DNA of 64,000 nt from NCBI RefSeq assembly GCF_037860835.1, contig NZ_JBBEOG010000004.1:248001-312000 (forward strand). Reading direction: 5' to 3'. Positions 1 through 64,000 of this stretch are shown in pieces (positions within the stretch are counted from its first letter, which is position 1; every line of letters begins with the position of its first letter). The notes below the pieces were generated by a model. It did no database searches, had not been told where the DNA came from, and was given only the letters and a program-made list of their open reading frames with translations. The position numbers and the translations under genes are program-made. Source of the DNA: Aquipuribacter nitratireducens. GTDB lineage: Bacteria; Actinomycetota; Actinomycetes; Actinomycetales; JBBAYJ01.

Positions 1-2180
1 CCTCCGCCGAGCTCGCCATGTACTCCGTCATGTGGTCCGAGCACTGCTCGTACAAGTCGAGCAAGGTCCACCTGCGCCGCTTCGGCGACGCGACGCAGCA
101 GGCGCTGGAGAAGGGCCGCACGACGCTCCTCGCCGGCATCGGCGAGAACGCCGGCGTCGTCGACATCGGCGACGGCTGGGCCGTCACGTTCAAGGCCGAG
201 TCGCACAACCACCCCAGCTACGTCGAGCCCTACCAGGGGGCGGCGACCGGCGTCGGTGGCATCGTCCGCGACATCCTCGCGATGGGCGCCCGCCCGGTCG
301 CCGTCATGGACTCCCTGCGCTTCGGTGCGCCGGAGCACCCCGACACCACCCGGGTCGTCCACGGCGTCGTCGCCGGGGTCGGCGGCTACGGCAACTGCCT
401 GGGCCTGCCCAACGTCGGCGGCGAGGTGTACTTCGACCCCTGCTACCAGGGCAACCCCCTCGTCAACGCGCTGTGCGTGGGCGCACTGCGGCACGAGGAC
501 CTCCACCTCGCCAACGCCACCGGCGAGGGCAACCTCGTCGTCCTCTTCGGCGCCCGCACCGGCGGCGACGGGATCGGGGGCGTCAGCGTCCTCGCCTCGG
601 AGACCTTCGCGGAGGGCGGGCCGAGCAAGCGGCCGGCGGTCCAGGTCGGCGACCCGTTCCGGGAGAAGCTCCTCATCGAGTGCTGCCTCGAGCTGTACGC
701 CGCCGGGGTCGTCGAGGGCATCCAGGACCTCGGGGGCGCGGGCCTGTCGTGCGCGACGAGCGAGCTCGCCTCCGCCGGCGACGGCGGCATGCGCGTCGCA
801 CTCGACAAGGTGCCCCTGCGCGACGCGACGCTGCGCCCGGAGGAGATCCTCATGAGCGAGTCGCAGGAGCGGATGATGGCCGTCGTCCGCCCGGACCGGC
901 TCGAGGCGTTCCTCGCGGTCACGACGAAGTGGGAGGTCGAGGCGGCCGTTCTCGGCGAGGTCACCGACGGCGACCGGCTCGAGATCACGTGGCACGGCGA
1001 GACCGTCGTCGACGTCCCGCCGCGGACCGTCGCCCACGAGGGACCGGTCTACGAGCGCCCCTACGCGCGTCCCGACTGGCTCGACGCGCGCCAGGCCGAC
1101 CGCGCGGAGGACCTCCCGCGTGCGACGACCCAGGAGGAGCTCCGCGCCCAGCTGCTCGCGCTCGTCTCGTCGCCCGACCAGTGCTCGAGGGCGTGGGTCA
1201 CCGACCAGTACGACCGCTACGTGCTCGGCAACACGACCCTCGCGACGCCCGACGACGCCGGCGTCGTCCGGGTCGACGAGGCCACCGGCCGCGGGGTCGC
1301 ACTGAGCCTCGACGGCAACGGCCGCCTCGCCGCCCTCGACCCCTACACCGGCGCGCAGCTCGCGCTGTCCGAGGCCTACCGCAACGTGGCCGTCACCGGC
1401 GCCACCCCGGTCGCCGTCACCGACTGCCTCAACGCCGGCTCGCCGGAGGAGCCGGGGGCCATGTGGCAGTTCGCCGAGGTCGTCCGCGGGCTCGCCGACG
1501 CGACGGCGACCCTCGGCACCCCCGTCACGGGCGGGAACGTCAGCTTCTACAACTCGACCGGTGACGTCGCGATCCACCCGACGCCGGTCGTCGGCGTGCT
1601 CGGCGTGCTCGACGACGTCTCCCGTCGCATCGGCTCCGGCTGGGACCGGGCGGGGCTCGCGCTGTACCTGCTCGGCACGACGCGCGAGGAGCTGTCCGGC
1701 TCGGCGTGGGCCGGCGTCGTCCACGACCACCTCGGCGGGCTGCCGCCGCGGGTCGACCTCGACGCCGAGCAGCTCCTCGCCGGCGTCATGCTCGCCGCGT
1801 CCCGCGACGGGCTCGTCGACGCCGCGCACGACCTGTCGGACGGCGGGCTCGCGCAGGCGCTGGTCGAGGGCTGCCTCCGCCACGGGGTCGGCGCCCGCGT
1901 GTGGCTCGACGACGTGCTCCGCCGCGACGGCGTCGACCTCACGACGGCCCTCTTCGCCGAGTCCGTCGCCCGCGCACTCGTCGCGGTGCCGCGCAGCGAG
2001 GAGATCCGGTTCACCGACGTCTGCACCGCACGCGGCCTCGCCCACACCCGCATCGGGGTGACCGACGACGCCGGCGGCGAGGACGGGGAACCGGCGCTCG
2101 ACCTCGCCGGTGTCGGGGTCGTCAGTCTCGACGAGCTGCGTGACGCGCACGAGGGCACCCTGCCGCGGCTGTTCGGCTGA
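1..2180 (+). CDS. purL: Phosphoribosylformylglycinamidine synthase II, 5'-truncated by the window
   Basis: Cytosolic purine synthesis enzyme that uses ATP and PurQ-supplied ammonia to convert FGAR to FGAM. The frame is open from base 3, before the first Met at base 18, and family members have residues ahead of the [11 protein letters not shown] motif seen here, so the real start lies upstream. The HNHPS stretch about 60 residues after that Met and the later GGNVSFYN stretch are family signatures. Both AIRS-like halves are present and the C-terminus is complete. purF and purM lie 2 to 4 kb downstream. purS and purQ are not in the window. Confidence 0.97.
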
Positions 2181-2188
2181 GGGCCCTG

Positions 2189-2866
2189 ATGGCCGCGGAG
2201 ACGCAGCGTCCGGGCGACGACGGCGACCACGGCTTCGGCCCGCACGACGACCGGGCCGACACCCCCGGTGCCGACGACGTCGGGGGTGGTGCGGTCCCGG
2301 CGGACGTCATGTCGGAGTCGCGCCGCGACGCGACCGCCGTCCTCGTGACGTGGGTGCTGCGCCGCAGCTTCTGGACCCTACTGCTGCTCGGCCTGGCGTA
2401 CGGCTGGCTCGCGGGTGCCGTCACGCCGGTCGCGCTGGTGAGGCTCGACGACCCGCTGCGGCTCTTCGCCGCGCTCGCGACGCCGCTCGCCGGCATCGCG
2501 GTCGCGATCGGTTTCCGCGTGGCCGTCGACCTCGCCGCGCTCGTCGTCGCCTTCCCCCGCACCCGGTGGGTCGTCACCGACCGGACCCGGCGCAACCGCC
2601 ACACCCGCGCGCCCGTGCGGCGCTGGGTGGACAGGCTCTACATGACGACGGCCTACCGGGAGCTCCGCTCGACGTGGACGGTGCGGGGCCGCGCGGCGAC
2701 GCACCTCGGCCACTCCGGTCCGTGGCTCACCGCGCTCAACGTCCTGCTGTGGCTGACGACCGCCCTCGCGGCCGCGGTCCTCGTCGTCGCGGTCGCGGAG
2801 ACGGAGGGGATGGTCCCTGCGCGGCTCGGTGTGCTGCTCGGCTTCCCCCTGCCCGGCGCGGGCTGA
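2189..2866 (+). CDS. Three-helix membrane protein of unknown function
   Basis: A 225-residue protein starting 8 bases after the purL stop. The first 45 residues are hydrophilic and rich in Asp and Gly. Hydrophobic segments follow at about 62-87, 92-123 and 180-205, with a basic loop between the second and third (RTRRNRHTR). It is probably an inner-membrane protein read with purL. I recognise no domain. Codon use matches its neighbours, so I take it as real. Confidence 0.75.
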   Translation: MAAETQRPGDDGDHGFGPHDDRADTPGADDVGGGAVPADVMSESRRDATAVLVTWVLRRSFWTLLLLGLAYGWLAGAVTPVALVRLDDPLRLFAALATPLAGIAVAIGFRVAVDLAALVVAFPRTRWVVTDRTRRNRHTRAPVRRWVDRLYMTTAYRELRSTWTVRGRAATHLGHSGPWLTALNVLLWLTTALAAAVLVVAVAETEGMVPARLGVLLGFPLPGAG

Positions 2867-2886
2867 CGCGCGCCGGGCGCATCGCC

Positions 2887-3249
2887 TCAGTCGTGCAGCG
2901 GCAGGACGTGCGCGAGGTCGGCCCGCTGCCCTGAGGCGTGCACCCGTCCCGAGGTCACGGCCTCGCCCCACGTCAGCTCACCGACGACGAGCCCGAGCCA
3001 CGTCGCGGCGTCCGTCTCGACGACGTTGGGCGGGGTGCCGCGACGGTGCTGCAGCCCGGCGACGCACTGCGCGACGCCGAACGGCGGCACCCGCACCTCG
3101 ACGGTCGCGCCCGGTGCCTCCTCCGCGAGGTGCTGGAGGCTCCAGCGGACCGCGGTGGCGAGCGTGGGACGGTCGGAAGCGCCGTTGCGCCAGCGGTCGA
3201 GGGCGGCGAGACCGTCGGGGTCGGGGATGCGGCGCGGCACGGGAGGCAT
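2887..3249 (-). CDS. Sterol-carrier-family (SCP2-like) small protein
   Basis: A 120-residue protein of the type annotated in actinobacteria as sterol carrier family protein and often found beside purF. The ATG at 3249 (MPPVPRRIPDPDG) is chosen over an upstream in-frame Met because the conserved text begins there and the upstream stretch overlaps the divergent gene at 3299. There is no signal peptide or membrane helix. The C-terminal half has the beta-rich GLQHRRGTPPNVVETDAATW pattern. Its biochemical role is unknown, and lipid binding is only suggested by the family name. Confidence 0.75.
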   Translation of the reverse strand: MPPVPRRIPDPDGLAALDRWRNGASDRPTLATAVRWSLQHLAEEAPGATVEVRVPPFGVAQCVAGLQHRRGTPPNVVETDAATWLGLVVGELTWGEAVTSGRVHASGQRADLAHVLPLHD

Positions 3250-3298
3250 CGTGCCCTCGACGCCGGCCCTGCGACGCGCCGGGGCTACCGTGGCGGCC

Positions 3299-3580
3299 AT
3301 GGGCGAGGACCGCACGGAGGCACCACGACCGCCGTACCGGACGCCCCGCTACGCCGCGTTCCTCCTCACCGGTGCGGTGCTCGGGGCCGTCGGTGCGGTG
3401 CTGCTCGCCCTGCTGGCCCCGGGTCCCGAGGCCGAGGGCGGGTCGACCGTGATCGCGTGGTTCGCCGCCGTCGGCGGCCTCCTCGGTGCCCTGGTCGCGG
3501 GGGTCGTCGGCGTGGTGGTCGAGAAGGTCGTCAACCGCGGCCGGCCGGACCCGGCGCGACGGCCGCCCGGCAGCGGCTGA
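3299..3580 (+). CDS. Small two-helix membrane protein
   Basis: A 93-residue protein starting MGEDRTEAPRPPYRTPRY, with two hydrophobic segments at about residues 20-43 and 55-78 and a basic tail (EKVVNRGRPDPARR). The start is supported by a TACCGT hexamer at 3286-3291, seven bases before the ATG, as expected for a leaderless transcript. It resembles the small membrane proteins often found next to purF in actinobacteria. No function can be assigned. Confidence 0.72.
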   Translation: MGEDRTEAPRPPYRTPRYAAFLLTGAVLGAVGAVLLALLAPGPEAEGGSTVIAWFAAVGGLLGALVAGVVGVVVEKVVNRGRPDPARRPPGSG

Positions 3581-3583
3581 GGC

Positions 3584-4234
3584 TCACGCCCGGACCTGCC
3601 GCACGAGCCGGTCGCCGTCCGGTCGGAACCCGACGTGGCGGAAGTAGTCGTCGGTCATCCGGTCGTTCGCGACCAGCCGCCGCATCCCGAGACCGGCGAG
3701 CCGCCCGTCGTGGCGGTAGACGAAGGTCCCGACCGACAGGTCGCGGAACCGGGGGGTGACGTAGTCGAGCTCGACGCGGACGTCACCGGACGGCCGCTCG
3801 TCCTGCAGCACTTCGTGGAGCAGGACGATCCCGACGGTCTCGTCGCCGCGCAGCACGAGGAACGCCCAGCAGCGGCCCGGGCGACCGAGCACCGCGTCGA
3901 GGTCGAACCCGGGGTTGTGCCGTGCGATGTCCGGACCGTGCACCCGCAGCAGGTGACGGGCGTACTCCGAGCCCGGGTCGGCGAGGAGCGCCTCGAACGT
4001 GCGCTCGTCGTCGCGCGTGCGCAGCAGCCGCGACAGGTGCCACACGTTGATGACGGCGATGGCGCCGTTCATGGCGACCATCGGCCAGATTCCGAGGAAC
4101 GCGTTGAACACCACGAGCATGAGCGACGCGACGAGGTTGAGGGCCCGGAAGCGGAGCACGTTCGCCAGCGACAGCGAGAGGATGAGCACCGCGGAGCCGG
4201 ACCAGCCGAGCACGTCGAGCCAGGGGACCGCCAT
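3584..4234 (-). CDS. YgjV-type membrane domain fused to a GNAT-like acyltransferase domain
   Basis: A 216-residue protein. The ATG at 4234 is preferred over an upstream frame extension because it follows a TACGCT hexamer at 4243-4248 and begins directly with the first membrane helix (MAVPWLDVLGWSGSAV). Residues 1-75 form about three short helices with the LRFRALNLVASLM pattern of YgjV-like inner-membrane proteins. The remainder resembles a GNAT fold: a glycine turn GRPGRCWAFL and a late strand-helix GLGMRRLVANDRM. Family members of this combined form are seen in actinobacteria. The substrate is unknown. It is divergent from purF. Confidence 0.7.
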   Translation of the reverse strand: MAVPWLDVLGWSGSAVLILSLSLANVLRFRALNLVASLMLVVFNAFLGIWPMVAMNGAIAVINVWHLSRLLRTRDDERTFEALLADPGSEYARHLLRVHGPDIARHNPGFDLDAVLGRPGRCWAFLVLRGDETVGIVLLHEVLQDERPSGDVRVELDYVTPRFRDLSVGTFVYRHDGRLAGLGMRRLVANDRMTDDYFRHVGFRPDGDRLVRQVRA

Positions 4235-4290
4235 GACGCGCGAGCGTACGGGCGGACGACGCGACCCCCGGAGGATGGGACACTGGCCGC

Positions 4291-5847
4291 GTGCCACGTG
4301 GAGACGGCCGTCTGAGCCACGACCTGCTTCCCGGTGAGAAGGGCCCCCAGGACGCCTGCGGCGTCATCGGCGTGTGGGCGCCTGGGGAGGAGGTCGCGAA
4401 GCTCGCCTACTTCGGTCTCTACGCGCTGCAGCACCGCGGCCAGGAGGCGGCCGGCATCGCCGTGAGCAACGGGCGCCACATCACCGTGTACAAGGACATG
4501 GGCCTGGTCGCCCAGGTCTTCGACGAGTCGAGCCTCGCGACGCTGCGCGGGCACATCGCCGTCGGCCACTCCCGGTACTCCACGACCGGCGAGAGCACGT
4601 GGGAGAACGCCCAGCCGACGCTCGGCCCGACCGCGTGGGGCACCGTCGCGCTCGGCCACAACGGTAACCTCACGAACTCCGACCGGCTGCGGGAGAGGGT
4701 CGTCGCGCACGAGGCCGCCGCCCGCGCCGACGGGAGCCGCCACGGTGCGAGCGAGCTCGAGCGCGGCAACACGACCGACACCGTCCTCATCACGAGCCTG
4801 CTGGGAGCGGACCCGGGCGCACGCCTGGAGGTGACCGCGCTCGACGTCCTCCGCCAGCTCGAGGGCGCCTTCTCCCTCGTCTTCATGGACGAGCACACCC
4901 TCTACGCCGCTCGCGACCGCCACGGCGTCCGCCCCCTCGTGCTCGGCAGGCTCGACCGGGGGTGGGTCGTCGCGAGCGAGACGGCGGCGCTCGACATCCT
5001 CGGCGCGAGCGTCGTCCGGGACATCGAGCCGGGTGAGCTCGTCGCGATCGACGCCGACGGGCTGCGCACGTCCCGCTTCGCGCCCGCGGAGCCGAAGGGC
5101 TGCGTCTTCGAGTACGTCTACCTCGCCCGCCCGGACTCCCGGATCGCCGGCACGGTCGTCCACGCCGCGCGGGTGGAGATGGGCGCGTCGCTGGCCCGGG
5201 AGCACCCGGTCGACGCCGACGTCGTCATCCCCGTCCCGGAGTCGGGGACCCCGGCCGCGATCGGCTACGCCCGCGAGTCCGGCATCCCGTACGCGCAGGG
5301 GCTCGTGAAGAACTCCTACGTGGGCCGGACGTTCATCGCGCCGTCGCAGACCCTGCGCCAGCTCGGGATCCGGCTCAAGCTCAACCCGCTACGCGAGGTC
5401 ATCCAGGGCAGGCGGCTCGTCGTCGTCGACGACTCGATCGTCCGCGGCAACACCCAGCGGGCGCTCGTCCGGATGCTGCGCGAGGCCGGGGCCGCCGAGG
5501 TCCACGTCCGCATCTCCTCGGCTCCCGTCATGTGGCCGTGCTTCTACGGCATCGACTTCGCCAGCCGGGCCGAGCTCATCGCGACCGGCCTCGGCGTGCA
5601 GGAGATCTGCGCGAGCATCGGGGCGGACTCCCTCGGCTACCTCAGCCGGGAGGCGATGGTCGCGGCGAGCGGTCGACCCACGGACGAGCTGTGCTCGGCG
5701 TGCTTCACCGGCGAGTACCCGATCACGCCGCCGCGGACGGTCCACCTCGGGATGCCGGGGGTGGCGCAGGGCGAGTTCGTGTTCGACGCCGAGGGCGTCG
5801 GCACCGGGACGCCCGGGGGCGCCGCGGACGCGCTCACCCGCCCGTGA
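4291..5847 (+). CDS. purF: Amidophosphoribosyltransferase
   Basis: First committed step of purine synthesis: PRPP plus glutamine gives 5-phosphoribosylamine in the cytosol. The GTG start gives MPRGDGRLSHDLLPGEKG, the usual actinobacterial N-terminus. It is a short propeptide before the catalytic Cys at about residue 23 in DACGVIG. The Ntn glutaminase domain is followed by a phosphoribosyltransferase domain with the PRPP loop VVVDDSIVRGNT near residue 380. Four cysteines (KGCVFEY, MWPCFYG and the pair in LCSACF) match the iron-sulfur type of the enzyme. A GACACT hexamer lies 6 bases before the GTG. The stop overlaps the purM start by 4 bases. Confidence 0.97.
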   Translation: MPRGDGRLSHDLLPGEKGPQDACGVIGVWAPGEEVAKLAYFGLYALQHRGQEAAGIAVSNGRHITVYKDMGLVAQVFDESSLATLRGHIAVGHSRYSTTGESTWENAQPTLGPTAWGTVALGHNGNLTNSDRLRERVVAHEAAARADGSRHGASELERGNTTDTVLITSLLGADPGARLEVTALDVLRQLEGAFSLVFMDEHTLYAARDRHGVRPLVLGRLDRGWVVASETAALDILGASVVRDIEPGELVAIDADGLRTSRFAPAEPKGCVFEYVYLARPDSRIAGTVVHAARVEMGASLAREHPVDADVVIPVPESGTPAAIGYARESGIPYAQGLVKNSYVGRTFIAPSQTLRQLGIRLKLNPLREVIQGRRLVVVDDSIVRGNTQRALVRMLREAGAAEVHVRISSAPVMWPCFYGIDFASRAELIATGLGVQEICASIGADSLGYLSREAMVAASGRPTDELCSACFTGEYPITPPRTVHLGMPGVAQGEFVFDAEGVGTGTPGGAADALTRP

Positions 5848-7001
5848 CGGCGGACCGGGCGGGTACGGCCGACGTGACGGGTGACGGCCTCACGTACGCC
5901 GCGGCCGGTGTCGACACCGAGGCCGGCGACCGGGCGGTCACCCTCATGAAGGACGCCGTGCGGGCCACCCACGCGGGCGTGGCCGGCCTCGCGCCGGTCG
6001 TCGAGGGCGCGGGCGGCTTCGCCGGTCTCGTCGACGCCTCGCTGCTCCTGCGCTACCGACGGCCGCTGCTCGCGACGTCCACGGACGGCGTCGGCACGAA
6101 GGTCGCCGTCGCGCAGGCGATGGACGTCCACGACACCGTCGGCGTCGACCTCGTCGCGATGGTCGTCGACGACCTCGTCGCGTGCGGGGCGACACCGCTG
6201 TTCATGAGCGACTACGTCGCGTGCGGCTCCGTCGTCCCCGAACGGGTGGCGGCGATCGTGCGGGGGGTGGCCCGGGGCTGCGAGACCGCCCGTTGCGCCC
6301 TCGTGGCGGGGGAGACCGCCGAGCACCCCGGGCTGCTCGCCCCCGACGAGTACGACCTGGCCGGGGCGGCCACGGGCGTCGTCGAGGCCGACGCCCTGCT
6401 CGGTCCGGAGCGTGTGCGGGCGGGCGACGTGCTCGTCGCCCTCGCCTCGAGCGGGCTCCACGCCAACGGGTACTCCCTCGCCCGGGCGGTCGTCGCCCGG
6501 CAGGGCTGGGCGTGGGACCACGTGCCGCAGGGGCTGGGGCGCAGCATCGGAGAGGAGCTCCTCGAGCCGTGCGCGGTCTACGCCGGGCTGCTCGTCGACC
6601 TCCTCGACGCCGTCCCGGGGGCCGTGCACGCGCTCAGCCACGTGACGGGCGGGGGGATCGCGGCGAACCTCGCCCGCGTCCTCCCTGCCGGCACGCACGT
6701 CGACGTCGACCGCGCCACGTGGCGTCCCCCCGTCGTGACCTCGGTGCTGGGAGACGCCGGCGGGGTGCCGGTCGCCGACCGGGAGCGCACGTGGAACCAG
6801 GGGATCGGGATGGTCGCCGTCGTCGCGCCCGACGACGCCGAACGGGTGCTCGGCACCCTCGCCCCCACCGGCACCCACGCCTGGGTGTGCGGGGAGGTCG
6901 TCGCGACGCCGGAGGGCGTGCTCGACGACCCGGCGACCGCGACCGGGACGAAGGGCGTCTCGGGCGGGTCGGCGCGGCTCGTGGGTGTGCACCCGGTGTG
7001 A
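5844..7001 (+). CDS. purM: Phosphoribosylformylglycinamidine cyclo-ligase (AIR synthetase)
   Basis: Converts FGAM to AIR with ATP in the cytosol. The GTG at 5844 overlaps the purF stop (GTGA), so the two are translationally coupled. The protein has 385 residues, slightly longer than the usual ~350 because of an N-terminal extension before LTYAAAGVDTEAGDRAV. Visible signatures are STDGVGTKV, VAGETAEHPG, SSGLHANGYSL and HVTGGGIAANLARVLP. It directly follows purF, and the coupling suggests balanced expression. Confidence 0.96.
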   Translation: MTADRAGTADVTGDGLTYAAAGVDTEAGDRAVTLMKDAVRATHAGVAGLAPVVEGAGGFAGLVDASLLLRYRRPLLATSTDGVGTKVAVAQAMDVHDTVGVDLVAMVVDDLVACGATPLFMSDYVACGSVVPERVAAIVRGVARGCETARCALVAGETAEHPGLLAPDEYDLAGAATGVVEADALLGPERVRAGDVLVALASSGLHANGYSLARAVVARQGWAWDHVPQGLGRSIGEELLEPCAVYAGLLVDLLDAVPGAVHALSHVTGGGIAANLARVLPAGTHVDVDRATWRPPVVTSVLGDAGGVPVADRERTWNQGIGMVAVVAPDDAERVLGTLAPTGTHAWVCGEVVATPEGVLDDPATATGTKGVSGGSARLVGVHPV

Positions 7002-7052
7002 CGACGGGACGGTGACGGACGCGACGACGACTCGGACGGCGACGTCGACGAC

Positions 7053-7256
7053 TCAGCGGTAGGAGGACTCCCAGTCCGCGTAGTCGTCGTCCTCCGCATC
7101 CGACTCGAAGGGCTGGTTCTCGCCCGTCTCGTCGGTACGGCTCGCTCCCTCTTGGTGGAGCTCGTTGGCCAGAGCGTCGTAGTCGGTCTCGGGGCTGAAG
7201 TACTTCAGCTGCCGAGCGACCTTCGTCTGCTTGGCCTTCTGACGGCCGCGCCCCAT
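7053..7256 (-). CDS. DUF3073 small basic-acidic protein
   Basis: A 67-residue actinobacterial protein of the DUF3073 family: basic N-terminus MGRGRQKAKQTKVARQLKY, then a conserved YDALANEL segment and an acidic tail ending DDDYADWESSYR. It has no signal or membrane segment. It is convergent with purM. The function of the family is unknown. Confidence 0.93.
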   Translation of the reverse strand: MGRGRQKAKQTKVARQLKYFSPETDYDALANELHQEGASRTDETGENQPFESDAEDDDYADWESSYR

Positions 7257-7408
7257 GGCGTCGACCCCCTCACGTCGGTCCGGGGGGCTGGCGCACGTGG
7301 CGGGGCCCCCGGAGTACTCATCCGGTCTGCGTAGGGCCAACGGTAGCGGGTCGTGCGCTGTTCCCACATCTTCAGAGGTCGCGCCCGGGTCGGCGCCCCG
7401 CGCCCGGC

Positions 7409-8485
7409 TCAGCGGGCCGGCAACCAGGGCCGGTCGGAGCCCACCTCGGCGATGCGCCGGCGGGCCAGCCGGAGCGCGGCGGCGTCCGGCGAGCACCCCT
7501 CGGCGGCCGCGGCGGCGAGCACCGACGCGGTCGTGCCGCGGATCCGGGCGGCCTGCGCCCTCGCGCGCTCGAAGACGAAACCGTGCAGCTCGTCGGCCAC
7601 CTGGCACACCCCGCCCGCGTTGACGACGTAGTCCGGGCAGTACGTGATGCCCCGGGCGACGAGGGCGTCGGCGACTGCCGGCTCGGCGAGCTGGTTGTTC
7701 GCCCCACCGCACACGACGCGGGCCTGCAGCCGGGGCACGGTCCGGTCGTCGAGCACCGAGCCGAGGGCGCAGGGGGCGAGCACGTCGACGTCGGCCTCGA
7801 GGAGGTGGTCGGGGTCGTCGACGACCTCCACCTGCGGGTGGGCGGCGAGGACCCGCTCGACCGCGGTGTGCTGCACGTCGGCGACGACGACCCGGGCGCC
7901 GGAGCCGACGAGGAGGTCGACGAGGTGGCGTCCGACCTTCCCGACGCCCTGCACGGCGACGCGGCGCCCGGCGAGCGACGGCTCGCCCCACACGTGCTCG
8001 GCGGCGGCGAGCATCCCCTCGTGGACCCCGAAGGCCGTGAGGACCGAGGAGTCGCCGGCCCCGCCGTCGGCGGGGCTGCGGCCCGTCACCCAGCGGCACT
8101 CCTTCGCCACGACGTCCATGTCCGCGACGTAGGTCCCCACGTCGCACGCGGTCACGTACCGACCCCCGAGGCTCGCGACGAACCGGCCGTAGGCGCGCAG
8201 CAGCGCCTCCGACTTGTCGGTGACGGGGTCCCCGATGACGACGGCCTTGCCGCCGCCGTGGTCGAGCCCGGCGAGGGCGTTCTTGTACGCCATCGCCTCC
8301 GACAGGCGCAGGACGTCGGTGAGGGCGGTGGCCTCGTCCGGGTACGGCTGGAACCGGGTGCCGCCGAGACCGGGGCCGAGCGCGGTGGAGTACAGGGCGA
8401 CGATCGCCCTGAGGCCGGTGCGCTCGTCGTGGCAGAACACGACCTGCTCGTGCCCGGCCCGCAGGACCTCGTCGTCGGCGGTCAC
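7409..8485 (-). CDS. Leucine/valine-type NAD-dependent amino-acid dehydrogenase
   Basis: A Glu/Leu/Phe/Val dehydrogenase of 358 residues, about the size of Streptomyces valine dehydrogenase. It deaminates branched-chain amino acids oxidatively with NAD in the cytosol. Visible features are [17 protein letters not shown] with the substrate-binding and catalytic lysines, and the Rossmann motif [13 protein letters not shown]. The GTG at 8485 is chosen because TAGGGT sits at 8493-8498, seven bases upstream, which is the spacing of a leaderless actinobacterial promoter. The longer frame to 8551 would run through that promoter. It is divergent from bldC. Confidence 0.88.
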
Positions 8486-8498
8486 GCGGGCGACCCTA
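8485..8498 (-). promoter_or_regulatory. Leaderless -10 element of the amino-acid dehydrogenase gene
   Basis: TAGGGT on the minus strand at 8498-8493, followed by seven bases and then the GTG at 8485. Transcription would begin at or next to the start codon. No clear -35 is visible. Confidence 0.5.
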
Positions 8499-8572
8499 AC
8501 CGCCCTCGCCTCGTCCGAACGACCGAGGTCGTGTCGAGCCGAAAAGACCACTTCCGTCGCAGGCGGTGCTAG

Positions 8573-8601
8573 TTGACACTTCTCTCACACACCCCTGATG
8601 T
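8573..8601 (+). promoter_or_regulatory. Possible bldC promoter
   Basis: A perfect TTGACA at 8573-8578 is followed by 17 bases and a weak -10 TGATGT at 8596-8601. It lies about 50 bases before the bldC ATG, in the region shared with the divergent dehydrogenase gene. The poor -10 means it may need an activator or be a chance match. Confidence 0.4.
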
Positions 8602-8649
8602 CCGACATGCCCCCCGTGCCGGGCACCGCCGCCCTGCGAGAGGACCCCC

Positions 8650-8868
8650 ATGGCCACGACCCGCACCTCCGACGACGAGGAGCTGCTGACCCCCGCCGAG
8701 GTCGCCGCGATGTTCCGCGTCGACCCGAAGACCGTCACCCGGTGGGCCAAGGCAGGGAAGCTCTCGAGCATCCGCACGCTCGGCGGCCACCGCCGCTACC
8801 GCGCCTCCGAGGTCGCCCGCCTGCGCGCCGGTGTGCCCGGGCAGCGCGCGGAGTCACCCGAGGCCTGA
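8650..8868 (+). CDS. bldC: BldC-type MerR-like DNA-binding protein
   Basis: A 72-residue single-domain regulator. Residues 12-60 form the winged helix of the MerR superfamily (LLTPAEVAAMFRVDPKTVTR, then TLGGHRRYRASEV). The sequence is nearly the Streptomyces BldC consensus. BldC controls developmental and stress genes by cooperative binding to direct repeats, and in non-sporulating actinobacteria its role is less clear. It is followed by a strong bidirectional terminator. The start is the only ATG ahead of the domain. Confidence 0.95.
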   Translation: MATTRTSDDEELLTPAEVAAMFRVDPKTVTRWAKAGKLSSIRTLGGHRRYRASEVARLRAGVPGQRAESPEA

Positions 8869-8903
8869 TCCACCCCCTGCCCTCGCGGGGTGGGGGCAGC
8901 GCG

Positions 8904-8946
8904 ACGCCGACGGGGCCGGTCCACCACGGACCGGCCCCGTCGGCGT
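8904..8946. terminator. Bidirectional terminator between bldC and ku
   Basis: Perfect 19-bp stem with a five-base loop: CGCCGACGGGGCCGGTCC at 8905-8922 pairs with its complement at 8928-8945, plus an outer A-T pair. It lies between the convergent ends of bldC and ku and can serve both. There is no U tract, which is common in GC-rich actinobacteria. Confidence 0.85.
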
Positions 8947-8948
8947 GC

Positions 8949-9968
8949 TCACGCCGAGCGGGGGGTGCGTCTCGCCGCGGTCTTCTTCGCCGCGGTCTTC
9001 TTCGCCGCGGTCTTCTTCGCTGCGGTCTTCTTCGCTGCGGTCTTCTTCGCGGTCGTCCTCTTCGCCGCCGAGGCCTTCTCCGCTGGTGACTTCTTCGTGC
9101 CCGCGGTCGTCGTCTTCGCGCCCGAGGTCGTCCTCTTCGCGGTCGTCTTCTTCGGGGCGGCCGTGGCCGTGCCCGACGTGCCCCGTGCGGCGCTCGTGCG
9201 CTCGACCGACTCCCGCAGCGCGGCCATGAGGTCGACGATCTGGGCGTCCTGGTCGTCCGACACCCGCTCGACGGGCGCCTGCACCCCCTCGCCGCCCTCG
9301 GCCTTCGCGGCGATGAGCTCGCGCAGCGCCTCGGTGTAGGAGTCGCTGAACTCCGACGGGTCGAAGTCCGACGCCATCGACTCCACGAGCGAGGCGGCCA
9401 TCGCGAGCTCCTGCGGGCGCACCTCCACGTCGGCGGACAGGACGTCGAAGTCGGCCTCGCGCACCTCGTCGGGCCACAGCAGCGTCTGCAGGACGATGAC
9501 GTCGTCCCGCACCCGCAGCACGGCCATCGACTCCCGCCGCCGCACGGTGATGGTGACGACGGCCATCCGGTCGGTCTCCCGCAGCGCCTCGCGCAGCAAC
9601 GCGTACGGCTTGCTCGCGCGGGCCTCCGGCTCGAGGTAGTAGGTGCGGTCGAACATGATCGGGTCGACCTGCTCGGCCGGCACGAACTCCTGCACCTCGA
9701 TCTCGTGCGAGCTCGACACCGGCAGCGAGTCGAGGTCCTCCTCGTCGACGACGACCATCTGCCCGTCGTCGGTCGTGGCGGCTCGGGCGATCTCGTCCGA
9801 GGGCACCTCCTCGCCGCACACGGTGCACGTCTTGCGGTACCGGATCCGGCCGCCGTCCTCGGCGTGGACCATGTGGAGCGAGACGTCGTGCTGGCTCGTC
9901 GCGGTGTAGAGCTTGACCGGCACGTTGACCAGCCCGAAGGCGACGGCACCCTTCCACATCGCGCGCAT
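8949..9968 (-). CDS. ku: Ku end-binding protein for non-homologous end joining
   Basis: A homodimeric DNA-end-binding ring that recruits LigD-type enzymes. The ATG at 9968 gives MRAMWKGAVAFGLVNVPVKL, the classical bacterial Ku start. The Ku core spans about residues 1-255 (CTVCGEEVPSDEIARA, KPYALLREAL and TLLWPDEVR motifs). The last 85 residues are a disordered Lys/Ala/Thr tail made of AKKTA repeats, encoded by five 15-bp DNA repeats. Such tails in mycobacterial Ku add DNA binding. It is divergent from the ligase gene, with only about 20 bases between if the early ligase start is used. Confidence 0.95.
   Translation of the reverse strand: MRAMWKGAVAFGLVNVPVKLYTATSQHDVSLHMVHAEDGGRIRYRKTCTVCGEEVPSDEIARAATTDDGQMVVVDEEDLDSLPVSSSHEIEVQEFVPAEQVDPIMFDRTYYLEPEARASKPYALLREALRETDRMAVVTITVRRRESMAVLRVRDDVIVLQTLLWPDEVREADFDVLSADVEVRPQELAMAASLVESMASDFDPSEFSDSYTEALRELIAAKAEGGEGVQAPVERVSDDQDAQIVDLMAALRESVERTSAARGTSGTATAAPKKTTAKRTTSGAKTTTAGTKKSPAEKASAAKRTTAKKTAAKKTAAKKTAAKKTAAKKTAARRTPRSA
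8974..9048. repeat. Five tandem 15-bp repeats inside the ku tail
   Basis: Unit GCCGCGGTCTTCTTC on the plus strand is repeated at 8974, 8989, 9004, 9019 and 9034. The last two copies carry one C-to-T change. The units are in frame and encode the Lys-Lys-Thr-Ala-Ala type repeats of the Ku tail. Repeat number could vary between strains by slippage without a frameshift. Confidence 0.93.
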
Positions 9969-9987
9969 GGTCAACTGTTGCACCACA

Positions 9988-10953
9988 GTGCTTCCCGTGG
10001 CCACGGGGCGCGGCAGCGACGGGTGGGCGGACGGCTCGCTCCGCCCCATGCTGCCCGTCGCCGCGACGGCCGACGAGCTGCCGCGGGGCGAGGCGTGGCT
10101 CGCGGAGGTGAAGTGGGACGGCTACCGGGTGCTCGTCGGTCCGGGCGGCCGCCGGGGCGCCTACCGGCTGCTGTCGCGCACGGGCCAGGACCTCACGGCC
10201 CGCTTCCCGTCCCTCGGTGCGCTCGCGGGGCCGGTCGCCGACGGCTCCGTGCTCGACGGCGAGGTCGTGAGCCTCGTCGACGGCCGACCGGACTTCACCG
10301 CGCTGGCCGCCGGCGACCCGGCCGGCACGGTGCGGGTCGTCGTCTTCGACGTCCTGCGGGACGGCGACGCCGACGTCTGCGCCGAGCCCCTCGAGGCCCG
10401 GCGGCAACGCCTCCTCGCGCGGGAGGTGCCGCCGTGCGCGATCGTGCCCGACGTGTTCGACGACGTCGACGCCCTCCTCGACGCCACGCGCGCGCAGGGC
10501 GTCGAGGGGGTCGTCGTCAAGCGGCGCGCCTCCCCGTACCGGCCGGGCCGGCGATCCCCGGACTGGCGCAAGCACGCACACCGGCGCCGGCGCACCGTGC
10601 TCGTCGGCGGTTGGCGCCCGGTCGAGGGGCAGGTCGGCCCACCCCCCGGCTCCCTGCTCGTCGGCGCCCCCGACGTCTCGGGCGACCTCCGCTACCTCGG
10701 TCGGGTCGGCAGCGGCCTCGGGGCCGCGCTCGCGCGCAGCGTGGGCGCGGCGCTCGCCGGTGCCGGCGAACGAGACCGTGGCCCCTTCGCCGACACGGTC
10801 CCCGCGCTCGACCGCCGCGGCGCCCGCTGGGTGCACCCGGCGGTGGCCGTCGAGGTCGCGTACCGCGAGCGCACGAGCGGCGGACGGCTGCGGCACCCCG
10901 TCGTCCTCGGCGTGCGCGAGGACACCGACCCCGACCCCTGGGAGGCGCCGTGA
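9988..10953 (+). CDS. ATP-dependent DNA ligase (LigC/LigD ligase-domain type)
   Basis: Seals nicks during end joining using ATP. The adenylation lysine is in EVKWDGYR at about residue 42. Further nucleotidyltransferase motifs are DGEVVSL, VVFDVLR and EGVVVKRR, followed by an OB-fold region (VLVGGWRPVEGQ). The start is uncertain: GTG 9988, GTG 9997 or ATG 10048. I use 9988 because LRPMLPV, upstream of or at the ATG, corresponds to the conserved PML motif of the family. The stop overlaps the next gene by 4 bases. There is no nuclease or polymerase domain in this chain. Confidence 0.87.
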   Translation: MLPVATGRGSDGWADGSLRPMLPVAATADELPRGEAWLAEVKWDGYRVLVGPGGRRGAYRLLSRTGQDLTARFPSLGALAGPVADGSVLDGEVVSLVDGRPDFTALAAGDPAGTVRVVVFDVLRDGDADVCAEPLEARRQRLLAREVPPCAIVPDVFDDVDALLDATRAQGVEGVVVKRRASPYRPGRRSPDWRKHAHRRRRTVLVGGWRPVEGQVGPPPGSLLVGAPDVSGDLRYLGRVGSGLGAALARSVGAALAGAGERDRGPFADTVPALDRRGARWVHPAVAVEVAYRERTSGGRLRHPVVLGVREDTDPDPWEAP

Positions 10954-11852
10954 GCCCCGGCGACGCGCAGGTGGTCGACGTCGGCGGCCGGCCGGTCCGC
11001 CTCACCCACCTCGACCGGGTGATCTACCCGGCCACCGGCACGACGAAGGCGGAGGTCGTCGACTACTACGCCCGGATCGCCCACGTGCTGCTGCCGCAGC
11101 TGCGCGACCGCCCGGTCAGCCGCAAGCGGTTCCCCCAGGGCGTCGGTGCCACCGGCCCCGGCGCGACCTTCTTCGAGAAGAACGTGCCGGGCGGCGCCCC
11201 CACGTGGGTCCGACGGCAGACGATCCCCGCCGAGCCGGAGGACGAGGGCTCGACCCGCATCGAGTTCCCGTTCGTCGACGACGTCGCCGGCCTCGTGTGG
11301 CTCGCCAACCTCTCGGCCCTCGAGCTCCACACCCCGCAGTGGCGCGTCGGCCCGCGCGGCGCGTTCAAGGGCGTCGACCGCCTCGTCGTCGACCTCGACC
11401 CCGGCACCGGCGCCGGGCTCGCCGAGTGCGCGTCGGTCGCCCACCTCGTGGCGGAGCGGCTCGGCGACGACGGCCTCGACACCGTCCCCGTCACCTCCGG
11501 CAGCAAGGGCATGCAGCTGTACGCGCCGTGGCCCGCGCGCGCCGCCCGGGCGCACGGCAGCACTCGCGACTACGCGAAGGCGCTCGCGGAGCAGCTCGCG
11601 CGGGACCACCGCCGCCTCGTCGTCAGCGACATGAAGAAGACGCTGCGCAGCGGGAAGGTCCTCGTCGACTGGAGCCAGAACCACCTCGCGAAGACGACCG
11701 TCACGCCCTACTCGCTGCGGGGCCGCGAGCTGCCCCGGGTCGCGGCACCCCGGGCGTGGGCCGAGGTCGGCGACGACCTCGAGCAGCTGTCGCCGTGGGA
11801 GGTGCTCGAGCGCGTCGACTCGGTGGGCGACCTCATGGCCGCCCTCCGCTGA
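10950..11852 (+). CDS. LigD-type polymerase/primase domain protein
   Basis: A 300-residue stand-alone version of the LigD polymerase domain, an archaeo-eukaryotic primase fold that fills gaps at broken ends, often with ribonucleotides. Visible features are RKRFPQGV and FFEKNVP, the catalytic DLD in RLVVDLDPGTG near residue 150, SGSKGMQLYAP and VDWSQNHLAKTTV. The GTG start at 10950 overlaps the ligase stop (GTGA). The three parts ku, ligase and polymerase make a minimal end-joining set split over three genes. Confidence 0.92.
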   Translation: MSPGDAQVVDVGGRPVRLTHLDRVIYPATGTTKAEVVDYYARIAHVLLPQLRDRPVSRKRFPQGVGATGPGATFFEKNVPGGAPTWVRRQTIPAEPEDEGSTRIEFPFVDDVAGLVWLANLSALELHTPQWRVGPRGAFKGVDRLVVDLDPGTGAGLAECASVAHLVAERLGDDGLDTVPVTSGSKGMQLYAPWPARAARAHGSTRDYAKALAEQLARDHRRLVVSDMKKTLRSGKVLVDWSQNHLAKTTVTPYSLRGRELPRVAAPRAWAEVGDDLEQLSPWEVLERVDSVGDLMAALR

Positions 11853-11862
11853 GCCCGTCGCG

Positions 11863-12831
11863 TCAGTCGTCCGACCCGGAGTCGTCGGAGTCGTCGGAGT
11901 CGTCGGAAGCGTCGTCACCACCGCGCCCGCGGCCGCGGCCGGAGTCGTCGTCGTGGTCGTCGGGGTCGTCCTCGGCCCGCTCGCCGCCGTCGTCGTCACC
12001 GGCGTGGTGGTCCGGCCCGTCGTCGCTCACGCCGTCGGGACGGTCCCCGCCGTCGTCGTCGCCGGGCTCGTCGTCGTCGCCGGGCTCGTCGTCGTCGCTG
12101 GTGCGCGTCGCGGTGGGTGTCGTCGACCGCGTCGCCGTCGGGGTCGCCTCGCTGCGGGTGTCGAGCACGACGCCCGCGGCGTCCAGCAGGACCCGGTACT
12201 CGAGGCCGTCGGCGGCGAGCACCTCCGCCTCCCACGCCGCGCCGTCGTCGTCCTCCTCCTCGAGCGACACGACCCTCGCGCCGGCCCCGACGGCCTCGAG
12301 GGCCGCCTCGATGATGCGCTCACGGCTCGCGACACCGGAGTCGCGCTCCCACGGCGCGGGACCGTCGGCGACCTGCCGGTACGCGAGCCCCTGCACCCGG
12401 AACACCTCGAGCTCCTCGGCGTCGTCGTCGAGACGCCCGGCGACCGTGACGTCCGTGCCGACCAGGCCCTGCAGCTCCACGAGGACCGTCCCGATCACGC
12501 CGTCGCCGTCGAAGTCGGCCGGTGACGTCGCGGTCGCCAGCCACTCCTCGGGTCCGAGCTCGAGCTCGACCCCGCCCACCGCGAACTCGTCGGTGTCGTC
12601 CGACTGGTACGCGAGCGTCCCGCGCAGCTCGTCGAGGCCCTCGACGGTGCGGGGACGGACGGTCGGGCCGGCGGAGGCCGACGCGGCCTGCGTCTCGACC
12701 GCCACCGCGTCGAGGGTGACCGCGGCGACGGCGTCGTCGTCCGTGCCGCGGGGGGCGGCGATCGCGGCCCCGACCGCGATCCCGCTGAGGGTGAGAGCCC
12801 CGACCGTCGCCATGACCGCTGTACTGCGCAT
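11863..12831 (-). CDS. Secreted PepSY-domain protein with a long acidic tail
   Basis: A 322-residue exported protein. The ATG at 12831 gives MRSTAVMATVGALTLSGIAV, a signal-like hydrophobic N-terminus. A central segment reads ADFDGDGVIGTVLVEL. A PepSY-like domain follows at about residues 170-230 (SRERIIEAALEAV, then YRVLLDAAGVVLDTR). The final 85 residues are nearly all Asp, Gly, Glu and Ser, probably disordered and cation-binding. It is divergent from the response regulator at 12953, the usual arrangement for PepSY proteins and their two-component systems. Sensing or buffering outside the membrane is an inference. Confidence 0.78.
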   Translation of the reverse strand: MRSTAVMATVGALTLSGIAVGAAIAAPRGTDDDAVAAVTLDAVAVETQAASASAGPTVRPRTVEGLDELRGTLAYQSDDTDEFAVGGVELELGPEEWLATATSPADFDGDGVIGTVLVELQGLVGTDVTVAGRLDDDAEELEVFRVQGLAYRQVADGPAPWERDSGVASRERIIEAALEAVGAGARVVSLEEEDDDGAAWEAEVLAADGLEYRVLLDAAGVVLDTRSEATPTATRSTTPTATRTSDDDEPGDDDEPGDDDGGDRPDGVSDDGPDHHAGDDDGGERAEDDPDDHDDDSGRGRGRGGDDASDDSDDSDDSGSDD

Positions 12832-12952
12832 GGGAGGACGATCGGCTCGTCGGGTGAGCGGTACCTGACAGGCGGATGACGACATCGTCAGGTTGGTGGA
12901 CCTCGTGCCCGGAAGGCCCCCGCGGCGGGCGCGGCAGGTGCACGCTGTGCCC

Positions 12953-13612
12953 GTGACGCTGCTCGTGGTGGAGGACGAACCGGGGATCACCGCGTTCGTG
13001 CGGCAGGGGCTGGAGGCTGCCGGCTACCCGGTCGCGACCGCGGCCGACGGCTGGGAGGGGCTCGACCTCGCCCGCCGGGAGGACGTGCGTCTCGTGATCC
13101 TCGACCTCGGGCTCCCGGGACTGTCGGGGGAGCAGGTCCTCGCGCGCATCCGGCAGCTGCGTCCGGCGCTGCCCGTCATCGTCCTCACGGCCAAGGACAC
13201 GGTCGAGGACCGTGTGGCCGGCCTGGAGGCCGGGGCCGACGACTACGTCGTCAAGCCCTTCAGCTTCAGCGAGCTCCTCGCCCGCGTGCGGGCCCGCCTC
13301 CGCCAGCCCGAGCAGGCGACGTCGACGACGCTCGTCACCGGCGACCTCGAGCTCGACGTCCTCACGCGCCGCGCCCGGGTGGCCGGCTCGGACGTCACGC
13401 TGTCGAGCCGCGAGTTCGTCCTCCTCGAGGTCCTCATCCGCCACGCAGGGCAGGTGCTGTCCCGCCCCCAGCTGCTCGACCGGGTGTGGGGCTACGACTT
13501 CGACGGCGCCTCGAACGTCGTCGAGGTGTACGTGGGCCACCTGAGGCGCAAGCTCGGACCCGAGAGGATCGAGACCGTCCGCGGCGCGGGCTACCGCCTG
13601 GTCGCCGGGTGA
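12953..13612 (+). CDS. OmpR/PhoB-type response regulator
   Basis: A 219-residue regulator. The GTG at 12953 starts MTLLVVEDEPGITAFV; an in-frame GTG two codons earlier is possible. The receiver domain has the acidic pair, the phosphorylated Asp in LVILDLGLPG and the conserved Lys in YVVKPF. The C-terminal winged helix has LSSREFVLLEVL and VEVYVGHLRRKLG. It is paired with the kinase 18 bases downstream and is divergent from the PepSY gene, its likely target. Confidence 0.92.
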   Translation: MTLLVVEDEPGITAFVRQGLEAAGYPVATAADGWEGLDLARREDVRLVILDLGLPGLSGEQVLARIRQLRPALPVIVLTAKDTVEDRVAGLEAGADDYVVKPFSFSELLARVRARLRQPEQATSTTLVTGDLELDVLTRRARVAGSDVTLSSREFVLLEVLIRHAGQVLSRPQLLDRVWGYDFDGASNVVEVYVGHLRRKLGPERIETVRGAGYRLVAG

Positions 13613-13630
13613 TGCGACGGTGATGCGACG

Positions 13631-15016
13631 GTGAGCCTGCGGGTCCGTCTCACGCTCGTGGCGCTCGCCGTCATGGGACTCACGCTGGTCGTCGCCGCGC
13701 TGCTCGCGTGGCGTCTGGTCGCCGTCGGGGAGCAGTCGGACGTCGATGCGCTCCTACGCGGCCAGCTCGACCAGGTCGGCGCCGGTCTGCCGGAGGACAT
13801 CGCCGGCACCGCCGGCGCCGACGGTGTCGCGTCCCCCGCCGAGCTGAGGCTCGCCGGCGAGCGCTACCTCGCGACGACCCCCGGTGGGAGCGGTCACCTG
13901 CTCGTCCTCGACCTCGGCGGGCAGCGGCTCGTAGGGTCGGACGGGCCGCCGGAGCTGCTGGCGCTCCGGGACGCCGACGAGCTCCCGGAGGGCGAACCGG
14001 GCCGCGCCGCCACCGTCTCGACCGCCCGCGGCGACGTGCGCGTCCTCACGGCGCCGCTCGTCGTCGACGGCGGCGTCGTCGTCGGGTCCGCGACCGCCCT
14101 CGGCAGCCTCGCCGACGCCCGCGACCGGGGCGCGTCGGTGCTGTGGCGCATCGGCCTCGCGGGCGGGATCGGCCTGCTCGTCGGCGGGCTCGTGCTGCTC
14201 GTCGCGGTGCGGCGCGAGCTGCGACCGCTCCGCGCCCTCGCCGGCGCGGCCCGGCAGGTCGGGGAGGGTGGTGGCGGGCGCGTGCCCGAGCCCGACCGCC
14301 TCGACGAGGTGGGCGTGGTGGCGACGGAGTTCAACGCGATGGTCGACCGGCTCGACCGGGCCGCCGAGGAGCGGCGTCAGCTGTTGTCGGCGGTCTCCCA
14401 CGAGCTGCGGACGCCGTTGACCGTCGCGCGCGGCCACCTCGAGCTGTTCGAGCACGGGTCGGCGGACGCGGCCTCCGCGCGCCGTAGCGCCGGGGTGGTC
14501 CGGCGGGAGCTCGACCGCCTCGCCCGGGTGGTCGCCGACCTGACGGCGCTCGCGGCGGGCCAGGACCGGGCCGTCGCCCGTGAGCCGGTCTTCGCCCCCG
14601 ACGTCGTCGACGCGCTCGAGGAGCGGCTGGCCGGGCTCGGCCTGACGGGCGTCGACACCTCGGCGGAGCCCGTGGTCCTCACCGGCGACGAGGACCGGCT
14701 CGTGCAGTCGCTGCTCGCGCTCGTGGTGAACGCCCGCACGCACACCCCGCCCGGCACCGCCGTACGGGTCCGCGTCGAGTCCGACACCGCCCACGTGCGC
14801 CTCGTCGTGGAGGACGACGGCCCCGGGATCGACGCGAGCGTCCGCGAGCGCGCGTTCGAGCCGTTCGTCACCACGCGGCCGGGGGGCGGCGCCCGGACCG
14901 CGGGACTCGGGCTCGCCGTCGTCCGGTCGCTCACCGAGGCGCAGGGCGGCACGGCGCGGCTCGACCCCGGCGCCGTCGGGACCCGCGTCGTGCTCGAGCT
15001 CGCGCGCGAGGGCTGA
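13631..15016 (+). CDS. Membrane sensor histidine kinase
   Basis: A 461-residue kinase. The first helix is at about residues 10-30 and an extracytoplasmic sensor follows to about 175. The second helix (GLAGGIGLLVGGLVLLVAVR) leads to a HAMP domain. The H-box SAVSHELRTPLTVARGH carries the phosphorylated His. The ATPase part has VVNARTHTPPG, EDDGPGID and GLGLAVVRSLT. It starts with GTG and forms an operon with the response regulator. The ligand is unknown; PepSY partners often go with envelope or metal stress. Confidence 0.92.
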   Translation: MSLRVRLTLVALAVMGLTLVVAALLAWRLVAVGEQSDVDALLRGQLDQVGAGLPEDIAGTAGADGVASPAELRLAGERYLATTPGGSGHLLVLDLGGQRLVGSDGPPELLALRDADELPEGEPGRAATVSTARGDVRVLTAPLVVDGGVVVGSATALGSLADARDRGASVLWRIGLAGGIGLLVGGLVLLVAVRRELRPLRALAGAARQVGEGGGGRVPEPDRLDEVGVVATEFNAMVDRLDRAAEERRQLLSAVSHELRTPLTVARGHLELFEHGSADAASARRSAGVVRRELDRLARVVADLTALAAGQDRAVAREPVFAPDVVDALEERLAGLGLTGVDTSAEPVVLTGDEDRLVQSLLALVVNARTHTPPGTAVRVRVESDTAHVRLVVEDDGPGIDASVRERAFEPFVTTRPGGGARTAGLGLAVVRSLTEAQGGTARLDPGAVGTRVVLELAREG

Positions 15017-15022
15017 GCGCCC

Positions 15023-15850
15023 TCAGGCGATCTCGATCGGCGTGCCGAGCGGCAGCAGGCCGGCGAGGTACGTGATGTCGTCGTCGGACAGCCGGATGCA
15101 GCCGTGGCTGACGGCGCGTCCGACGCTCGCGGCGTCGTCCGTACCGTGCAGGCCGATCTGCCCGGGACCCCCGCCGAAGCTCGTGAGGACCTCCGAGTGC
15201 GCCGACAGGCCGTAGGCGAACGGCCCGTAGCCGGCGTTCGTCGGCTCGAGGAGCTCGGTGAGGTAGAAGAGCCCGGTCGGGGTGGGGGTGTCGCCCGTCC
15301 CGCTCGCGGCGGGCATGGTGCGCAGCACCCGCTCGCCCTCGAGCAGGGTGAGCTCGTTGGCCGCGACGTCCATGACGAGTCGGTACGGCACGCGGGCGAC
15401 CGTCACGTCGTCGGCGGCGACCCAGCCGGTGCTGCCGTTCGGTCGCACGGGCAGGTGGACCCGGTACCAGCCGTCGCCGGGGTCCTCCGCCAGGAGGAAC
15501 GTGAGGGGGGCGCCGGTGTCACGGGGGTTGTCGAGGGCGTGGACCACCTCGCCTCCGGGCTCGTCGAGGACCTCGACCGTCCCGGCGAGCGCGGTGAGGG
15601 CGTAGCCCTCGCCGGGGTCGAGGGTGTCGGCGAGGACCGGTCGTGACGGTGCGGCGGTGGGGGAGGCCGAGGGCGCCGGTGACGCGTCTCCCGGAGGCCG
15701 GTCGCCGGTGGTCGGGGCCGCCTCGGTGGTCGGGCCCGGTGCCGTGGATGCGGGCGCCGTCGGTTCGCCGCCCGCGCAGCCCGTGAGGAGCAGCGCGAGG
15801 GTCAGTGCGGCCGCGACGGACGCGGTGCCGGTGCGGGGCACGAGGCTCAC
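15023..15850 (-). CDS. L,D-transpeptidase lipoprotein (YkuD fold)
   Basis: A 275-residue exported lipoprotein that would make 3-3 or protein-peptidoglycan cross-links. The signal ends in a lipobox LLLTGC, followed by a Pro/Thr/Ala linker. A small SH3-like region (about 90-150, GDGWYRVHLPV) precedes the YkuD domain. The active-site motif IGLHG followed by VSHGCIRLS supplies His and the catalytic Cys. The GTG at 15850 overlaps the upstream gene by 4 bases, so the two are coupled. Confidence 0.9.
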   Translation of the reverse strand: MSLVPRTGTASVAAALTLALLLTGCAGGEPTAPASTAPGPTTEAAPTTGDRPPGDASPAPSASPTAAPSRPVLADTLDPGEGYALTALAGTVEVLDEPGGEVVHALDNPRDTGAPLTFLLAEDPGDGWYRVHLPVRPNGSTGWVAADDVTVARVPYRLVMDVAANELTLLEGERVLRTMPAASGTGDTPTPTGLFYLTELLEPTNAGYGPFAYGLSAHSEVLTSFGGGPGQIGLHGTDDAASVGRAVSHGCIRLSDDDITYLAGLLPLGTPIEIA

Positions 15851-16662
15851 CCGGTGAAGCTCGCCCGCGCCGTGACGGGCGTGGCGGGCGTCGCGACCGG
15901 GGTGCCGCCGCCCGAGCCGGCACCGGCCCCGGCGTCGTCGGTGAGGCATTCGAGGCTGACGGTCGTGAGCAGCTCGAGGAGCCGGTCGTAATCGATGTCG
16001 GCGCCCGTGCCGAGGAGCTCCCCGAGGGCGTCCTCGAACGCGGTGAAGAGGTCGTCGAGCTCGACGAACAGCGCCTCGACCTCGCCGGGGAAGCCCTGGA
16101 GGAACGCGACGTCGTCCTCGGCGGCGAGGATGTCGGCCTCGAGGGCCGCGACCTGCTGGCCGAGGTCGGCCACGAGGGTCTCGAGCGCGGCGATCGTGCC
16201 GGTGTCGGCGCCGTCCGCGACGGCGGTGGCGAGGTCGTCCTGCGCCGTCGCCAGGTCGGCCTGCGCGGTGACGAGGTCGGCCTGCAGGGCGGTGAGCGCC
16301 GCGGCGAGGTCGGCGAGCGGAGCGGCGACCGCGTCGGCGAGGTCCTCGGCCTCGTCGTCGACCCCGAGCGCGATCGCGCGCTCGAAGAGCCGGTCGAGCT
16401 CGAGGAAGAGGGGTTCGGTGTCGGCGTCGAGCTGGGCCTCGAGCTCGGCGAGGACCTGCTCGAGGTCGCCGGTGTCGGGGAACTCCACGTCCCCGAACTC
16501 GGCCTCGAGCGCGGCGAGGGCGTCGGTGCACGCGGCGCTGCGGGCGCTGCTGGCGGTGCTGACGGCGCTGACGGGCGCCGCGCCGAGGAGCACGGCCCCC
16601 GCGATGAGGGCAGCGGCGGCGGTCGTGGCGACGAAGGCGTGGAGCGGGCGCGGGCGGGCCAT
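15847..16662 (-). CDS. Secreted coiled-coil protein of unknown function
   Basis: A 271-residue exported protein. MARPRPLHAFVATTAAAAL begins a signal peptide ending near VSAVSTASS. Residues 50-235 are almost wholly heptad-like Ala/Leu/Asp/Glu, with near-repeats LVTAQADLATAQDDLATA, so a long acidic coiled coil is predicted. The Gly/Pro/Thr tail (GSGGGTPVATPATPV) may span the wall. It is coupled to the L,D-transpeptidase downstream, which suggests a cell-envelope role. I do not recognise the family. A few cysteines (AACTDAL, LECLTDD) could form a disulfide. Confidence 0.7.
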   Translation of the reverse strand: MARPRPLHAFVATTAAAALIAGAVLLGAAPVSAVSTASSARSAACTDALAALEAEFGDVEFPDTGDLEQVLAELEAQLDADTEPLFLELDRLFERAIALGVDDEAEDLADAVAAPLADLAAALTALQADLVTAQADLATAQDDLATAVADGADTGTIAALETLVADLGQQVAALEADILAAEDDVAFLQGFPGEVEALFVELDDLFTAFEDALGELLGTGADIDYDRLLELLTTVSLECLTDDAGAGAGSGGGTPVATPATPVTARASFTG

Positions 16663-16796
16663 GGTTCGTCCTCGGGGTGGTGGGGCGTCCGGGAGCCTGA
16701 CCGCCCCCGCCGCGTCGTCGCGGTCGTCGATGTGTACCACGACGGCCGGACGGAACGGGTGGCCGCTCGCCGGGCTCACCGTCATGCCGCGGTGTC

Positions 16797-16809
16797 TACC
16801 CTTCCGGGG
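16797..16809 (+). promoter_or_regulatory. Leaderless -10 element of the MFS gene
   Basis: TACCCT at 16797-16802 is followed by six bases and the GTG start at 16809. This fits a leaderless transcript and supports that start codon. Confidence 0.5.
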
Positions 16810-18059
16810 TGACGCCCGAGGCCCCGGTCCCGCTGTGGGCGCTGCCCGGGGTCCGCCGGCTCGTCGGTGTCACCCTCGCCGGGATGGTCGGCTTCGCGGC
16901 CACCCTCGCGGCGCTGCCGTGGTGGGCGGTGCAGGGCGGGGCGAGCCTCGCGCAGGCGGGGCTGGTGACGACCGCCATGCTGACCGCCACGGTCGTCACG
17001 CAGGCGCTCGTGCCTGCTGTCGTGCGCCGTCTCGGCAACGGCCGGACGCTCGCCCTGGGCCTCGTCGCGCTCGGCGCGCCCGCGCCGCTGTACGCCCTCA
17101 CCGACGACCTCCTCCCGCTGCTGGTGGTGAGTGCCGTCCGGGGGACCGGCTTCGCCGCGCTCACGGTCGTGGGGTCGACGCTCACGTGGACGCTCGCGCC
17201 CCGCGGCCGCCACGGCGAGACGGCCGGGCTGTACGGCCTCGCGGTCGGGCTCGCGTCGGTCGTCGTCGTGCCGGGTGCCGTCGCCCTCGCACAGAACGTC
17301 GCCTTCTGGCCCGTCGCGCTGGTGGCCGCCGCCCCGCTGCTGGGCGTCCGCGCGGCGCTGCGGATGGCGCGGGACGAGCGTGCCGACGCCACGGCACCGG
17401 TCGGTTCGGGTCCGCGCGGCCTGGCGCACCACGGGCGTGCCGTCACCGCCGCGCTCGTCCCGTCCGCCGTCCTGCTGGTCGTCACCCTCGCCGGTGCCGG
17501 GCTCATGACGTTCCTCCCGATCGAGCGACCCGCCGGGGTGCTCGCACCCGTGGCCCTGCTGCTGTTCGGGGCGACCACGGCGGTCGCGCGCTGGCGCGCC
17601 GGGCTCCTCGCCGACCGGCTCGGCACGCGGCTGCTCCTGCCGGCGTCGGCCGTCGTGGGGGCGCTGGGGCTCGCCGGTGTCGGCGGAGCGCTGCTGCTGG
17701 GCGACGGGTGGCGCGCCGGGGCCCTGGTCCTGGTGGCCGCGTTCGTCTGCGGGGTGGGGTACGGCGCGGTGCAGAACCTCACGCTCGTCGCGGCCTTCGC
17801 CCGCGTCGACGGCGCCGACACCCCCACGGCGAGCGCGGTGTGGAACCTCTGCTTCGACGGCGGGACCGCGCTCGGCGCGACCCTCGTCGGCGCCCTCGCC
17901 GGCGCCTCGGTCGGGTGGTCGCTCGCCGGGGCGGGCACCTCGGAGTCCGTCGGCGTGCCCGCGGCCCTCGTCGTGTGCGCGTGCCTCGTCGTGCTCGTGG
18001 CCCCGCTCGGGGCTCAGAGGCCCCAGCCGTCGGGGCGGCCCGCCCACGCCTCGCGGTAG
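16809..18059 (+). CDS. MFS transporter
   Basis: A 416-residue protein with about 12 hydrophobic segments, such as VTLAGMVGFAATLAALPWW and LVPSAVLLVVTLAGAGLM. A basic central loop is near residue 190. It is a major-facilitator protein of the multidrug or sugar-efflux kind. No substrate motif is clear. The GTG start follows a TACCCT -10 box. Its end overlaps the convergent nagB by 46 bases. Proximity to nagB and the nagA fusion allows, but does not show, a link with aminosugar metabolism. Confidence 0.85.
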   Translation: MTPEAPVPLWALPGVRRLVGVTLAGMVGFAATLAALPWWAVQGGASLAQAGLVTTAMLTATVVTQALVPAVVRRLGNGRTLALGLVALGAPAPLYALTDDLLPLLVVSAVRGTGFAALTVVGSTLTWTLAPRGRHGETAGLYGLAVGLASVVVVPGAVALAQNVAFWPVALVAAAPLLGVRAALRMARDERADATAPVGSGPRGLAHHGRAVTAALVPSAVLLVVTLAGAGLMTFLPIERPAGVLAPVALLLFGATTAVARWRAGLLADRLGTRLLLPASAVVGALGLAGVGGALLLGDGWRAGALVLVAAFVCGVGYGAVQNLTLVAAFARVDGADTPTASAVWNLCFDGGTALGATLVGALAGASVGWSLAGAGTSESVGVPAALVVCACLVVLVAPLGAQRPQPSGRPAHASR

Positions 18060-18793
18060 TACCCCGCGAGCTGCAGCCGGGCGGCGGCGGCCTCGTCGAC
18101 GAGGACGCTCACGTGCGGGTGCAGCTGCAGCGCCGTCGCCGGCCACAGCGCGCTGACCGCGCCCTCCACCATCTGGTGGACGGCCTCCGCCTTCGCCCGG
18201 CCGGTCGCGAGGAGGACGAGGTGGCGGGCGGCGAGGATGGTCCCGATCCCCTGCGTGAGGACGTGCCGCGGCACGGCGTCCGGGTCGTCGTCGAAGAAGC
18301 GGGCGTTGTCGTGCCGGGTCTGCGCGGTGAGGGTCTTCACGCGCGTGCGGGAGGCGAGGGAGGAGCCCGGCTCGTTGAAGGCGAGGTGACCGTCGGTGCC
18401 GATACCGAGCACCTGCAGGTCGACGCCGCCCGCGTCGGCGATCGCGGCCTCGTACGCGGCGGCCGCGGCGGGCAGGTCGTCCGCGGTGCCGTCGGGCACG
18501 TGGAGGGCGTCGGCGGGCAGGTCGAGGCGGGCGACGACCTCCCGCGTCAGGACGGAGCGGTACGACTGCGGGTGCCCGGCCGGGAGCCCGACGTACTCGT
18601 CGAGGGAGAACGCCCGCACGCGCGCGAACGACAGCCCCCGCTCGTGGCGGCGGACGAGCTCGTCGTAGAGGCCGAGGGGGCTCGAGCCGGTCGCGAGCCC
18701 GAGGACGGCGTCGGGTCGCCGGGCGAGGAGCTCCTCGACCGCGTCGGCGGCCGTCCGGGCCAGCTCCTCGGCCGGGGCGATGACGACCTGCAC
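18014..18793 (-). CDS. nagB: Glucosamine-6-phosphate deaminase
   Basis: A 259-residue cytosolic enzyme that converts glucosamine-6-phosphate to fructose-6-phosphate and ammonia. Visible motifs are GLATGSSPLGLYDEL for phosphate binding, SLDEYVGL and GIGTDGHLAFNEPG with catalytic Asp and His. The length is typical of the family. It is divergent from the nagA-hexosaminidase gene, 56 bases away, so the two probably share a control region. The C-terminal codons overlap the MFS gene on the other strand. Confidence 0.95.
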   Translation of the reverse strand: MQVVIAPAEELARTAADAVEELLARRPDAVLGLATGSSPLGLYDELVRRHERGLSFARVRAFSLDEYVGLPAGHPQSYRSVLTREVVARLDLPADALHVPDGTADDLPAAAAAYEAAIADAGGVDLQVLGIGTDGHLAFNEPGSSLASRTRVKTLTAQTRHDNARFFDDDPDAVPRHVLTQGIGTILAARHLVLLATGRAKAEAVHQMVEGAVSALWPATALQLHPHVSVLVDEAAAARLQLAGYYREAWAGRPDGWGL

Positions 18794-18849
18794 GCCGGTG
18801 TCCCCTCTCGTGCGCGCCGTGTGCGGGCGCGACCTGCTACAGAAGTCCT

Positions 18850-21555
18850 GTGACCGTACCCGTGCGCGTCCTCCGCGGTGCCGTCGTGCTGCCCGACGCC
18901 GTGCTGCCCGACGGCGTCGTCGTGGTCGACGGCGACCGGGTGGTGTGGGTCGGCGCCGCCGACGAGGCGCCCGTCGCGCTGCCGGACCCTGCCGACGTCG
19001 TCCTGCTGCCCGGGCTCGTCGACGTCCACTGCCACGGCGGGGGCGGGGTCGGGTTCCCCGACGCCGCCTCGGTGGACGACGCCCGCCGGGCGGTCGCCGA
19101 GCACACCCGTCACGGCACGACGTCGCTCGTCGCCTCGCTCGTCACCGCGCCCGCCGACCTGCTCCTCACCCAGGCGGCGATGCTCGCCGACCTCGCCGAC
19201 GACGGTGAGATCGTCGGGGTGCACGCCGAGGGCCCGTTCCTGTCCGCCGCCCGGTGCGGCGCCCAGGACCCGGCGCACCTCGTGCCGGGTGACGCCGACC
19301 TCGTGCGCGCCCTGGCCGACGCCGCCCGGGGACACCTCGTGAGCATGACCGTGGCGCCGGAGGTGCCGGGCGTGCTCGACGAGGACGGTGTCGTGGACGC
19401 GCTGGTCGCGGCCGGGGCGCTCGTGTCGTTCGGTCACACGGACGCCTCGGCGGAGCTGGTGGACGACGCCGTCGCGACCGCGTTCGGGCTGTCGGGGCGA
19501 CGTCCGGGTGTCACGCACCTGTTCAACGGGATGCGGCCGTGGCACCACCGCGACCCCGGCCCCGTCGCCGCGTGCCTGGCGGCAGCCGCCCGTGGGGACG
19601 CCGTCGTCGAGCTCGTCGCCGACGGGGTGCACCTCGCCGACGCGACCGTGCGGAGCGTCTTCGACCTCGTCGCCCCCGACGCCGTCGTGCTCGTGACGGA
19701 CGCCATGGCCGCAGCCGGGGTGCCGGACGGGGACTACGTCCTCGGCGGGCAGGCGGTGCGCGTCGCGGACGGCGCCGCGCGGCTCGCGGCCGGCGCGCAG
19801 GCGGACGCGCTCGCCGGCGGGACCGCGCACCTGCTCGACGTCGTCCGGCAGGCCGTGACGGCAGGCGTCCCCCTCGTCGACGCCGTCCGGGCCGCGGCCA
19901 CGACACCGGTTGCCCTGCTCGGTCTCGACGACGTCGGGGCGCTGGAGGCCGGGCGGCGGGCCGATGTCGTCGTGTGCTCGCCCGACCTGCGACCGCTGCA
20001 CGTGCTCCGGGGCGGGGTACCGGTGCCCGGGGTCGCGGGCCGAGGCGTGCTCGACGTCGGTCTCGTCCCCCTGCCGGCGTCGGTCCTGCCGGGTGGAGGT
20101 GCGCCCGTCGTCGTCGGTGCCTCGACGCGGCTGGTCGCGACCGGCGCGGCACGGGAGGTGGCCGCCGTCGCGGCCGACCGCCTCGCGCGGACGCTCGGCT
20201 CCGTCCCGGCCGTGGTCGAGGGGCCGGCCCGGCCGGGCGACCTCGAGCTCGTCCTCTCACCGGACGCCGTCCGTGCGCTCGGCGAGCCGGCCGTCGACGT
20301 CGCGGACGAGGGCTACGACCTCGCCGTCGGCGAGGGACGCGTCGTCGTGTCCGCGCGGGCGGTCCCCGGCCTGCGCCACGGGCTCACGACGCTCGGACAG
20401 CTCCTCGCCGCCGCCCCGCCCGAGGGCGGGGGACGGGCGCTCGCGCCCGTCACCGTCACCGACGCCCCGCGGTACCCGTGGCGCGGGCTGAGCCTCGACG
20501 TCGCGCGTCACCCGCTGCCGCTGCCGGACCTGCTGCGGGTCGTCGACGTGCTCACGGACCTGCGGCTCAACGTCCTCCACCTCCACCTCACCGACGACCA
20601 GGGCTGGCGGCTCCACGTGCCCTCGCGCCCGCTGCTCACCGAGCGCTCCGGCGGGACCGCCGTCGACGGCGACCCCGGGGGCTTCCTCACGGGGGCCGAC
20701 TGGGCGGCACTGGTCGCGCACGCCCGCGGGCGCGGTGTCACGGTCGTGCCGGAGGTCGACGTCCCCGGCCACACCAACGCCGCCCTCCACGCGTACGGCG
20801 AGCTGACGCCGGACGGGCAGGCACCGCCCGCCTACACGGGGACCGAGGTCGGCTTCAGCCGGCTGTGGGCGGACGTGCCGGCCACCGAGCCGTTCCTGCG
20901 GGACGTCTTCGCCGACGTCGCCCGCATGACCCCCGGCTCCCCGCTCCACATCGGCGGGGACGAGGTCCTCGCCATGGACCCCGAGGAGTACGTGCGGCTC
21001 GTGCAGATGGCCGCCGCGGCCGTCGAGGCGCAGGACCGCACCGTCGTCGCGTGGCAGGAGGCCGCAGCCGCGCCGCTGCCGCCCGGCACGGTCGTCCAGC
21101 TGTGGGACGAGCGGCAGGACACCGGCCCGCTCGTCGCGGCCGCCGAGGCCGGAGCGGAGGTGCTGCTGTCCCCGGCGAGTCGCGTGTACCTCGACATGAA
21201 GTACGACGCCGACTTCCCGCTCGGTCTCGACTGGGCCGGTCTCGTGCCCTTCCGTCGCTCGTGGGAGTGGGACCCGGACGACCTCGTGCCGGGCCTGCCG
21301 CCCGAGCACGTCGTCGGGGTCGAGGCGGCCCTGTGGTCGGAGACCACCCGCTCGCTCGACGACGTGACGACACTGCTGCTGCCACGGCTCGCCGCTGTCG
21401 CCGAGGTCGCGTGGTCGGCGCAGGCGCGCCGCGACGACGACGGGTTCGACGGCTTCGCCCACCGTGTGCGTGTGCTGGCGCGGGCGTGGGAGCGGGACGG
21501 ACTGCGGTGGTACCGGGCGCCGGACGGGGTGTGGGACGGCGAGGACCCGGGGTGA
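18850..21555 (+). CDS. nagA: Fusion of N-acetylglucosamine-6-phosphate deacetylase and GH20 beta-hexosaminidase
   Basis: One open frame of 901 residues. Residues 1-400 are a complete NagA: metal site VHCHGGGG (His60, His62), EGPF (Glu127), GHTDAS (His196), THLFNGM, DGVH and the catalytic Asp in TDAMAAAG (284). Residues 402-540 resemble the GH20b accessory domain, and 543-860 a GH20 barrel: WRGLSLDVAR, HLHLTDDQGWRLH, VPEVDVPGHTNA and the catalytic pair in HIGGDE (Asp704, Glu705), then YLDMKY and ALWSETT. There is no signal peptide, so the hexosaminidase acts in the cytosol. The chain would free GlcNAc from chitobiose-like sugars and deacetylate GlcNAc-6-phosphate; the kinase between these steps is not in the window. 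The GTG start is the first in the frame after nagB. Confidence 0.93.
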   Translation: MTVPVRVLRGAVVLPDAVLPDGVVVVDGDRVVWVGAADEAPVALPDPADVVLLPGLVDVHCHGGGGVGFPDAASVDDARRAVAEHTRHGTTSLVASLVTAPADLLLTQAAMLADLADDGEIVGVHAEGPFLSAARCGAQDPAHLVPGDADLVRALADAARGHLVSMTVAPEVPGVLDEDGVVDALVAAGALVSFGHTDASAELVDDAVATAFGLSGRRPGVTHLFNGMRPWHHRDPGPVAACLAAAARGDAVVELVADGVHLADATVRSVFDLVAPDAVVLVTDAMAAAGVPDGDYVLGGQAVRVADGAARLAAGAQADALAGGTAHLLDVVRQAVTAGVPLVDAVRAAATTPVALLGLDDVGALEAGRRADVVVCSPDLRPLHVLRGGVPVPGVAGRGVLDVGLVPLPASVLPGGGAPVVVGASTRLVATGAAREVAAVAADRLARTLGSVPAVVEGPARPGDLELVLSPDAVRALGEPAVDVADEGYDLAVGEGRVVVSARAVPGLRHGLTTLGQLLAAAPPEGGGRALAPVTVTDAPRYPWRGLSLDVARHPLPLPDLLRVVDVLTDLRLNVLHLHLTDDQGWRLHVPSRPLLTERSGGTAVDGDPGGFLTGADWAALVAHARGRGVTVVPEVDVPGHTNAALHAYGELTPDGQAPPAYTGTEVGFSRLWADVPATEPFLRDVFADVARMTPGSPLHIGGDEVLAMDPEEYVRLVQMAAAAVEAQDRTVVAWQEAAAAPLPPGTVVQLWDERQDTGPLVAAAEAGAEVLLSPASRVYLDMKYDADFPLGLDWAGLVPFRRSWEWDPDDLVPGLPPEHVVGVEAALWSETTRSLDDVTTLLLPRLAAVAEVAWSAQARRDDDGFDGFAHRVRVLARAWERDGLRWYRAPDGVWDGEDPG

Positions 21556-21836
21556 CGCGTCGGGCCGGTGGCGCTGAGCGCCGCGCGTGAGGGCGCTGCC
21601 GGCACGGCTACCGACCGGACGTCATCGATCATGACGGTTGTCACGAGCGGGCGGGCCGACCCCCGCCCCCGCGCGGGCGGTCCCAGTCACCGGAGGCGGG
21701 GTACCCCGCGCCGTCGACGACGGCGGCGACCAGCACGAGGGCCGGGCTGAGGAGGCCACCGCCCGCGACCGTCACCAGCCCGGTTACGGACCCGCGACCC
21801 TGGGCTTCCACAGCCTCGGTGTGGAGCCGGCGGGAG
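21556..21836. other. Intergenic region between the nagA fusion and tRNA-Phe
   Basis: No convincing gene. It contains a perfect 14-bp palindrome GCGGGGTACCCCGC at 21696-21709 and a short inverted repeat (GTCAT, 5 bases, ATGAC) near 21618-21632. Neither can be tied to a regulator. An open frame here on the plus strand runs antisense into the tRNA and is judged spurious. Confidence 0.4.
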
Positions 21837-21909
21837 TGGCCAGAGGCGGGGTCGAACCGCCGACCTTCCGATTTTCAGTCGGACGCTCTACCAACTGAGC
21901 TATCTGGCC
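21837..21909 (-). tRNA. tRNA-Phe (GAA)
   Basis: On the minus strand the acceptor GGCCAGA pairs with TCTGGCC. The D arm is GCTCAGTTGGTAGAGC, the anticodon stem TCCGA/TCGGA encloses loop CTGAAAA with anticodon GAA, and the T arm is GGCGG/CCGCC around TTCGACC. CCA is not encoded at the 3' end. Confidence 0.97.
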
Positions 21910-21930
21910 GTGCGCCCTGGGCGCGCGGCA

Positions 21931-21936
21931 ACGATA
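21931..21936 (-). promoter_or_regulatory. Possible -10 of tRNA-Phe
   Basis: TATCGT on the minus strand, about 21 bases before the mature 5' end of the tRNA. No good -35 is seen. Confidence 0.35.
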
Positions 21937-22015
21937 GCGCAGTGGTGGCGGCGGCCTCGCCGTCGCAGGCGGAGCACGACCGTCACGGGCGGCTACCCGT
22001 ATCGGGCAGTGCTGC

Positions 22016-22053
22016 TTGACACAAACGCTCTGCGGCTGTTCAGTAATACTGAA
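22016..22053 (+). promoter_or_regulatory. Promoter with overlapping palindromic operator for the catabolic island
   Basis: A perfect TTGACA lies at 22016-22021. A -10 at 17 bases would be TTCAGT (22039-22044). It lies inside a perfect palindrome TTCAGTA-A-TACTGAA at 22039-22053. Such an overlap suits repression. The XRE-cupin regulator three genes downstream is the obvious candidate binder, but this is inference. The EboE-like gene starts 70 bases further on. Confidence 0.55.
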
Positions 22054-22123
22054 TGCATCGCGGGGTTGCGATGACGAGGTGCCACCCCGCGCGGCTCGGC
22101 CTCCGACGACGAAGGTGGGTGCG

Positions 22124-23344
22124 ATGCGCCTCGAGGACGGCCACGGACACCTCACGTACTCCACGCTCGTTCACCCCGGGGACGACTGGTCGCAGATGTG
22201 GCACAGCCTGACGACCCACGTCCCGGCGGTGAGGGACGCCGTGGCAGCGGCGGGCCCGTTCGGCGTGAGCCTGCGCCTCTCGGGCGCCTCGGTCGACACG
22301 CTCCGCGACGAGCCGGACGAGGTCGAGCGCCTCGCCGGCTTCCTCGCCGAGCAGCGGCTGTACCTCTTCACCGTCAACGCCTTCCCCCACGGTCCCTTCA
22401 AGGGTCGCCGTGTGATGGAGGAGGTGTACCGCCCGGACTGGAGCACCTCGACCCGCGTCGGCTACACGAAGGACATCGCCGACCTGCTGGCGCGAATCGC
22501 GCCGGCCGACGTCCGCCCGAGCATCCAGTCCGCGCCGCTGGCGTTCCGCGCAGACGTGGGTTCTGCCGAGGTCGTGCAGCGGCTCACGGACAACGTGCTC
22601 GACGTGGTCGCGCACCTCGCCGACCTCGAGCGCCGGACCGGCCGGTGCGTGACGCTCGCGCTCGAGCCGGAGCCCGCCTGCTACCTCGAGACGACCGAGG
22701 AGACGGTCCGCTGGTTCGAGGACCACGTGTACTCCCGGCAGGGCCTGACGGCGCTGGCCGCACGGGCCGGCGTCCCCGTCTCCGAGGCCACCGACCTCGT
22801 CCGCCGCCACCTCGGCGTCGTCTTCGACATCTGCCACCAGACGGTCGGCTTCGAGGACGTCCCCGAGTCCCTCGACCTGCTCGTGCGCAGCGGTGTGCCG
22901 ATCCTCAAGCTCCAGGAGGCCGCGGCGCTGCGCGCACCGGAGGTCGACGCGGACGTCGTCGCCGAGCTCGAGCGCTTCACCGACACCATCTACCTGAGCC
23001 AGACGACGGAGCTCCGCGACGGCGCCACCCGGCGCTTCCTCACCCTCGCCGACGCCATCGACGCCTGGCGGGAGGACCCCGGAGGGGCGCGAGAGTGGCG
23101 CACCCACTTCCACGTGCCGGTCTTCCTCGACGACCTCGGCGCCTTCGGGACCACACGGTTCGGCATCGAGCAGGCCCTCGGCGTGCACGCCCGCACGCCG
23201 CTGTCCTCGCACCTGGAGATCGAGACGTACACGTGGGACGTCCTTCCTCCGCACCTCAAGACCGGTGACGTCGACTCGTACGTCGTCAGAGAGCTGCAGT
23301 GGGTCAGGGAGCGGCTCGCCGCCGCTTCTCCGGCCCGGACCTGA
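22124..23344 (+). CDS. EboE-like TIM-barrel protein (sugar-phosphate isomerase/epimerase superfamily)
   Basis: A 406-residue protein. The ATG at 22124 has GAAGGTGGG upstream and gives MRLEDGHGHLTYSTLVHPGD. The text matches the EboE pattern closely: LTY.T..HPG near the N-terminus, FTVNAFPHGPFKG, APLAFR, ALEPEPACYLET, VVFDICHQ, HFHVPVFLDDLGAFGTT and LEIETYTWDVLPP. The Glu, Asp and His residues fit a metal-dependent isomerase or epimerase barrel. EboE normally sits in an ebo operon of metabolite-transport genes; here it heads a sugar-import and catabolic island without the other ebo genes. The exact reaction is unknown. Confidence 0.85.
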   Translation: MRLEDGHGHLTYSTLVHPGDDWSQMWHSLTTHVPAVRDAVAAAGPFGVSLRLSGASVDTLRDEPDEVERLAGFLAEQRLYLFTVNAFPHGPFKGRRVMEEVYRPDWSTSTRVGYTKDIADLLARIAPADVRPSIQSAPLAFRADVGSAEVVQRLTDNVLDVVAHLADLERRTGRCVTLALEPEPACYLETTEETVRWFEDHVYSRQGLTALAARAGVPVSEATDLVRRHLGVVFDICHQTVGFEDVPESLDLLVRSGVPILKLQEAAALRAPEVDADVVAELERFTDTIYLSQTTELRDGATRRFLTLADAIDAWREDPGGAREWRTHFHVPVFLDDLGAFGTTRFGIEQALGVHARTPLSSHLEIETYTWDVLPPHLKTGDVDSYVVRELQWVRERLAAASPART

Positions 23345-23356
23345 GAGGAGACACCA

Positions 23357-24145
23357 GTGACTGGTCGACTCGACGGCAGGACCGTCGTCGTCACGGGCGC
23401 CGGCAGCGGCATGGGGCGCGCCTTCGCCGGTGCCTTCGTCGCCGAGGGCGCCGTCGTCGGCGTCCTCGACCGCAGCGAGGACCTCGCGCGAGCCGCGTGC
23501 GACGACCTGGACCGAGAGCACCCGGGAAGGAGCGTCCCCCTGGTCGCGGACGTCCGCCGCCGGGAGGAGGTCGCAGCGGCGTTCGACCGGTTCCTCGACG
23601 CAGCAGGCGGCTTGGACGTCCTGTTCAACAACGCCGGCGTGAACCGCCCGATGCATCTCCTCGACGTCACCGAGGAGAACTGGCACCTGATCATGGACGT
23701 CAACGCCCTCGGGACCCTGATCGGCATCCAGGAAGGCGCGCGGCGGATGATCCCCAGGGGTGGCGGCAAGATCGTCAACACGTCCTCGATGGCCGGTCGC
23801 CAGGGCTTCCCCAGTTTCGCGCCGTACTGCGCGAGCAAGTTCGCGGTGAACGCGCTCACGCAGGCGGCGGCGCGCGGGCTCGCCGAGCACGACATCACCG
23901 TCAACTCCTTCTCGCCCGGCGTCGTCGACACCCCGCTGTGGACCGCGCTGGACGCCGACCTCGTCGCCATCGGCGACGCCGACGAGCCCGGCCGCGCGAT
24001 GGCGGCGTTCGCGGAGGGCATCCTGAGGGGCAGGCCCGCGACCCCCGACGACATCGTCGGCACCGCGCTGTACCTCGCCTCCTCCGACAGCGACTACCTG
24101 ACCGGACAGACGATCATGATCGACGGGGGCATGGTCCTGCTCTGA
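23357..24145 (+). CDS. Short-chain dehydrogenase, acetoin reductase / 2,3-butanediol dehydrogenase-like
   Basis: A 262-residue classical SDR in the cytosol. The GTG at 23357 follows GAGAGGAGA. The cofactor motif is TGAGSGMG with Asp after the second strand (GVLDRS), which favours NAD. Then come NNAGVN, the catalytic Ser (NTSSMAG) and YCASK, and the end GQTIMIDGGMV. The lines FAPYCASKFAVNALTQAAAR and GVVDTPLW resemble meso-butanediol and polyol dehydrogenases. It probably oxidises a secondary alcohol of the imported compound. It follows the EboE-like gene by 12 bases. Confidence 0.85.
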   Translation: MTGRLDGRTVVVTGAGSGMGRAFAGAFVAEGAVVGVLDRSEDLARAACDDLDREHPGRSVPLVADVRRREEVAAAFDRFLDAAGGLDVLFNNAGVNRPMHLLDVTEENWHLIMDVNALGTLIGIQEGARRMIPRGGGKIVNTSSMAGRQGFPSFAPYCASKFAVNALTQAAARGLAEHDITVNSFSPGVVDTPLWTALDADLVAIGDADEPGRAMAAFAEGILRGRPATPDDIVGTALYLASSDSDYLTGQTIMIDGGMVLL

Positions 24146-24216
24146 CCGCGACCTCCGCCCTGCCCTCCCCGCCGTTCGCACCTATCCTCGACATCCTCAT
24201 CACCCCAGGAGTGACC

Positions 24217-25092
24217 GTGGCAGCCGGACCCCGCTCGTCGGAGGCAGTGCGCGTCCCCCCGCCGCCCGAGGCCCGGGACACGGCGGCGGAGCCGGCGGGA
24301 CGGCCCCCGACCGATCCGGATGCGCCGATGGCGAGCCTCGGCGCCAGGCTGCGGGCCGAGCGCACGAGGGCCGGGCTGTCCCTGCGCGAGGTCGCGCGGC
24401 AGCTCCGGGTCTCTCCCTCGTTCGTCTCCCAGCTGGAGAACGGCAAGTCCCAGCCCAGCGTCGCGACGCTGTACTCCCTGTCGCAGCTGCTCGACGTCTC
24501 CATCGACGTCCTGTTCGAGCCCGACCCCGTGCAGCCGGTGGAACCCACCCCGGCGGGGGAGCCCGCCGAGCCCGAGGGCGCCGGCGCGGACAGCGCGAAG
24601 GCGTCCCGGGACCCCGCCCCCTCGGTCGCCGCGGTCCTGCGGCGGTCGAGCGCGGCAGCCGCCCGCCGGGCTCCGCGGACGCCGTCGGACGACGGCGACC
24701 GTCTCGACGACGAGGTCGGCGAGCAGTGGTTCGGTCGGCCGTCCGGAGCGCGCTGGTCCGTGACGTCGCCGGGCCGGCGACCACGGCTCGTCATGGACTC
24801 CGGGGTCATCTGGGAGCAGCTGGCCCGCACGACGGACCACACGTTCGACTTCCTCGAGATCGAGTACCCGCCGGGCGCGAGCTCCACGACCGACGAGCGC
24901 ATGCTGCGGCACCTCGGCTTCGAGTACGGCTACCTGCTCGAGGGGGAGCTGCAGGTCACCGCCGGCTTCGACGTCTTCGTGCTGAGGGCCGGTGACGCCC
25001 TCGGCCTCGACTCGTCGCTGCCCCACCTGTTCACCAACACGGGCAGCGTCCCGGCGCGCGGCATCTGGTTCGTCCACCACCAGCACCACTGA
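24217..25092 (+). CDS. XRE-family regulator with C-terminal cupin sensor
   Basis: A 291-residue regulator. The GTG at 24217 is chosen because AGGAG lies five bases before it; GTG 24211 is an alternative. A Pro/Ala-rich head is followed by a helix-turn-helix at about 41-100 (LREVARQLRVSPSFVSQLEN). An unusually long Pro/Ala linker of about 75 residues comes next, then a cupin at 195-285 (HLGFEYGYLLEGELQV, DSSLPHLF) that would bind a small effector. It likely controls the surrounding island from the palindromes at 22039 and 25181. Confidence 0.88.
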   Translation: MAAGPRSSEAVRVPPPPEARDTAAEPAGRPPTDPDAPMASLGARLRAERTRAGLSLREVARQLRVSPSFVSQLENGKSQPSVATLYSLSQLLDVSIDVLFEPDPVQPVEPTPAGEPAEPEGAGADSAKASRDPAPSVAAVLRRSSAAAARRAPRTPSDDGDRLDDEVGEQWFGRPSGARWSVTSPGRRPRLVMDSGVIWEQLARTTDHTFDFLEIEYPPGASSTTDERMLRHLGFEYGYLLEGELQVTAGFDVFVLRAGDALGLDSSLPHLFTNTGSVPARGIWFVHHQHH

Positions 25093-25180
25093 CCACGTCG
25101 TCGCAGCAGCGCCCCCGGCACCCGGCGCTCACGGGGCCACCGGTCGGACGTCGATGTCCGGTCTCACTTCGTGCGTACAC

Positions 25181-25212
25181 CAGTTGTGAACACCTGATTA
25201 GGCTTGTACAGT
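25181..25212 (+). promoter_or_regulatory. Promoter and imperfect operator ahead of the ABC importer
   Basis: TTGTGA at 25184-25189, 17 bases, then TACAGT at 25207-25212. An imperfect 16-bp palindrome at 25181-25196, CAGTTGTGAACACCTG (12 of 16 positions symmetric), covers the -35. The permease gene begins 64 bases downstream with a strong GAGGAGG site. This divides the island into two transcription units. Confidence 0.55.
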
Positions 25213-25275
25213 CCTGCCGAACAGCGAGACAGGGTGCCGACGGAGGCGCCCGCTCAGTGCCACGAGGAGGTGGAC

Positions 25276-26322
25276 GTGAGCGCTCCCGCTCAGACCCGCG
25301 ATCCCGAGAACGCGTCCGGCGCGCGCCGGCCGCGCTGGCCGTCGGTCTCCCGCGGGCTCGCGACGATCAGCGTCGCCCTCGTCGCCCTCCTCGTCGTGAG
25401 CGCCGTCGTGGCCCCGTCGAGCGTGAGCCGCGGGGCCCTCCTCGGCATGCTCCCCTTCGCCGCGGTGCTCGCCGTCGTCGCCCTCGGTCAGACGCTGGTC
25501 GTCCAGCAGGGGGGCTTCGACCTGTCGGTCCCCGGCGCGGTGTCCCTCGCCGTCGTCGTCGTCACGCACCAGCCGAACGGCGACGACTCGCGCCTCCCCC
25601 TCGCCATCCTCACCGCCCTCGGCTTCGCGATCGCGGCCGGGCTGGTCAACGGGTTCCTCGTGAGCCGCCTGCGGCTCAACCCCATCGTCGCCACGCTCGG
25701 CATGAGCGCGCTGCTGTACGCCGTGGTCCTCGCGATCAGCTCCGGTGCCCCCCGCCGGACCACCGACCTGCTGGCGGACCTCACCGGCGGCATCACCGCG
25801 GGCGTCCCCCACGCGGTCCTCATCGCCGTCGTCGTCGTCGCCGTCACGACGACGGCCATGAAGTCGACGGTCGCCGGCCGCGAGTTCGAGGCGGTGGGCG
25901 CCAGCGCCCCCGCGGCGCACGCGACGGGCCTGCCGGTCGTGCGTCGACGGGCCTCGGCGTACCTGTGGGCGCAGGTCCTGTACTGCATCGCCGGGATCAT
26001 GCTCGCCGGCATCGTCGCCCAGCCCACCGCCTTCCAGGGCGACGCGTACCTGTTGCCGTCCGTGGCCGCGGTCGTCCTCGGCGGGACGTCGCTGCTCGGC
26101 GGCCGGGGCTACCTCGTCGCGACGGCGGTCGCCGCGCTGTTCCTCAGCCAGCTGCAGCAGTTCGTCCTCGCGCTCGGTGTCAGCTTCGCGATCCGCACCA
26201 TCGTCGAGGCCGCGGCCCTGGGCCTCGGGGTGGCCCTGTTCACCGTCGACTGGACATCGGTCCGCCGGCGGCTCTCCTCCCTCCTGCCCGCCCGGTCCGG
26301 CGCACCCGCGACCGGCCCCTGA
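25276..26322 (+). CDS. CUT2-type (ribose/xylose class) ABC permease
   Basis: A 348-residue inner-membrane protein with about ten hydrophobic segments. The GTG at 25276 follows GAGGAGG. Family signs are GQTLVVQQGGFDLSVPGA near residue 75, LVNGFLVSRLRLNPIVATLG and VLGGTSLLGGRGY. It should form a heterodimeric pore with the permease half of the fused protein at 27646. The family imports pentoses, hexoses, polyols and autoinducers; the actual substrate is unknown. Confidence 0.9.
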   Translation: MSAPAQTRDPENASGARRPRWPSVSRGLATISVALVALLVVSAVVAPSSVSRGALLGMLPFAAVLAVVALGQTLVVQQGGFDLSVPGAVSLAVVVVTHQPNGDDSRLPLAILTALGFAIAAGLVNGFLVSRLRLNPIVATLGMSALLYAVVLAISSGAPRRTTDLLADLTGGITAGVPHAVLIAVVVVAVTTTAMKSTVAGREFEAVGASAPAAHATGLPVVRRRASAYLWAQVLYCIAGIMLAGIVAQPTAFQGDAYLLPSVAAVVLGGTSLLGGRGYLVATAVAALFLSQLQQFVLALGVSFAIRTIVEAAALGLGVALFTVDWTSVRRRLSSLLPARSGAPATGP

Positions 26323-26387
26323 CCCTCACCTCCCACCCGTCCCGGCGACGACGCCGGGGCGTCAGCACCACAGAGAGGACCCAACCC

Positions 26388-27545
26388 ATGACCCGCGCAC
26401 TCCCACACCTCCGGGCGCTCGCCGCGCTCGGAGCCGCAGGCCTGCTGCTGGCGGCCTGCGGTGGTTCCGACGACGGCGACGCCGTGGCCACCGACGCGGC
26501 CCCCGCGGCCGGCGCCGACAGCACGGACGAGCCCGCGGGCGACGGCGACACGGCTGCCTCCGGGGACGTCCCCGCCTGGTGCGGTCCCGAGGAGATCACC
26601 CTCGGGTTCACCGACGGCTTCGGTGGCAACAGCTGGCGCCTCGTCACGACCGAGTCCGGCCGGGACGAGGCCGCCAAGTGCCCGAGCGTCACCGAGTTCC
26701 TCTACGCCGACGGGCAGGGCGACACCCAGAAGGCCATCTCCGACATCCAGGGCATGGTCGCGCAGGGCGTCGACGCCCTCGTCGTCTTCCCCGACGCCGG
26801 CGAGGCGATGCTCCCCGCGCTGCGCAGCGCGTTCGAGGCCGGCGTGGTCACCGTCCCCTACCGCGTCGACCCCGGCGGCGAGGACGGCGTCGACTACACG
26901 GCGTTCATCGCCCTCGACAACGAGAACGACGGGCAGAACTACGCAGCGGGCATCCAGGAGCTGCTGCCCGACGGCGGGAACGTGCTGTTCCTCGGCGGCC
27001 CCGCCGGCAACAGCCAGAGCACCCAGGCGGCCGAGGCCATGCAGGCCGCGCTCGACCCCGAGCTCTACACCTTCATCGGCGAGCAGCCGTTCGAGGTGAC
27101 GAACTGGGACCCGGCCCTCGCGCAGCAGGTCCTCACCGCGGCCATCGCCCGCTACGACGACATCGACGTCATCGTGTCCGACTTCGGCCCCTCGCTCGTC
27201 GGCGCGCTGCCGGAGTTCGAGAACGCCGGCCGCACGATCCCGCCGCTCGTCACCTCCGACGGCAACGTCCTCGGCTGCTTCTGGGAGGAGAACCAGGAGG
27301 CCAACGAGGGCTTCGAGCTGTTCACCATCGCCACCGGCAACGACCACGTCCGCACCGCCATGCAGTACGCCATCGCCCAGGCGACCGGCGGCGAGGTGCC
27401 GGAGAGCACGGCCCACCAGCACGCGCTGTTCGAGAACTCCGTCACCGGTGACCCGAACGAGGTGCAGTGCGAGCCCGACCTGCCCGGCGACATCTACCTG
27501 TCCGCCGAGCTGCCCGCCGAGGAGCAGGCGGCGCTCCTCGAGTGA
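26388..27545 (+). CDS. Sugar-type substrate-binding lipoprotein of the importer
   Basis: A 385-residue protein. The ATG has GAGAGGA upstream. The signal ends in LLAAC with the lipidated Cys at 24, followed by an Asp/Ala/Gly linker. The rest is a periplasmic-binding fold of the ribose/LacI class: ITLGFTDGFGGNSWR, QGVDALVVFPDAG, GGNVLFLGGPAGNSQ and IDVIVSDFGPSLVG. It captures the substrate outside the membrane for the permeases. A hairpin follows the stop, perhaps to keep its mRNA abundant. Confidence 0.92.
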   Translation: MTRALPHLRALAALGAAGLLLAACGGSDDGDAVATDAAPAAGADSTDEPAGDGDTAASGDVPAWCGPEEITLGFTDGFGGNSWRLVTTESGRDEAAKCPSVTEFLYADGQGDTQKAISDIQGMVAQGVDALVVFPDAGEAMLPALRSAFEAGVVTVPYRVDPGGEDGVDYTAFIALDNENDGQNYAAGIQELLPDGGNVLFLGGPAGNSQSTQAAEAMQAALDPELYTFIGEQPFEVTNWDPALAQQVLTAAIARYDDIDVIVSDFGPSLVGALPEFENAGRTIPPLVTSDGNVLGCFWEENQEANEGFELFTIATGNDHVRTAMQYAIAQATGGEVPESTAHQHALFENSVTGDPNEVQCEPDLPGDIYLSAELPAEEQAALLE

Positions 27546-27551
27546 TGCGAC

Positions 27552-27589
27552 CCCCGTGCCGGAGGGGTCCCCCGCCCTCCGGCACGGGG
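27552..27589 (+). terminator. Intra-operon hairpin after the binding-protein gene
   Basis: A 15-bp perfect stem, 27552-27566 with 27575-27589 (CCCCGTGCCGGAGGG and complement), and an eight-base loop. It stands between the binding-protein and ATPase-permease genes. It may be a partial terminator or a 3' stabiliser that raises binding-protein mRNA over the rest, as in many binding-protein operons. Confidence 0.7.
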
Positions 27590-27645
27590 CCCCACCCGTC
27601 CCTGCCGCCCGAACCCCAGCCCCGCCCGCACGAGAGGAGCACGTC

Positions 27646-30240
27646 GTGGTGCCAGAACAGGCCCCGGCCGCCCCCCGGACCACCGGAGGGGCCGCGACGG
27701 TGCCCGGTCCGGTGACCGACCTGCGAGCCGACGGTGCGCACGACACCGCCGGGGCCCGCGTGCCGGTCCTCCGCCTGACAGACATCCACAAGCGCTTCGG
27801 CGGTGTGGTCGCCCTCGGTGGGGTCTCGCTGGATGTCCTGCCCGGCGAGGTGCACGCCCTCCTGGGCGAGAACGGCGCCGGCAAGTCGACGCTCATGGGC
27901 GTCGCCTCGGGGACGCTGCGCCCGGACGAGGGCACCATCGTGGTCGGCGGTCAGGACGTCGAGCACCTCACGCCGGTGACGGCGGGTCAGCTCGGCATCG
28001 CCATCGTCCACCAGCACCCCGCGGTCCTGCCCGACCTCACCGTCGCCGAGAACCTGCGCGTCGCCCTGGGGCGGGCCCGCCTGCGGGAGGAGGGCGCCGA
28101 GCCGCGTCGCACCATGCGGGCCCTGCTCGACGACGTGGGCTGCGAGGCGCACCTCGACGACCGCGTCGGCAACCTCACCGTCGCGCAGAAGCACCTGCTC
28201 GAGCTCGCGAAGGCGCTCGCCCAGCGCCCGCGCGTCCTCATCCTCGACGAGCCGACGGCGCCGCTCGGCAGCGACAGCGTCGACCTCCTCTTCGACAGGG
28301 TGCGCGCCGCGGCCGCCACCGGGACCGCCGTCGTCTACATCACCCACCGGCTCGCCGAGGTCCGTCTGCTCGCCGACCGGGTCACGGTCCTCCGCGACGG
28401 CAGGCTGCGGGGGACGGCCGCGACCGTCGACGTGTCCGACGACGAGCTCCTCGCCCTCATCGTCGGTCGCACGCTCGAGTCGACCTTCCCGCCCAAGCGG
28501 CCGGACGCCGCCGACGCCCCGCTCGTCCTCGAGGTCGACGGCCTCACCGGCGAGGGGTTCACCGACGTCTCGCTCCAGGTGCGCCGGGGACAGGTGCTCG
28601 GGATCGCCGGCGTGGTCGGGAACGGGCAGTCCGAGCTGTTGCGCGCGCTCGCCGGCCTGGCCGCGTCGCACGGCGCCGTGCGGCTGGGAGACGAAGCGCG
28701 CCACGGGCGCCAGCTGCTCCGCGACGCCTCGTACCTCCCGGCGGACCGGCACCGCGAGGGGCTCATGATGTCGATGTCCGTCCGGGAGAACGCCGCGGTC
28801 GCCGCGTTGCGCCGGTTCACCCGCGGGCCGTTCCTGTCCCGGCGGCGCGAGCTCGACGCCGTCAGCGGGGAGATGCGCGCCCTGGCGGTCAAGGCACCGC
28901 ACCCGGACACGCCCGTCACCAGCCTGTCCGGCGGCAACCAGCAGAAGGTCGTGCTCGCCCGCGCCCTGCTCGCGGAGCCGCGCCTCGTCCTGGCCGACGA
29001 GCCGACTCAGGGCGTCGACGTCGGAGCCCGCGCGGAGATCTACTCGATCCTGCGTCGGGTCGCCGACCAGGGGGTCCCCGTCGTCGTCGCCTCCTCCGAC
29101 GCGAAGGAGCTCGAGGGCCTCTGCGACGTCGTCGTCGTGATGTCCCGCGGTCACGTCGTCGAACGGCTCGAGGGTGAGGAGCTCACCGAGGAGCGCATGG
29201 TCCGCGCCGCGGTCGAGTCGACGACCCACCGTCGGACCACCGACGTCGAGCGTCCCGCGACGGCGACCCGCACCGCCGGCATCCGCCGGGCACTCGAGGG
29301 GGACTACGCGCCGGTCGTCGCCCTCGCCGTCGTGATCCTCGGGCTCGGGGCGTTCATCCTCAGCCAGAACGACCGGTACCTGCTGCCGTTCAACGTGACG
29401 TCGGTCCTCATGCTCGTGACGGCGCTCGGCTTCATCTCCCTCGGTCAGACCGTCGCCCTGCTCACCGGTGGGATCGACCTCTCGGTCGGTCCGTTGGCCG
29501 GCTTCCTCGTCGTGGTCGCGTCGTTCTTCGTCAACGACGGCGCCGCCCTACCGGTGCTGCTGGCCGGCTTCCTGCTCATGCTCGTCGCGGCGGGCGCCAC
29601 CGGCGCCGTCAACGGCTCCCTCGTCCGGTTCGCGCACTTCACACCGGTCGCCGCGACGCTCGTCGCGTACATCGCGCTCCAGGGGCTCAGCTTCACCCTG
29701 CGTGCCTCGCCGGGCGGCATCATCAGCCGACAGGTGACGGACGCCCTGCTCACGACCGTCGGGCCGATCCCGGTCGTCTTCGTCGTCCTCGTCGCCGTGA
29801 CGCTCGTCCTCGAGCGGCTGCTGCGCGCCAGCGGCTGGGGGCTGCGCCTGCGAGCGGTCGGCTCCCACGAGGAGGCGGCGCGGCGCCTCGGGGTCAAGGT
29901 CAACCCCACGGTGGTCGCCGCGTACGTCCTCGTCTCGGTGCTCGTCTTCTGCGGCGCGGTGCTCCTGCTCGCCCAGCTCGGGATCGGGGACCCCGCCCAG
30001 GGCGTCGGCTACACCCTCACGAGCATCACGGCCGTCGTCCTCGGCGGCACGAGCCTGCTCGGTGGCCGCGGCACGTTCGTCGGGACGCTGCTCGGGGCCT
30101 TCCTCGTCGTCCAGCTGCTCAACGCCACCACGTTCCTCGGTCTCGACCAGGAGTGGCAGTACCTGTTCCAGGGCGCGCTCATCGTCGTCGCCGCCGTCGT
30201 CTACAGCCGGCTGCGCGGGACCCGCGCGGCCGGCGTCTGA
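27646..30240 (+). CDS. CUT2 ABC transporter: two ATPase domains fused to a permease
   Basis: One 864-residue chain combining an RbsA-like tandem ATPase and an RbsC-like permease. The first ATPase is at about 44-280 (GENGAGKST, LILDEPT, degenerate signature LTVAQKHL). The second, at 292-525, has the degenerate Walker A GVVGNGQSE typical of the family, LSGGNQQKVVLA and LADEPTQGVDVG. The permease covers 554-860: LGQTVALLTGGIDLSVGP, VNGSLVRF, VLGGTSLLGGRG. The GTG at 27646 follows GAGAGGAG by six bases; GTG 27649 is also possible. With the separate permease at 25276 it completes the importer. Confidence 0.92.
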   Translation: MVPEQAPAAPRTTGGAATVPGPVTDLRADGAHDTAGARVPVLRLTDIHKRFGGVVALGGVSLDVLPGEVHALLGENGAGKSTLMGVASGTLRPDEGTIVVGGQDVEHLTPVTAGQLGIAIVHQHPAVLPDLTVAENLRVALGRARLREEGAEPRRTMRALLDDVGCEAHLDDRVGNLTVAQKHLLELAKALAQRPRVLILDEPTAPLGSDSVDLLFDRVRAAAATGTAVVYITHRLAEVRLLADRVTVLRDGRLRGTAATVDVSDDELLALIVGRTLESTFPPKRPDAADAPLVLEVDGLTGEGFTDVSLQVRRGQVLGIAGVVGNGQSELLRALAGLAASHGAVRLGDEARHGRQLLRDASYLPADRHREGLMMSMSVRENAAVAALRRFTRGPFLSRRRELDAVSGEMRALAVKAPHPDTPVTSLSGGNQQKVVLARALLAEPRLVLADEPTQGVDVGARAEIYSILRRVADQGVPVVVASSDAKELEGLCDVVVVMSRGHVVERLEGEELTEERMVRAAVESTTHRRTTDVERPATATRTAGIRRALEGDYAPVVALAVVILGLGAFILSQNDRYLLPFNVTSVLMLVTALGFISLGQTVALLTGGIDLSVGPLAGFLVVVASFFVNDGAALPVLLAGFLLMLVAAGATGAVNGSLVRFAHFTPVAATLVAYIALQGLSFTLRASPGGIISRQVTDALLTTVGPIPVVFVVLVAVTLVLERLLRASGWGLRLRAVGSHEEAARRLGVKVNPTVVAAYVLVSVLVFCGAVLLLAQLGIGDPAQGVGYTLTSITAVVLGGTSLLGGRGTFVGTLLGAFLVVQLLNATTFLGLDQEWQYLFQGALIVVAAVVYSRLRGTRAAGV

Positions 30241-30253
30241 GAGGAGCCCCCTC

Positions 30254-31318
30254 ATGCGAGCCGCACGCTTCCACGGTCAGGGCGACATCCGCGTCGAGGA
30301 GGTGCCCGAGCCCCGCGTCGCCGCCCCGGACGACGTCCTCCTCCGTGTCCACTGGTGCGGGATCTGCGGGACCGACCTCCACGAGTACGCGGTGGGACCG
30401 ATCGTGACGCCCACGAGCCCCCACCCCCTCACCGGGGCCGTGCTGCCGCAGACGCTCGGACACGAGTTCTCCGCGACGGTCGTGGAGGTCGGCGCCGACG
30501 TCCGCGACGTCAGCCCGGGCGACCGCGTGTCGGTGATGCCCGCCATCGTGTGCGGGCGCTGCCGGTACTGCCGCCGCGGCTACGGGCACCTGTGCGAGCG
30601 CTTCGCGTGCACGGGGCTGAGCGCCGAGACCGGCGGGCTCGCCGAGCACGCCGTCGTCAAGGACTACCAGGTCGCCCGTGTGCCGGACGAGGTGTCGGAC
30701 ATCGAGGCTGCGGTGGTCGAGCCGGCAGCAGTCGCCGCCTACGGCGTGGACCGGGCCGGTGTCACCGGGGGCGACACGGTGCTCGTCACCGGCGCCGGAC
30801 CCATCGGCGTCCTGTCGGCGATGTACGCCTCCGCCGTCGGCGCGGGGCTCGTCGTGGTGGCCGAGCCGAACCCGGCCCGGGCCCAGCTCGCGCGGGACCT
30901 GCAGCTGGGAGAGGTCGTCGACCCGACGGCCGACGGCTTCGACGAGGTCGTCAGCGACCTCACCGACGGCGCCGGCTTCGACGTCGGCGTCGAGTGCTCC
31001 GGGACCACCCCCGGCCTGCAGACGTGCCTGACGAACGTCTCCCGGCGCAGCACCGTCGTGCAGACGGGCCTGCACACCAGGCCCGCGACGATCGACGCGA
31101 TGGCGCTCGCGGAGAACGAGGTCACCCTCGTCGGCTCCTGGTGCTACCGGCTCACGGACTGGCCGCGCATCATCCGGCTCATCGCCAAGGGCTCCTACCC
31201 CGTCGCCCGCGCCGTCACGGCGCAGATCGACCTCGCCGACGTCGTGACCGCCGGCTTCGACCGGCTCGTCGACCCCACCGGGGACCAGCTGAAGGTCCTC
31301 GTCAGCGCCGCGCGCTGA
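30254..31318 (+). CDS. Zinc-dependent medium-chain dehydrogenase, 2,3-butanediol dehydrogenase-like
   Basis: A 354-residue cytosolic enzyme. The catalytic zinc ligands are in GICGTDLHEY and GHEF, and the structural zinc has four Cys (CGRCRYCRRGYGHLC). The Rossmann turn is VTGAGPIGVL with an acidic residue after strand two (VAEPN), so NAD is likely. The HEYAVGP and HPLTGAVLPQTLGHEF lines match (R,R)-butanediol dehydrogenase relatives. It begins 13 bases after the transporter gene. In this island it would turn a vicinal diol into an acyloin, or the reverse. Confidence 0.87.
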   Translation: MRAARFHGQGDIRVEEVPEPRVAAPDDVLLRVHWCGICGTDLHEYAVGPIVTPTSPHPLTGAVLPQTLGHEFSATVVEVGADVRDVSPGDRVSVMPAIVCGRCRYCRRGYGHLCERFACTGLSAETGGLAEHAVVKDYQVARVPDEVSDIEAAVVEPAAVAAYGVDRAGVTGGDTVLVTGAGPIGVLSAMYASAVGAGLVVVAEPNPARAQLARDLQLGEVVDPTADGFDEVVSDLTDGAGFDVGVECSGTTPGLQTCLTNVSRRSTVVQTGLHTRPATIDAMALAENEVTLVGSWCYRLTDWPRIIRLIAKGSYPVARAVTAQIDLADVVTAGFDRLVDPTGDQLKVLVSAAR

Positions 31319-31362
31319 GCCCGCCGCGCCGAGCCCACCAGCCACAGAAGGAGAGGACAGCC

Positions 31363-31818
31363 ATGGCCGCCATCGGCACGTTGCACCACGTCGGCATCAC
31401 CGTGAAGGACCTCGAGGCCTCCCTCGCCTGGTACTCGGACGTCCTAGGCGTCGAGCCCGAGTGGATCGCCGAGGGCTCCGGGGAGGAGCTCGGCCGCGCG
31501 GTCGGGGTCCCCGACGCCCGCCTCCGCTTCGCCATGCTCCGCCTCGGCAACGCCGTCGTCGAGCTGCTCTGCTACGACAACGGGCGGGACGAGACCTTCA
31601 CCCGCTCGAACGCCGACGTCGGCTCCGCGCACGTCTGCATCGACGTCCCCGACATCCGAGCCGCCTACGAGGACCTGCAGGCGAAGGGCGTGCAGTTCCT
31701 CGCGCCGCCGCTCGACATCACCGACGGGCCCCTCGCCGGGTGCGCCTTCGCCTACTTCCGGGACCCGGACGGCGTCACGCTGGAAATCTTCCAGCACGAG
31801 ACGGGGGCCGCCGCGTGA
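31363..31818 (+). CDS. VOC-family (glyoxalase/epimerase-like) metalloenzyme
   Basis: A 151-residue protein with AAGGAGAGGA before its ATG. It has two beta-alpha-beta-beta-beta modules: LHHVGITVKDLEASLAWYSD and later SAHVCIDVPDI, ending FRDPDGVTLEIFQHE. The His near residue 9, Glu in VVELL, His in SAHV and Glu in LEIF are placed as metal ligands of the family. Relatives include methylmalonyl-CoA epimerase and glyoxalase I. The reaction here is unknown. Its stop overlaps the next start (GTGA). Confidence 0.82.
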   Translation: MAAIGTLHHVGITVKDLEASLAWYSDVLGVEPEWIAEGSGEELGRAVGVPDARLRFAMLRLGNAVVELLCYDNGRDETFTRSNADVGSAHVCIDVPDIRAAYEDLQAKGVQFLAPPLDITDGPLAGCAFAYFRDPDGVTLEIFQHETGAAA

Positions 31819-32909
31819 GCGCCCGCCGCGCCCTCGTCGTCGGCGCCTCCGGCATCACCGGCGGCAACACCGCCGAGTACCTGCTCGACCAGGGCTGGGA
31901 GGTGCTGGGCGTCAGCCGACGCCCACCGGGTCGGGCCCAGGGCATGACCCACGTGCCCGTCGACGTCCTCGACGCCGAGGCGACCGCCGACGCCCTCGGC
32001 GGGCTCGGGGTCACCCACGTCTTCTTCTGCACGTGGTCGCGGCAGCCCACCGAGGCTCAGAACATCACCGTCAACAGCGCGATGCTCCGCAACGTGCTGG
32101 AGGCGGTCGGCCCGGCGGGCACCGTGCAGCACGCCGCGCTCGTCACCGGGCTCAAGCACTACCTCGGTCCGTTCGAGGCGTACGCGCAGGAGCCGGCCAA
32201 GCCGCCGTTCCGGGAGAGCCAGCCGCGCCTGCCCGTCGCCAACTTCTACTACGACCAGGAGGACGTGCTGTGGGACGCGGCGTCCCGCCACGGCTTCTCG
32301 TGGTCGGTCCACCGCCCGCACACCGTCATCGGCTACGCCGTCGGCAACGCGATGAACATGGCGGTGACCCTCGGCGTGTACGGGACCCTCTGTCGCGAGA
32401 CGGGCGAGCCCTTCGTCTTCCCCGGCTCCCACGAGCAGTACACGTCGACCACCGACATCACCGACGCCCGGCTGCTCGCCCGGCACCTGGCGTGGGCCGC
32501 GACGAGCCCGAGCGCCGCGAACGAGGCCTTCAACATCACCAACGGCGACACGTTCCGCTGGGAGGAGATGTGGACGGTTGTCGCCGCCGGACTCGGCGTC
32601 GAGCCGGCCCCGTACCCCGGCCACCCCACGCCCCTCGAGGGCCGCATGGACCACGCGGCGTCCCTGTGGCGCGACATCGCCGCGCGCGAGGGCCTCGTGG
32701 AGCCCGACGTCGACCGGCTCGTGTCGTGGTGGCACACCGACAGCGACCTCGGTCGACAGGTCGAGACGTGGGCCGACATGACGAAGAGCCGCGAGGCCGG
32801 CTTCACCGACGCCCAGGACAGCAGCCGCTCGTTCCTCGACGTCTTCGACCGCCTCCGCGCCGAGGACGTCCTGCCGACTGTCCCCGACACCGCGAGGAGC
32901 ACGACATGA
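31815..32909 (+). CDS. PRISE-type SDR (progesterone 5-beta-reductase / iridoid synthase-like)
   Basis: A 364-residue extended SDR. The start of the chain is ALVVGASGITGGNTAEYLL, an NAD(P) turn, and VSRRPPG suggests NADPH. The PRISE signatures are present: VTGLKHYLGPFE with the Lys, NFYYDQEDVLW with the Tyr, then HRPHTVIGY, FPGS and FNITNGDTFRW. Plant members reduce the C=C of enones and enals. A comparable reduction of an unsaturated carbonyl intermediate is a reasonable inference here. It is coupled to both neighbours by 4-base overlaps. Confidence 0.82.
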   Translation: MSARRALVVGASGITGGNTAEYLLDQGWEVLGVSRRPPGRAQGMTHVPVDVLDAEATADALGGLGVTHVFFCTWSRQPTEAQNITVNSAMLRNVLEAVGPAGTVQHAALVTGLKHYLGPFEAYAQEPAKPPFRESQPRLPVANFYYDQEDVLWDAASRHGFSWSVHRPHTVIGYAVGNAMNMAVTLGVYGTLCRETGEPFVFPGSHEQYTSTTDITDARLLARHLAWAATSPSAANEAFNITNGDTFRWEEMWTVVAAGLGVEPAPYPGHPTPLEGRMDHAASLWRDIAAREGLVEPDVDRLVSWWHTDSDLGRQVETWADMTKSREAGFTDAQDSSRSFLDVFDRLRAEDVLPTVPDTARSTT

Positions 32910-33886
32910 AGGCCCTGCAGTTCGCCGACAAGGACCGGATCGTCCTGGCCGAGACCGAGCCGCCGGCCATCGGCGACGACGAGGTCCTCGTCGCGCTGCG
33001 CTCGGTCGGCATCTGCCACTCCGACTTCGAGCTCCTGCACGGGCGCTACATCATCCCCTTCTCCTACCCGCTGATCCCCGGTCACGAGTGGTCCGGGGCG
33101 GTCGCGGAGGTCGGCAAGGACGTGACGTCCTTCCGACCCGGCGACCGGGTCCTCGGGGAGTGCGTGATCGGCCAGGAGCACTTCGGCTTCTCCATCTCCG
33201 GGGCCGCCGCGGAGTACTTCGTCGCCCGGCCCGAGTGGCTGCACCACGTGCCCGACGAGCTCGACGACACCCAGGCCGCCCTCGTCGAGCCGTTCAGCTG
33301 CGCGTACTTCGCCTCCACCCGCGCCGACAACATCGACGGCAGCGACACCGCCGTCGTCTTCGGCGCCGGACCGATCGGGCTCAGTGCGGTCGCCGTCGCG
33401 AACGCGCTCGGAGCCCGGGTCATCTGCGCGGAACCTGACGCCCGACGCGGTGACGTCGCCCGCACCCTGGGTGCGGACGAGGTCCTCGACCCGACCGCCG
33501 AGGGCTTCGTCGACCTCGTCCACGAGTCGACCGGCGGCCGCGGCGCCGACGTGGTCTTCGAGGCCTCGGGCCATCCGGCGGCGATGGCCGCCGCACTGGA
33601 GGTCGCCGGTTTCGACGCGCGCCTGGTCAACATCGGCATCGACGTGGGTGCCGAGGTGCCCGCGCAGCTCGGGCTCGTGCAGTCCAAGCAGCTGCAGCTG
33701 CGCGGCACGATCGGCTCGCCAGGGGTGTGGCCGCAGACGCTGCGCTTCCTCGCGCGCACCGGCATCGACATGTCGCCGATCGTCACGAGCCGCTTCCCGC
33801 TGGAGCGCGCACCGGAGGCGTACGAGGCCGCAGCCCGTACCGACGAGAACGTCAAGGTCCACATCGAGTCGGGGGCCGGCGCATGA
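32906..33886 (+). CDS. Medium-chain alcohol dehydrogenase lacking the structural zinc site
   Basis: A 326-residue enzyme of the sorbitol/threonine-dehydrogenase group. The catalytic site has GICHSDFELL and GHEWSG. The four-Cys structural lobe of its relatives is absent: after GDRVLGECVIG the chain passes to FGFSISGAAAEYF. The Rossmann turn is FGAGPIGLSAV with CAEPDAR. The stop overlaps the next ATG. It may oxidise a different hydroxyl of the same substrate from the other two dehydrogenases. Confidence 0.83.
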   Translation: MKALQFADKDRIVLAETEPPAIGDDEVLVALRSVGICHSDFELLHGRYIIPFSYPLIPGHEWSGAVAEVGKDVTSFRPGDRVLGECVIGQEHFGFSISGAAAEYFVARPEWLHHVPDELDDTQAALVEPFSCAYFASTRADNIDGSDTAVVFGAGPIGLSAVAVANALGARVICAEPDARRGDVARTLGADEVLDPTAEGFVDLVHESTGGRGADVVFEASGHPAAMAAALEVAGFDARLVNIGIDVGAEVPAQLGLVQSKQLQLRGTIGSPGVWPQTLRFLARTGIDMSPIVTSRFPLERAPEAYEAAARTDENVKVHIESGAGA

Positions 33887-34953
33887 GGGCCCTCGTGCTC
33901 CACGCGGCCGGCGACGCCCGCGTGGAGGAGCGGTCGGCGCCGTCGGCGCCGGGTGAGGGACAGGCGCTCGTGCGGGTCGTGCGCGCCGGGCTGTGCGGGA
34001 CCGACGCCTCGGAGTTCACCGCGGGCCCGGTCATGACACCGCTCCGGACGCGTCACCCGGCCTCCGGCGTCCTCGGCCCGGTGGTCCTCGGGCACGAGTT
34101 CGTCGGCGTCGTGGAGGCGCTCGGTGCGGGCGAGCACGAGGTGACCGTCGGCGACCGCGTCGTCGCGGGGGCCGGGGCGTGGTGCGGCTCGTGCGAGTGG
34201 TGCCGAGAGGGCCGGACGAACCTGTGCCGCTCGTACTGGACGGCCGGGCTGTCCGCGGACGGCGGGCTCGCCGAGCACGTCCTGCTGCCCGCCGCCATGC
34301 TCCGGCGGGTCCCGGACGCCGTCGACGACGACAACGCCGCCCTCGCGCAACCGCTGGCGGTCGGACTGCACGGGGTCCGGCGCGCGGGTGTCGCCGCGGG
34401 CGACGTCGTCGTCGTCAACGGGGCCGGCGCCATCGGCTCGTTCATCGTCGCAGGGGTCGCGGCCGCGGGCGCCCGCGCCGTCGTCGCCCTCGACGTCGAC
34501 ACCGAGCGGCTGCGGGTCGCGCGGGAGATGGGCGCCACGCACACCGTCGACGTCCGCTCGGAGGACGCGTCCGCGGTCGTGTCCGAGCTGACCGGCGGCG
34601 ACCTCGCCGACGTCACGGTCGAGGCCAGCGGCGTCCCCGAGGGCATGTCGACCGTCCAGCGCCTCACCCGTCGCGGCGGCCGCATCCTCCTCGTCGGCCT
34701 TCCCAAGAAGCCGGTGTCCTTCGAGGCGGTCGACCTCATCCTCCGCGAGATCGACGTGGTGACGACCGTCGCGCACGTGTGCGACGACGACATCCCCGCG
34801 GCGCTCGCGCTGCTCGCCGAACGCGACCTCGCCGCCTTCCTCGTGGAGCGGGTCGTCCCGCTCCACGACGCCGTCGACGGCGCCCTGCGCCGCCTGGCGG
34901 AGGGGCGGGCCCGCGGCAAGCTGCTCGTCGACACGACGGCGGTGAGCCCGTGA
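33883..34953 (+). CDS. Zinc-dependent medium-chain alcohol dehydrogenase
   Basis: A 356-residue enzyme. The catalytic zinc site is GLCGTDASEF and GHEF. A complete structural zinc lobe is present (WCGSCEWCREGRTNLC). The cofactor turn is NGAGAIGSFIV with LDVDTER, favouring NAD. The line VMTPLRTRHPASGVLGPVVLGHEF again recalls butanediol and threonine dehydrogenases. It is coupled to both neighbours. Three such enzymes in one operon point to a polyhydroxylated substrate or several stereoisomers. Confidence 0.84.
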   Translation: MRALVLHAAGDARVEERSAPSAPGEGQALVRVVRAGLCGTDASEFTAGPVMTPLRTRHPASGVLGPVVLGHEFVGVVEALGAGEHEVTVGDRVVAGAGAWCGSCEWCREGRTNLCRSYWTAGLSADGGLAEHVLLPAAMLRRVPDAVDDDNAALAQPLAVGLHGVRRAGVAAGDVVVVNGAGAIGSFIVAGVAAAGARAVVALDVDTERLRVAREMGATHTVDVRSEDASAVVSELTGGDLADVTVEASGVPEGMSTVQRLTRRGGRILLVGLPKKPVSFEAVDLILREIDVVTTVAHVCDDDIPAALALLAERDLAAFLVERVVPLHDAVDGALRRLAEGRARGKLLVDTTAVSP

Positions 34954-35912
34954 GCACCGCGTCGACCGCCTCCACCGCCTCCGTGCCGGTCGCCGTCTGC
35001 GGCCTCGGCCGGATGGGCTCGCGCATGGCGGCGCGTCTCGCCGCGGCCGGGCACCCGACCGCGGTGTGGAACCGCTCGCCGGGTCCGGCCGAGCAGCTCG
35101 CGGGCAGCCACGACGTGCGCGTGGCAGCGACACCCGCCGCGGCCGCCGACGGCGCCGACGTCGTCCTCACGATGCTCACCGACGGACCGGCGCTCCTCGC
35201 CGTGCTCGACGGTCCCGACGGCGTCCTCGCCGGAGCCGGGTCGGGGACGGTCGTCGTCGACTGCTCGACGACCGGCCGGGAGCACGCCCTCGAGGCCGCG
35301 CAGCGGTGCCGGGCGGCCGGCGTCGACATGCTCGACAGCCCCGTCAGCGGGAGCACCGCCGTCGCCGAGGCCGGGCGGCTCGGCCTCATGGTGGGCGGCG
35401 ACGCCGACGTGCTCGAGCGTGCACGCCCGGTGCTCGACGCCGTCGCCGCCACCGTCGTCCACGTCGGGGCGCAGGGGTCCGGGGCGTCCGCGAAGGTCGC
35501 CGTCAACGCGCTGCTCCACACCTTCAGCACCGCGCTCGCCGAGACCCTTGTCACCGCCGAGGCCGGCGGGGTCGCCCGCGACCGCCTGCTCGACGTGCTC
35601 GCGGCCGGGGTCCTCGCCAACACCTTCCTCGCCTACAAGCGGGAGGCGTTCCTCGCCCCGGACACCGCCCCCGTCGCCTTCGACCTGCGGACCGCGACGA
35701 AGGACCTCGCGCTCGCGGACGCGGCGACCGAGGAGGCGGGACTGCGGTCGTCCCTCGTCCGCCGCGCCCATGAGCTGCACACCCGCGCGCTCGCCGACGG
35801 GCTCGGCGACCGCGACATGGTCGCGATGAGCACGTGGTTCGCCTCGCGCGTCCGCACCGATGCCCCCACTCCACAGGAGACCGCGGTCTCCGCCACGTCC
35901 GAAGGGACCTGA
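34950..35912 (+). CDS. 3-hydroxyisobutyrate dehydrogenase-family oxidoreductase
   Basis: A 320-residue beta-hydroxyacid dehydrogenase. The Ser/Thr/Ala head is followed by VCGLGRMGSRMAARLAAAGH and VWNRSPG, whose Arg/Ser suggests NADP. DSPVSGSTA is the substrate-binding motif and the catalytic Lys is in SAKVAVNALL. It acts on a 3-hydroxy acid or reduces its semialdehyde. The GTG overlaps the previous stop. The product could be passed to the aldehyde dehydrogenase at the end of the operon. Confidence 0.86.
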   Translation: MSTASTASTASVPVAVCGLGRMGSRMAARLAAAGHPTAVWNRSPGPAEQLAGSHDVRVAATPAAAADGADVVLTMLTDGPALLAVLDGPDGVLAGAGSGTVVVDCSTTGREHALEAAQRCRAAGVDMLDSPVSGSTAVAEAGRLGLMVGGDADVLERARPVLDAVAATVVHVGAQGSGASAKVAVNALLHTFSTALAETLVTAEAGGVARDRLLDVLAAGVLANTFLAYKREAFLAPDTAPVAFDLRTATKDLALADAATEEAGLRSSLVRRAHELHTRALADGLGDRDMVAMSTWFASRVRTDAPTPQETAVSATSEGT

Positions 35913-35914
35913 TC

Positions 35915-37357
35915 ATGGGCACGCACACGTACGGCACGATGGCCGTCGACTGGGAGCAGCGGATCGACCTCGACCGCCTCCGCGAGGAACGGCTCGCCCG
36001 CCTGCGCGCCGAGCTCGAGCGGTCGTCGCTCGGGGCGCTGCTCGCCTTCGACTTCACGAACATCCGCTACATGACGTCCACCCACATCGGCACGTGGGCG
36101 GTCGACAAGCTGATCCGCTTCTCGCTGCTCGTGAGGGGCGCCGACCCCGTCGTGTGGGACTTCGGTTCCGCCGCCCGGCACCACCAGCTGTACAACCCGT
36201 GGCTGTCCTCGTCCGGGGCGGTCTCGGAGGACGGCCACGCGCCCCACCACGACGCGAGCCCCGGCCGTGCCCGCGCCGGAATCTCGACGCTGCGCGGCGC
36301 GTTCCACCCGGACGCGGGCATCGCCGCGGATGTCGCGACCAAGGTGCGGACCGAGCTGGAGCGGCACGGCGTGCTCGGTGAGCCGGTCGGCGTCGACGTC
36401 GTGGAGATGCCGGTCCTCATGGCCCTGCAGGCCGCCGGAGTCGAGGTCGTCGACGGCCAGCAGGTGTTCCTCGAGGCGCGACGCATCAAGACCCACGACG
36501 AGGTCCGCCTCCTCACGCAGGCCGCCTCGATGGTCGACGCAGCCTACGAGGACCTCTACGACTTCCTCCGGCCCGGCGTGCGCGAGAACGAGTGCGTGGG
36601 TCTGGTCAACAAGACCCTCTACGACCTCGGCTCGGAGCACGTCGAGGGCGTCAACGCGATCTCCGGCGAACGCTGCGCACCGCACCCGCACGTGTACTCG
36701 GACCGGATCGTCCGACCCGGCGACCCGGCGTTCTTCGACATCCTCCACAGCTACATGGGCTACCGGACCTGCTACTACCGGACCTTCGCCGTCGGGAGCG
36801 CCTCCGTCGCGATGAAGGACGCCTACACCCGCTGCCGGGAGTACATGGACCAGGCCATCGCGCTCGTGCGACCCGGTGCGACGACGGCCGACATCGTGTC
36901 GGTGTGGCCGACGGCGCAGGAGTTCGGCTTCGCGGACGAGGAGGCGGCGTTCGCACTGCAGTACGGGCACGGAGTGGGCCTGTCCATCTGGGAGAAACCG
37001 ATCTTCAGTCGGCTCGTCAGCCTCGACCACCCGGAGGTCATCGAGGAGGGCATGGTCTTCGCGCTGGAGACGTACTGGCCGGCGGCGGACGGCTGGTCGG
37101 CGGCGCGGATCGAGGAGGAGCTCGTCGTCACCGCGGACGGGTGCGAGGTCATCACGAAGTTCCCCGCCGAGGAGCTCCTCGTCGCCGGGCGCCGCTACTG
37201 GAGCGTCGACGGGCCGCTCGCCGCGACCCGCGACGCCCAGTCGCACCTCAACACGGTCGCGGGCCGGGGCGGGACGGCGGCGCCGGTCGCCGACGTACGG
37301 GCCACGGCCACCGCAGGCTCTCTCGTCGGCTCCACGAGCACGGGGGCCGAGGCATGA
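35915..37357 (+). CDS. M24-family (creatinase/prolidase fold) enzyme with an altered metal site
   Basis: A 480-residue protein with a creatinase-like N-domain (LLAFDFTNIRYMTSTHIGTW) and a pita-bread C-domain. Ligands expected at five places: Asp275 in FFDI, His352 in GHGVG, Glu385 in ALETYW and Glu401 in EEELVV are present. The position 11 after Asp275, normally Asp, is Cys286 (YRTCYYRTF). The N-domain text recalls small-molecule M24 enzymes such as DddP and ectoine hydrolase more than peptidases. A non-peptidase hydrolase or lyase in the pathway is therefore likely. The start is two bases after the previous stop; the stop overlaps E1 alpha. Confidence 0.82.
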   Translation: MGTHTYGTMAVDWEQRIDLDRLREERLARLRAELERSSLGALLAFDFTNIRYMTSTHIGTWAVDKLIRFSLLVRGADPVVWDFGSAARHHQLYNPWLSSSGAVSEDGHAPHHDASPGRARAGISTLRGAFHPDAGIAADVATKVRTELERHGVLGEPVGVDVVEMPVLMALQAAGVEVVDGQQVFLEARRIKTHDEVRLLTQAASMVDAAYEDLYDFLRPGVRENECVGLVNKTLYDLGSEHVEGVNAISGERCAPHPHVYSDRIVRPGDPAFFDILHSYMGYRTCYYRTFAVGSASVAMKDAYTRCREYMDQAIALVRPGATTADIVSVWPTAQEFGFADEEAAFALQYGHGVGLSIWEKPIFSRLVSLDHPEVIEEGMVFALETYWPAADGWSAARIEEELVVTADGCEVITKFPAEELLVAGRRYWSVDGPLAATRDAQSHLNTVAGRGGTAAPVADVRATATAGSLVGSTSTGAEA

Positions 37358-38418
37358 GGGTCCCGCTCGAGGAGCACCGCTACGGCGACCACCCCGTCGT
37401 CCTCCCCCCGGAGGACCCGACGGCGCTGGACGGGGCGGACGTCAGCCGCGAGACGCGCCTGCGGCTGTACCGGCTGCTGCAGGAGCTCCGCCAGTTCGAG
37501 AAGCGCGCGTACGACCTGTTCATGCAGGGCCTCGTCAAGGGCACGTCGCACCTGTCGCTCGGCATGGAGGCCGTCGCCGCCGGCTTCGGCGCCGCGATGC
37601 GCGAGGACGACTACACCTTCGCGACCTACCGCGGGCACGCCCACACCCTCGCGCGCGGCGTCCCGATGGAGCCGGTGCTCGCCGAGCTGCTCGGCCGGGC
37701 CAACGGCCTGATGTCCGGCAAGGGCGGCTCCATGCACCTCACGAGCGTCGAGCACGGCGTCATGGGCTCCTACGCGATCATCGGCGCGCACCTCACGATC
37801 GCGAACGGCGCGGCGTGGTCCGCGCAGTACCGCGGCAGCGGCCAGGTCGCGGTCTGCTTCTTCGGCGACGGCACGACGAACATCGGGGCGTTCCACGAGG
37901 CCCTCAACTACGCCGCCGTCTTCGCCCTGCCGGTCGTCTTCGTCTGCGAGAACAACCTCTACATGGAGTACACGGCCATCCGCGACATCACCGCGGTCGA
38001 GCGTCCCGCCGCGGACCGCGCCTCCGCGTACGGGCTGGAACCCGTCGCGGTCGACGGCAACGACGCCGACGCCTGCTACCTCGCCGCGACCGACGCCCTC
38101 GAGCACGCCCGGTCCGGGAAGGGCCCCGTCCTCGTCGAGGCGCTCACCTACCGTCACGGCGGGCACTCCCGGGCCGATCCCGGCAAGTACAAGCCGCCGG
38201 GCGAGCTCGAGGCGTGGCTCGCCTACGACCCCCTGACGGTGTACCGGGGCCGCCTCGAACGGCTCGGGGTCGCAACGGAGGACATCGAGCCCATCGACCG
38301 GGAGGTCGCCGCCGCGGTCGACACCGCCACCGAGGCCGCGAAGGCCGGCCCCCTGCCGGACCCGGGCTCCGCCTTCACCGACGTGTACGCCGACGGAGGC
38401 CACTCATGGCGCAACTGA
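37354..38418 (+). CDS. TPP-dependent dehydrogenase E1 alpha, acetoin dehydrogenase-like
   Basis: A 354-residue subunit. The TPP motif runs from CFFGDGTTNIGAFHEAL to VFVCENN. Other family lines are THLSLGMEAVAAG, SGKGGSMHLTS and VMGSYAIIGAHL, which fit acetoin dehydrogenase (AcoA) and related E1 proteins better than pyruvate dehydrogenase. It forms an alpha2-beta2 enzyme with the next gene, cleaving an acyloin or decarboxylating a 2-oxo acid. It overlaps the M24 gene by 4 bases and E1 beta by 13. Confidence 0.88.
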   Translation: MRVPLEEHRYGDHPVVLPPEDPTALDGADVSRETRLRLYRLLQELRQFEKRAYDLFMQGLVKGTSHLSLGMEAVAAGFGAAMREDDYTFATYRGHAHTLARGVPMEPVLAELLGRANGLMSGKGGSMHLTSVEHGVMGSYAIIGAHLTIANGAAWSAQYRGSGQVAVCFFGDGTTNIGAFHEALNYAAVFALPVVFVCENNLYMEYTAIRDITAVERPAADRASAYGLEPVAVDGNDADACYLAATDALEHARSGKGPVLVEALTYRHGGHSRADPGKYKPPGELEAWLAYDPLTVYRGRLERLGVATEDIEPIDREVAAAVDTATEAAKAGPLPDPGSAFTDVYADGGHSWRN

Positions 38419-39383
38419 GCTACCGGGAGGCCGTCGCGCGCGGCATCGCCCAGGAGATGGCGCGCGACGAGCGCGTCGTCCTCATCGGCGAGGACGTCGC
38501 CGGAGCCGGCGGCGTCTTCAAGACGACCGGCGGTCTGCTCGACCGGTTCGGGCCCCGCCGCGTCATCGACACCCCGATCGCCGAGCAGGCGATCCTCGGA
38601 GCCGCGATGGGTGCGGCGATGACGGGCCTGCGGCCGGTCGCCGAGATCATGTTCTCGGACTTCTTCGCCGTCTGCTGGGACCTCGTCGTCAACGAGATGG
38701 CGAAGACCCGGTACATGACGGACGGGCAGGTCACCCTCCCCCTCGTCGTGAAGAGCGGCAACGGTGGCGGCCTGCGCTTCGGCGCCCAGCACTCGCAGTC
38801 CATCGAGAACTGGGCGATGGCCGTCCCCGGCCTCAAGGTCGTCACGCCGTCCACTCCCGAGGACGTCGTCGGCCTCATGGCCGCCGCGGTCCGCAGCGAC
38901 GACCCCGTCCTGTTCTTCGAGCACAAGGGCCTCTACTCGAGCAAGGCGGACGTCCCCGAGGGCGAGATCGTCGACGAGCTCGGTACCGCGAAGGTCCGGC
39001 GTCCCGGCCGCGACGCCACCGTGCTCGCGCTCGGGCTCATGGTGCCGCGGGCGCTCGCCGCGGCGGAGGCGCTCGCGGCGCGCGGCATCGACGTCGAGGT
39101 CGTCGACGTCCGCTCCCTCGTCCCCCTCGACACCGCGACGATCCTCGCCTCCGTCGGGCGCACGGGTCGGCTGTTCACGGTCGAGGAGAACCCGCGGCTG
39201 CTCGGCTGGGGTGCGGAGATCGTGTCCATCGTCGGGGAGGAGGCGTTCTGGGACCTCGACGGGCCGATCGTCCGCATCACCACCCCGCACGTGCCGCTGC
39301 CGTCCGCGGACTCCCTCGAGGACCTCGTCCTGCCGTCGGCGGAGCGGATCGAGCAGGAGATCGCGAAGGCGCTGGGCGAGTGA
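38406..39383 (+). CDS. TPP-dependent dehydrogenase E1 beta, acetoin dehydrogenase-like
   Basis: A 325-residue subunit: LSYREAVARGIAQEMARDER, LIGEDVAGAGGVFKTTGGL, EQAILGAAMGAAMTGLRPVA, LRFGAQHSQS and a C-terminal transketolase domain with EVVDVRSLVPLD. The ATG lies inside the end of E1 alpha. Together they should supply the reactive hydroxyalkyl-TPP. The usual partners, a lipoyl-bearing E2 and E3, are not in the operon; only the remnant E2 follows. Confidence 0.88.
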   Translation: MAQLSYREAVARGIAQEMARDERVVLIGEDVAGAGGVFKTTGGLLDRFGPRRVIDTPIAEQAILGAAMGAAMTGLRPVAEIMFSDFFAVCWDLVVNEMAKTRYMTDGQVTLPLVVKSGNGGGLRFGAQHSQSIENWAMAVPGLKVVTPSTPEDVVGLMAAAVRSDDPVLFFEHKGLYSSKADVPEGEIVDELGTAKVRRPGRDATVLALGLMVPRALAAAEALAARGIDVEVVDVRSLVPLDTATILASVGRTGRLFTVEENPRLLGWGAEIVSIVGEEAFWDLDGPIVRITTPHVPLPSADSLEDLVLPSAERIEQEIAKALGE

Positions 39384-40171
39384 GCACCGCGACCGCGCCG
39401 CCGCCCGCCCGAACGGCGCGAGGTGGCCCCGGGCCGGGCGGACGTCCCTGGCGGCACCGGGACAGCCCCCGGGTCCGCCGTCTGGCCCGGGAGCACGGGG
39501 TCGACCTGTCGCAGCTGCAGCCCTCGGGACGAGGTGGTCGGGCGAGCGCCGACGACGTCCTGGCCGTCGCGCGCCGCTCTCCGTCGTCGGACGTGGCCCC
39601 TGGTGCGACGCGGGGCGAGGGAGTGGCCGCGATGCTCACAGCGCGCGCCACGATCGACCTCGCCCGGCTGCTCGGGACGGACCCCGGCGTCCCGCTCGGC
39701 CCTGGGGACGCGGACGAGTGCCTCGTCCGGCTGCTGCACCTCGTGCTCGGCGCGCGAGGCGCGGCCGGGCACCGCGACGGGGCGGTCGGCGTGCTGCCCC
39801 GGTACGGACCCGGCGGCAGCGACAGCCCCGGTGTCGTCGAGGACCCGTCCGGCCTGTCCCTGGACGGCCTTCGCCGTGCCGTCGCCTCGTCCCGGCCCGG
39901 CAGCGCGCCCGTCACCGTCGTCGTCGCCGGTCCCCGCCCCGACGGTCCCGAGGCGGACCCCCTGGCGGTCCCGGCCGGTGCCGCTCTGACGGTGGCTCTC
40001 GGCAGCCCGGTCCGACGACCCGTCGTCGCCCGTGACCCCGACGGAGCCGAGGTCCTGTCCATCCGTACGCACAGCGAGGTGTCCGTGACGTACGTGGTCC
40101 CCGCCACCAGCGGCGACGAGGTGGCGTCGTTGCTGCACGAGGTCCACCGACGCCTGGAGGCAGCATCATGA
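39380..40171 (+). CDS. E2-like scaffold protein without lipoyl domain and without catalytic residues
   Basis: A 263-residue protein. Residues 28-65 are a peripheral subunit-binding domain (RVRRLAREHGVDLSQLQPSG, then GRASADDVLAVA). The rest has the run of an E2 acyltransferase domain: ATIDLARLL, GAVGVLP, GLSLDGLRRAV and RRPVV. At the end, where E2 enzymes carry HRxxDG, it reads SVTYVVPATSGDEVASLL, so the His and Asp are gone. There is no lipoyl domain with its DKA Lys. It could still dock E1 as a scaffold. Frame and codon use are intact, so it is not an obvious decayed gene. Confidence 0.78.
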   Translation: MSTATAPPPARTARGGPGPGGRPWRHRDSPRVRRLAREHGVDLSQLQPSGRGGRASADDVLAVARRSPSSDVAPGATRGEGVAAMLTARATIDLARLLGTDPGVPLGPGDADECLVRLLHLVLGARGAAGHRDGAVGVLPRYGPGGSDSPGVVEDPSGLSLDGLRRAVASSRPGSAPVTVVVAGPRPDGPEADPLAVPAGAALTVALGSPVRRPVVARDPDGAEVLSIRTHSEVSVTYVVPATSGDEVASLLHEVHRRLEAAS

Positions 40172-41658
40172 GCACCGCGACGGTGCACGACGTCATCACG
40201 AGCGAGGACGAGGCCCGCGCCCTCGGGCTGGCGGCCGACGGGCTCTGGATCGCCGGGGAGGTCGTCGCCGCCCGGTCCGGTGCGACGATGCCGGTCGACG
40301 ACCCCGCGACGGGCCGGCCCCTCGCCGACGTCGCGGACGCCGACGAGCAGGACGCGACCACCGCGCTCGACCACGCCGTCGAGGTCGCGGACACCTGGGC
40401 GCGGACGCCGCCGCGCGAGCGCGGGGAGATCCTCCGGCGCGCCTACGAGCTCGTGACGCAGCGTGCGGACGACCTCGCGCTGCTCATGACCCTGGAGATG
40501 GGAAAGCCCCTGGCGGAGGCCCGTGGGGAGGTCGCGTACTCCGCGGAGTTCCTGCGCTGGTTCTCCGAGGAGGCGGTCCGGGTCGCCGGACGCTGGTCGA
40601 CGTCGCCGGACGGCGCCACGCGCCTGCTCACGATGAAGCGCCCGGTGGGGCCGACGCTCATGGTGACGCCGTGGAACTTCCCGCTCGCGATGGGCGCACG
40701 CAAGATCGGTCCCGCCGTCGCCGCCGGTTGCACCATGGTCGTCAAGCCCGCCTCGCAGACGCCGCTGTCGATGTACGCCCTCGCTCGGCTGCTGCAGGAG
40801 GCGGGACTGCCGGACGGCGTCCTCAACGTCGTCACCACGCGGCGCAGCGGAGCGGTCGTCGGGTCCCTGCTGAAGGACAGGCGCCTGCGGAAGCTGACGT
40901 TCACCGGCTCGACCGAGGTGGGTCGCGTGCTCGTCGAGCAGTCGGCCCGCAACCTGCTGCGGGTGTCGATGGAGCTCGGCGGCAACGCGCCCTTCCTCGT
41001 CATGGCCGACGCCGACCTCGACGCCGCCGTCGACGGCGCGATGGTCGCCAAGATGCGGACTATGGGGGAGGCGTGCACGGCAGCCAACCGCTTCCTCGTC
41101 CACGCCTCCGTCGCGGAGGACTTCGCGTCACGCCTCGCGCACCGGATGTCACGGCTGCGCGTGGGTCGGGGCACCGATCCCGGCGTGCAGGTGGGTCCCC
41201 TGATCGACGGCCGGTCCCGCGACGACGTCGACGCCCTCGTCCAGGACGCGCGGGACACCGGCGCCGACGTCCTCACCGGCGGGGAGCCGTTGCCGGGCGC
41301 GGGCTCCTTCTACGCCCCGACCGTCCTGTCGGGCGTGGCGCCGGGGACCCGGCTCCTCGAGGAGGAGATCTTCGGCCCCGTCGCACCGGTCGTGCCCTTC
41401 GACACCGTCGAGGACGCGCTCGAGACGGCCAACGGGACCGACTACGGCCTCGTCGCGTACGCGTACACGCGTGACCTCTCCCTCGCGCTGCGACTGTCGG
41501 AGGAGCTCGACACCGGGATGGTCGGGATCAACCAGGGCCTGGTGTCGAACCCCGCCGCGCCGTTCGGCGGCGTCAAGCACTCCGGCTTCGGTCGGGAGGG
41601 TGGTCCGGAGGGGATCGAGGAGTACCTCGAGACCCGGTACGTCGGCATCAAGCCGTAG
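40168..41658 (+). CDS. NAD(P)-dependent aldehyde dehydrogenase, succinate-semialdehyde type
   Basis: A 496-residue ALDH. Landmarks are MVTPWNFPLAMGARKIGPAV, FTGSTEVGR, the general base in MELGGNAPF, the catalytic Cys in MGEACTAANRF, EEIFGPVAPV and the end FGGVKHSGFGREGG. The GabD-like ending fits semialdehyde substrates. It would oxidise the aldehyde released by the E1 enzyme or by the 3-hydroxyacid dehydrogenase. It is the last gene of the island and is followed by a strong terminator. Confidence 0.9.
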   Translation: MSTATVHDVITSEDEARALGLAADGLWIAGEVVAARSGATMPVDDPATGRPLADVADADEQDATTALDHAVEVADTWARTPPRERGEILRRAYELVTQRADDLALLMTLEMGKPLAEARGEVAYSAEFLRWFSEEAVRVAGRWSTSPDGATRLLTMKRPVGPTLMVTPWNFPLAMGARKIGPAVAAGCTMVVKPASQTPLSMYALARLLQEAGLPDGVLNVVTTRRSGAVVGSLLKDRRLRKLTFTGSTEVGRVLVEQSARNLLRVSMELGGNAPFLVMADADLDAAVDGAMVAKMRTMGEACTAANRFLVHASVAEDFASRLAHRMSRLRVGRGTDPGVQVGPLIDGRSRDDVDALVQDARDTGADVLTGGEPLPGAGSFYAPTVLSGVAPGTRLLEEEIFGPVAPVVPFDTVEDALETANGTDYGLVAYAYTRDLSLALRLSEELDTGMVGINQGLVSNPAAPFGGVKHSGFGREGGPEGIEEYLETRYVGIKP

Positions 41659-41696
41659 CTGTCGACCCCGGCCGGTCCGAGCCGTCCCGGACGTGG

Positions 41697-41731
41697 CACG
41701 GCGACCGCCCGGGTCGTGGGCGGTCGCCGTG
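41697..41731 (+). terminator. Terminator of the catabolic island
   Basis: Perfect 14-bp stem CACGGCGACCGCCC (41697-41710) with its complement at 41718-41731 and a seven-base loop. It lies between the aldehyde dehydrogenase and the convergent PepSY gene, so it may serve both strands. Confidence 0.87.
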
Positions 41732-41752
41732 GGTCCGTCGGAGCGGTCGACG

Positions 41753-42070
41753 TCAGTCGTCGTCCGGCTCGTCCTCGGGCTCGTCACCGATGACGGTGAA
41801 GTCCTCGTCGAGGTGGACGTCGACCTCGCCGCCGTCCGGCAGCGTGACCTCGACCTCGTAGTAGCCCTCCTCGTCGCCCACCTCGGTGTCGGTGACCTCG
41901 CCACCGCCGGTGTGCTCGAGCGCGGCCTCGGACGCCTGCTCGAGGGCGTCGCCGGTGATGGGCTGCTCCGTGCCGTCGTCGTCGCTCACCGCGACGGCGA
42001 CCCCCGTGCTGGCGCCGGCGACCGCGAGGGCCGCGACCCCGCCGATGATCCACGTGGTCCTGCGTCGCAT
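41753..42070 (-). CDS. Small secreted PepSY-domain protein
   Basis: A 105-residue exported protein. The ATG at 42070 gives MRRRTTWIIGGVAALAVAGA, a signal or anchor. The mature part is one PepSY unit: ITGDALEQASEAALEH, then GYYEVEVTLPDGGEVDVHL and an acidic end. It is downstream of a kinase and response regulator on the same strand, repeating the arrangement at 11.9-15.0 kb. A role in envelope signalling is inferred. Confidence 0.83.
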   Translation of the reverse strand: MRRRTTWIIGGVAALAVAGASTGVAVAVSDDDGTEQPITGDALEQASEAALEHTGGGEVTDTEVGDEEGYYEVEVTLPDGGEVDVHLDEDFTVIGDEPEDEPDDD

Positions 42071-42162
42071 GTGGGGCTCCTTCCCGCCGGGCCACCTGCC
42101 CGGGCGTGGTCCCACGATGCGCTCGTCCGGCTGACCGCCCGCTGAACGACGCGGTCCGTGCG

Positions 42163-43536
42163 CTACGGCTCGACGACCGCCGGGAGCCGCACCTCGACGC
42201 GCGCGCCGCCGAGCGGGCTCGTCCCGAGGCGCACCGAGCCGCCGTGGGACGTGACGACCTGTCGGACGATCGCCAGACCGAGCCCGGTCCCCCCGGCGGC
42301 GCGACCGCGGCCGGCGTCGAGCCGCACGAACCGCTCGAAGACGCGCTCCCGGTCGCCGGCGGGCACGCCCGGACCGTCGTCGTCGACGACGAGCACGACC
42401 TCGTCGGACTCCTCCCGAAGGGCCGGCCGCACGGTGGTGCCGGTGTTCCGCACGGCGTTGTCGAGGAGGTTGCCGACGACGCGGCGCAGTGCGTCCTCGT
42501 CGCCCTGCACTCGACCCGCGGACACCTCCGACACGTCGAACACCACGCCGCTCGAGGCGCGCGCCCGCGCGGCCTCGGCGAGCACGACGTCGTCGAGGTC
42601 GACCACCGCCAGCGACGTGCCGGCCGCGGACTCGTCGGCGCGCGCCAGCAGGAGCAGGTCGTCGACGAGCCGCTGCAGCCGGCGTGCCTCCTCGGCGACG
42701 TCGCGCCCGAGCTCCTCCGCGGACGTGCGCCCCGGGTACGTGTGGGCGACCTCCGCGTGCTGCCGCAGCGAGGCGACGGGGGAGCGCAGCTCGTGGGCGG
42801 CGTCGGCGACGAAGCGCTGCTGCCGCTGCCGGCCCGCCTGGAGACGGTCGAGCATGCGGTTCACCGTCGTGGCGAGGCGCGCCACCTCGTCCGTCGTGGC
42901 GGGGACGGGCACCCGCCGCTGCAGCCGGTCGTCGCCGATCGCGTCGGCCTCACGCCTGATGGCGGTGACCGGCGCGAGCGCGCGCCCGACGAGGACCCAC
43001 GTCGTCGCCCCGACCACCACGACGAGCAGCGGGCCACCGGCGGCCAGCAGGACGGTGACGAGCCGGGTCGACGCGAGGATGTCGTCGACCTCGCGCCCCA
43101 CGAGCACCGTGGCCGCGGAGCCGTCGGCCGTCGCCGGTACCGCGACGACGAGGAGCTCGTCGTCGAGCTCGCCCCCGCCCGGCAGGTCGTCGACCACCGC
43201 CGCACCCTCCGCCCCCGCCGGTCGCAGCGCCGGGAGGGACCGCCCGAGCGGCGACGCGGCGACCACACGACCCGACCGGTCCACCACCTGCACGACGAGG
43301 TCGTCGCCCTCGCGCTGGGGGGTGACGGCCTGGACCGGGTCCGCACCAGCGGCGAGCGACGCCGCGACCGAGGCCGCCCGCACCTCCGCGGTGCTGCGTG
43401 CGCCGTCGAGCAGGGTGGTCCGCAGCGCGAGGACGAGCGCGACACCCCCGACCGTCATGGCGAGACCGACGACGAGCACCGCGGCCGCCGTGGTCCGCAC
43501 CCGCACCCCGGCGACCCGGGTCCACCACCTGAGCAC
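42163..43536 (-). CDS. Membrane sensor histidine kinase
   Basis: A 457-residue kinase with a GTG start two bases after the response-regulator stop. The first helix is at about 15-40, the extracytoplasmic part to about 165, and the second helix is followed by a HAMP domain. The H-box is AAHELRSPVASLRQHAEV. The N-box is GNLLDNAVRNTG, then VDDDGPGVP and GGTGLGLAIVRQ. It pairs with the regulator at 43538. Closeness to copper genes suggests, but does not prove, metal or envelope stress sensing. Confidence 0.92.
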   Translation of the reverse strand: MLRWWTRVAGVRVRTTAAAVLVVGLAMTVGGVALVLALRTTLLDGARSTAEVRAASVAASLAAGADPVQAVTPQREGDDLVVQVVDRSGRVVAASPLGRSLPALRPAGAEGAAVVDDLPGGGELDDELLVVAVPATADGSAATVLVGREVDDILASTRLVTVLLAAGGPLLVVVVGATTWVLVGRALAPVTAIRREADAIGDDRLQRRVPVPATTDEVARLATTVNRMLDRLQAGRQRQQRFVADAAHELRSPVASLRQHAEVAHTYPGRTSAEELGRDVAEEARRLQRLVDDLLLLARADESAAGTSLAVVDLDDVVLAEAARARASSGVVFDVSEVSAGRVQGDEDALRRVVGNLLDNAVRNTGTTVRPALREESDEVVLVVDDDGPGVPAGDRERVFERFVRLDAGRGRAAGGTGLGLAIVRQVVTSHGGSVRLGTSPLGGARVEVRLPAVVEP

Positions 43537-43537
43537 G

Positions 43538-44233
43538 TCAGGCCCCGTCGGTGCCGTCGGTGCCGTCCGCGGAGAGCCGGTACCCGGCGCCTCGCAGCGT
43601 CTGCAGGCTCGAACGGCCGAAGGGCCGGTCGACCTTGTTCCGGAGCCGGCGGAGGTACACCTCGACGATGTTCGGGTCGATCTCGACGTAGGGGTCCCAC
43701 ACCTCGTCGAGCAGCTCCCGCTTCGTCACGACGCGACCCGCACGGCGCATGAGGTGCTCGAGCACGGCGTGCTCGCGCGCCGTCAGACGCACCTCGGTAC
43801 CGCCGCGCCACACGGTGCGGGCGGCCGGGTCCATGCGGAGGTCCCCCACGGCCAGCTCGTCCGGCTCGTCACTCGTGCGCCGTCGAAGCAGGGCCCGCAG
43901 CCGGGCGACGAGGACCGCGTGCGAGAACGGCTTGGTGAGGAAGTCGTCGGCGCCGGTCTCGAGCGCCGTCACCTCGTCGCGTTCCCCCTCGCGTGCGGTG
44001 AGGACGAGGACCGGTGTGTCGAGGCCGGCGGCGCGCAGGGCCGAGCAGACCCGGTACCCGTCGAGGCGGGGAAGCATGAGGTCGAGGACGATCGCGGCGT
44101 GCTCGCCGGCGAGCCCCAGCCGCAGGCCCTCGGAGCCGTCGGCGGCGACGTCGACCGCGAACCCCTCGGCCTCCAGGCCCTCGCGGAGACCGTCGGCCAG
44201 GTGCGGCTCATCCTCGACGACGAGCAGCCTCAC
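43538..44233 (-). CDS. OmpR/PhoB-type response regulator
   Basis: About 231 residues from GTG 44233 (RLLVVEDEPHLADGL); GTG 44242 or 44248 would add 3 or 5 residues and cannot be excluded. The receiver has the phospho-Asp in IVLDLMLPRLDGY and Lys in FLTKPF. The DNA-binding winged helix has LTAREHAVLEHLMRR and IVEVYLRRLRNKV. It is paired with the kinase downstream and is divergent from the copper ATPase, whose own control is better explained by the CsoR-like box. Confidence 0.9.
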   Translation of the reverse strand: MRLLVVEDEPHLADGLREGLEAEGFAVDVAADGSEGLRLGLAGEHAAIVLDLMLPRLDGYRVCSALRAAGLDTPVLVLTAREGERDEVTALETGADDFLTKPFSHAVLVARLRALLRRRTSDEPDELAVGDLRMDPAARTVWRGGTEVRLTAREHAVLEHLMRRAGRVVTKRELLDEVWDPYVEIDPNIVEVYLRRLRNKVDRPFGRSSLQTLRGAGYRLSADGTDGTDGA

Positions 44234-44305
44234 GAGCGCCACCGACACCGCACGCGTCGATGGTGCCGGGCGACGGGCGACGGGTCATCCGGTCGCACAC
44301 CGCTC

Positions 44306-44334
44306 TTGTGCTATACCCCCGGGGGGTATATACA
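44306..44334 (+). promoter_or_regulatory. Promoter with CsoR-like operator of the CPH-type copper ATPase
   Basis: TTGTGC at 44306-44311, 17 bases, TATACA at 44329-44334. The spacer is filled by a palindromic box TATACCCCC/GGGGGGTATA (44312-44330), matching the TACCCC-GGGGTA operators bound by CsoR. Apo-CsoR would block polymerase and Cu(I) would release it. The same type of box stands before csoR at 53864. Confidence 0.8.
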
Positions 44335-44379
44335 TCTGCCAGTCGCCCGAGCGGGCGGCGCCGGCCCGAGGAGGCAGCC

Positions 44380-46494
44380 ATGTCGGCACAGGGAACCGTC
44401 GAAGAGCCCGTCGTCCACCACCACGAGCCGTCGGGCGGTGACTCACCGGGCTCCGGCCACGCGACCCGTCCCGCCCACGCCGATCACGGCGACCACGGCG
44501 ACCACGGCGACCACGCCGCGGCCTTCCGGGACCGCTTCTGGGTCGTGCTCGCCCTCACCGTCCCCGTCGTCGTGTGGTCGCACCACGTCCAGGGGCTGCT
44601 CGGCTACACGGCGCCGGCGGTCCCGCTCCAGGAGTGGATCGGCCCGGTGCTCGGCTCCGTCGTCTTCTGGTGGGGAGGGTGGCCCTTCCTCAGCGGCGGC
44701 TGGTCCGAGCTGAGGTCCCGCCGCCCCGGGATGATGCTTCTCATCAGCCTCGCGATCACCGTCGCGTACGTGAGCTCGACGGCCACCGCGCTCGGTCTCT
44801 TCGCCCAGGAGGTGTGGTGGGAGCTCGCGCTCCTCATCGCCGTCATGCTCCTGGGCCACTGGGTCGAGATGCGCGCGGTCGGTCAGGCGCAGGGGGCGTT
44901 GTCCGCGCTGGCCGACCTCCTGCCGGACGAGGCCGAGCGTGTCGACGCCGACGGTCGCGTCGAGACCGTCCCCGTCGCGGTGCTCGCCGCGGGCGACGTC
45001 GTGCTCGTCCGGCCCGGCGCGCGGGTGCCGGCTGACGGCACGGTCACCGAGGGCGCCGCCGACGTCGACGAGTCGATGCTCACGGGGGAGTCGAACCCCG
45101 TGCCGCGCGGCGCGGGCGACGAGGTGGTGGCCGGGACGGTCGTCGCAGGGTCGAGCCTGCGGGTGCGGGTCACGGCGACCGGCGACGACACGAGCCTCGC
45201 CGGCATCCGCCGCCTCATCGAGCAGGCGCAGTCCTCCCGCTCGCGCGCCCAGGCCCTCGCCGACCGCGCCGCCGCCCTCCTCTTCTACGTCGCCCTCGTC
45301 GCCGGGGCCGTGACCGCCGTCGTGTGGCTCGCGCTCGGCCAGCCGCTCGTCGCCCTCGACCGGACGGTGACCGTCCTCGTCATCGCCTGCCCCCACGCCC
45401 TCGGGCTCGCGATCCCGCTCGTCACCGCCATCTCGACGGCGACCTCTTCCCGCGCCGGGATCCTCGTGACGGACCGGCTCGCCCTCGAGCGGATGCGCAC
45501 GGTCGACGCCGTCCTGTTCGACAAGACCGGCACCCTCACCGAGGGTCGCCACGTCGTCGCCGACATGGCCGCGACGGCCGGCGTCGACACCGGCACGGTC
45601 CTGCGGCTCGCGGGCGCCGTCGAGGCGGACTCCGAGCACCCCCTGGCGCGGGCGGTGCACGCCACGGCGGCGGCGAGGGGGGCGGTCCCCGCGACGCGGG
45701 GCTTCCGATCCCGCACCGGCCGCGGCGTCGAGGCGACCGTCACCGACGGTGCATGGACCGGGGTCGTGGCCGTCGGTGGCCCCGCGATGCTCCGGGAGGA
45801 CGGCCTCGAGGTCCCCGCCGACCTCACCCGGTGGGCGGCACCGTGGACCGCGCGCGGCGCCGCCGTCCTCCACGTCGTGCGCGACGGCCGGGTCGCCGGT
45901 GCGCTCGCGCTGGAGGACGCCGTCCGGGACGTGTCCCGCGAGGCCGTCCGCCGCCTGCACGAGGCGGGCGTCACGGTCGCCATGGTGACGGGCGACGCGC
46001 GCTCCGTCGCAGAGGCCGTCGGTCGGGACCTCGGCATCGACGAGGTCTTCGCCGAGGTCCTGCCCGAGGCGAAGGACGCGAAGGTGGCGGAGCTGCAGGC
46101 GCGGGGCCACCGCGTCGCGATGGTCGGTGACGGCGTCAACGACGCGCCCGCCCTGGCACGGGCGGACGTCGGGATCGCCATCGGCGCGGGCACGGACGTC
46201 GCCCGTCGCTCGGCCGGCATCGTGCTCGCCTCCGACGACCCGCGAGCGGTGCTCGCCATCCGCACGCTCTCGGCGGCCACGTACCGGAAGATGATCGAGA
46301 ACCTGTGGTGGGCCGCCGGGTACAACATCGTCGCGATCCCGCTAGCGGCCGGGGTCCTCGCCCCCTGGGGGTTCGTCCTGCCCATGGCCGTGGGGGCGGT
46401 GCTCATGAGCACCTCGACCGTCGTCGTCGCCCTCAACGCGCAGCTGCTCCGGCGGGTGCGCCTGCAGGGCCTGGGCGCCGCCACCGGCGCCTGA
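44380..46494 (+). CDS. copB: Copper-translocating P1B-type ATPase, CopB/CPH class
   Basis: A 704-residue membrane pump. The ATG follows GAGGAGGCAG (as AGGAGGC). The N-terminus is His-rich (HADHGDHGDHGDH) in place of a Cys-type metal domain. Eight membrane segments are expected; the sixth has CPH (CPHALGLAIPLV) near residue 337. TGES, DKTGTLTEG, the soft-metal HP (SEHPLA) and GDGVNDAPAL are all present. CPH pumps export Cu(I)/Cu(II) or Ag. Its 3' end is overlapped on the other strand by the tail of lgt. Confidence 0.92.
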   Translation: MSAQGTVEEPVVHHHEPSGGDSPGSGHATRPAHADHGDHGDHGDHAAAFRDRFWVVLALTVPVVVWSHHVQGLLGYTAPAVPLQEWIGPVLGSVVFWWGGWPFLSGGWSELRSRRPGMMLLISLAITVAYVSSTATALGLFAQEVWWELALLIAVMLLGHWVEMRAVGQAQGALSALADLLPDEAERVDADGRVETVPVAVLAAGDVVLVRPGARVPADGTVTEGAADVDESMLTGESNPVPRGAGDEVVAGTVVAGSSLRVRVTATGDDTSLAGIRRLIEQAQSSRSRAQALADRAAALLFYVALVAGAVTAVVWLALGQPLVALDRTVTVLVIACPHALGLAIPLVTAISTATSSRAGILVTDRLALERMRTVDAVLFDKTGTLTEGRHVVADMAATAGVDTGTVLRLAGAVEADSEHPLARAVHATAAARGAVPATRGFRSRTGRGVEATVTDGAWTGVVAVGGPAMLREDGLEVPADLTRWAAPWTARGAAVLHVVRDGRVAGALALEDAVRDVSREAVRRLHEAGVTVAMVTGDARSVAEAVGRDLGIDEVFAEVLPEAKDAKVAELQARGHRVAMVGDGVNDAPALARADVGIAIGAGTDVARRSAGIVLASDDPRAVLAIRTLSAATYRKMIENLWWAAGYNIVAIPLAAGVLAPWGFVLPMAVGAVLMSTSTVVVALNAQLLRRVRLQGLGAATGA

Positions 46495-47382
46495 CGCCGC
46501 GCCCGGCTCGGCGCCGCGACGACCCGTCGCCGTCCCGGTCTCGACGACCTCCTCGCGACCGGGGCGGCGACGCGACTGCACGAGCAGGGCGAGCGCGGCG
46601 ACGAGCACGAGGACGAGCGCGGCCAGCTGGTTCCAGCGCACGCCGAGCACGAGCGTCGCCGGATCGGTGCGGAGCGTCTCGGTGAGGATCCTGCCGGTCC
46701 CGTACAGGCACAGGTAGAGCAGGAACACGCGGCCGTGGCCGAGCCGGAACCGTCGGTCCGCCCACACCAGGACCGCCGCGACGCCGAGGCTCCACAGCGA
46801 CTCGTAGAGGAAGGTCGGGTGGAACGTCTCCGCCTCCGCGTACTGCGCGGGCCGGTTCTCCGGGTCGATCCGCAGCCCCCACGGCAGGTCCGTCGGGGTA
46901 CCGAACAGCTCCTGGTTGAACCAGTTGCCCCACCGGCCGATCGCCTGGGCCACGGCGATGCCCGGCGCGAGCGCGTCCGCGAAGGCGCCGACGGAGACAC
47001 CACGGCGTCGGCACACGAGCACCGCCGCGAGGCCACCACCGAGCAGGCCGCCGAAGATGGCGAGCCCGCCCTCCCACACCCGCAGGGCCGACCACGGGTC
47101 GTCGGCGTAGGCCTGCCAGCGCGAGACGACGTGCCACACGCGGGCGCCGACGAGGCCTGCGGGCACCGCCCAGATCAGCACCTCCTCGACGGTGTCGGGT
47201 CGCCCGCCGCGCGCGACCCAGCGCCGTCGGCCGATGAGGGCCCCGACGACGACACCGACGATGATGACGAGCGCGTACGCGCGGACGGGGACCGGGCCGA
47301 GGTACCAGACGCCCGTGTCGGGGCTCGGGATCCCGCCGCCGGTCAGCAGCAGCCCCGGGAGGGCACCGACTGCGCCCGTCAC
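46342..47382 (-). CDS. lgt: Prolipoprotein diacylglyceryl transferase
   Basis: A 346-residue membrane enzyme that attaches diacylglycerol to the lipobox Cys. Signatures are WEGGLAIFGGLLGG, IGRWGNWFNQELFG and TFLYESLW, with about seven helices over residues 15-275. The last 70 residues are low-complexity and overlap the copB end by 153 bases, so this tail may not matter. The GTG at 47382 overlaps the previous gene by 4 bases. The two genes before it in the operon encode lipoproteins, so this may be a dedicated second lgt; I cannot see whether another exists elsewhere. Confidence 0.92.
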   Translation of the reverse strand: MTGAVGALPGLLLTGGGIPSPDTGVWYLGPVPVRAYALVIIVGVVVGALIGRRRWVARGGRPDTVEEVLIWAVPAGLVGARVWHVVSRWQAYADDPWSALRVWEGGLAIFGGLLGGGLAAVLVCRRRGVSVGAFADALAPGIAVAQAIGRWGNWFNQELFGTPTDLPWGLRIDPENRPAQYAEAETFHPTFLYESLWSLGVAAVLVWADRRFRLGHGRVFLLYLCLYGTGRILTETLRTDPATLVLGVRWNQLAALVLVLVAALALLVQSRRRPGREEVVETGTATGRRGAEPGAASGAGGGAQALQAHPPEQLRVEGDDDGRGAHEHRPHGHGQDEPPGGEDPGR

Positions 47383-48260
47383 GATCCCGCCGCCGTACCG
47401 GTCCGGGTGTCGGCGAGCGCGACCACCGCGGTCCACGTCCGGCCGCCGTCGGTGGAGGACAGGACGTGCTCCTCGGTCGCCGCGAGGAGATCGGTGTCGC
47501 TCACCGCGGCGACAGCCGTCGCCGGGGCCCCCAGGTCACCTGTCACCGCCCACCCGTCCGGGTCCAGCCGCGCGACCTCGCCGGCGCCGGTCACGAGGAC
47601 CGGCGACCCCCCGGCCGGGACGGCCACGTGCTGCGCCCGGTCGGGGGCCGGTGGATCGAACGGCACCAGGTCGACGCCCTCGAGCCGCTGCACCCGGCCG
47701 GCCGAGACGACGACCGGCGTGCCGTCGGCGAGCAGCGCCACGGAGCTCACCTCCGGGACGCCGCCCAGCTCCTGCCACGTCCGCCCGCCGTCGTCGCTGC
47801 GCCGCAGCACCGAGGTGGTGGCGTCCCACCCGACGACCTGGTCGTCGCGGGCGGCGAGGGCGTGCAGGTCGGCGTCGCCCGTCAGGGAGACCGGCTGCCA
47901 CGTGGCGCCCCCGTCGTCGCTCGCGACGAGACCGAGGTGCACGGGCAGGTCCTCCCGCGCGTCGGGGTGGCCGCTGGCGAGCAGCCGCTCGCCGTCGACG
48001 GCGAAGCCCATGAGGTCGTGCCACCGGTCGGCCACCCGCTCGACGGAGACGTCGGGGCTGTCGCCGTCGACGCGGAACAGGCCGGTGTGCGTGGCGGCGA
48101 GGACGGTCCCGTCGACGGGGTCCACACCCAGACCGTGGACGTGGAGCATGCCGGGATCGAGGTCCGAGGCGGTGCCCCCGTCCTCCCCGCCGGCGCAGCC
48201 GACGAGGAGGACGAGGGCGCACGCTGCGACCGCGACCCGGGTGGTCGGACGGCGTGTCAC
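47379..48260 (-). CDS. F510_1955-type glycosylhydrolase-like lipoprotein (BNR repeats)
   Basis: A 293-residue lipoprotein. The GTG at 48260 gives MTRRPTTRVAVAACALVLLV and a lipobox ending VGC. The mature chain starts MLHVHGLGVDPVDGTV and has beta-propeller blades with Asp-box-like runs (SDDGGATW, SDDGGRTW, STDGGRTW). These lines match the actinobacterial F510_1955 family, often found with DUF305 and copper genes. No glycosidase residues are evident. The stop overlaps lgt; the DUF305 gene is 4 bases upstream. Confidence 0.82.
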   Translation of the reverse strand: MTRRPTTRVAVAACALVLLVGCAGGEDGGTASDLDPGMLHVHGLGVDPVDGTVLAATHTGLFRVDGDSPDVSVERVADRWHDLMGFAVDGERLLASGHPDAREDLPVHLGLVASDDGGATWQPVSLTGDADLHALAARDDQVVGWDATTSVLRRSDDGGRTWQELGGVPEVSSVALLADGTPVVVSAGRVQRLEGVDLVPFDPPAPDRAQHVAVPAGGSPVLVTGAGEVARLDPDGWAVTGDLGAPATAVAAVSDTDLLAATEEHVLSSTDGGRTWTAVVALADTRTGTAAGS

Positions 48261-48264
48261 GACC

Positions 48265-48870
48265 TCAGCCGCCCAGGAGGTCCTGCATGAGGGCGATCTC
48301 GGCCTCCTGCGTGCTGATGATCTCCTCGGCGAGGGCGAGCGCCTCGGGGTTGGCGCCCTCGTCGAGCTGGGTCCGCGCCATGTCGACGGCACCCTCGTGG
48401 TGCTCGACCATCATCGTCAGCCACATCTCGTCGAAGGGCGGGCCCTCGGCGTCCCCGAGCGCGGCCATGTCCTCCGCGGACATCATCCCCGCCATGCCGT
48501 CCATGTCCATGCCGGCGTGGTCGCCGTGGTCGGCGGGCTGCTCGGCGCCCCAGGCGTCCAGCATGCCGCGCATGGTCTCGATCTCGGGTCCCTGTGCGGC
48601 CGAGATCTCCTCGGCGAGGGCGAGGACCGCCGGGTCCTCGGCCGCGGCCAGCGCCATGTCCGACATGTCGACGGCCTGCTCGTGGTGGGGGATCATCCCC
48701 TGGGCGAACGTGACGTCCGCCTCGTTGTGCTCGGCCGAGATGTCGGCGGCGGCGACCGCCGCGGCGGTACCGCCCGCGCCGTCCGCCCCCGGTGTCGCGC
48801 CGCCGCAGGCGGCGAGGACGGTGGCGAGGCCGAGGCCGGACAGGGCGGAGCAGAGTCGGGTGGTGCGCAT
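48265..48870 (-). CDS. DUF305 lipoprotein, two ferritin-like HH units
   Basis: A 201-residue lipoprotein with AGGAG before the ATG and a lipobox LAAC. DUF305 has two helix-pair units, each with a His-His: MIPHHEQAVDMSDMAL and MVEHHEGAVDMARTQL. Between them is a Met/His-rich stretch (DHGDHAGMDMDGMAGMM) suited to copper. DUF305 proteins are common in copper-resistance loci. It probably binds copper outside the membrane. Confidence 0.9.
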   Translation of the reverse strand: MRTTRLCSALSGLGLATVLAACGGATPGADGAGGTAAAVAAADISAEHNEADVTFAQGMIPHHEQAVDMSDMALAAAEDPAVLALAEEISAAQGPEIETMRGMLDAWGAEQPADHGDHAGMDMDGMAGMMSAEDMAALGDAEGPPFDEMWLTMMVEHHEGAVDMARTQLDEGANPEALALAEEIISTQEAEIALMQDLLGG

Positions 48871-48924
48871 GCGTGTCTCCTGGGGGTGTCGTCGGGTCGG
48901 GTGCGGGGGCGGCGGGAGCCGCTC

Positions 48925-49332
48925 CTAGACCCTCATGACGCAGAGGCGGACGCGCGGGGGCGGCGGGACGAGGCGCAGGGCCGGGGCGGCGGCGAGCGGC
49001 TCCAGCCGATCGCGCACGGACGGGGACCCGGTGGCGGCGCGGCGGCTGATCCGGACCGCGAGCGTGACGACGACCCCGACCAGGGCCAGGACGCAGCCGA
49101 CGAGGACGTCGTGCACCGGTGAGCCGTGGTCGCCGTGGCCCGGCGCCGTCGGCCCGACCGTCCCGCCGGTGACGTCGGCGTGGTGGCCGGCCGCGGCGGT
49201 GTGCGCGGCCGCCCCGGTCCCGACGAGGTCGACGACACCGTGCATGCCGAGCACCCCGGCGACGAGGAGGAGGATCGCCGCGAGCCGTACGCCGGTCGAG
49301 GACCGGCCGACGCGACGCCTCACCCCAGCCAC
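48925..49332 (-). CDS. Two-helix membrane protein with a His-rich loop (DUF6153-like)
   Basis: A 135-residue protein. A helix at about 16-40 (LAAILLLVAGVLGMHGVV), an outside loop with many His (HTAAAGHHADV, GHGDHGSPVHD), a second helix near 75-93 and a basic tail. The layout matches the DUF6153 kind seen with DUF305 genes. It starts the minus-strand cassette that ends with lgt. A copper-handling role is inferred from context. Confidence 0.72.
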   Translation of the reverse strand: MAGVRRRVGRSSTGVRLAAILLLVAGVLGMHGVVDLVGTGAAAHTAAAGHHADVTGGTVGPTAPGHGDHGSPVHDVLVGCVLALVGVVVTLAVRISRRAATGSPSVRDRLEPLAAAPALRLVPPPPRVRLCVMRV

Positions 49333-49583
49333 CCTCGAAGGGTAGGCCAGGTCGGTGCAGCCGCCGTGGCCCGCCCCCGGCGCCCCGTGCGCCCGGAGCC
49401 TTGACGCTGCCCGCGCCGGGACCTAGCGTCCCGGCTCACCCGGTCGCTGATCATGCGGCCGGGGTCGGGAGGGCGGTACCCCGCCCTGTCGACGCCCTGC
49501 GTCGCGACGGTGCGATCACGAGGAGGTGCGCGCCACCGTGCGGCGTGGCGCCCCTCCAGCCCTCACGAAGAAAGGGTGGGTCG

Positions 49584-50948
49584 ATGAGGACCCCAGCCAT
49601 CATCGCCGCGCTCGCGGTCGCCGCGTCGCTCGCGGTCGCCGTCCCGGCCGTCGCGCACGACGGCGAGCACCTCGGACCGGGCAACCCGGGCCCGAGCATC
49701 TCGTCGCAGAACGTCAAGCTCCTGTCGAACTCGCCGAAGTCGAACACGGCCACGCAGTCCGACCTCGCCTTCTTCGGCAAGTACGCCGTCGCGGGCAACT
49801 ACGCCGGCTTCCGCATCCTCGACGTCTCCGACCCCGCCGCCCCGGTCACGGTCACCGACTTCCGGTGCAACGGTCCCCAGGGCGACGTGTCCGTCGTCGG
49901 GAACCTCGTGTTCCAGTCCGTCGACTCCCCGCAGAGCAGCTCCGCCTGCACCAGCACGAACGCGACCGCGAGCACACCCGGCATGTTCGAGGGCATCCGC
50001 GTCTTCGACATCAGCGACATGACGTCGCCGCAGCTCGTGACGGCCATCCCGACCGACTGCGGGTCGCACACGCACACCGTCCTGCCGGAGCCGGAGAACG
50101 ACCGGGCGATCCTCTACGTGTCGAGCTACCCCCTCGGCGGCGCGGCGCTCGGCCCGAACTGCCGGCCGACGCAGAGCGGGGACGGTCACAACGTCGTCTC
50201 CATCGTCGAGGTGCCGCTGAGCGACCCCGCGGCGGCGTCGGTCACGGAGTACCAGCTCGAGATGGAGCAGGTGACGTACCTCAACGCCTTCACCTTCAGC
50301 GCCTGCCACGACATCTCCGTGTTCAAGGAGATCGACCGGGCCGCCGCGGCGTGCCTCGGAGTCGCGCAGCTGTGGGACATCAGCGACCCGCTCGCGCCGG
50401 AGGTGCTCTGGGAGTTCGACGACCCGGCCGTCAACCCGGCGAACATCGACCTGTGGCACTCGGCGAGCTTCAGCTGGGACGGTGAGGTCGTCGCGTTCGG
50501 TGACGAGTCCGGTGGCGGCGGTGCCGCGCGGTGCGTGGACCCCGACGACCGGCAGGGTCGGATCTGGTTCGTCGACGCCGCGACGGGTGAGCACCTCGCC
50601 GACTACAAGATCCCGCGGTCCGAGAGCGGCATCTGCACGATGCACAACTTCAACTTCGTCCCGCGTCGGGACGGCAAGAAGGTGCTCGTCTCGTCGGCCT
50701 ACACCGGCGGCACGACCGTCGTCGACGTCGACGCGCTGCTCGCCGGGGCGTCCGCAGCCCAGGCGGAGGTCGGCTTCGCCCGTCCTCACGGCGCCTACAC
50801 GTGGTCGTCGTACTGGTACAACGGCCACATCTACGCCAACGACACCGACCGCGGCATGGACGTGTTCCTGCTGAGCGACAAGGCGCGGGCAGGCGCGGTC
50901 AAGCTCGACCACCTCAACCCGCAGACGCAGCTGGACCTCATCGGCTGA
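49584..50948 (+). CDS. Secreted LVIVD-repeat beta-propeller protein
   Basis: A 454-residue exported protein. The ATG has AAAGGGTGG upstream and a signal MRTPAIIAALAVAASLAVAV cut near AVAHDG. Repeats with FRILDVSDPAAPV, IRVFDISDMTSPQ and AQLWDISDPLAPEV are LVIVD blades of a propeller. Conserved His and Cys occur in DCGSHTHTV, SACHDISVF and ICTMHNFNF. Its enzymatic role is not known. A terminator follows. Confidence 0.85.
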   Translation: MRTPAIIAALAVAASLAVAVPAVAHDGEHLGPGNPGPSISSQNVKLLSNSPKSNTATQSDLAFFGKYAVAGNYAGFRILDVSDPAAPVTVTDFRCNGPQGDVSVVGNLVFQSVDSPQSSSACTSTNATASTPGMFEGIRVFDISDMTSPQLVTAIPTDCGSHTHTVLPEPENDRAILYVSSYPLGGAALGPNCRPTQSGDGHNVVSIVEVPLSDPAAASVTEYQLEMEQVTYLNAFTFSACHDISVFKEIDRAAAACLGVAQLWDISDPLAPEVLWEFDDPAVNPANIDLWHSASFSWDGEVVAFGDESGGGGAARCVDPDDRQGRIWFVDAATGEHLADYKIPRSESGICTMHNFNFVPRRDGKKVLVSSAYTGGTTVVDVDALLAGASAAQAEVGFARPHGAYTWSSYWYNGHIYANDTDRGMDVFLLSDKARAGAVKLDHLNPQTQLDLIG

Positions 50949-50973
50949 CGTCCTCGGCCCCCGAGGCACGACG

Positions 50974-51011
50974 CACAGGAGCCCGCCACCGGACGGTGGC
51001 GGGCTCCTGTG
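50974..51011. terminator. Bidirectional terminator after the LVIVD gene
   Basis: 17-bp perfect stem CACAGGAGCCCGCCACC (50974-50990) with its complement at 50995-51011 and a four-base loop. It separates the LVIVD gene from the convergent tRNA-Asp. Confidence 0.88.
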
Positions 51012-51019
51012 TGAGTGTG

Positions 51020-51093
51020 CGACCCCGACGGGACTTGAACCCGCGACCTCCGCCGTGACAGGGCGGCGCGCTAACCAACTGCGCTACGGGGCC
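51020..51093 (-). tRNA. tRNA-Asp (GTC)
   Basis: On the minus strand, acceptor GGCCCCG pairs with CGGGGTC, including one G-U. The anticodon loop CTGTCAC gives GTC, and the T loop is TTCAAGT. Downstream of tRNA-Glu in the same transcript. Confidence 0.97.
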
Positions 51094-51138
51094 AGGGTGG
51101 TTCCTGACCGGGTGGAACGTGGTGCCGGGTGGTGCTCG

Positions 51139-51211
51139 TACCCCCAACGGGATTCGAACCCGTGCTACCGCCTTGAAAGGGCGGCGTCCTAGGCCGCTAG
51201 ACGATAGGGGC
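51139..51211 (-). tRNA. tRNA-Glu (TTC)
   Basis: On the minus strand, acceptor GCCCCTA pairs with TGGGGGT. The anticodon stem CCGCC/GGCGG encloses loop CTTTCAA with anticodon TTC, and the T arm is ACGGG/CCCGT around TTCGAAT. First tRNA of a Glu-Asp pair, 45 bases apart. Confidence 0.97.
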
Positions 51212-51238
51212 GCGGGACGTCCCGTGTGGAGCGGTTGA

Positions 51239-51268
51239 AGCATAGGTGTAGAGGGCGCCCTGCTCCAA
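51239..51268 (-). promoter_or_regulatory. Promoter of the tRNA-Glu/Asp unit
   Basis: On the minus strand: TTGGAG at 51268-51263, 18 bases, TATGCT at 51244-51239. The start would be about 20 bases before mature tRNA-Glu. Confidence 0.5.
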
Positions 51269-51333
51269 AACGCCACCTCAGGCGGTGGGTCGCGCGCCGG
51301 AAGAGCGGGCCCGCGCCGGTGGTTGGCGACGGC

Positions 51334-52191
51334 ATGACGCAGCTGAGGATCGGTGTGACGGGTGCGACCGGGCGGGTCGGGGGCCGGGTCGCTCGGTCGC
51401 TCGTGTCGGCGGGGCGGGACGTGCGTCTGCTCGTGCGGGACGCGTCCCGGGTCCCCGGCCTCGAGGGGCCGGGGCGGGTCGACGTCGCCGTGTGCGAGTA
51501 CCGCGACGGCGGGGCGTCCCGGCGTGCGCTCGACGGGCTCGACGTCGTCCTCATGGTGAGCGGCGCGGAGGCGGAGGACCGGGTCGACGAGCACCGCACC
51601 TTCGTCGACGCCGCGGCCGCGGCGGGCGTCGGGCACCTCGTGTACACGTCGTTCGCAGGCGCGTCGGCCACGTCGACGTTCACGCTCGGTCGCGACCACT
51701 GGGCGACCGAGCAGCACGTCCGCGCGTCCGGCGTCGCCCACCACACGTTCCTCCGGGACAACCTCTACGCCGACTTCGTCCCGTTCCTCGCCGGCGAGGA
51801 CGGCGTCATCCGGGGTCCGGCCGGCGAGGGCCGCATGGCCGGCGTCGCGATCGCCGACGTCGCCGACGTCGCCACCGCCGTCCTGCTGGACCCGGACGCC
51901 CACCGGGACGCCACCTACGTCCTCACCGGGCCGGAGGCGTTCACCCTCGCCGAGGCGGCGGCGGTCGCCTCTCGTGTCACCGGGCGGACGCTCCGCTACG
52001 AGCCGGAGACGCTCGAGGAGGCGTACGCGTCGCGGGCACGCTACGGCGCGCCGGACTGGCAGGTCGAGGCGTGGGTGTCGACGTACACCGCGATCGCTGC
52101 CGGTGAGATGGCGCGCGTGAGCGACGACGTGGCGCGTGTCACCGGACGACCTGCTCGATCGCTCGAGGACGTCCTCACACCAGCAGGTTGA
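51334..52191 (+). CDS. NmrA-like NAD(P)-binding SDR
   Basis: A 285-residue atypical SDR. The ATG at 51334 gives MTQLRIGVTGATGRVGGRV, the nucleotide-binding turn; the longer upstream frame is rejected because it reads into the tRNA promoter. Further lines are LVRDASRVPG, DVVLMVSGAEAE, LVYTSFAGAS and YVLTGPEAFTLAEAA. Such proteins reduce quinones or act as redox sensors. There is no Tyr-x-x-x-Lys catalytic pair, so an enzymatic role is uncertain. Confidence 0.85.
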   Translation: MTQLRIGVTGATGRVGGRVARSLVSAGRDVRLLVRDASRVPGLEGPGRVDVAVCEYRDGGASRRALDGLDVVLMVSGAEAEDRVDEHRTFVDAAAAAGVGHLVYTSFAGASATSTFTLGRDHWATEQHVRASGVAHHTFLRDNLYADFVPFLAGEDGVIRGPAGEGRMAGVAIADVADVATAVLLDPDAHRDATYVLTGPEAFTLAEAAAVASRVTGRTLRYEPETLEEAYASRARYGAPDWQVEAWVSTYTAIAAGEMARVSDDVARVTGRPARSLEDVLTPAG

Positions 52192-52288
52192 GGACCACGG
52201 TGAGGGCCACGGACAGCAGCACCGATATGACGATCATCGCGATGCAGCCGGGGGCGCCGCCGAGAGGTCGGATCCGTACGGGACTCAT
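52175..52288 (-). CDS. 37-residue single-helix membrane protein
   Basis: A short gene: MSPVRIRPLGGAPGCIAM, then a hydrophobic run ending VVLNLLV. Arg-rich head followed by one helix from about residue 16. It fits a pattern of small conserved actinobacterial membrane proteins. It overlaps the end of the NmrA-like gene on the other strand by 17 bases. Function unknown. Confidence 0.65.
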   Translation of the reverse strand: MSPVRIRPLGGAPGCIAMIVISVLLSVALTVVLNLLV

Positions 52289-52312
52289 GACGGGTCCGTA
52301 CCCGGTATGCGC

Positions 52313-52669
52313 CTAGCCCCACCCCAGCTCGTGGAGCCGGTCGTCGTCGATGCCGAAGTGGTGGGCGATCTCGTGGACGACTGTGACGAGCACCTCCTCG
52401 ACGACCTCCTCGCGGCTGTCGCACATCGCGAGGAGCGGGCCGCGGAACACGAGGATGCGGTCGGGCAGGACGCCCGCGTACCAGCTGTCGCGCTCGGTGA
52501 GCGGCGTCCCCTCGTAGAGCCCGAGCAGGTCGGGCGGCTCGTGGGCCGGCGGCTCCTCCTCGACGAGCACGACGACGTTGTCCATGAGCGAGGCGAGCTC
52601 GCCCGGCACCTCGTCGAGGGCCTCGGACACCGCCTGCTCGAAGTCCTCGACCGTCATGTCGACGCTCAC
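52313..52669 (-). CDS. Minimal metallopeptidase-family (zincin) protein
   Basis: A 118-residue protein of the small actinobacterial metallopeptidase family. The zinc motif HEIAHHFGIDDDRLHELG carries HExxH and the third Asp/His region. Earlier lines LLGLYEGTPLTER and YAGVLPDRI are family signatures. GTG 52669 is used because it overlaps the previous stop (GTGA); ATG 52657 is an alternative. No export signal. Substrates unknown. Confidence 0.88.
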   Translation of the reverse strand: MSVDMTVEDFEQAVSEALDEVPGELASLMDNVVVLVEEEPPAHEPPDLLGLYEGTPLTERDSWYAGVLPDRILVFRGPLLAMCDSREEVVEEVLVTVVHEIAHHFGIDDDRLHELGWG

Positions 52670-53283
52670 GTGCCCGAGCTCCGGCCCGACCGTCCCGCAC
52701 GCCGCCACGGCGCGGGGCGGCCCTCGAGCCACCACTGCAGCCGGCGGGTGACGAACGGCAGGACGAGGTACGTCATGACGGGCGTCAGCAGGAGCGTGAG
52801 GACGAGGACACGCGGGAGGAGGGGCCACGCGCCGACGAACGGGGTGAGCGCCGCCTGCGCGGCGAGGTTGGTGGGGAAGAACGCCGTCCAGATGACGCAC
52901 GCCTGCTTCCAGCGGGGCGGCGCCCCGCCCCGCGTGCTCACGACGCGGCCCCGCGGCTCGTCGAACCAGCCCTCGATCCCCGTGCGCTGCTCGACCTGCT
53001 CCTCCTGCACGAGGCCGAGCGCGGACGCGAGCCACCACCGCCGCTGCTCGGAGCCCTCCCACGCCCTGAGCGACGTCGGGTCGGCGAAGCGGTAGAGCAT
53101 GTGCCAGACGTCGCCGTCGGTCCCGGGCCGCACGTGCCCGGCGCCGAGGAAGCCGGGGAAGCCCGCAGCGAGGCGCTGGCCCGCGGCGATCCACGCGCCC
53201 ATCTCGGCCTCCCGGCCGGGCAGCGCGCGTCTGGTGACGGTGACCGTCACGGTGCTGGGCGGCGTGGAGGCTCCGCCCGGCAT
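52666..53283 (-). CDS. Antibiotic-biosynthesis-monooxygenase-like domain protein with membrane tail
   Basis: A 205-residue protein. Residues 1-95 resemble an ABM ferredoxin-like domain (TVTVTRRALPGREAEMGAWI, GFLGAGHVRPG, WHMLYRFADP). Residues 130-185 contain two hydrophobic helices (ACVIWTAFFPTNLAAQAAL and LVLTLLLTPVMTYLVLPF). This ABM-plus-membrane arrangement occurs in many bacteria, with unknown function. It is coupled to both neighbours by 4-base overlaps. Confidence 0.82.
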   Translation of the reverse strand: MPGGASTPPSTVTVTVTRRALPGREAEMGAWIAAGQRLAAGFPGFLGAGHVRPGTDGDVWHMLYRFADPTSLRAWEGSEQRRWWLASALGLVQEEQVEQRTGIEGWFDEPRGRVVSTRGGAPPRWKQACVIWTAFFPTNLAAQAALTPFVGAWPLLPRVLVLTLLLTPVMTYLVLPFVTRRLQWWLEGRPAPWRRAGRSGRSSGT

Positions 53284-53777
53284 CAGTACTCCACCCTCGC
53301 CTCGTGGGCGGCCCACGCCTCGAACGGCCGGGTGGCGCCCAGCGGCGCCGCAGCCCGGACGGGCGGCACCTGCTGCTCCGGGGGCAGGTCCAGCATGTCG
53401 TAGAAGGCGAGGTCGTCGAAGCCCGCGCGGGCGGCGTCGTGGCGGTCCGCGGCGAACCACACGGCGTCGACCCGCGCCCACATCGCGGTCGCGCGGCACA
53501 TCGGGCACGGCTCGCAGCTGCTCAGCAGGACGCAGCCGGCGAGGTCGTGGGTGCCGAGCGCCGCACCCGCGGCTCGCAGGGCCACGACCTCCGCGTGTGC
53601 GGACGGGTCGTGCGTCGCCGTCACGCGGTTCGTGCCCTCCGCGACGGTCTCCCAGCCGTCGGCCGCCGGTCGCACGACGACAGCGCCGAAGGGTCCGCCG
53701 CCGTCCGCGACGCTCGCGACGGCGAGGGAGACGGCGCGCTCGAGCAGCGGAGCCAGCGGCGGGGGCATCTCGGTCAC
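53283..53777 (-). CDS. Nucleoside/guanine deaminase of the cytidine-deaminase fold
   Basis: A 164-residue zinc hydrolase. HAEVVAL carries the His ligand and catalytic Glu, and SSCEPCPMCRA the two Cys ligands. The size and the ending (DDLAFYDMLDLPPEQQVPP) fit guanine deaminase or related nucleoside deaminases rather than TadA. GTG 53777 is used; ATG 53768 is possible. The stop overlaps the next ATG. Not obviously linked to the copper genes upstream on the other strand. Confidence 0.87.
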   Translation of the reverse strand: MTEMPPPLAPLLERAVSLAVASVADGGGPFGAVVVRPAADGWETVAEGTNRVTATHDPSAHAEVVALRAAGAALGTHDLAGCVLLSSCEPCPMCRATAMWARVDAVWFAADRHDAARAGFDDLAFYDMLDLPPEQQVPPVRAAAPLGATRPFEAWAAHEARVEY

Positions 53778-53860
53778 GAGGACGAGACTAGGGAGCGGGC
53801 TCGTCCAGGGGGTCGAGGAAGCGCACGCCAGGGGAACGGGCGAGGCCCCGGTCGCTCGGC

Positions 53861-53889
53861 TTGATACCCCTAGGGGGTAGGGGTAAAGT
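53861..53889 (+). promoter_or_regulatory. Promoter with CsoR-like operator of csoR-copZ-copA
   Basis: TTGATA at 53861-53866, 17 bases, TAAAGT at 53884-53889, then seven bases to the csoR GTG, so the transcript is probably leaderless. ATACCCCTAGGGGGTA at 53864-53879 fills the spacer and is the CsoR operator pattern. Autorepression by apo-CsoR and induction by Cu(I) are expected. Confidence 0.82.
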
Positions 53890-53896
53890 TCCCGTC

Positions 53897-54217
53897 GTGA
53901 CCGAGGAGACCGTCGTGACCGCCGCCACCGAGCCGCCCGCCTACGTGCAGAGCGGCGACAAGGCGAAGGTGCTCAACCGCCTCCGCCGCATCGAGGGCCA
54001 GGTCCGCGGCCTGCAGCGCATGGTCGAGGAGGACACGTACTGCATCGACGTCCTCACGCAGGTGTCCGCCACGACCGCGGCCCTGCGCGGTGTCGCGCTC
54101 GAGCTCCTCGACGAGCACCTCCACCACTGCGTCCGCCACGCGGTCGAGGACGGCACCAGCCCCGACGAGAAGCTCGCCGAGGCCTCCGCGGCCGTCGCGC
54201 GCCTCGTCCGCTCCTGA
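53897..54217 (+). CDS. csoR: Copper-sensing repressor CsoR
   Basis: A 106-residue all-helical repressor. The GTG at 53897 follows the -10 by seven bases. The Cu(I) ligands Cys-His-Cys are seen in EDTYCID and in DEHLHHCV. The basic [15 protein letters not shown] helix binds DNA. It leads an operon with copZ and copA and likely also represses the copB promoter at 44306. Confidence 0.95.
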
Positions 54218-54246
54218 GAACCCCACCGACCCCCGAGGAGACACCC

Positions 54247-54471
54247 ATGGCCGAGACCACCACCACCGTCACCGTCGCCGGCATGACGTGCGGGCACTGC
54301 GTCGGCGCCGTCACCGAGGAGCTGTCGAAGCTCCCAGGGGTCGTCGACGTCCGCATCGACCTCGTCGCCGGCGGCGAGAGCCCCGTCGCCATCACCCACT
54401 CCGCCCCGCTCGACGACGCCGCCGTGGCCGAGGCCGTCGACGAGGCGGGCTACGAGCTCGTCCGCGCGTGA
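54247..54471 (+). CDS. copZ: Copper chaperone, heavy-metal-associated domain
   Basis: A 74-residue HMA domain with the metal site [17 protein letters not shown] precedes the ATG. It binds Cu(I) in the cytosol and delivers it to CopA and CsoR. The stop overlaps the copA start (GTGA), so equal translation is likely. Confidence 0.95.
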
Positions 54472-56756
54472 GCGCACCGACCCGTGCCGAGGCGCCGGCT
54501 TCCGGCGCTCCCGTCGTCCTCGACATCTCCGGCATGACGTGCGCCTCGTGCGCCATGCGCATCGAGAAGAAGCTCAACCGGATGCCGGGCGTCGAGGCGA
54601 GCGTCAACTACGCGACCGAGAAGGCGACGGTCGTGCTGCCCGACGGGACGAGCGTCGACGACGCCATCGCGACCGTCGAGAAGACGGGCTACGGCGCGGT
54701 CCTGCCGGTGCCCCCGGTACCGGAGGAGACGGTCGGCGACGGCGCGCAGCCGCCCACCGACCCGGCTGTCGCCGCCCTGCGGCAGCGTGCGCTCGTGAGC
54801 GGCCTCCTCGCGCTGCCCACCCTCCTGCTGTCGATGGTGCCCGCGCTGCAGTTCGACAGCTGGCAGTGGCTCGTCCTCACCCTCGCCTCGCCCGTCGTGG
54901 TGTGGGGGGCGTGGCCGTTCCACCGCGCCGCGCTCGTCAACGCCCGCCACGGCGCGGCGACCATGGACACCCTCGTGAGCATCGGCGTGCTCGCCGCCTT
55001 CGGGCAGTCGCTGTACGCGCTGTTCCTCGGCGAGGCCGGCATGCCCGGCATGACGATGCGGCTGCAGCTCATCGGCGAGCGCGGCGCCGGCACCCACGAG
55101 ATCTACCTCGAGGTCGCCGCCGTCGTCACCGCCGCCGTCCTCGCCGGCCGCTGGCTGGAGGCCCGCGCGAAGCACCGCTCCGGTGCGGCGCTGCGCGCGC
55201 TCATGGACCTCGGCGCGAAGGACGTCGCCGTCCTGCCCGACGGCCCCGGCACCACCCGCGAGGAGCGACGCGCGGTCGAGCGCCTCGCCGTCGGCGACCA
55301 CTTCGTCGTCCGTCCCGGCGAGACCGTCGCGACCGACGGCGTCGTCGTCGACGGGCAGAGCGCCGTCGACGCCTCCATGCTCACCGGCGAGCCGGTGCCG
55401 GTGGAGGTCGGGCCGGGTGACGCCGTCACGGGCGCCACCGTCAACGCCTCGGGCCGGCTCGTCGTCCGGGCGACCCGCGTCGGAGGCGACACGCGCCTCG
55501 CGCAGATGGCACGGCTCGTCGAGGCCGCCCAGTCGGGCAAGGCGGAGGTCCAGCGGCTAGCGGACCGGGTGTCGGCGGTGTTCGTCCCCGTCGTCCTCGT
55601 CGTCGCGCTCCTCGCCCTGCTGGGGTGGTGGCTGCTCGCCGGTGAGCCGACGGTCGCGTTCACCGCCGCGGTGGCGGTCCTCGTCATCGCGTGCCCCTGC
55701 GCCCTCGGGCTCGCCACGCCCACGGCGCTGCTCGTCGGGACGGGGCGCGGCGCCCAGCTCGGCGTCCTCATCAAGGGCCCCGAGGTGCTGGAGTCGACGC
55801 GCCGGGTCGACACCGTCGTCCTCGACAAGACGGGCACGCTGACCAGCGGGCGCATGCGCCTCGTCGACGTCGTCCCCGCCGCCGGCGAGGACCGCGACGA
55901 CGTGCTACGGCTCGCGGCCGCCCTCGAGAACGGCAGCGAGCACCCCATCGCCCGCGCCGTCGTCGCGGGTGCCGCCGGCGCCCTCCCGCCCGTCGAGGGA
56001 TTCGCCTCCCGGCAGGGGCTCGGCGTCGCCGGCACTGTCGAGGGCCACGCCGTGGTCGTCGGCCGGCCCCGCTGGCTGGCGCAGGAGTGGGCGCAGCACC
56101 TCGACGACACGCTCACCGAGCGCGCCGACGCCGAGGCCGCCCGCGGCCGGACCGTCGTCGCCGTCGGGTGGGACGGGCGCGCCCGCGGCCTCCTCGCCGT
56201 CGCCGACACCGTCACGCCGACTGCGCGCGAGGCCGTCGACGGGCTCCGCGCCCTCGGCCTGGAGCCGCACCTGCTCACCGGCGACGGGAGCGCGGCCGCG
56301 CTCGCCGTCGCCGAGCAGGTCGGCATCGACCCCGCGCACGTCCGCGCCGAGGTCATGCCGGAGGACAAGCTCGCCGAGGTGCAGCGGCTCCAGGGCGAGG
56401 GCCGCGTCGTCGCGATGGTCGGCGACGGCGTCAACGACGCGGCCGCACTCGCCGCCGCCGACCTCGGCATCGCGATCGGTACCGGGACCGACGTCGCCAT
56501 CGAGGCCGGCGACCTCACGCTCGTGCGGGAGGACCTGCGCGCCGCCGTCGACGCCGTGCGGCTGTCGCGGGCGACGCTGCGGACCATCAAGGGCAACCTG
56601 TTCTGGGCCTTCGCCTACAACACCGCCGGGATCCCGCTCGCGGTCGCCGGGCTGCTCAACCCGCTCCTCGCGGGAGTCGCGATGGCGGCGAGCTCGGTGT
56701 TCGTCGTGACGAACAGCCTGCGGCTGCGTCGCTTCCGGAGCACGACGGGAGGCTGA
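54468..56756 (+). CDS. copA: Copper-exporting P1B-type ATPase, CPC class
   Basis: A 762-residue pump. One N-terminal HMA domain with [15 protein letters not shown] at about 20-85, then eight membrane segments with CPC ([14 protein letters not shown]) near residue 410. [23 protein letters not shown] and [11 protein letters not shown] complete the P-type core. It exports Cu(I). It differs from the CPH pump at 44380 by its Cys domain, so the two pumps may act on different copper states or load conditions. Confidence 0.95.
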
Positions 56757-56800
56757 GCCAGCGCGTGAGACGCCCGCGGAGCGGGCGTAGGGTGGGAGGC

Positions 56801-56893
56801 ACGACAGGGGAGCGCCGCAGGGCGCTGAGAGTGCGGGAGACCGCAGACCCTCGAACCTGATCCGGTTAGGACCGGCGAAGGGAGTCGAGCCTC
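56801..56893 (+). ncRNA. TPP (THI-element) riboswitch
   Basis: The conserved core is readable: ACAGGGGAGC, GCTGAGAG, ACCCTCGAACCTGATC, then CGGTTAGGACCGGCGAAGGGAG, with the expected P1-P5 stems. It lies 60 bases before ykoE, consistent with thiamine control of the precursor transporter. Confidence 0.95.
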
Positions 56894-56950
56894 GACCCGT
56901 CGACGGCACACCGGCCGTCGACCGGGTCCCCCTCCTGGACGACTGGGAGG
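56894..56950 (+). promoter_or_regulatory. Riboswitch expression platform with Shine-Dalgarno sequester
   Basis: Directly after the aptamer a 13-bp stem with one bulge forms between 56894-56906 and 56915-56928. Then CCTCCT at 56931-56936 can pair with the ykoE ribosome site GGGAGG at 56945-56950. The first hairpin and the second hairpin could trade to hide or free the site, so control of translation is likely. Confidence 0.6.
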
Positions 56951-56954
56951 AACC

Positions 56955-57779
56955 ATGAGCACCACGCACCACCAGCACACGGGCACCGCGCCGGAGGGAA
57001 CGGAGTCGGGGAGGACCGCACGGCGTCCCGTCCCCGTGGCGAAGGTCGTCGCCGGTCTCGCGGCCGCCGTGGTCTCGGGCGCCGCCGTCTACGCGGTCGG
57101 CCTACCGTCCGGCGTCGAGATCTTCCGCACCGACCTCGCCGACCTCACCCTGCCGGCCGCCCTGCTCGTCACCCTCGTTCTCGGCAGCGTCGTCGGCATC
57201 GCGTCCGCGCGGGCCCCCTGGCGGGTCGTCGACATCGTCGTCGCGAGCGTCCTCGGCGTCGCCGGCGGCCTGCTGTTCTCCGTGTGGAACGCCGTCGCGT
57301 ACCCGCTCGTGTCCGCCGCCGTCGTGCCGCCGGTGTCCGCCTGGTACGTCGGGGTGTGGCTCCTGCCGGGCGTGCTCGGTGGCCTGGTCATCCGCAAGCC
57401 GGGTGCCGCGGTCTACACCGAGCTCGTCGCCGCCGCCCTCAGCGCGCTCATCGGCAGCTCGTGGGGCTTCAGCGTCGTCTGGTACGGGCTGCTCCAGGGC
57501 CTCGGCGCCGAGCTCGTCCTCGCGCTGTTCCTCTACCGCTCGTTCCGGCTGCCCGTCGCACTGCTCGCCGGCGCCGGGGCGGGCGTCGTCGTCGGGGTGC
57601 TCGACTCGATCCTCTACTACCCGGAGCTCGTCCCCGTCCTCCAGCTCGCCTACGTCGGTCTCGCCGTCGTCTCCGGTGTCGTCATCGCCGGGCTCGGGTC
57701 GTGGGCCCTCACCCGGGCGCTCGCCCGCACCGGGGCGCTCGCCCCGCTGCGATCCGGCCGCGACGTCGAGCGGGTCTGA
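56955..57779 (+). CDS. ykoE: ECF transporter substrate-binding membrane component for a thiamine precursor
   Basis: A 274-residue membrane protein of the YkoE type. An Arg/Thr head is followed by about six to seven helices (VVAGLAAAVVSGAAVYAV, YLLPGVLGGLV-type loop, LGAELVLALFLY). It is preceded by a TPP riboswitch and followed by ykoD- and ykoC-like genes, which identify the import system for hydroxymethylpyrimidine. The start has GGGAGG four bases upstream. Confidence 0.9.
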   Translation: MSTTHHQHTGTAPEGTESGRTARRPVPVAKVVAGLAAAVVSGAAVYAVGLPSGVEIFRTDLADLTLPAALLVTLVLGSVVGIASARAPWRVVDIVVASVLGVAGGLLFSVWNAVAYPLVSAAVVPPVSAWYVGVWLLPGVLGGLVIRKPGAAVYTELVAAALSALIGSSWGFSVVWYGLLQGLGAELVLALFLYRSFRLPVALLAGAGAGVVVGVLDSILYYPELVPVLQLAYVGLAVVSGVVIAGLGSWALTRALARTGALAPLRSGRDVERV

Positions 57780-57786
57780 GCCCGCC

Positions 57787-59325
57787 GTGGACGGGGTCGC
57801 GCTGCGGGCGCGCGGGTGGGGCTGGCGGCACGCCGGGCGGAGGGCCTGGGCGGTGCGCGGCCTCGACCTCGACGTGCCGGCGGGCCAGCGCGTCCTCCTC
57901 CTCGGTCCCAGCGGCGCGGGCAAGTCGACGGTCCTCGCCGGGGCGGCGGGGCTGCTCGACCCCGGCGAGGACGCCCGCGACGGCGGCGGCGAGGAGGAGG
58001 GGGAGCTGCTGCTCGACGACGTCCCCGCCCGCCGCGCCCGCGTCGAGGGCGTGCGGGCCGGTCTCGCGCGCACGGGCCTGCTCCTGCAGGACCCCGTCGC
58101 CCAGACCGTCCTCGCCCGCTGCGGCGACGACGTCGCCTTCGGTCTGGAGAACCACTCCGTCCCGCCCGCCGACATCTGGCCCCGCGTCGACGAGGCGATC
58201 GGCGACGTCGGGTTCCCGTACGGCCGCGAGCACAGCACGGCGCGGCTGTCCGGCGGGGAGCGGCAGCGCCTCGCCCTCGCCGGGGTCGTGGCCCTGCGGC
58301 CGGGGCTGCTCCTGCTCGACGAGCCCACCGCCATGCTCGACCCCGCGGGCGGTGACGTCGTCCGCGCGCGGATCGCGGAGCTGCTGCGGCGGGACGGGAC
58401 GGCGCTGCTCGTCGAGCACCGTGTCGGGCCGTGGCTCCCGCTCGTCGACCGCGTCGTCGTCCTCGAGCCGGGCGGGGGCGTACGGGCCGACGGCCCGCCC
58501 GACGAGGTGCTCGGCCGCCACGGCGCCCGCCTCGCCGCCGAGGGGGTCTGGGCCCCGCAGCACCCGCCTGCCACCCCGGACCGTGAGGTCGGCCGCGTCG
58601 GCGGTGAGGTGCTGCTCCGCGCCCGCGGTCTCGCCGTACGTCGTCCCGGCAGCCCCGAGCCGGCCGTGTCGGGGGTCGATCTCGACGTCCGCGCGGGGCG
58701 GCTCCTCGCCGTCGTCGGGCCGAACGGGGCCGGTAAGTCGACCCTCGCCCTCGTGCTGTCCGGGCTCCTGCCGCCCCACGCCGGCGTGCTCGAGGCGGTC
58801 CCGGCGCTCGCCGGCGACGCCGGACCGAGACCGCACCGCTGGCGCCCGCAGCAGCTCGCCGCGCGGATCGGCACGGTGTTCCAGGAGCCGCAGCACCAGC
58901 TCGTCGCCGCGACGGTCCGCGACGAGCTCGCCGTCGGCCCTCGGGCCCTCGGACTGCCACGGGACGAGGTCGAGGCGCGCGTGGAGGACCTCCTCGACCG
59001 CCTCCGGCTGCGCGGCGTCGCCCGTGCCAACCCCTTCACCCTGTCCGGCGGGGAGCAGCGGCGGCTGTCCGTCGCGACCGTCCTCGCCACGCGCCCACGG
59101 GTCCTCGTGCTCGACGAGCCGACCTTCGGGCAGGACTCCCGCACGTGGGAGCAGCTCGTCGCCCTCCTCGCCGAGCTCCTCGACGCCGGGACGGCCGTCG
59201 TGGCCGTCACGCACGACGACGCCCTCGTCGACGCCCTCGCCGACGACGTCCTCCGCCTCGTCCACCCCGCGGACCGGGCGCCGCGGTCACCCGGCGCGTG
59301 GACGCGGCGACGGCGCGCGGCATGA
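57787..59325 (+). CDS. ykoD: ECF transporter dual ATPase
   Basis: A 512-residue cytosolic subunit with two ATPase domains. Domain one has GPSGAGKST, LSGGERQRLALAG and LLLDEPTAM. Domain two, from about 275, has GPNGAGKST, FQEPQHQLVA, LSGGEQRRLSVA and LVLDEPTFGQD. The GTG follows the ykoE stop by 7 bases. It drives both ykoE and ykoC membrane parts. The stop overlaps ykoC. Confidence 0.94.
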   Translation: MDGVALRARGWGWRHAGRRAWAVRGLDLDVPAGQRVLLLGPSGAGKSTVLAGAAGLLDPGEDARDGGGEEEGELLLDDVPARRARVEGVRAGLARTGLLLQDPVAQTVLARCGDDVAFGLENHSVPPADIWPRVDEAIGDVGFPYGREHSTARLSGGERQRLALAGVVALRPGLLLLDEPTAMLDPAGGDVVRARIAELLRRDGTALLVEHRVGPWLPLVDRVVVLEPGGGVRADGPPDEVLGRHGARLAAEGVWAPQHPPATPDREVGRVGGEVLLRARGLAVRRPGSPEPAVSGVDLDVRAGRLLAVVGPNGAGKSTLALVLSGLLPPHAGVLEAVPALAGDAGPRPHRWRPQQLAARIGTVFQEPQHQLVAATVRDELAVGPRALGLPRDEVEARVEDLLDRLRLRGVARANPFTLSGGEQRRLSVATVLATRPRVLVLDEPTFGQDSRTWEQLVALLAELLDAGTAVVAVTHDDALVDALADDVLRLVHPADRAPRSPGAWTRRRRAA

Positions 59326-60152
59326 GGCCGCCCACCGACGTCCTCGCCGGGCCCGTCGGCGTCGACACCTCGGCGCCGCTCGCCCGCGCCAACCCCGTCG
59401 CCAAGCTCGCCGTCGCCGCCCTCGTCGCCGTCGCGCTCGTCCTCACGACGGACCTCGTGACCGTGACGGTCGCCCTCGCGTGCGTCCTCCTCGCCCTGCC
59501 GTTCACGGGGGTGGGGGCACGCGGGTTGTGGCGGCGGGGCTGGATCGTCGTCGTGGCCGCCGTCCCCGCCGGCGTCGTCACCGCCCTCCTCGGGGTCGAC
59601 TCGGGCGCCACCTGGTGGGCGTGGCAGGTCGGGGGCACGACGCTCCTCGACGTGACGGCCGGCTCCGCCGCGGCGGGGCTCGCCATCACCACGCGGGTCC
59701 TCGCCATCGGCCTGCCGGGGGTCGTCCTGCTCGCGACCACGGACCCCACGGACCTCGCCGACGCGCTCGGGCAGGTGCTGCGGCTGCCGCACCGATTCGT
59801 GCTCGCGGCCCTCGCGGGCATGCGGCTGTTCGGTGTGCTCGCGGAGGAGTGGACGACGCTCACGCAGGCCCGTCGCGCCCGCGGTCTCGGCGGCGGGGGC
59901 CGGCTCTCGCGCCTGCGGACCTTCGGCAGCCAGCTGTTCGCGCTGCTCGTGCTCGCGGTGCGCCGGGCCACGGTCCTGTCGACGGCGATGGAGGCCCGCG
60001 GCTTCGGCGCGGTGCGCGAGCGCACGTGGGCGCGGCAGAGCCGGTTCACCGGCCGTGACTGGCTCGTCGTCGTCGGCGGCCTCGGGGTCGCCGTCGTGTC
60101 GACCGCAGCAGGCGTCGCGGCGGGCACGTGGCGCCTCGTGCTGCTCGGGTGA
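59322..60152 (+). CDS. ykoC: ECF transporter transmembrane component
   Basis: A 276-residue membrane subunit. It has five or so helices and the Ala-Arg-Gly coupling motifs AKLAVAALVAVAL, ARRARGLGG and MEARGFGA that grip the ATPases. The ATG overlaps the ykoD stop (ATGA). It completes the thiamine-precursor importer under the TPP riboswitch. Confidence 0.92.
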   Translation: MRPPTDVLAGPVGVDTSAPLARANPVAKLAVAALVAVALVLTTDLVTVTVALACVLLALPFTGVGARGLWRRGWIVVVAAVPAGVVTALLGVDSGATWWAWQVGGTTLLDVTAGSAAAGLAITTRVLAIGLPGVVLLATTDPTDLADALGQVLRLPHRFVLAALAGMRLFGVLAEEWTTLTQARRARGLGGGGRLSRLRTFGSQLFALLVLAVRRATVLSTAMEARGFGAVRERTWARQSRFTGRDWLVVVGGLGVAVVSTAAGVAAGTWRLVLLG

Positions 60153-60175
60153 GGCGCCCCTGGCACGATCGCCGC

Positions 60176-61120
60176 GTGACCGCAGCCACGAGCACCGACC
60201 TGCGCCGCCTCGGCGACCGACACGTCTTCCCGATCGGCCTCGGCGCCATGCCGCTGTCGTGGGAGGGCATGCTCGACGACCGCGAGCGCGCTCTCGCGAC
60301 GGTCCACGCCGCGCTCGACGCCGGGGTCACCCACCTCGACACCGCGAACATCTACTCCCCGTCGTGGGAGCACGTCGGGCACAACGAGGCCCTCGTCGCC
60401 GAGGCGCTGCGCACCTGGTCCGGTGACGCCGCGTCGGTCGTCGTCGCGACGAAGGGCGGGATCGTCCTCGGCCCCGACGGCGCCGGCCGCGACGCGAGCC
60501 GCGACGGGCTGCGCCGCGCGTGCGAGGCGAGCCTCGCCGCGCTCGGGCGCGACCAGGTCGACGTGTACTACCTGCACCGGCACGACCCGTCGCTGCCCTT
60601 CGCGGAGCAGGTGGCGAACCTCGTGGCGCTGCGCGAGGCCGGGCTGGTGCGGCAGGTCGCGGTCTCCAACGTCACCCCGGACATGCTCTCGGTCGCCCTC
60701 GACGTCGCCGGCGGCCCGGACGACGGCGGCGTCGTCGCGGTGCAGAACGAGTTCTCGCCGCGCTTCCGTGTCGACGCCGACGTCATCACGACGTGCGAGC
60801 AGCACGGCATCGCCTTCGTGCCGTGGTCGCCGTTCGGTGGCGCGGCGCAGGCGTCGGAGGTCGGGTCCCGCTACGCGGCCTTCGCCGAGGTCGCCGCCGC
60901 GCACGACGCGAGCGCCCAGCAGGTCGCCCTCGCGTGGCTGCTGTCCCTGTCGCCCGTCGTCGTGCCGATCCCCGGCAGCACCCGCCCGGCGACGATCACC
61001 GACTCGGCTGCGGCCGCCTCGCTCCGGCTGAGCGACGAGGAGCTCCGGCGCCTGTCGGCCACGGCGCCCGAGGGCTCCTCGCAGTACCCGGACGAGGAAC
61101 CGGCGCCCCCGCTGCGCTGA
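60176..61120 (+). CDS. Aldo/keto reductase
   Basis: A 314-residue barrel enzyme. LGLGAMPLS-type start (FPIGLGAMPLSWEGM), catalytic Asp and Tyr in HLDTANIYS, Lys in VVVATKGG, His in YYLHRHDP and cofactor end IPGSTRP. NADPH is likely. The GTG at 60176 is used. Its last 125 bases overlap the tail of the RDD gene on the other strand. Substrate unknown. Confidence 0.88.
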   Translation: MTAATSTDLRRLGDRHVFPIGLGAMPLSWEGMLDDRERALATVHAALDAGVTHLDTANIYSPSWEHVGHNEALVAEALRTWSGDAASVVVATKGGIVLGPDGAGRDASRDGLRRACEASLAALGRDQVDVYYLHRHDPSLPFAEQVANLVALREAGLVRQVAVSNVTPDMLSVALDVAGGPDDGGVVAVQNEFSPRFRVDADVITTCEQHGIAFVPWSPFGGAAQASEVGSRYAAFAEVAAAHDASAQQVALAWLLSLSPVVVPIPGSTRPATITDSAAAASLRLSDEELRRLSATAPEGSSQYPDEEPAPPLR

Positions 61121-61625
61121 CCAGGTCCCGCAGGTCGACCGTCCGCACGTCCCGCACGACCTGCGTGCCGGCCACGAGGTCCCCGAGGCGGCGCCGGTCG
61201 GCGCGGCACGCGACGAGCACGGGACCGGCGAGCACGTCGAGGGGCAGGAACGCGGCCCGCACCGCCAGCGAGCCCGTACCCGCGGGCCGTCCGTGCCGGT
61301 CGACGACGCGCAGCCCCGTGCGGCGCATGCCCGCCGTCCGGCCGCCGTCGTGCGCGGGCCACAGGACCGTGACGGCGACGAGCACGGCGGCACCCGCGAG
61401 CAGCCACGCGGCGGACACCACCGCCGGGGGCGCCCCGGCCAGGAGCCCGGCGAGCCCGATGAGGCCCGTGAACGCGAGGAGCGCACCGAGCACCCCTGCG
61501 TCGACGACGGCGTGCGTCGCACGGCTCCGGAGCCCCACGGGCAGCAGCAGCGCGGACCGCAGTCCGGACGCCGATCCCAGGGGGTCGACGCCGGGGGTGG
61601 GGAGGTCGAAGGCCTCCGTCGTCAT
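60996..61625 (-). CDS. RDD-domain membrane protein
   Basis: A 209-residue membrane protein from ATG 61625. An N-terminal tail is followed by the RDD core: SRATHAVVDAGVLGALLAF, second helix VSAAWLLAGAAVLVAV, then MRRTGLRVVDRHGRPAG and LGDLVAGTQVVRDVR. The last 40 residues are low complexity and lie antisense to the aldo/keto reductase end. Family function is uncertain; some RDD proteins are ion antiporters. Confidence 0.83.
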   Translation of the reverse strand: MTTEAFDLPTPGVDPLGSASGLRSALLLPVGLRSRATHAVVDAGVLGALLAFTGLIGLAGLLAGAPPAVVSAAWLLAGAAVLVAVTVLWPAHDGGRTAGMRRTGLRVVDRHGRPAGTGSLAVRAAFLPLDVLAGPVLVACRADRRRLGDLVAGTQVVRDVRTVDLRDLVSAAGAPVPRPGTARSPRAPWPTGAGAPRRSAGARRPQPSR

Positions 61626-61815
61626 CACGCGCACCCTCCGACCGTAGGAGCGCCGGAGGCAGGGGGACGGCCGGTTCCACGGGTCTGTCCGAACGGGGGA
61701 GCCCGGACTGCCCGGAGTGCCCGGATGGTCGGTCGGGACGTGTGACACGCCCGTGACGGGGGTACACCCGTCGTGTCCGGACCTTTCCGCACAGCGACGT
61801 CCCGAGGAGGACACC

Positions 61816-61989
61816 GTGGCCGACTCCGAGAAGACCGAGAACACGATCGACAAGATGGCGGGCAAGGCCAAGGAGGGCCTCGGTCGCGTGAACGACGACG
61901 AGTCGATGGAGCGCGAGGGCAAGCGCGACCAGTCCGAGGCCGACCTCAAGCAGGCCGGCGAGAAGGCGAAGGACGCCTTCCGCCGCTGA
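61816..61989 (+). CDS. CsbD-family stress protein
   Basis: A 57-residue hydrophilic protein, GAGGAGG before its GTG. NTIDKMAGKAKEGLG and SEADLKQAGEKAKDAFRR are CsbD family lines. In Bacillus csbD is a SigB general-stress gene; similar stress control here is inference. It is disordered to helical, cytosolic. Confidence 0.92.
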   Translation: MADSEKTENTIDKMAGKAKEGLGRVNDDESMEREGKRDQSEADLKQAGEKAKDAFRR

Positions 61990-61997
61990 GTGTCCTC

Positions 61998-62035
61998 GGG
62001 GCCGGGACCGGGCGACGCCCGTGGCTCCCGGCCCC
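61998..62035. terminator. Bidirectional terminator between csbD-like gene and hppD
   Basis: A 10-bp stem GGGGCCGGGA (61998-62007) with TCCCGGCCCC (62026-62035), and a nested small stem in the loop. It lies between two convergent genes. Confidence 0.75.
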
Positions 62036-62040
62036 GCGCG

Positions 62041-63890
<1,850 letters not shown>

Positions 63891-63942
63891 ATCGGCCGGC
63901 GTCACCTTCCGGCGGCGGGCGGTGGCGAGCACAATCCGTGAC

Positions 63943-64000
63943 GTGCGCATCTACGTCGCCTCGGCGATGGTCGGCGACCTCGTACCGCTGCTCGGCACGG
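63943..64000 (+). CDS. Start of a further gene, truncated by the window
   Basis: GTG at 63943 opens a frame reading RIYVASAMVGDLVPLLGT and still open at the edge. The start resembles the small actinobacterial DUF6912 proteins, but 19 residues cannot settle it. Confidence 0.4.
   Translation, partial: MRIYVASAMVGDLVPLLGT

Follow-up and report, generated by a model that had tools for sequence, protein, structure and literature searches.

A nagA-GH20 hexosaminidase gene fusion, probably real and most likely formed by loss of a stop codon, in Aquipuribacter nitratireducens

The window analysed here, a 64,000-nt stretch of a contig of Aquipuribacter nitratireducens, contains a single open frame that encodes NagA (about residues 1-395), a short linker, and a GH20 β-N-acetylhexosaminidase (about residues 403-897). 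We propose, with a probability of about 0.72, that nagA and the gene for a cytosolic GH20 of the SpHex type are joined end to end in a real fusion specific to this lineage, that the fusion originated by stop loss, and that the halves act independently in a route of GlcNAc use. Both halves are familiar enzymes, and the biochemistry of the fusion is expected to be ordinary; what is new is the domain order. The features are as follows.

18014-18793, minus strand: nagB, glucosamine-6-phosphate deaminase, with TIGR00502 and NF001684 matches above cut-off
18850-21555, plus strand: nagA-GH20 fusion gene, GTG start, 901 residues in one open frame, with Pfam, NCBIfam, and PDB matches to both halves
18850-20034, plus strand: NagA module, residues 1-395, with metal-site residues H60, H62, E127, H196, and H223, catalytic D284, and conserved R234 and H261
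20035-20055, plus strand: junction, with R398 (CGA, 20041-20043) and V400 (GTG, 20047-20049); linker 397-409 predicted to be disordered
20056-21540, plus strand: GH20 module, residues 403-897, with catalytic D704 and E705 and pocket residues R553, D582, H641, W735, W752, Y780, D782, and W829

A sequence-only reading of this DNA had described an unbroken frame with the active-site residues of both enzymes, and this description holds: 18850-21555 reads through as 901 amino acids, and H60, H62, E127, H196, H223, D284, D704, and E705 were all found at the positions named. Pfam places Amidohydro_1 at residues 51-389, Glyco_hydro_20b at 404-539, and Glyco_hydro_20 at 542-857 of the protein. The protein is without a secretion signal, and its gene starts 56 nt from the divergent nagB (TIGR00502, 270 bits, cut-off 236.9; NF001684, 383 bits, cut-off 326); the sequence and the gene layout thus uphold the earlier description of a cytosolic protein, lacking a signal, beside nagB. 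The fusion is the only NagA and the only GH20 detected in its own genome (3.83 Mb, 98.95% complete), and the gene is internal to a 404-kb contig.

The NagA half is predicted to be a GlcNAc-6-phosphate deacetylase. Its best match among solved structures is 6fv3 (E 3.4e-57, residues 17-395), with which it shares the sequence family, the metal-site residues including the HxH motif, the catalytic Asp, and the HHRDPG loop. At E ≤ 1e-30, it matches five distinct PDB sequences, each of which bears the name N-acetylglucosamine-6-phosphate deacetylase. The amidohydrolase domain carries H60, H62, E127, H196, and H223 together with D284, the set by which we assigned it to NagA, and the metal-site residues, D284, R234, and H261 are conserved in 22-23 of 23 relatives. 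The module alone scores 204.6 bits against TIGR00221, below the equivalog cut-off of 225.65. Four stand-alone NagA relatives from the same order, all that were tested, also fall below it (173-215 bits), so the cut-off appears to be too strict for this clade.

The GH20 half is predicted, from its sequence, to be a β-N-acetylhexosaminidase of the SpHex type. The best solved matches are 4c7d (E 4e-102) and 1hp4 (E 6e-100), both of this type, and the two Pfam domains score well above their cut-offs (Glyco_hydro_20, 230.0 bits against 22.3; Glyco_hydro_20b, 49.9 bits against 26.1), as expected of a GH20 enzyme. Like these SpHex-type enzymes, the fusion has the GH20b and GH20 catalytic domains, the Asp-Glu pair, and every pocket residue that was checked; D704, E705, R553, D582, H641, W735, W752, Y780, D782, and W829 are conserved in 22-23 of 23 relatives. 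We take the pocket residues to be the counterparts of those of SpHex, from alignment to the solved proteins and general knowledge of that enzyme; with this matching, the catalytic pair and the substrate-pocket residues of SpHex are all present. In contrast to 1hp4 and 4c7d, the GH20 half is without a secretion signal and is placed behind NagA. In many stand-alone GH20 homologues of the order, no more than about 5 residues precede the domain, leaving no room for a signal peptide. Thus, of the earlier remark that a cytosolic bifunctional enzyme would be unusual, the part about the fusion stands, whereas a cytosolic GH20 is normal in this order.

In the mechanism that we propose, the GH20 half would release GlcNAc from small β-GlcNAc-glycosides taken up by the cell, a separate kinase, presumably of the ROK family, would phosphorylate it, the NagA half would deacetylate the resulting GlcNAc-6-phosphate, and NagB, from the divergent neighbouring gene, would convert glucosamine-6-phosphate to fructose-6-phosphate. 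For Streptomyces, it is established that (GlcNAc)2 is hydrolysed in the cytosol and that NagK, NagA, and NagB then act in turn, as outlined in PMC6167110. That DasABC-DasD-NagK-NagA-NagB route for diacetylchitobiose resembles our proposal in its order of cytosolic GlcNAc release, kinase, NagA, and NagB. It differs in that the hydrolase DasD and NagA are, in the same outline (PMC6167110), separate proteins, whereas hydrolase and NagA form one chain in the fusion.

The loci of relatives point to the same kind of catabolism. In a sister species (genome G002), a ROK regulator, an SBP_bac_1 binding protein, two BPD_transp_1 permeases, and a ROK kinase are divergent from nagA and GH20. Cellulomonas marina has GH20 divergent from the same set of regulator, binding protein, permeases, and kinase, followed by nagB, and Microbacterium has GH20-nagA near nagB, a ROK kinase, and permeases. 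Because the sister species and the other relatives group GH20, NagA, NagB, ROK regulator, ROK kinase, and ABC importer in this way, catabolism of imported amino-sugar oligosaccharides, with GlcNAc-oligosaccharides broken down in the cytosol, is the likely function of such loci.

The fusion locus differs from that of the sister species in that the importer, ROK regulator, and ROK kinase are missing from the window and a divergent nagB is present instead. The 19 kb of G002 that the analysis covered showed no nagB. Instead of the full set of importer, kinase, NagA, NagB, and hydrolase, the window has nagB as the sole companion of the fusion. This layout could have come from a combination of the G002 and C. 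marina layouts by deletion of five genes between nagA and nagB. On the other side of the fusion gene, an EboE match (NF035939, 391 bits, cut-off 250) lies at 22106-23344 on the plus strand, followed by a short-chain dehydrogenase at 23357-24145, a helix-turn-helix/cupin-like regulator at about 24.3-25.1 kb, and a ribose-type ABC permease at 25204-26322.

Import genes had been suggested as a check; no dedicated importer was found in the host genome. The ABC importer set is present in relatives; in the host genome, the best match to the G002 binding protein has 33% identity over about 190 residues, which is no close homologue, and no PTS EIIC was found. An NgcE-type chitobiose binding protein gave only matches below cut-off in the host genome, and no GH18 chitinase was found there. 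Two ROK proteins of the host pass the cut-off of the glucokinase family, and no ROK protein of the host reaches the GlcNAc-kinase cut-off; to judge from sequence, either of the two could supply the kinase step. We also considered GH3 NagZ as a source of GlcNAc. The two GH3 proteins of the host resemble the β-xylosidase and β-glucosidase/arabinopyranosidase families, and this candidate was rejected.

It had been suggested that the enzyme might serve cell-wall recycling, with the GH20 half freeing GlcNAc from imported peptidoglycan fragments and the NagA half returning GlcNAc-6-phosphate. In favour of this reading, neither a GH18 chitinase nor a PTS EIIC was detected in the host genome, which also lacks a close homologue of the G002 importer. 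Furthermore, since the two GH3 proteins are xylosidase/glucosidase-like rather than NagZ-like, the GH20 could be the only cytosolic enzyme that releases GlcNAc. However, the homologous loci are accompanied by an ABC sugar importer, ROK kinase, ROK regulator, and NagB, not by wall-recycling genes, and the nearest relatives with known structures are exo-hexosaminidases of the SpHex type. The suggestion found no positive support in these neighbourhoods, and we consider it unlikely.

What, if anything, is gained by joining the two enzymes? The AlphaFold2 model, made with 47 aligned sequences, has a mean pLDDT of 89.7 and a pTM of 0.61; pLDDT is mostly >90 in the NagA half and falls below 50 for residues 397-409. 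The model thus predicts two clearly folded domains connected by a flexible linker, with no confident mutual arrangement, which suggests independent catalysis, most likely at a fixed 1:1 stoichiometry. The fused activities are the first and third steps of the pathway, and the kinase is not in the chain. Because the kinase step falls between the two activities, there can be no direct handover from one half to the other, and simple channelling is not the explanation. We suggest that the fusion is most likely neutral or nearly so.

If the fusion itself were advantageous, the benefit would lie in the proximity of pathway steps or in co-assembly with the kinase. The two halves are functionally linked, and the NG86 dN/dS values against G002 show that both are constrained: about 0.35 for nagA (0.209/0.603) and about 0.34 for GH20 (0.220/0.648). 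However, the intervening kinase step does not allow direct channelling, the linker is predicted to be disordered, the pTM is only 0.61, and the fusion is found in one species only, so that selection for a bifunctional enzyme is improbable. Just as improbable, in our estimate, is an adaptive tether of GH20 to NagA, for example an oligomeric NagA core, ringed by GH20 modules, that recruits the separate kinase, with the dedicated importer lost and GlcNAc drawn from a source other than chitin.

The preferred history, the loss of a stop codon, is read from the comparison with G002. There, nagA and GH20 are separate genes in the same order and relative orientation as in the fusion, with 71-72% identity, next to the importer, ROK regulator, and ROK kinase. 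The last bases of the G002 nagA are ...GCGTGA, and the GTG that opens GH20 lies within them, giving a 4-nt stop/start overlap, GTGA. Across the junction, the homologous stretches of the window and G002 differ by 2 nt (87 against 89). Stand-alone NagA proteins end 22-28 residues past the ADVVV motif, which predicts an end at residues 392-398 of the fusion, where the fusion instead continues into a C-terminal GH20 enzyme. In several stand-alone GH20 proteins, only about 2-5 residues come before the domain, which predicts a start near residue 400. The window has CGA at codon 398 and GTG at codon 400. Because these two codons are where NagA would be expected to end and GH20 to begin, the simplest history is a substitution of TGA by CGA at codon 398. 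The nagA stop would have been lost just before an in-frame GH20 start, with GH20 already in frame from codon 400, two codons past the former stop. A stop-codon substitution at codon 398 is thus the most likely origin of the fusion. Elsewhere in the G002 NagA (L114 11513-12900), an Asp/Thr-rich insertion, DDDADDADDTDDTDDAADAADD, stands just before the ALAGGTAH motif and is missing from the window protein.

Could the fusion be an artefact, two separate genes joined in the assembly by a wrong base? G002 has nagA and GH20 separate, no second fusion was found in the genomes searched, and one miscalled base at codon 398 (CGA for TGA) would suffice to mimic a fusion. However, there are very few positions at which a miscall could have this effect, the contig is long (404 kb), and the assembly is good (98.95% complete); a base indel, the commoner type of error, would not hide two properly ended genes. 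The codon-position pattern of G+C is unbroken over the junction, with 0.80-1.0 at the third position and lower values at the second. The fusion is probably real, and we regard the artefact as very unlikely. Separate genes in relatives had been named as a possible sign of an assembly error; the separation was found, as overlapping genes in G002, whereas the error was not, and the difference is explained by a local fusion of operon partners. A read-level frameshift at the junction, also raised earlier, is rejected for a single-base indel: of the other two forward frames, one is free of stops from 19856 to 20489 and the other from 19290 to 21588, so neither has a stop near the junction, and one indel cannot hide a normal gene pair, since the next stops, at 20489 or 21588, are hundreds of bases inside GH20.

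The same domain order was sought in other genomes, as had been proposed. No second fused frame was found in samples of the order (297 genomes), class (395), and phylum (396), which overlap slightly and together comprise about 1,090 genome entries; the class and phylum results are those among the matches listed at strict E-values. None was found among the 80 closest genome_contigs loci. The plasmid records gave no fusion either; in none of them does a single locus span 80% of the query. Rare fusions elsewhere may be missed among the class, phylum, and genome_contigs matches listed. No title or abstract returned by a literature search points to a NagA-GH20 fusion. The genus has a third species (G001) in which nagA is cut off by the end of a contig near residue 174 (L115 1-504), and no GH20 match was found in this 99%-complete genome; its broken locus neither supports nor refutes the fusion.

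In relatives from Microbacterium and Agromyces, the two genes also adjoin or overlap, but in the reverse order, GH20 first. In seven Microbacteriaceae loci (L028, L041, L042, L047, L048, L051, and L061), GH20 stands directly before nagA in adjacent or overlapping frames. This is an independent pairing of the two genes.

The nagA-GH20 fusion, found in a single species, is thus apparently of recent date, a gene fusion caught near its birth: G002 keeps genes that overlap by 4 nt, and the species of the window reads one protein. It also links a cytosolic GH20 with NagA and NagB in this bacterial order. The amino-sugar pathway to which it belongs exists in relatives without the joined enzyme, and the fusion provides a compact test case of whether fusions between operon partners are selected or neutral.
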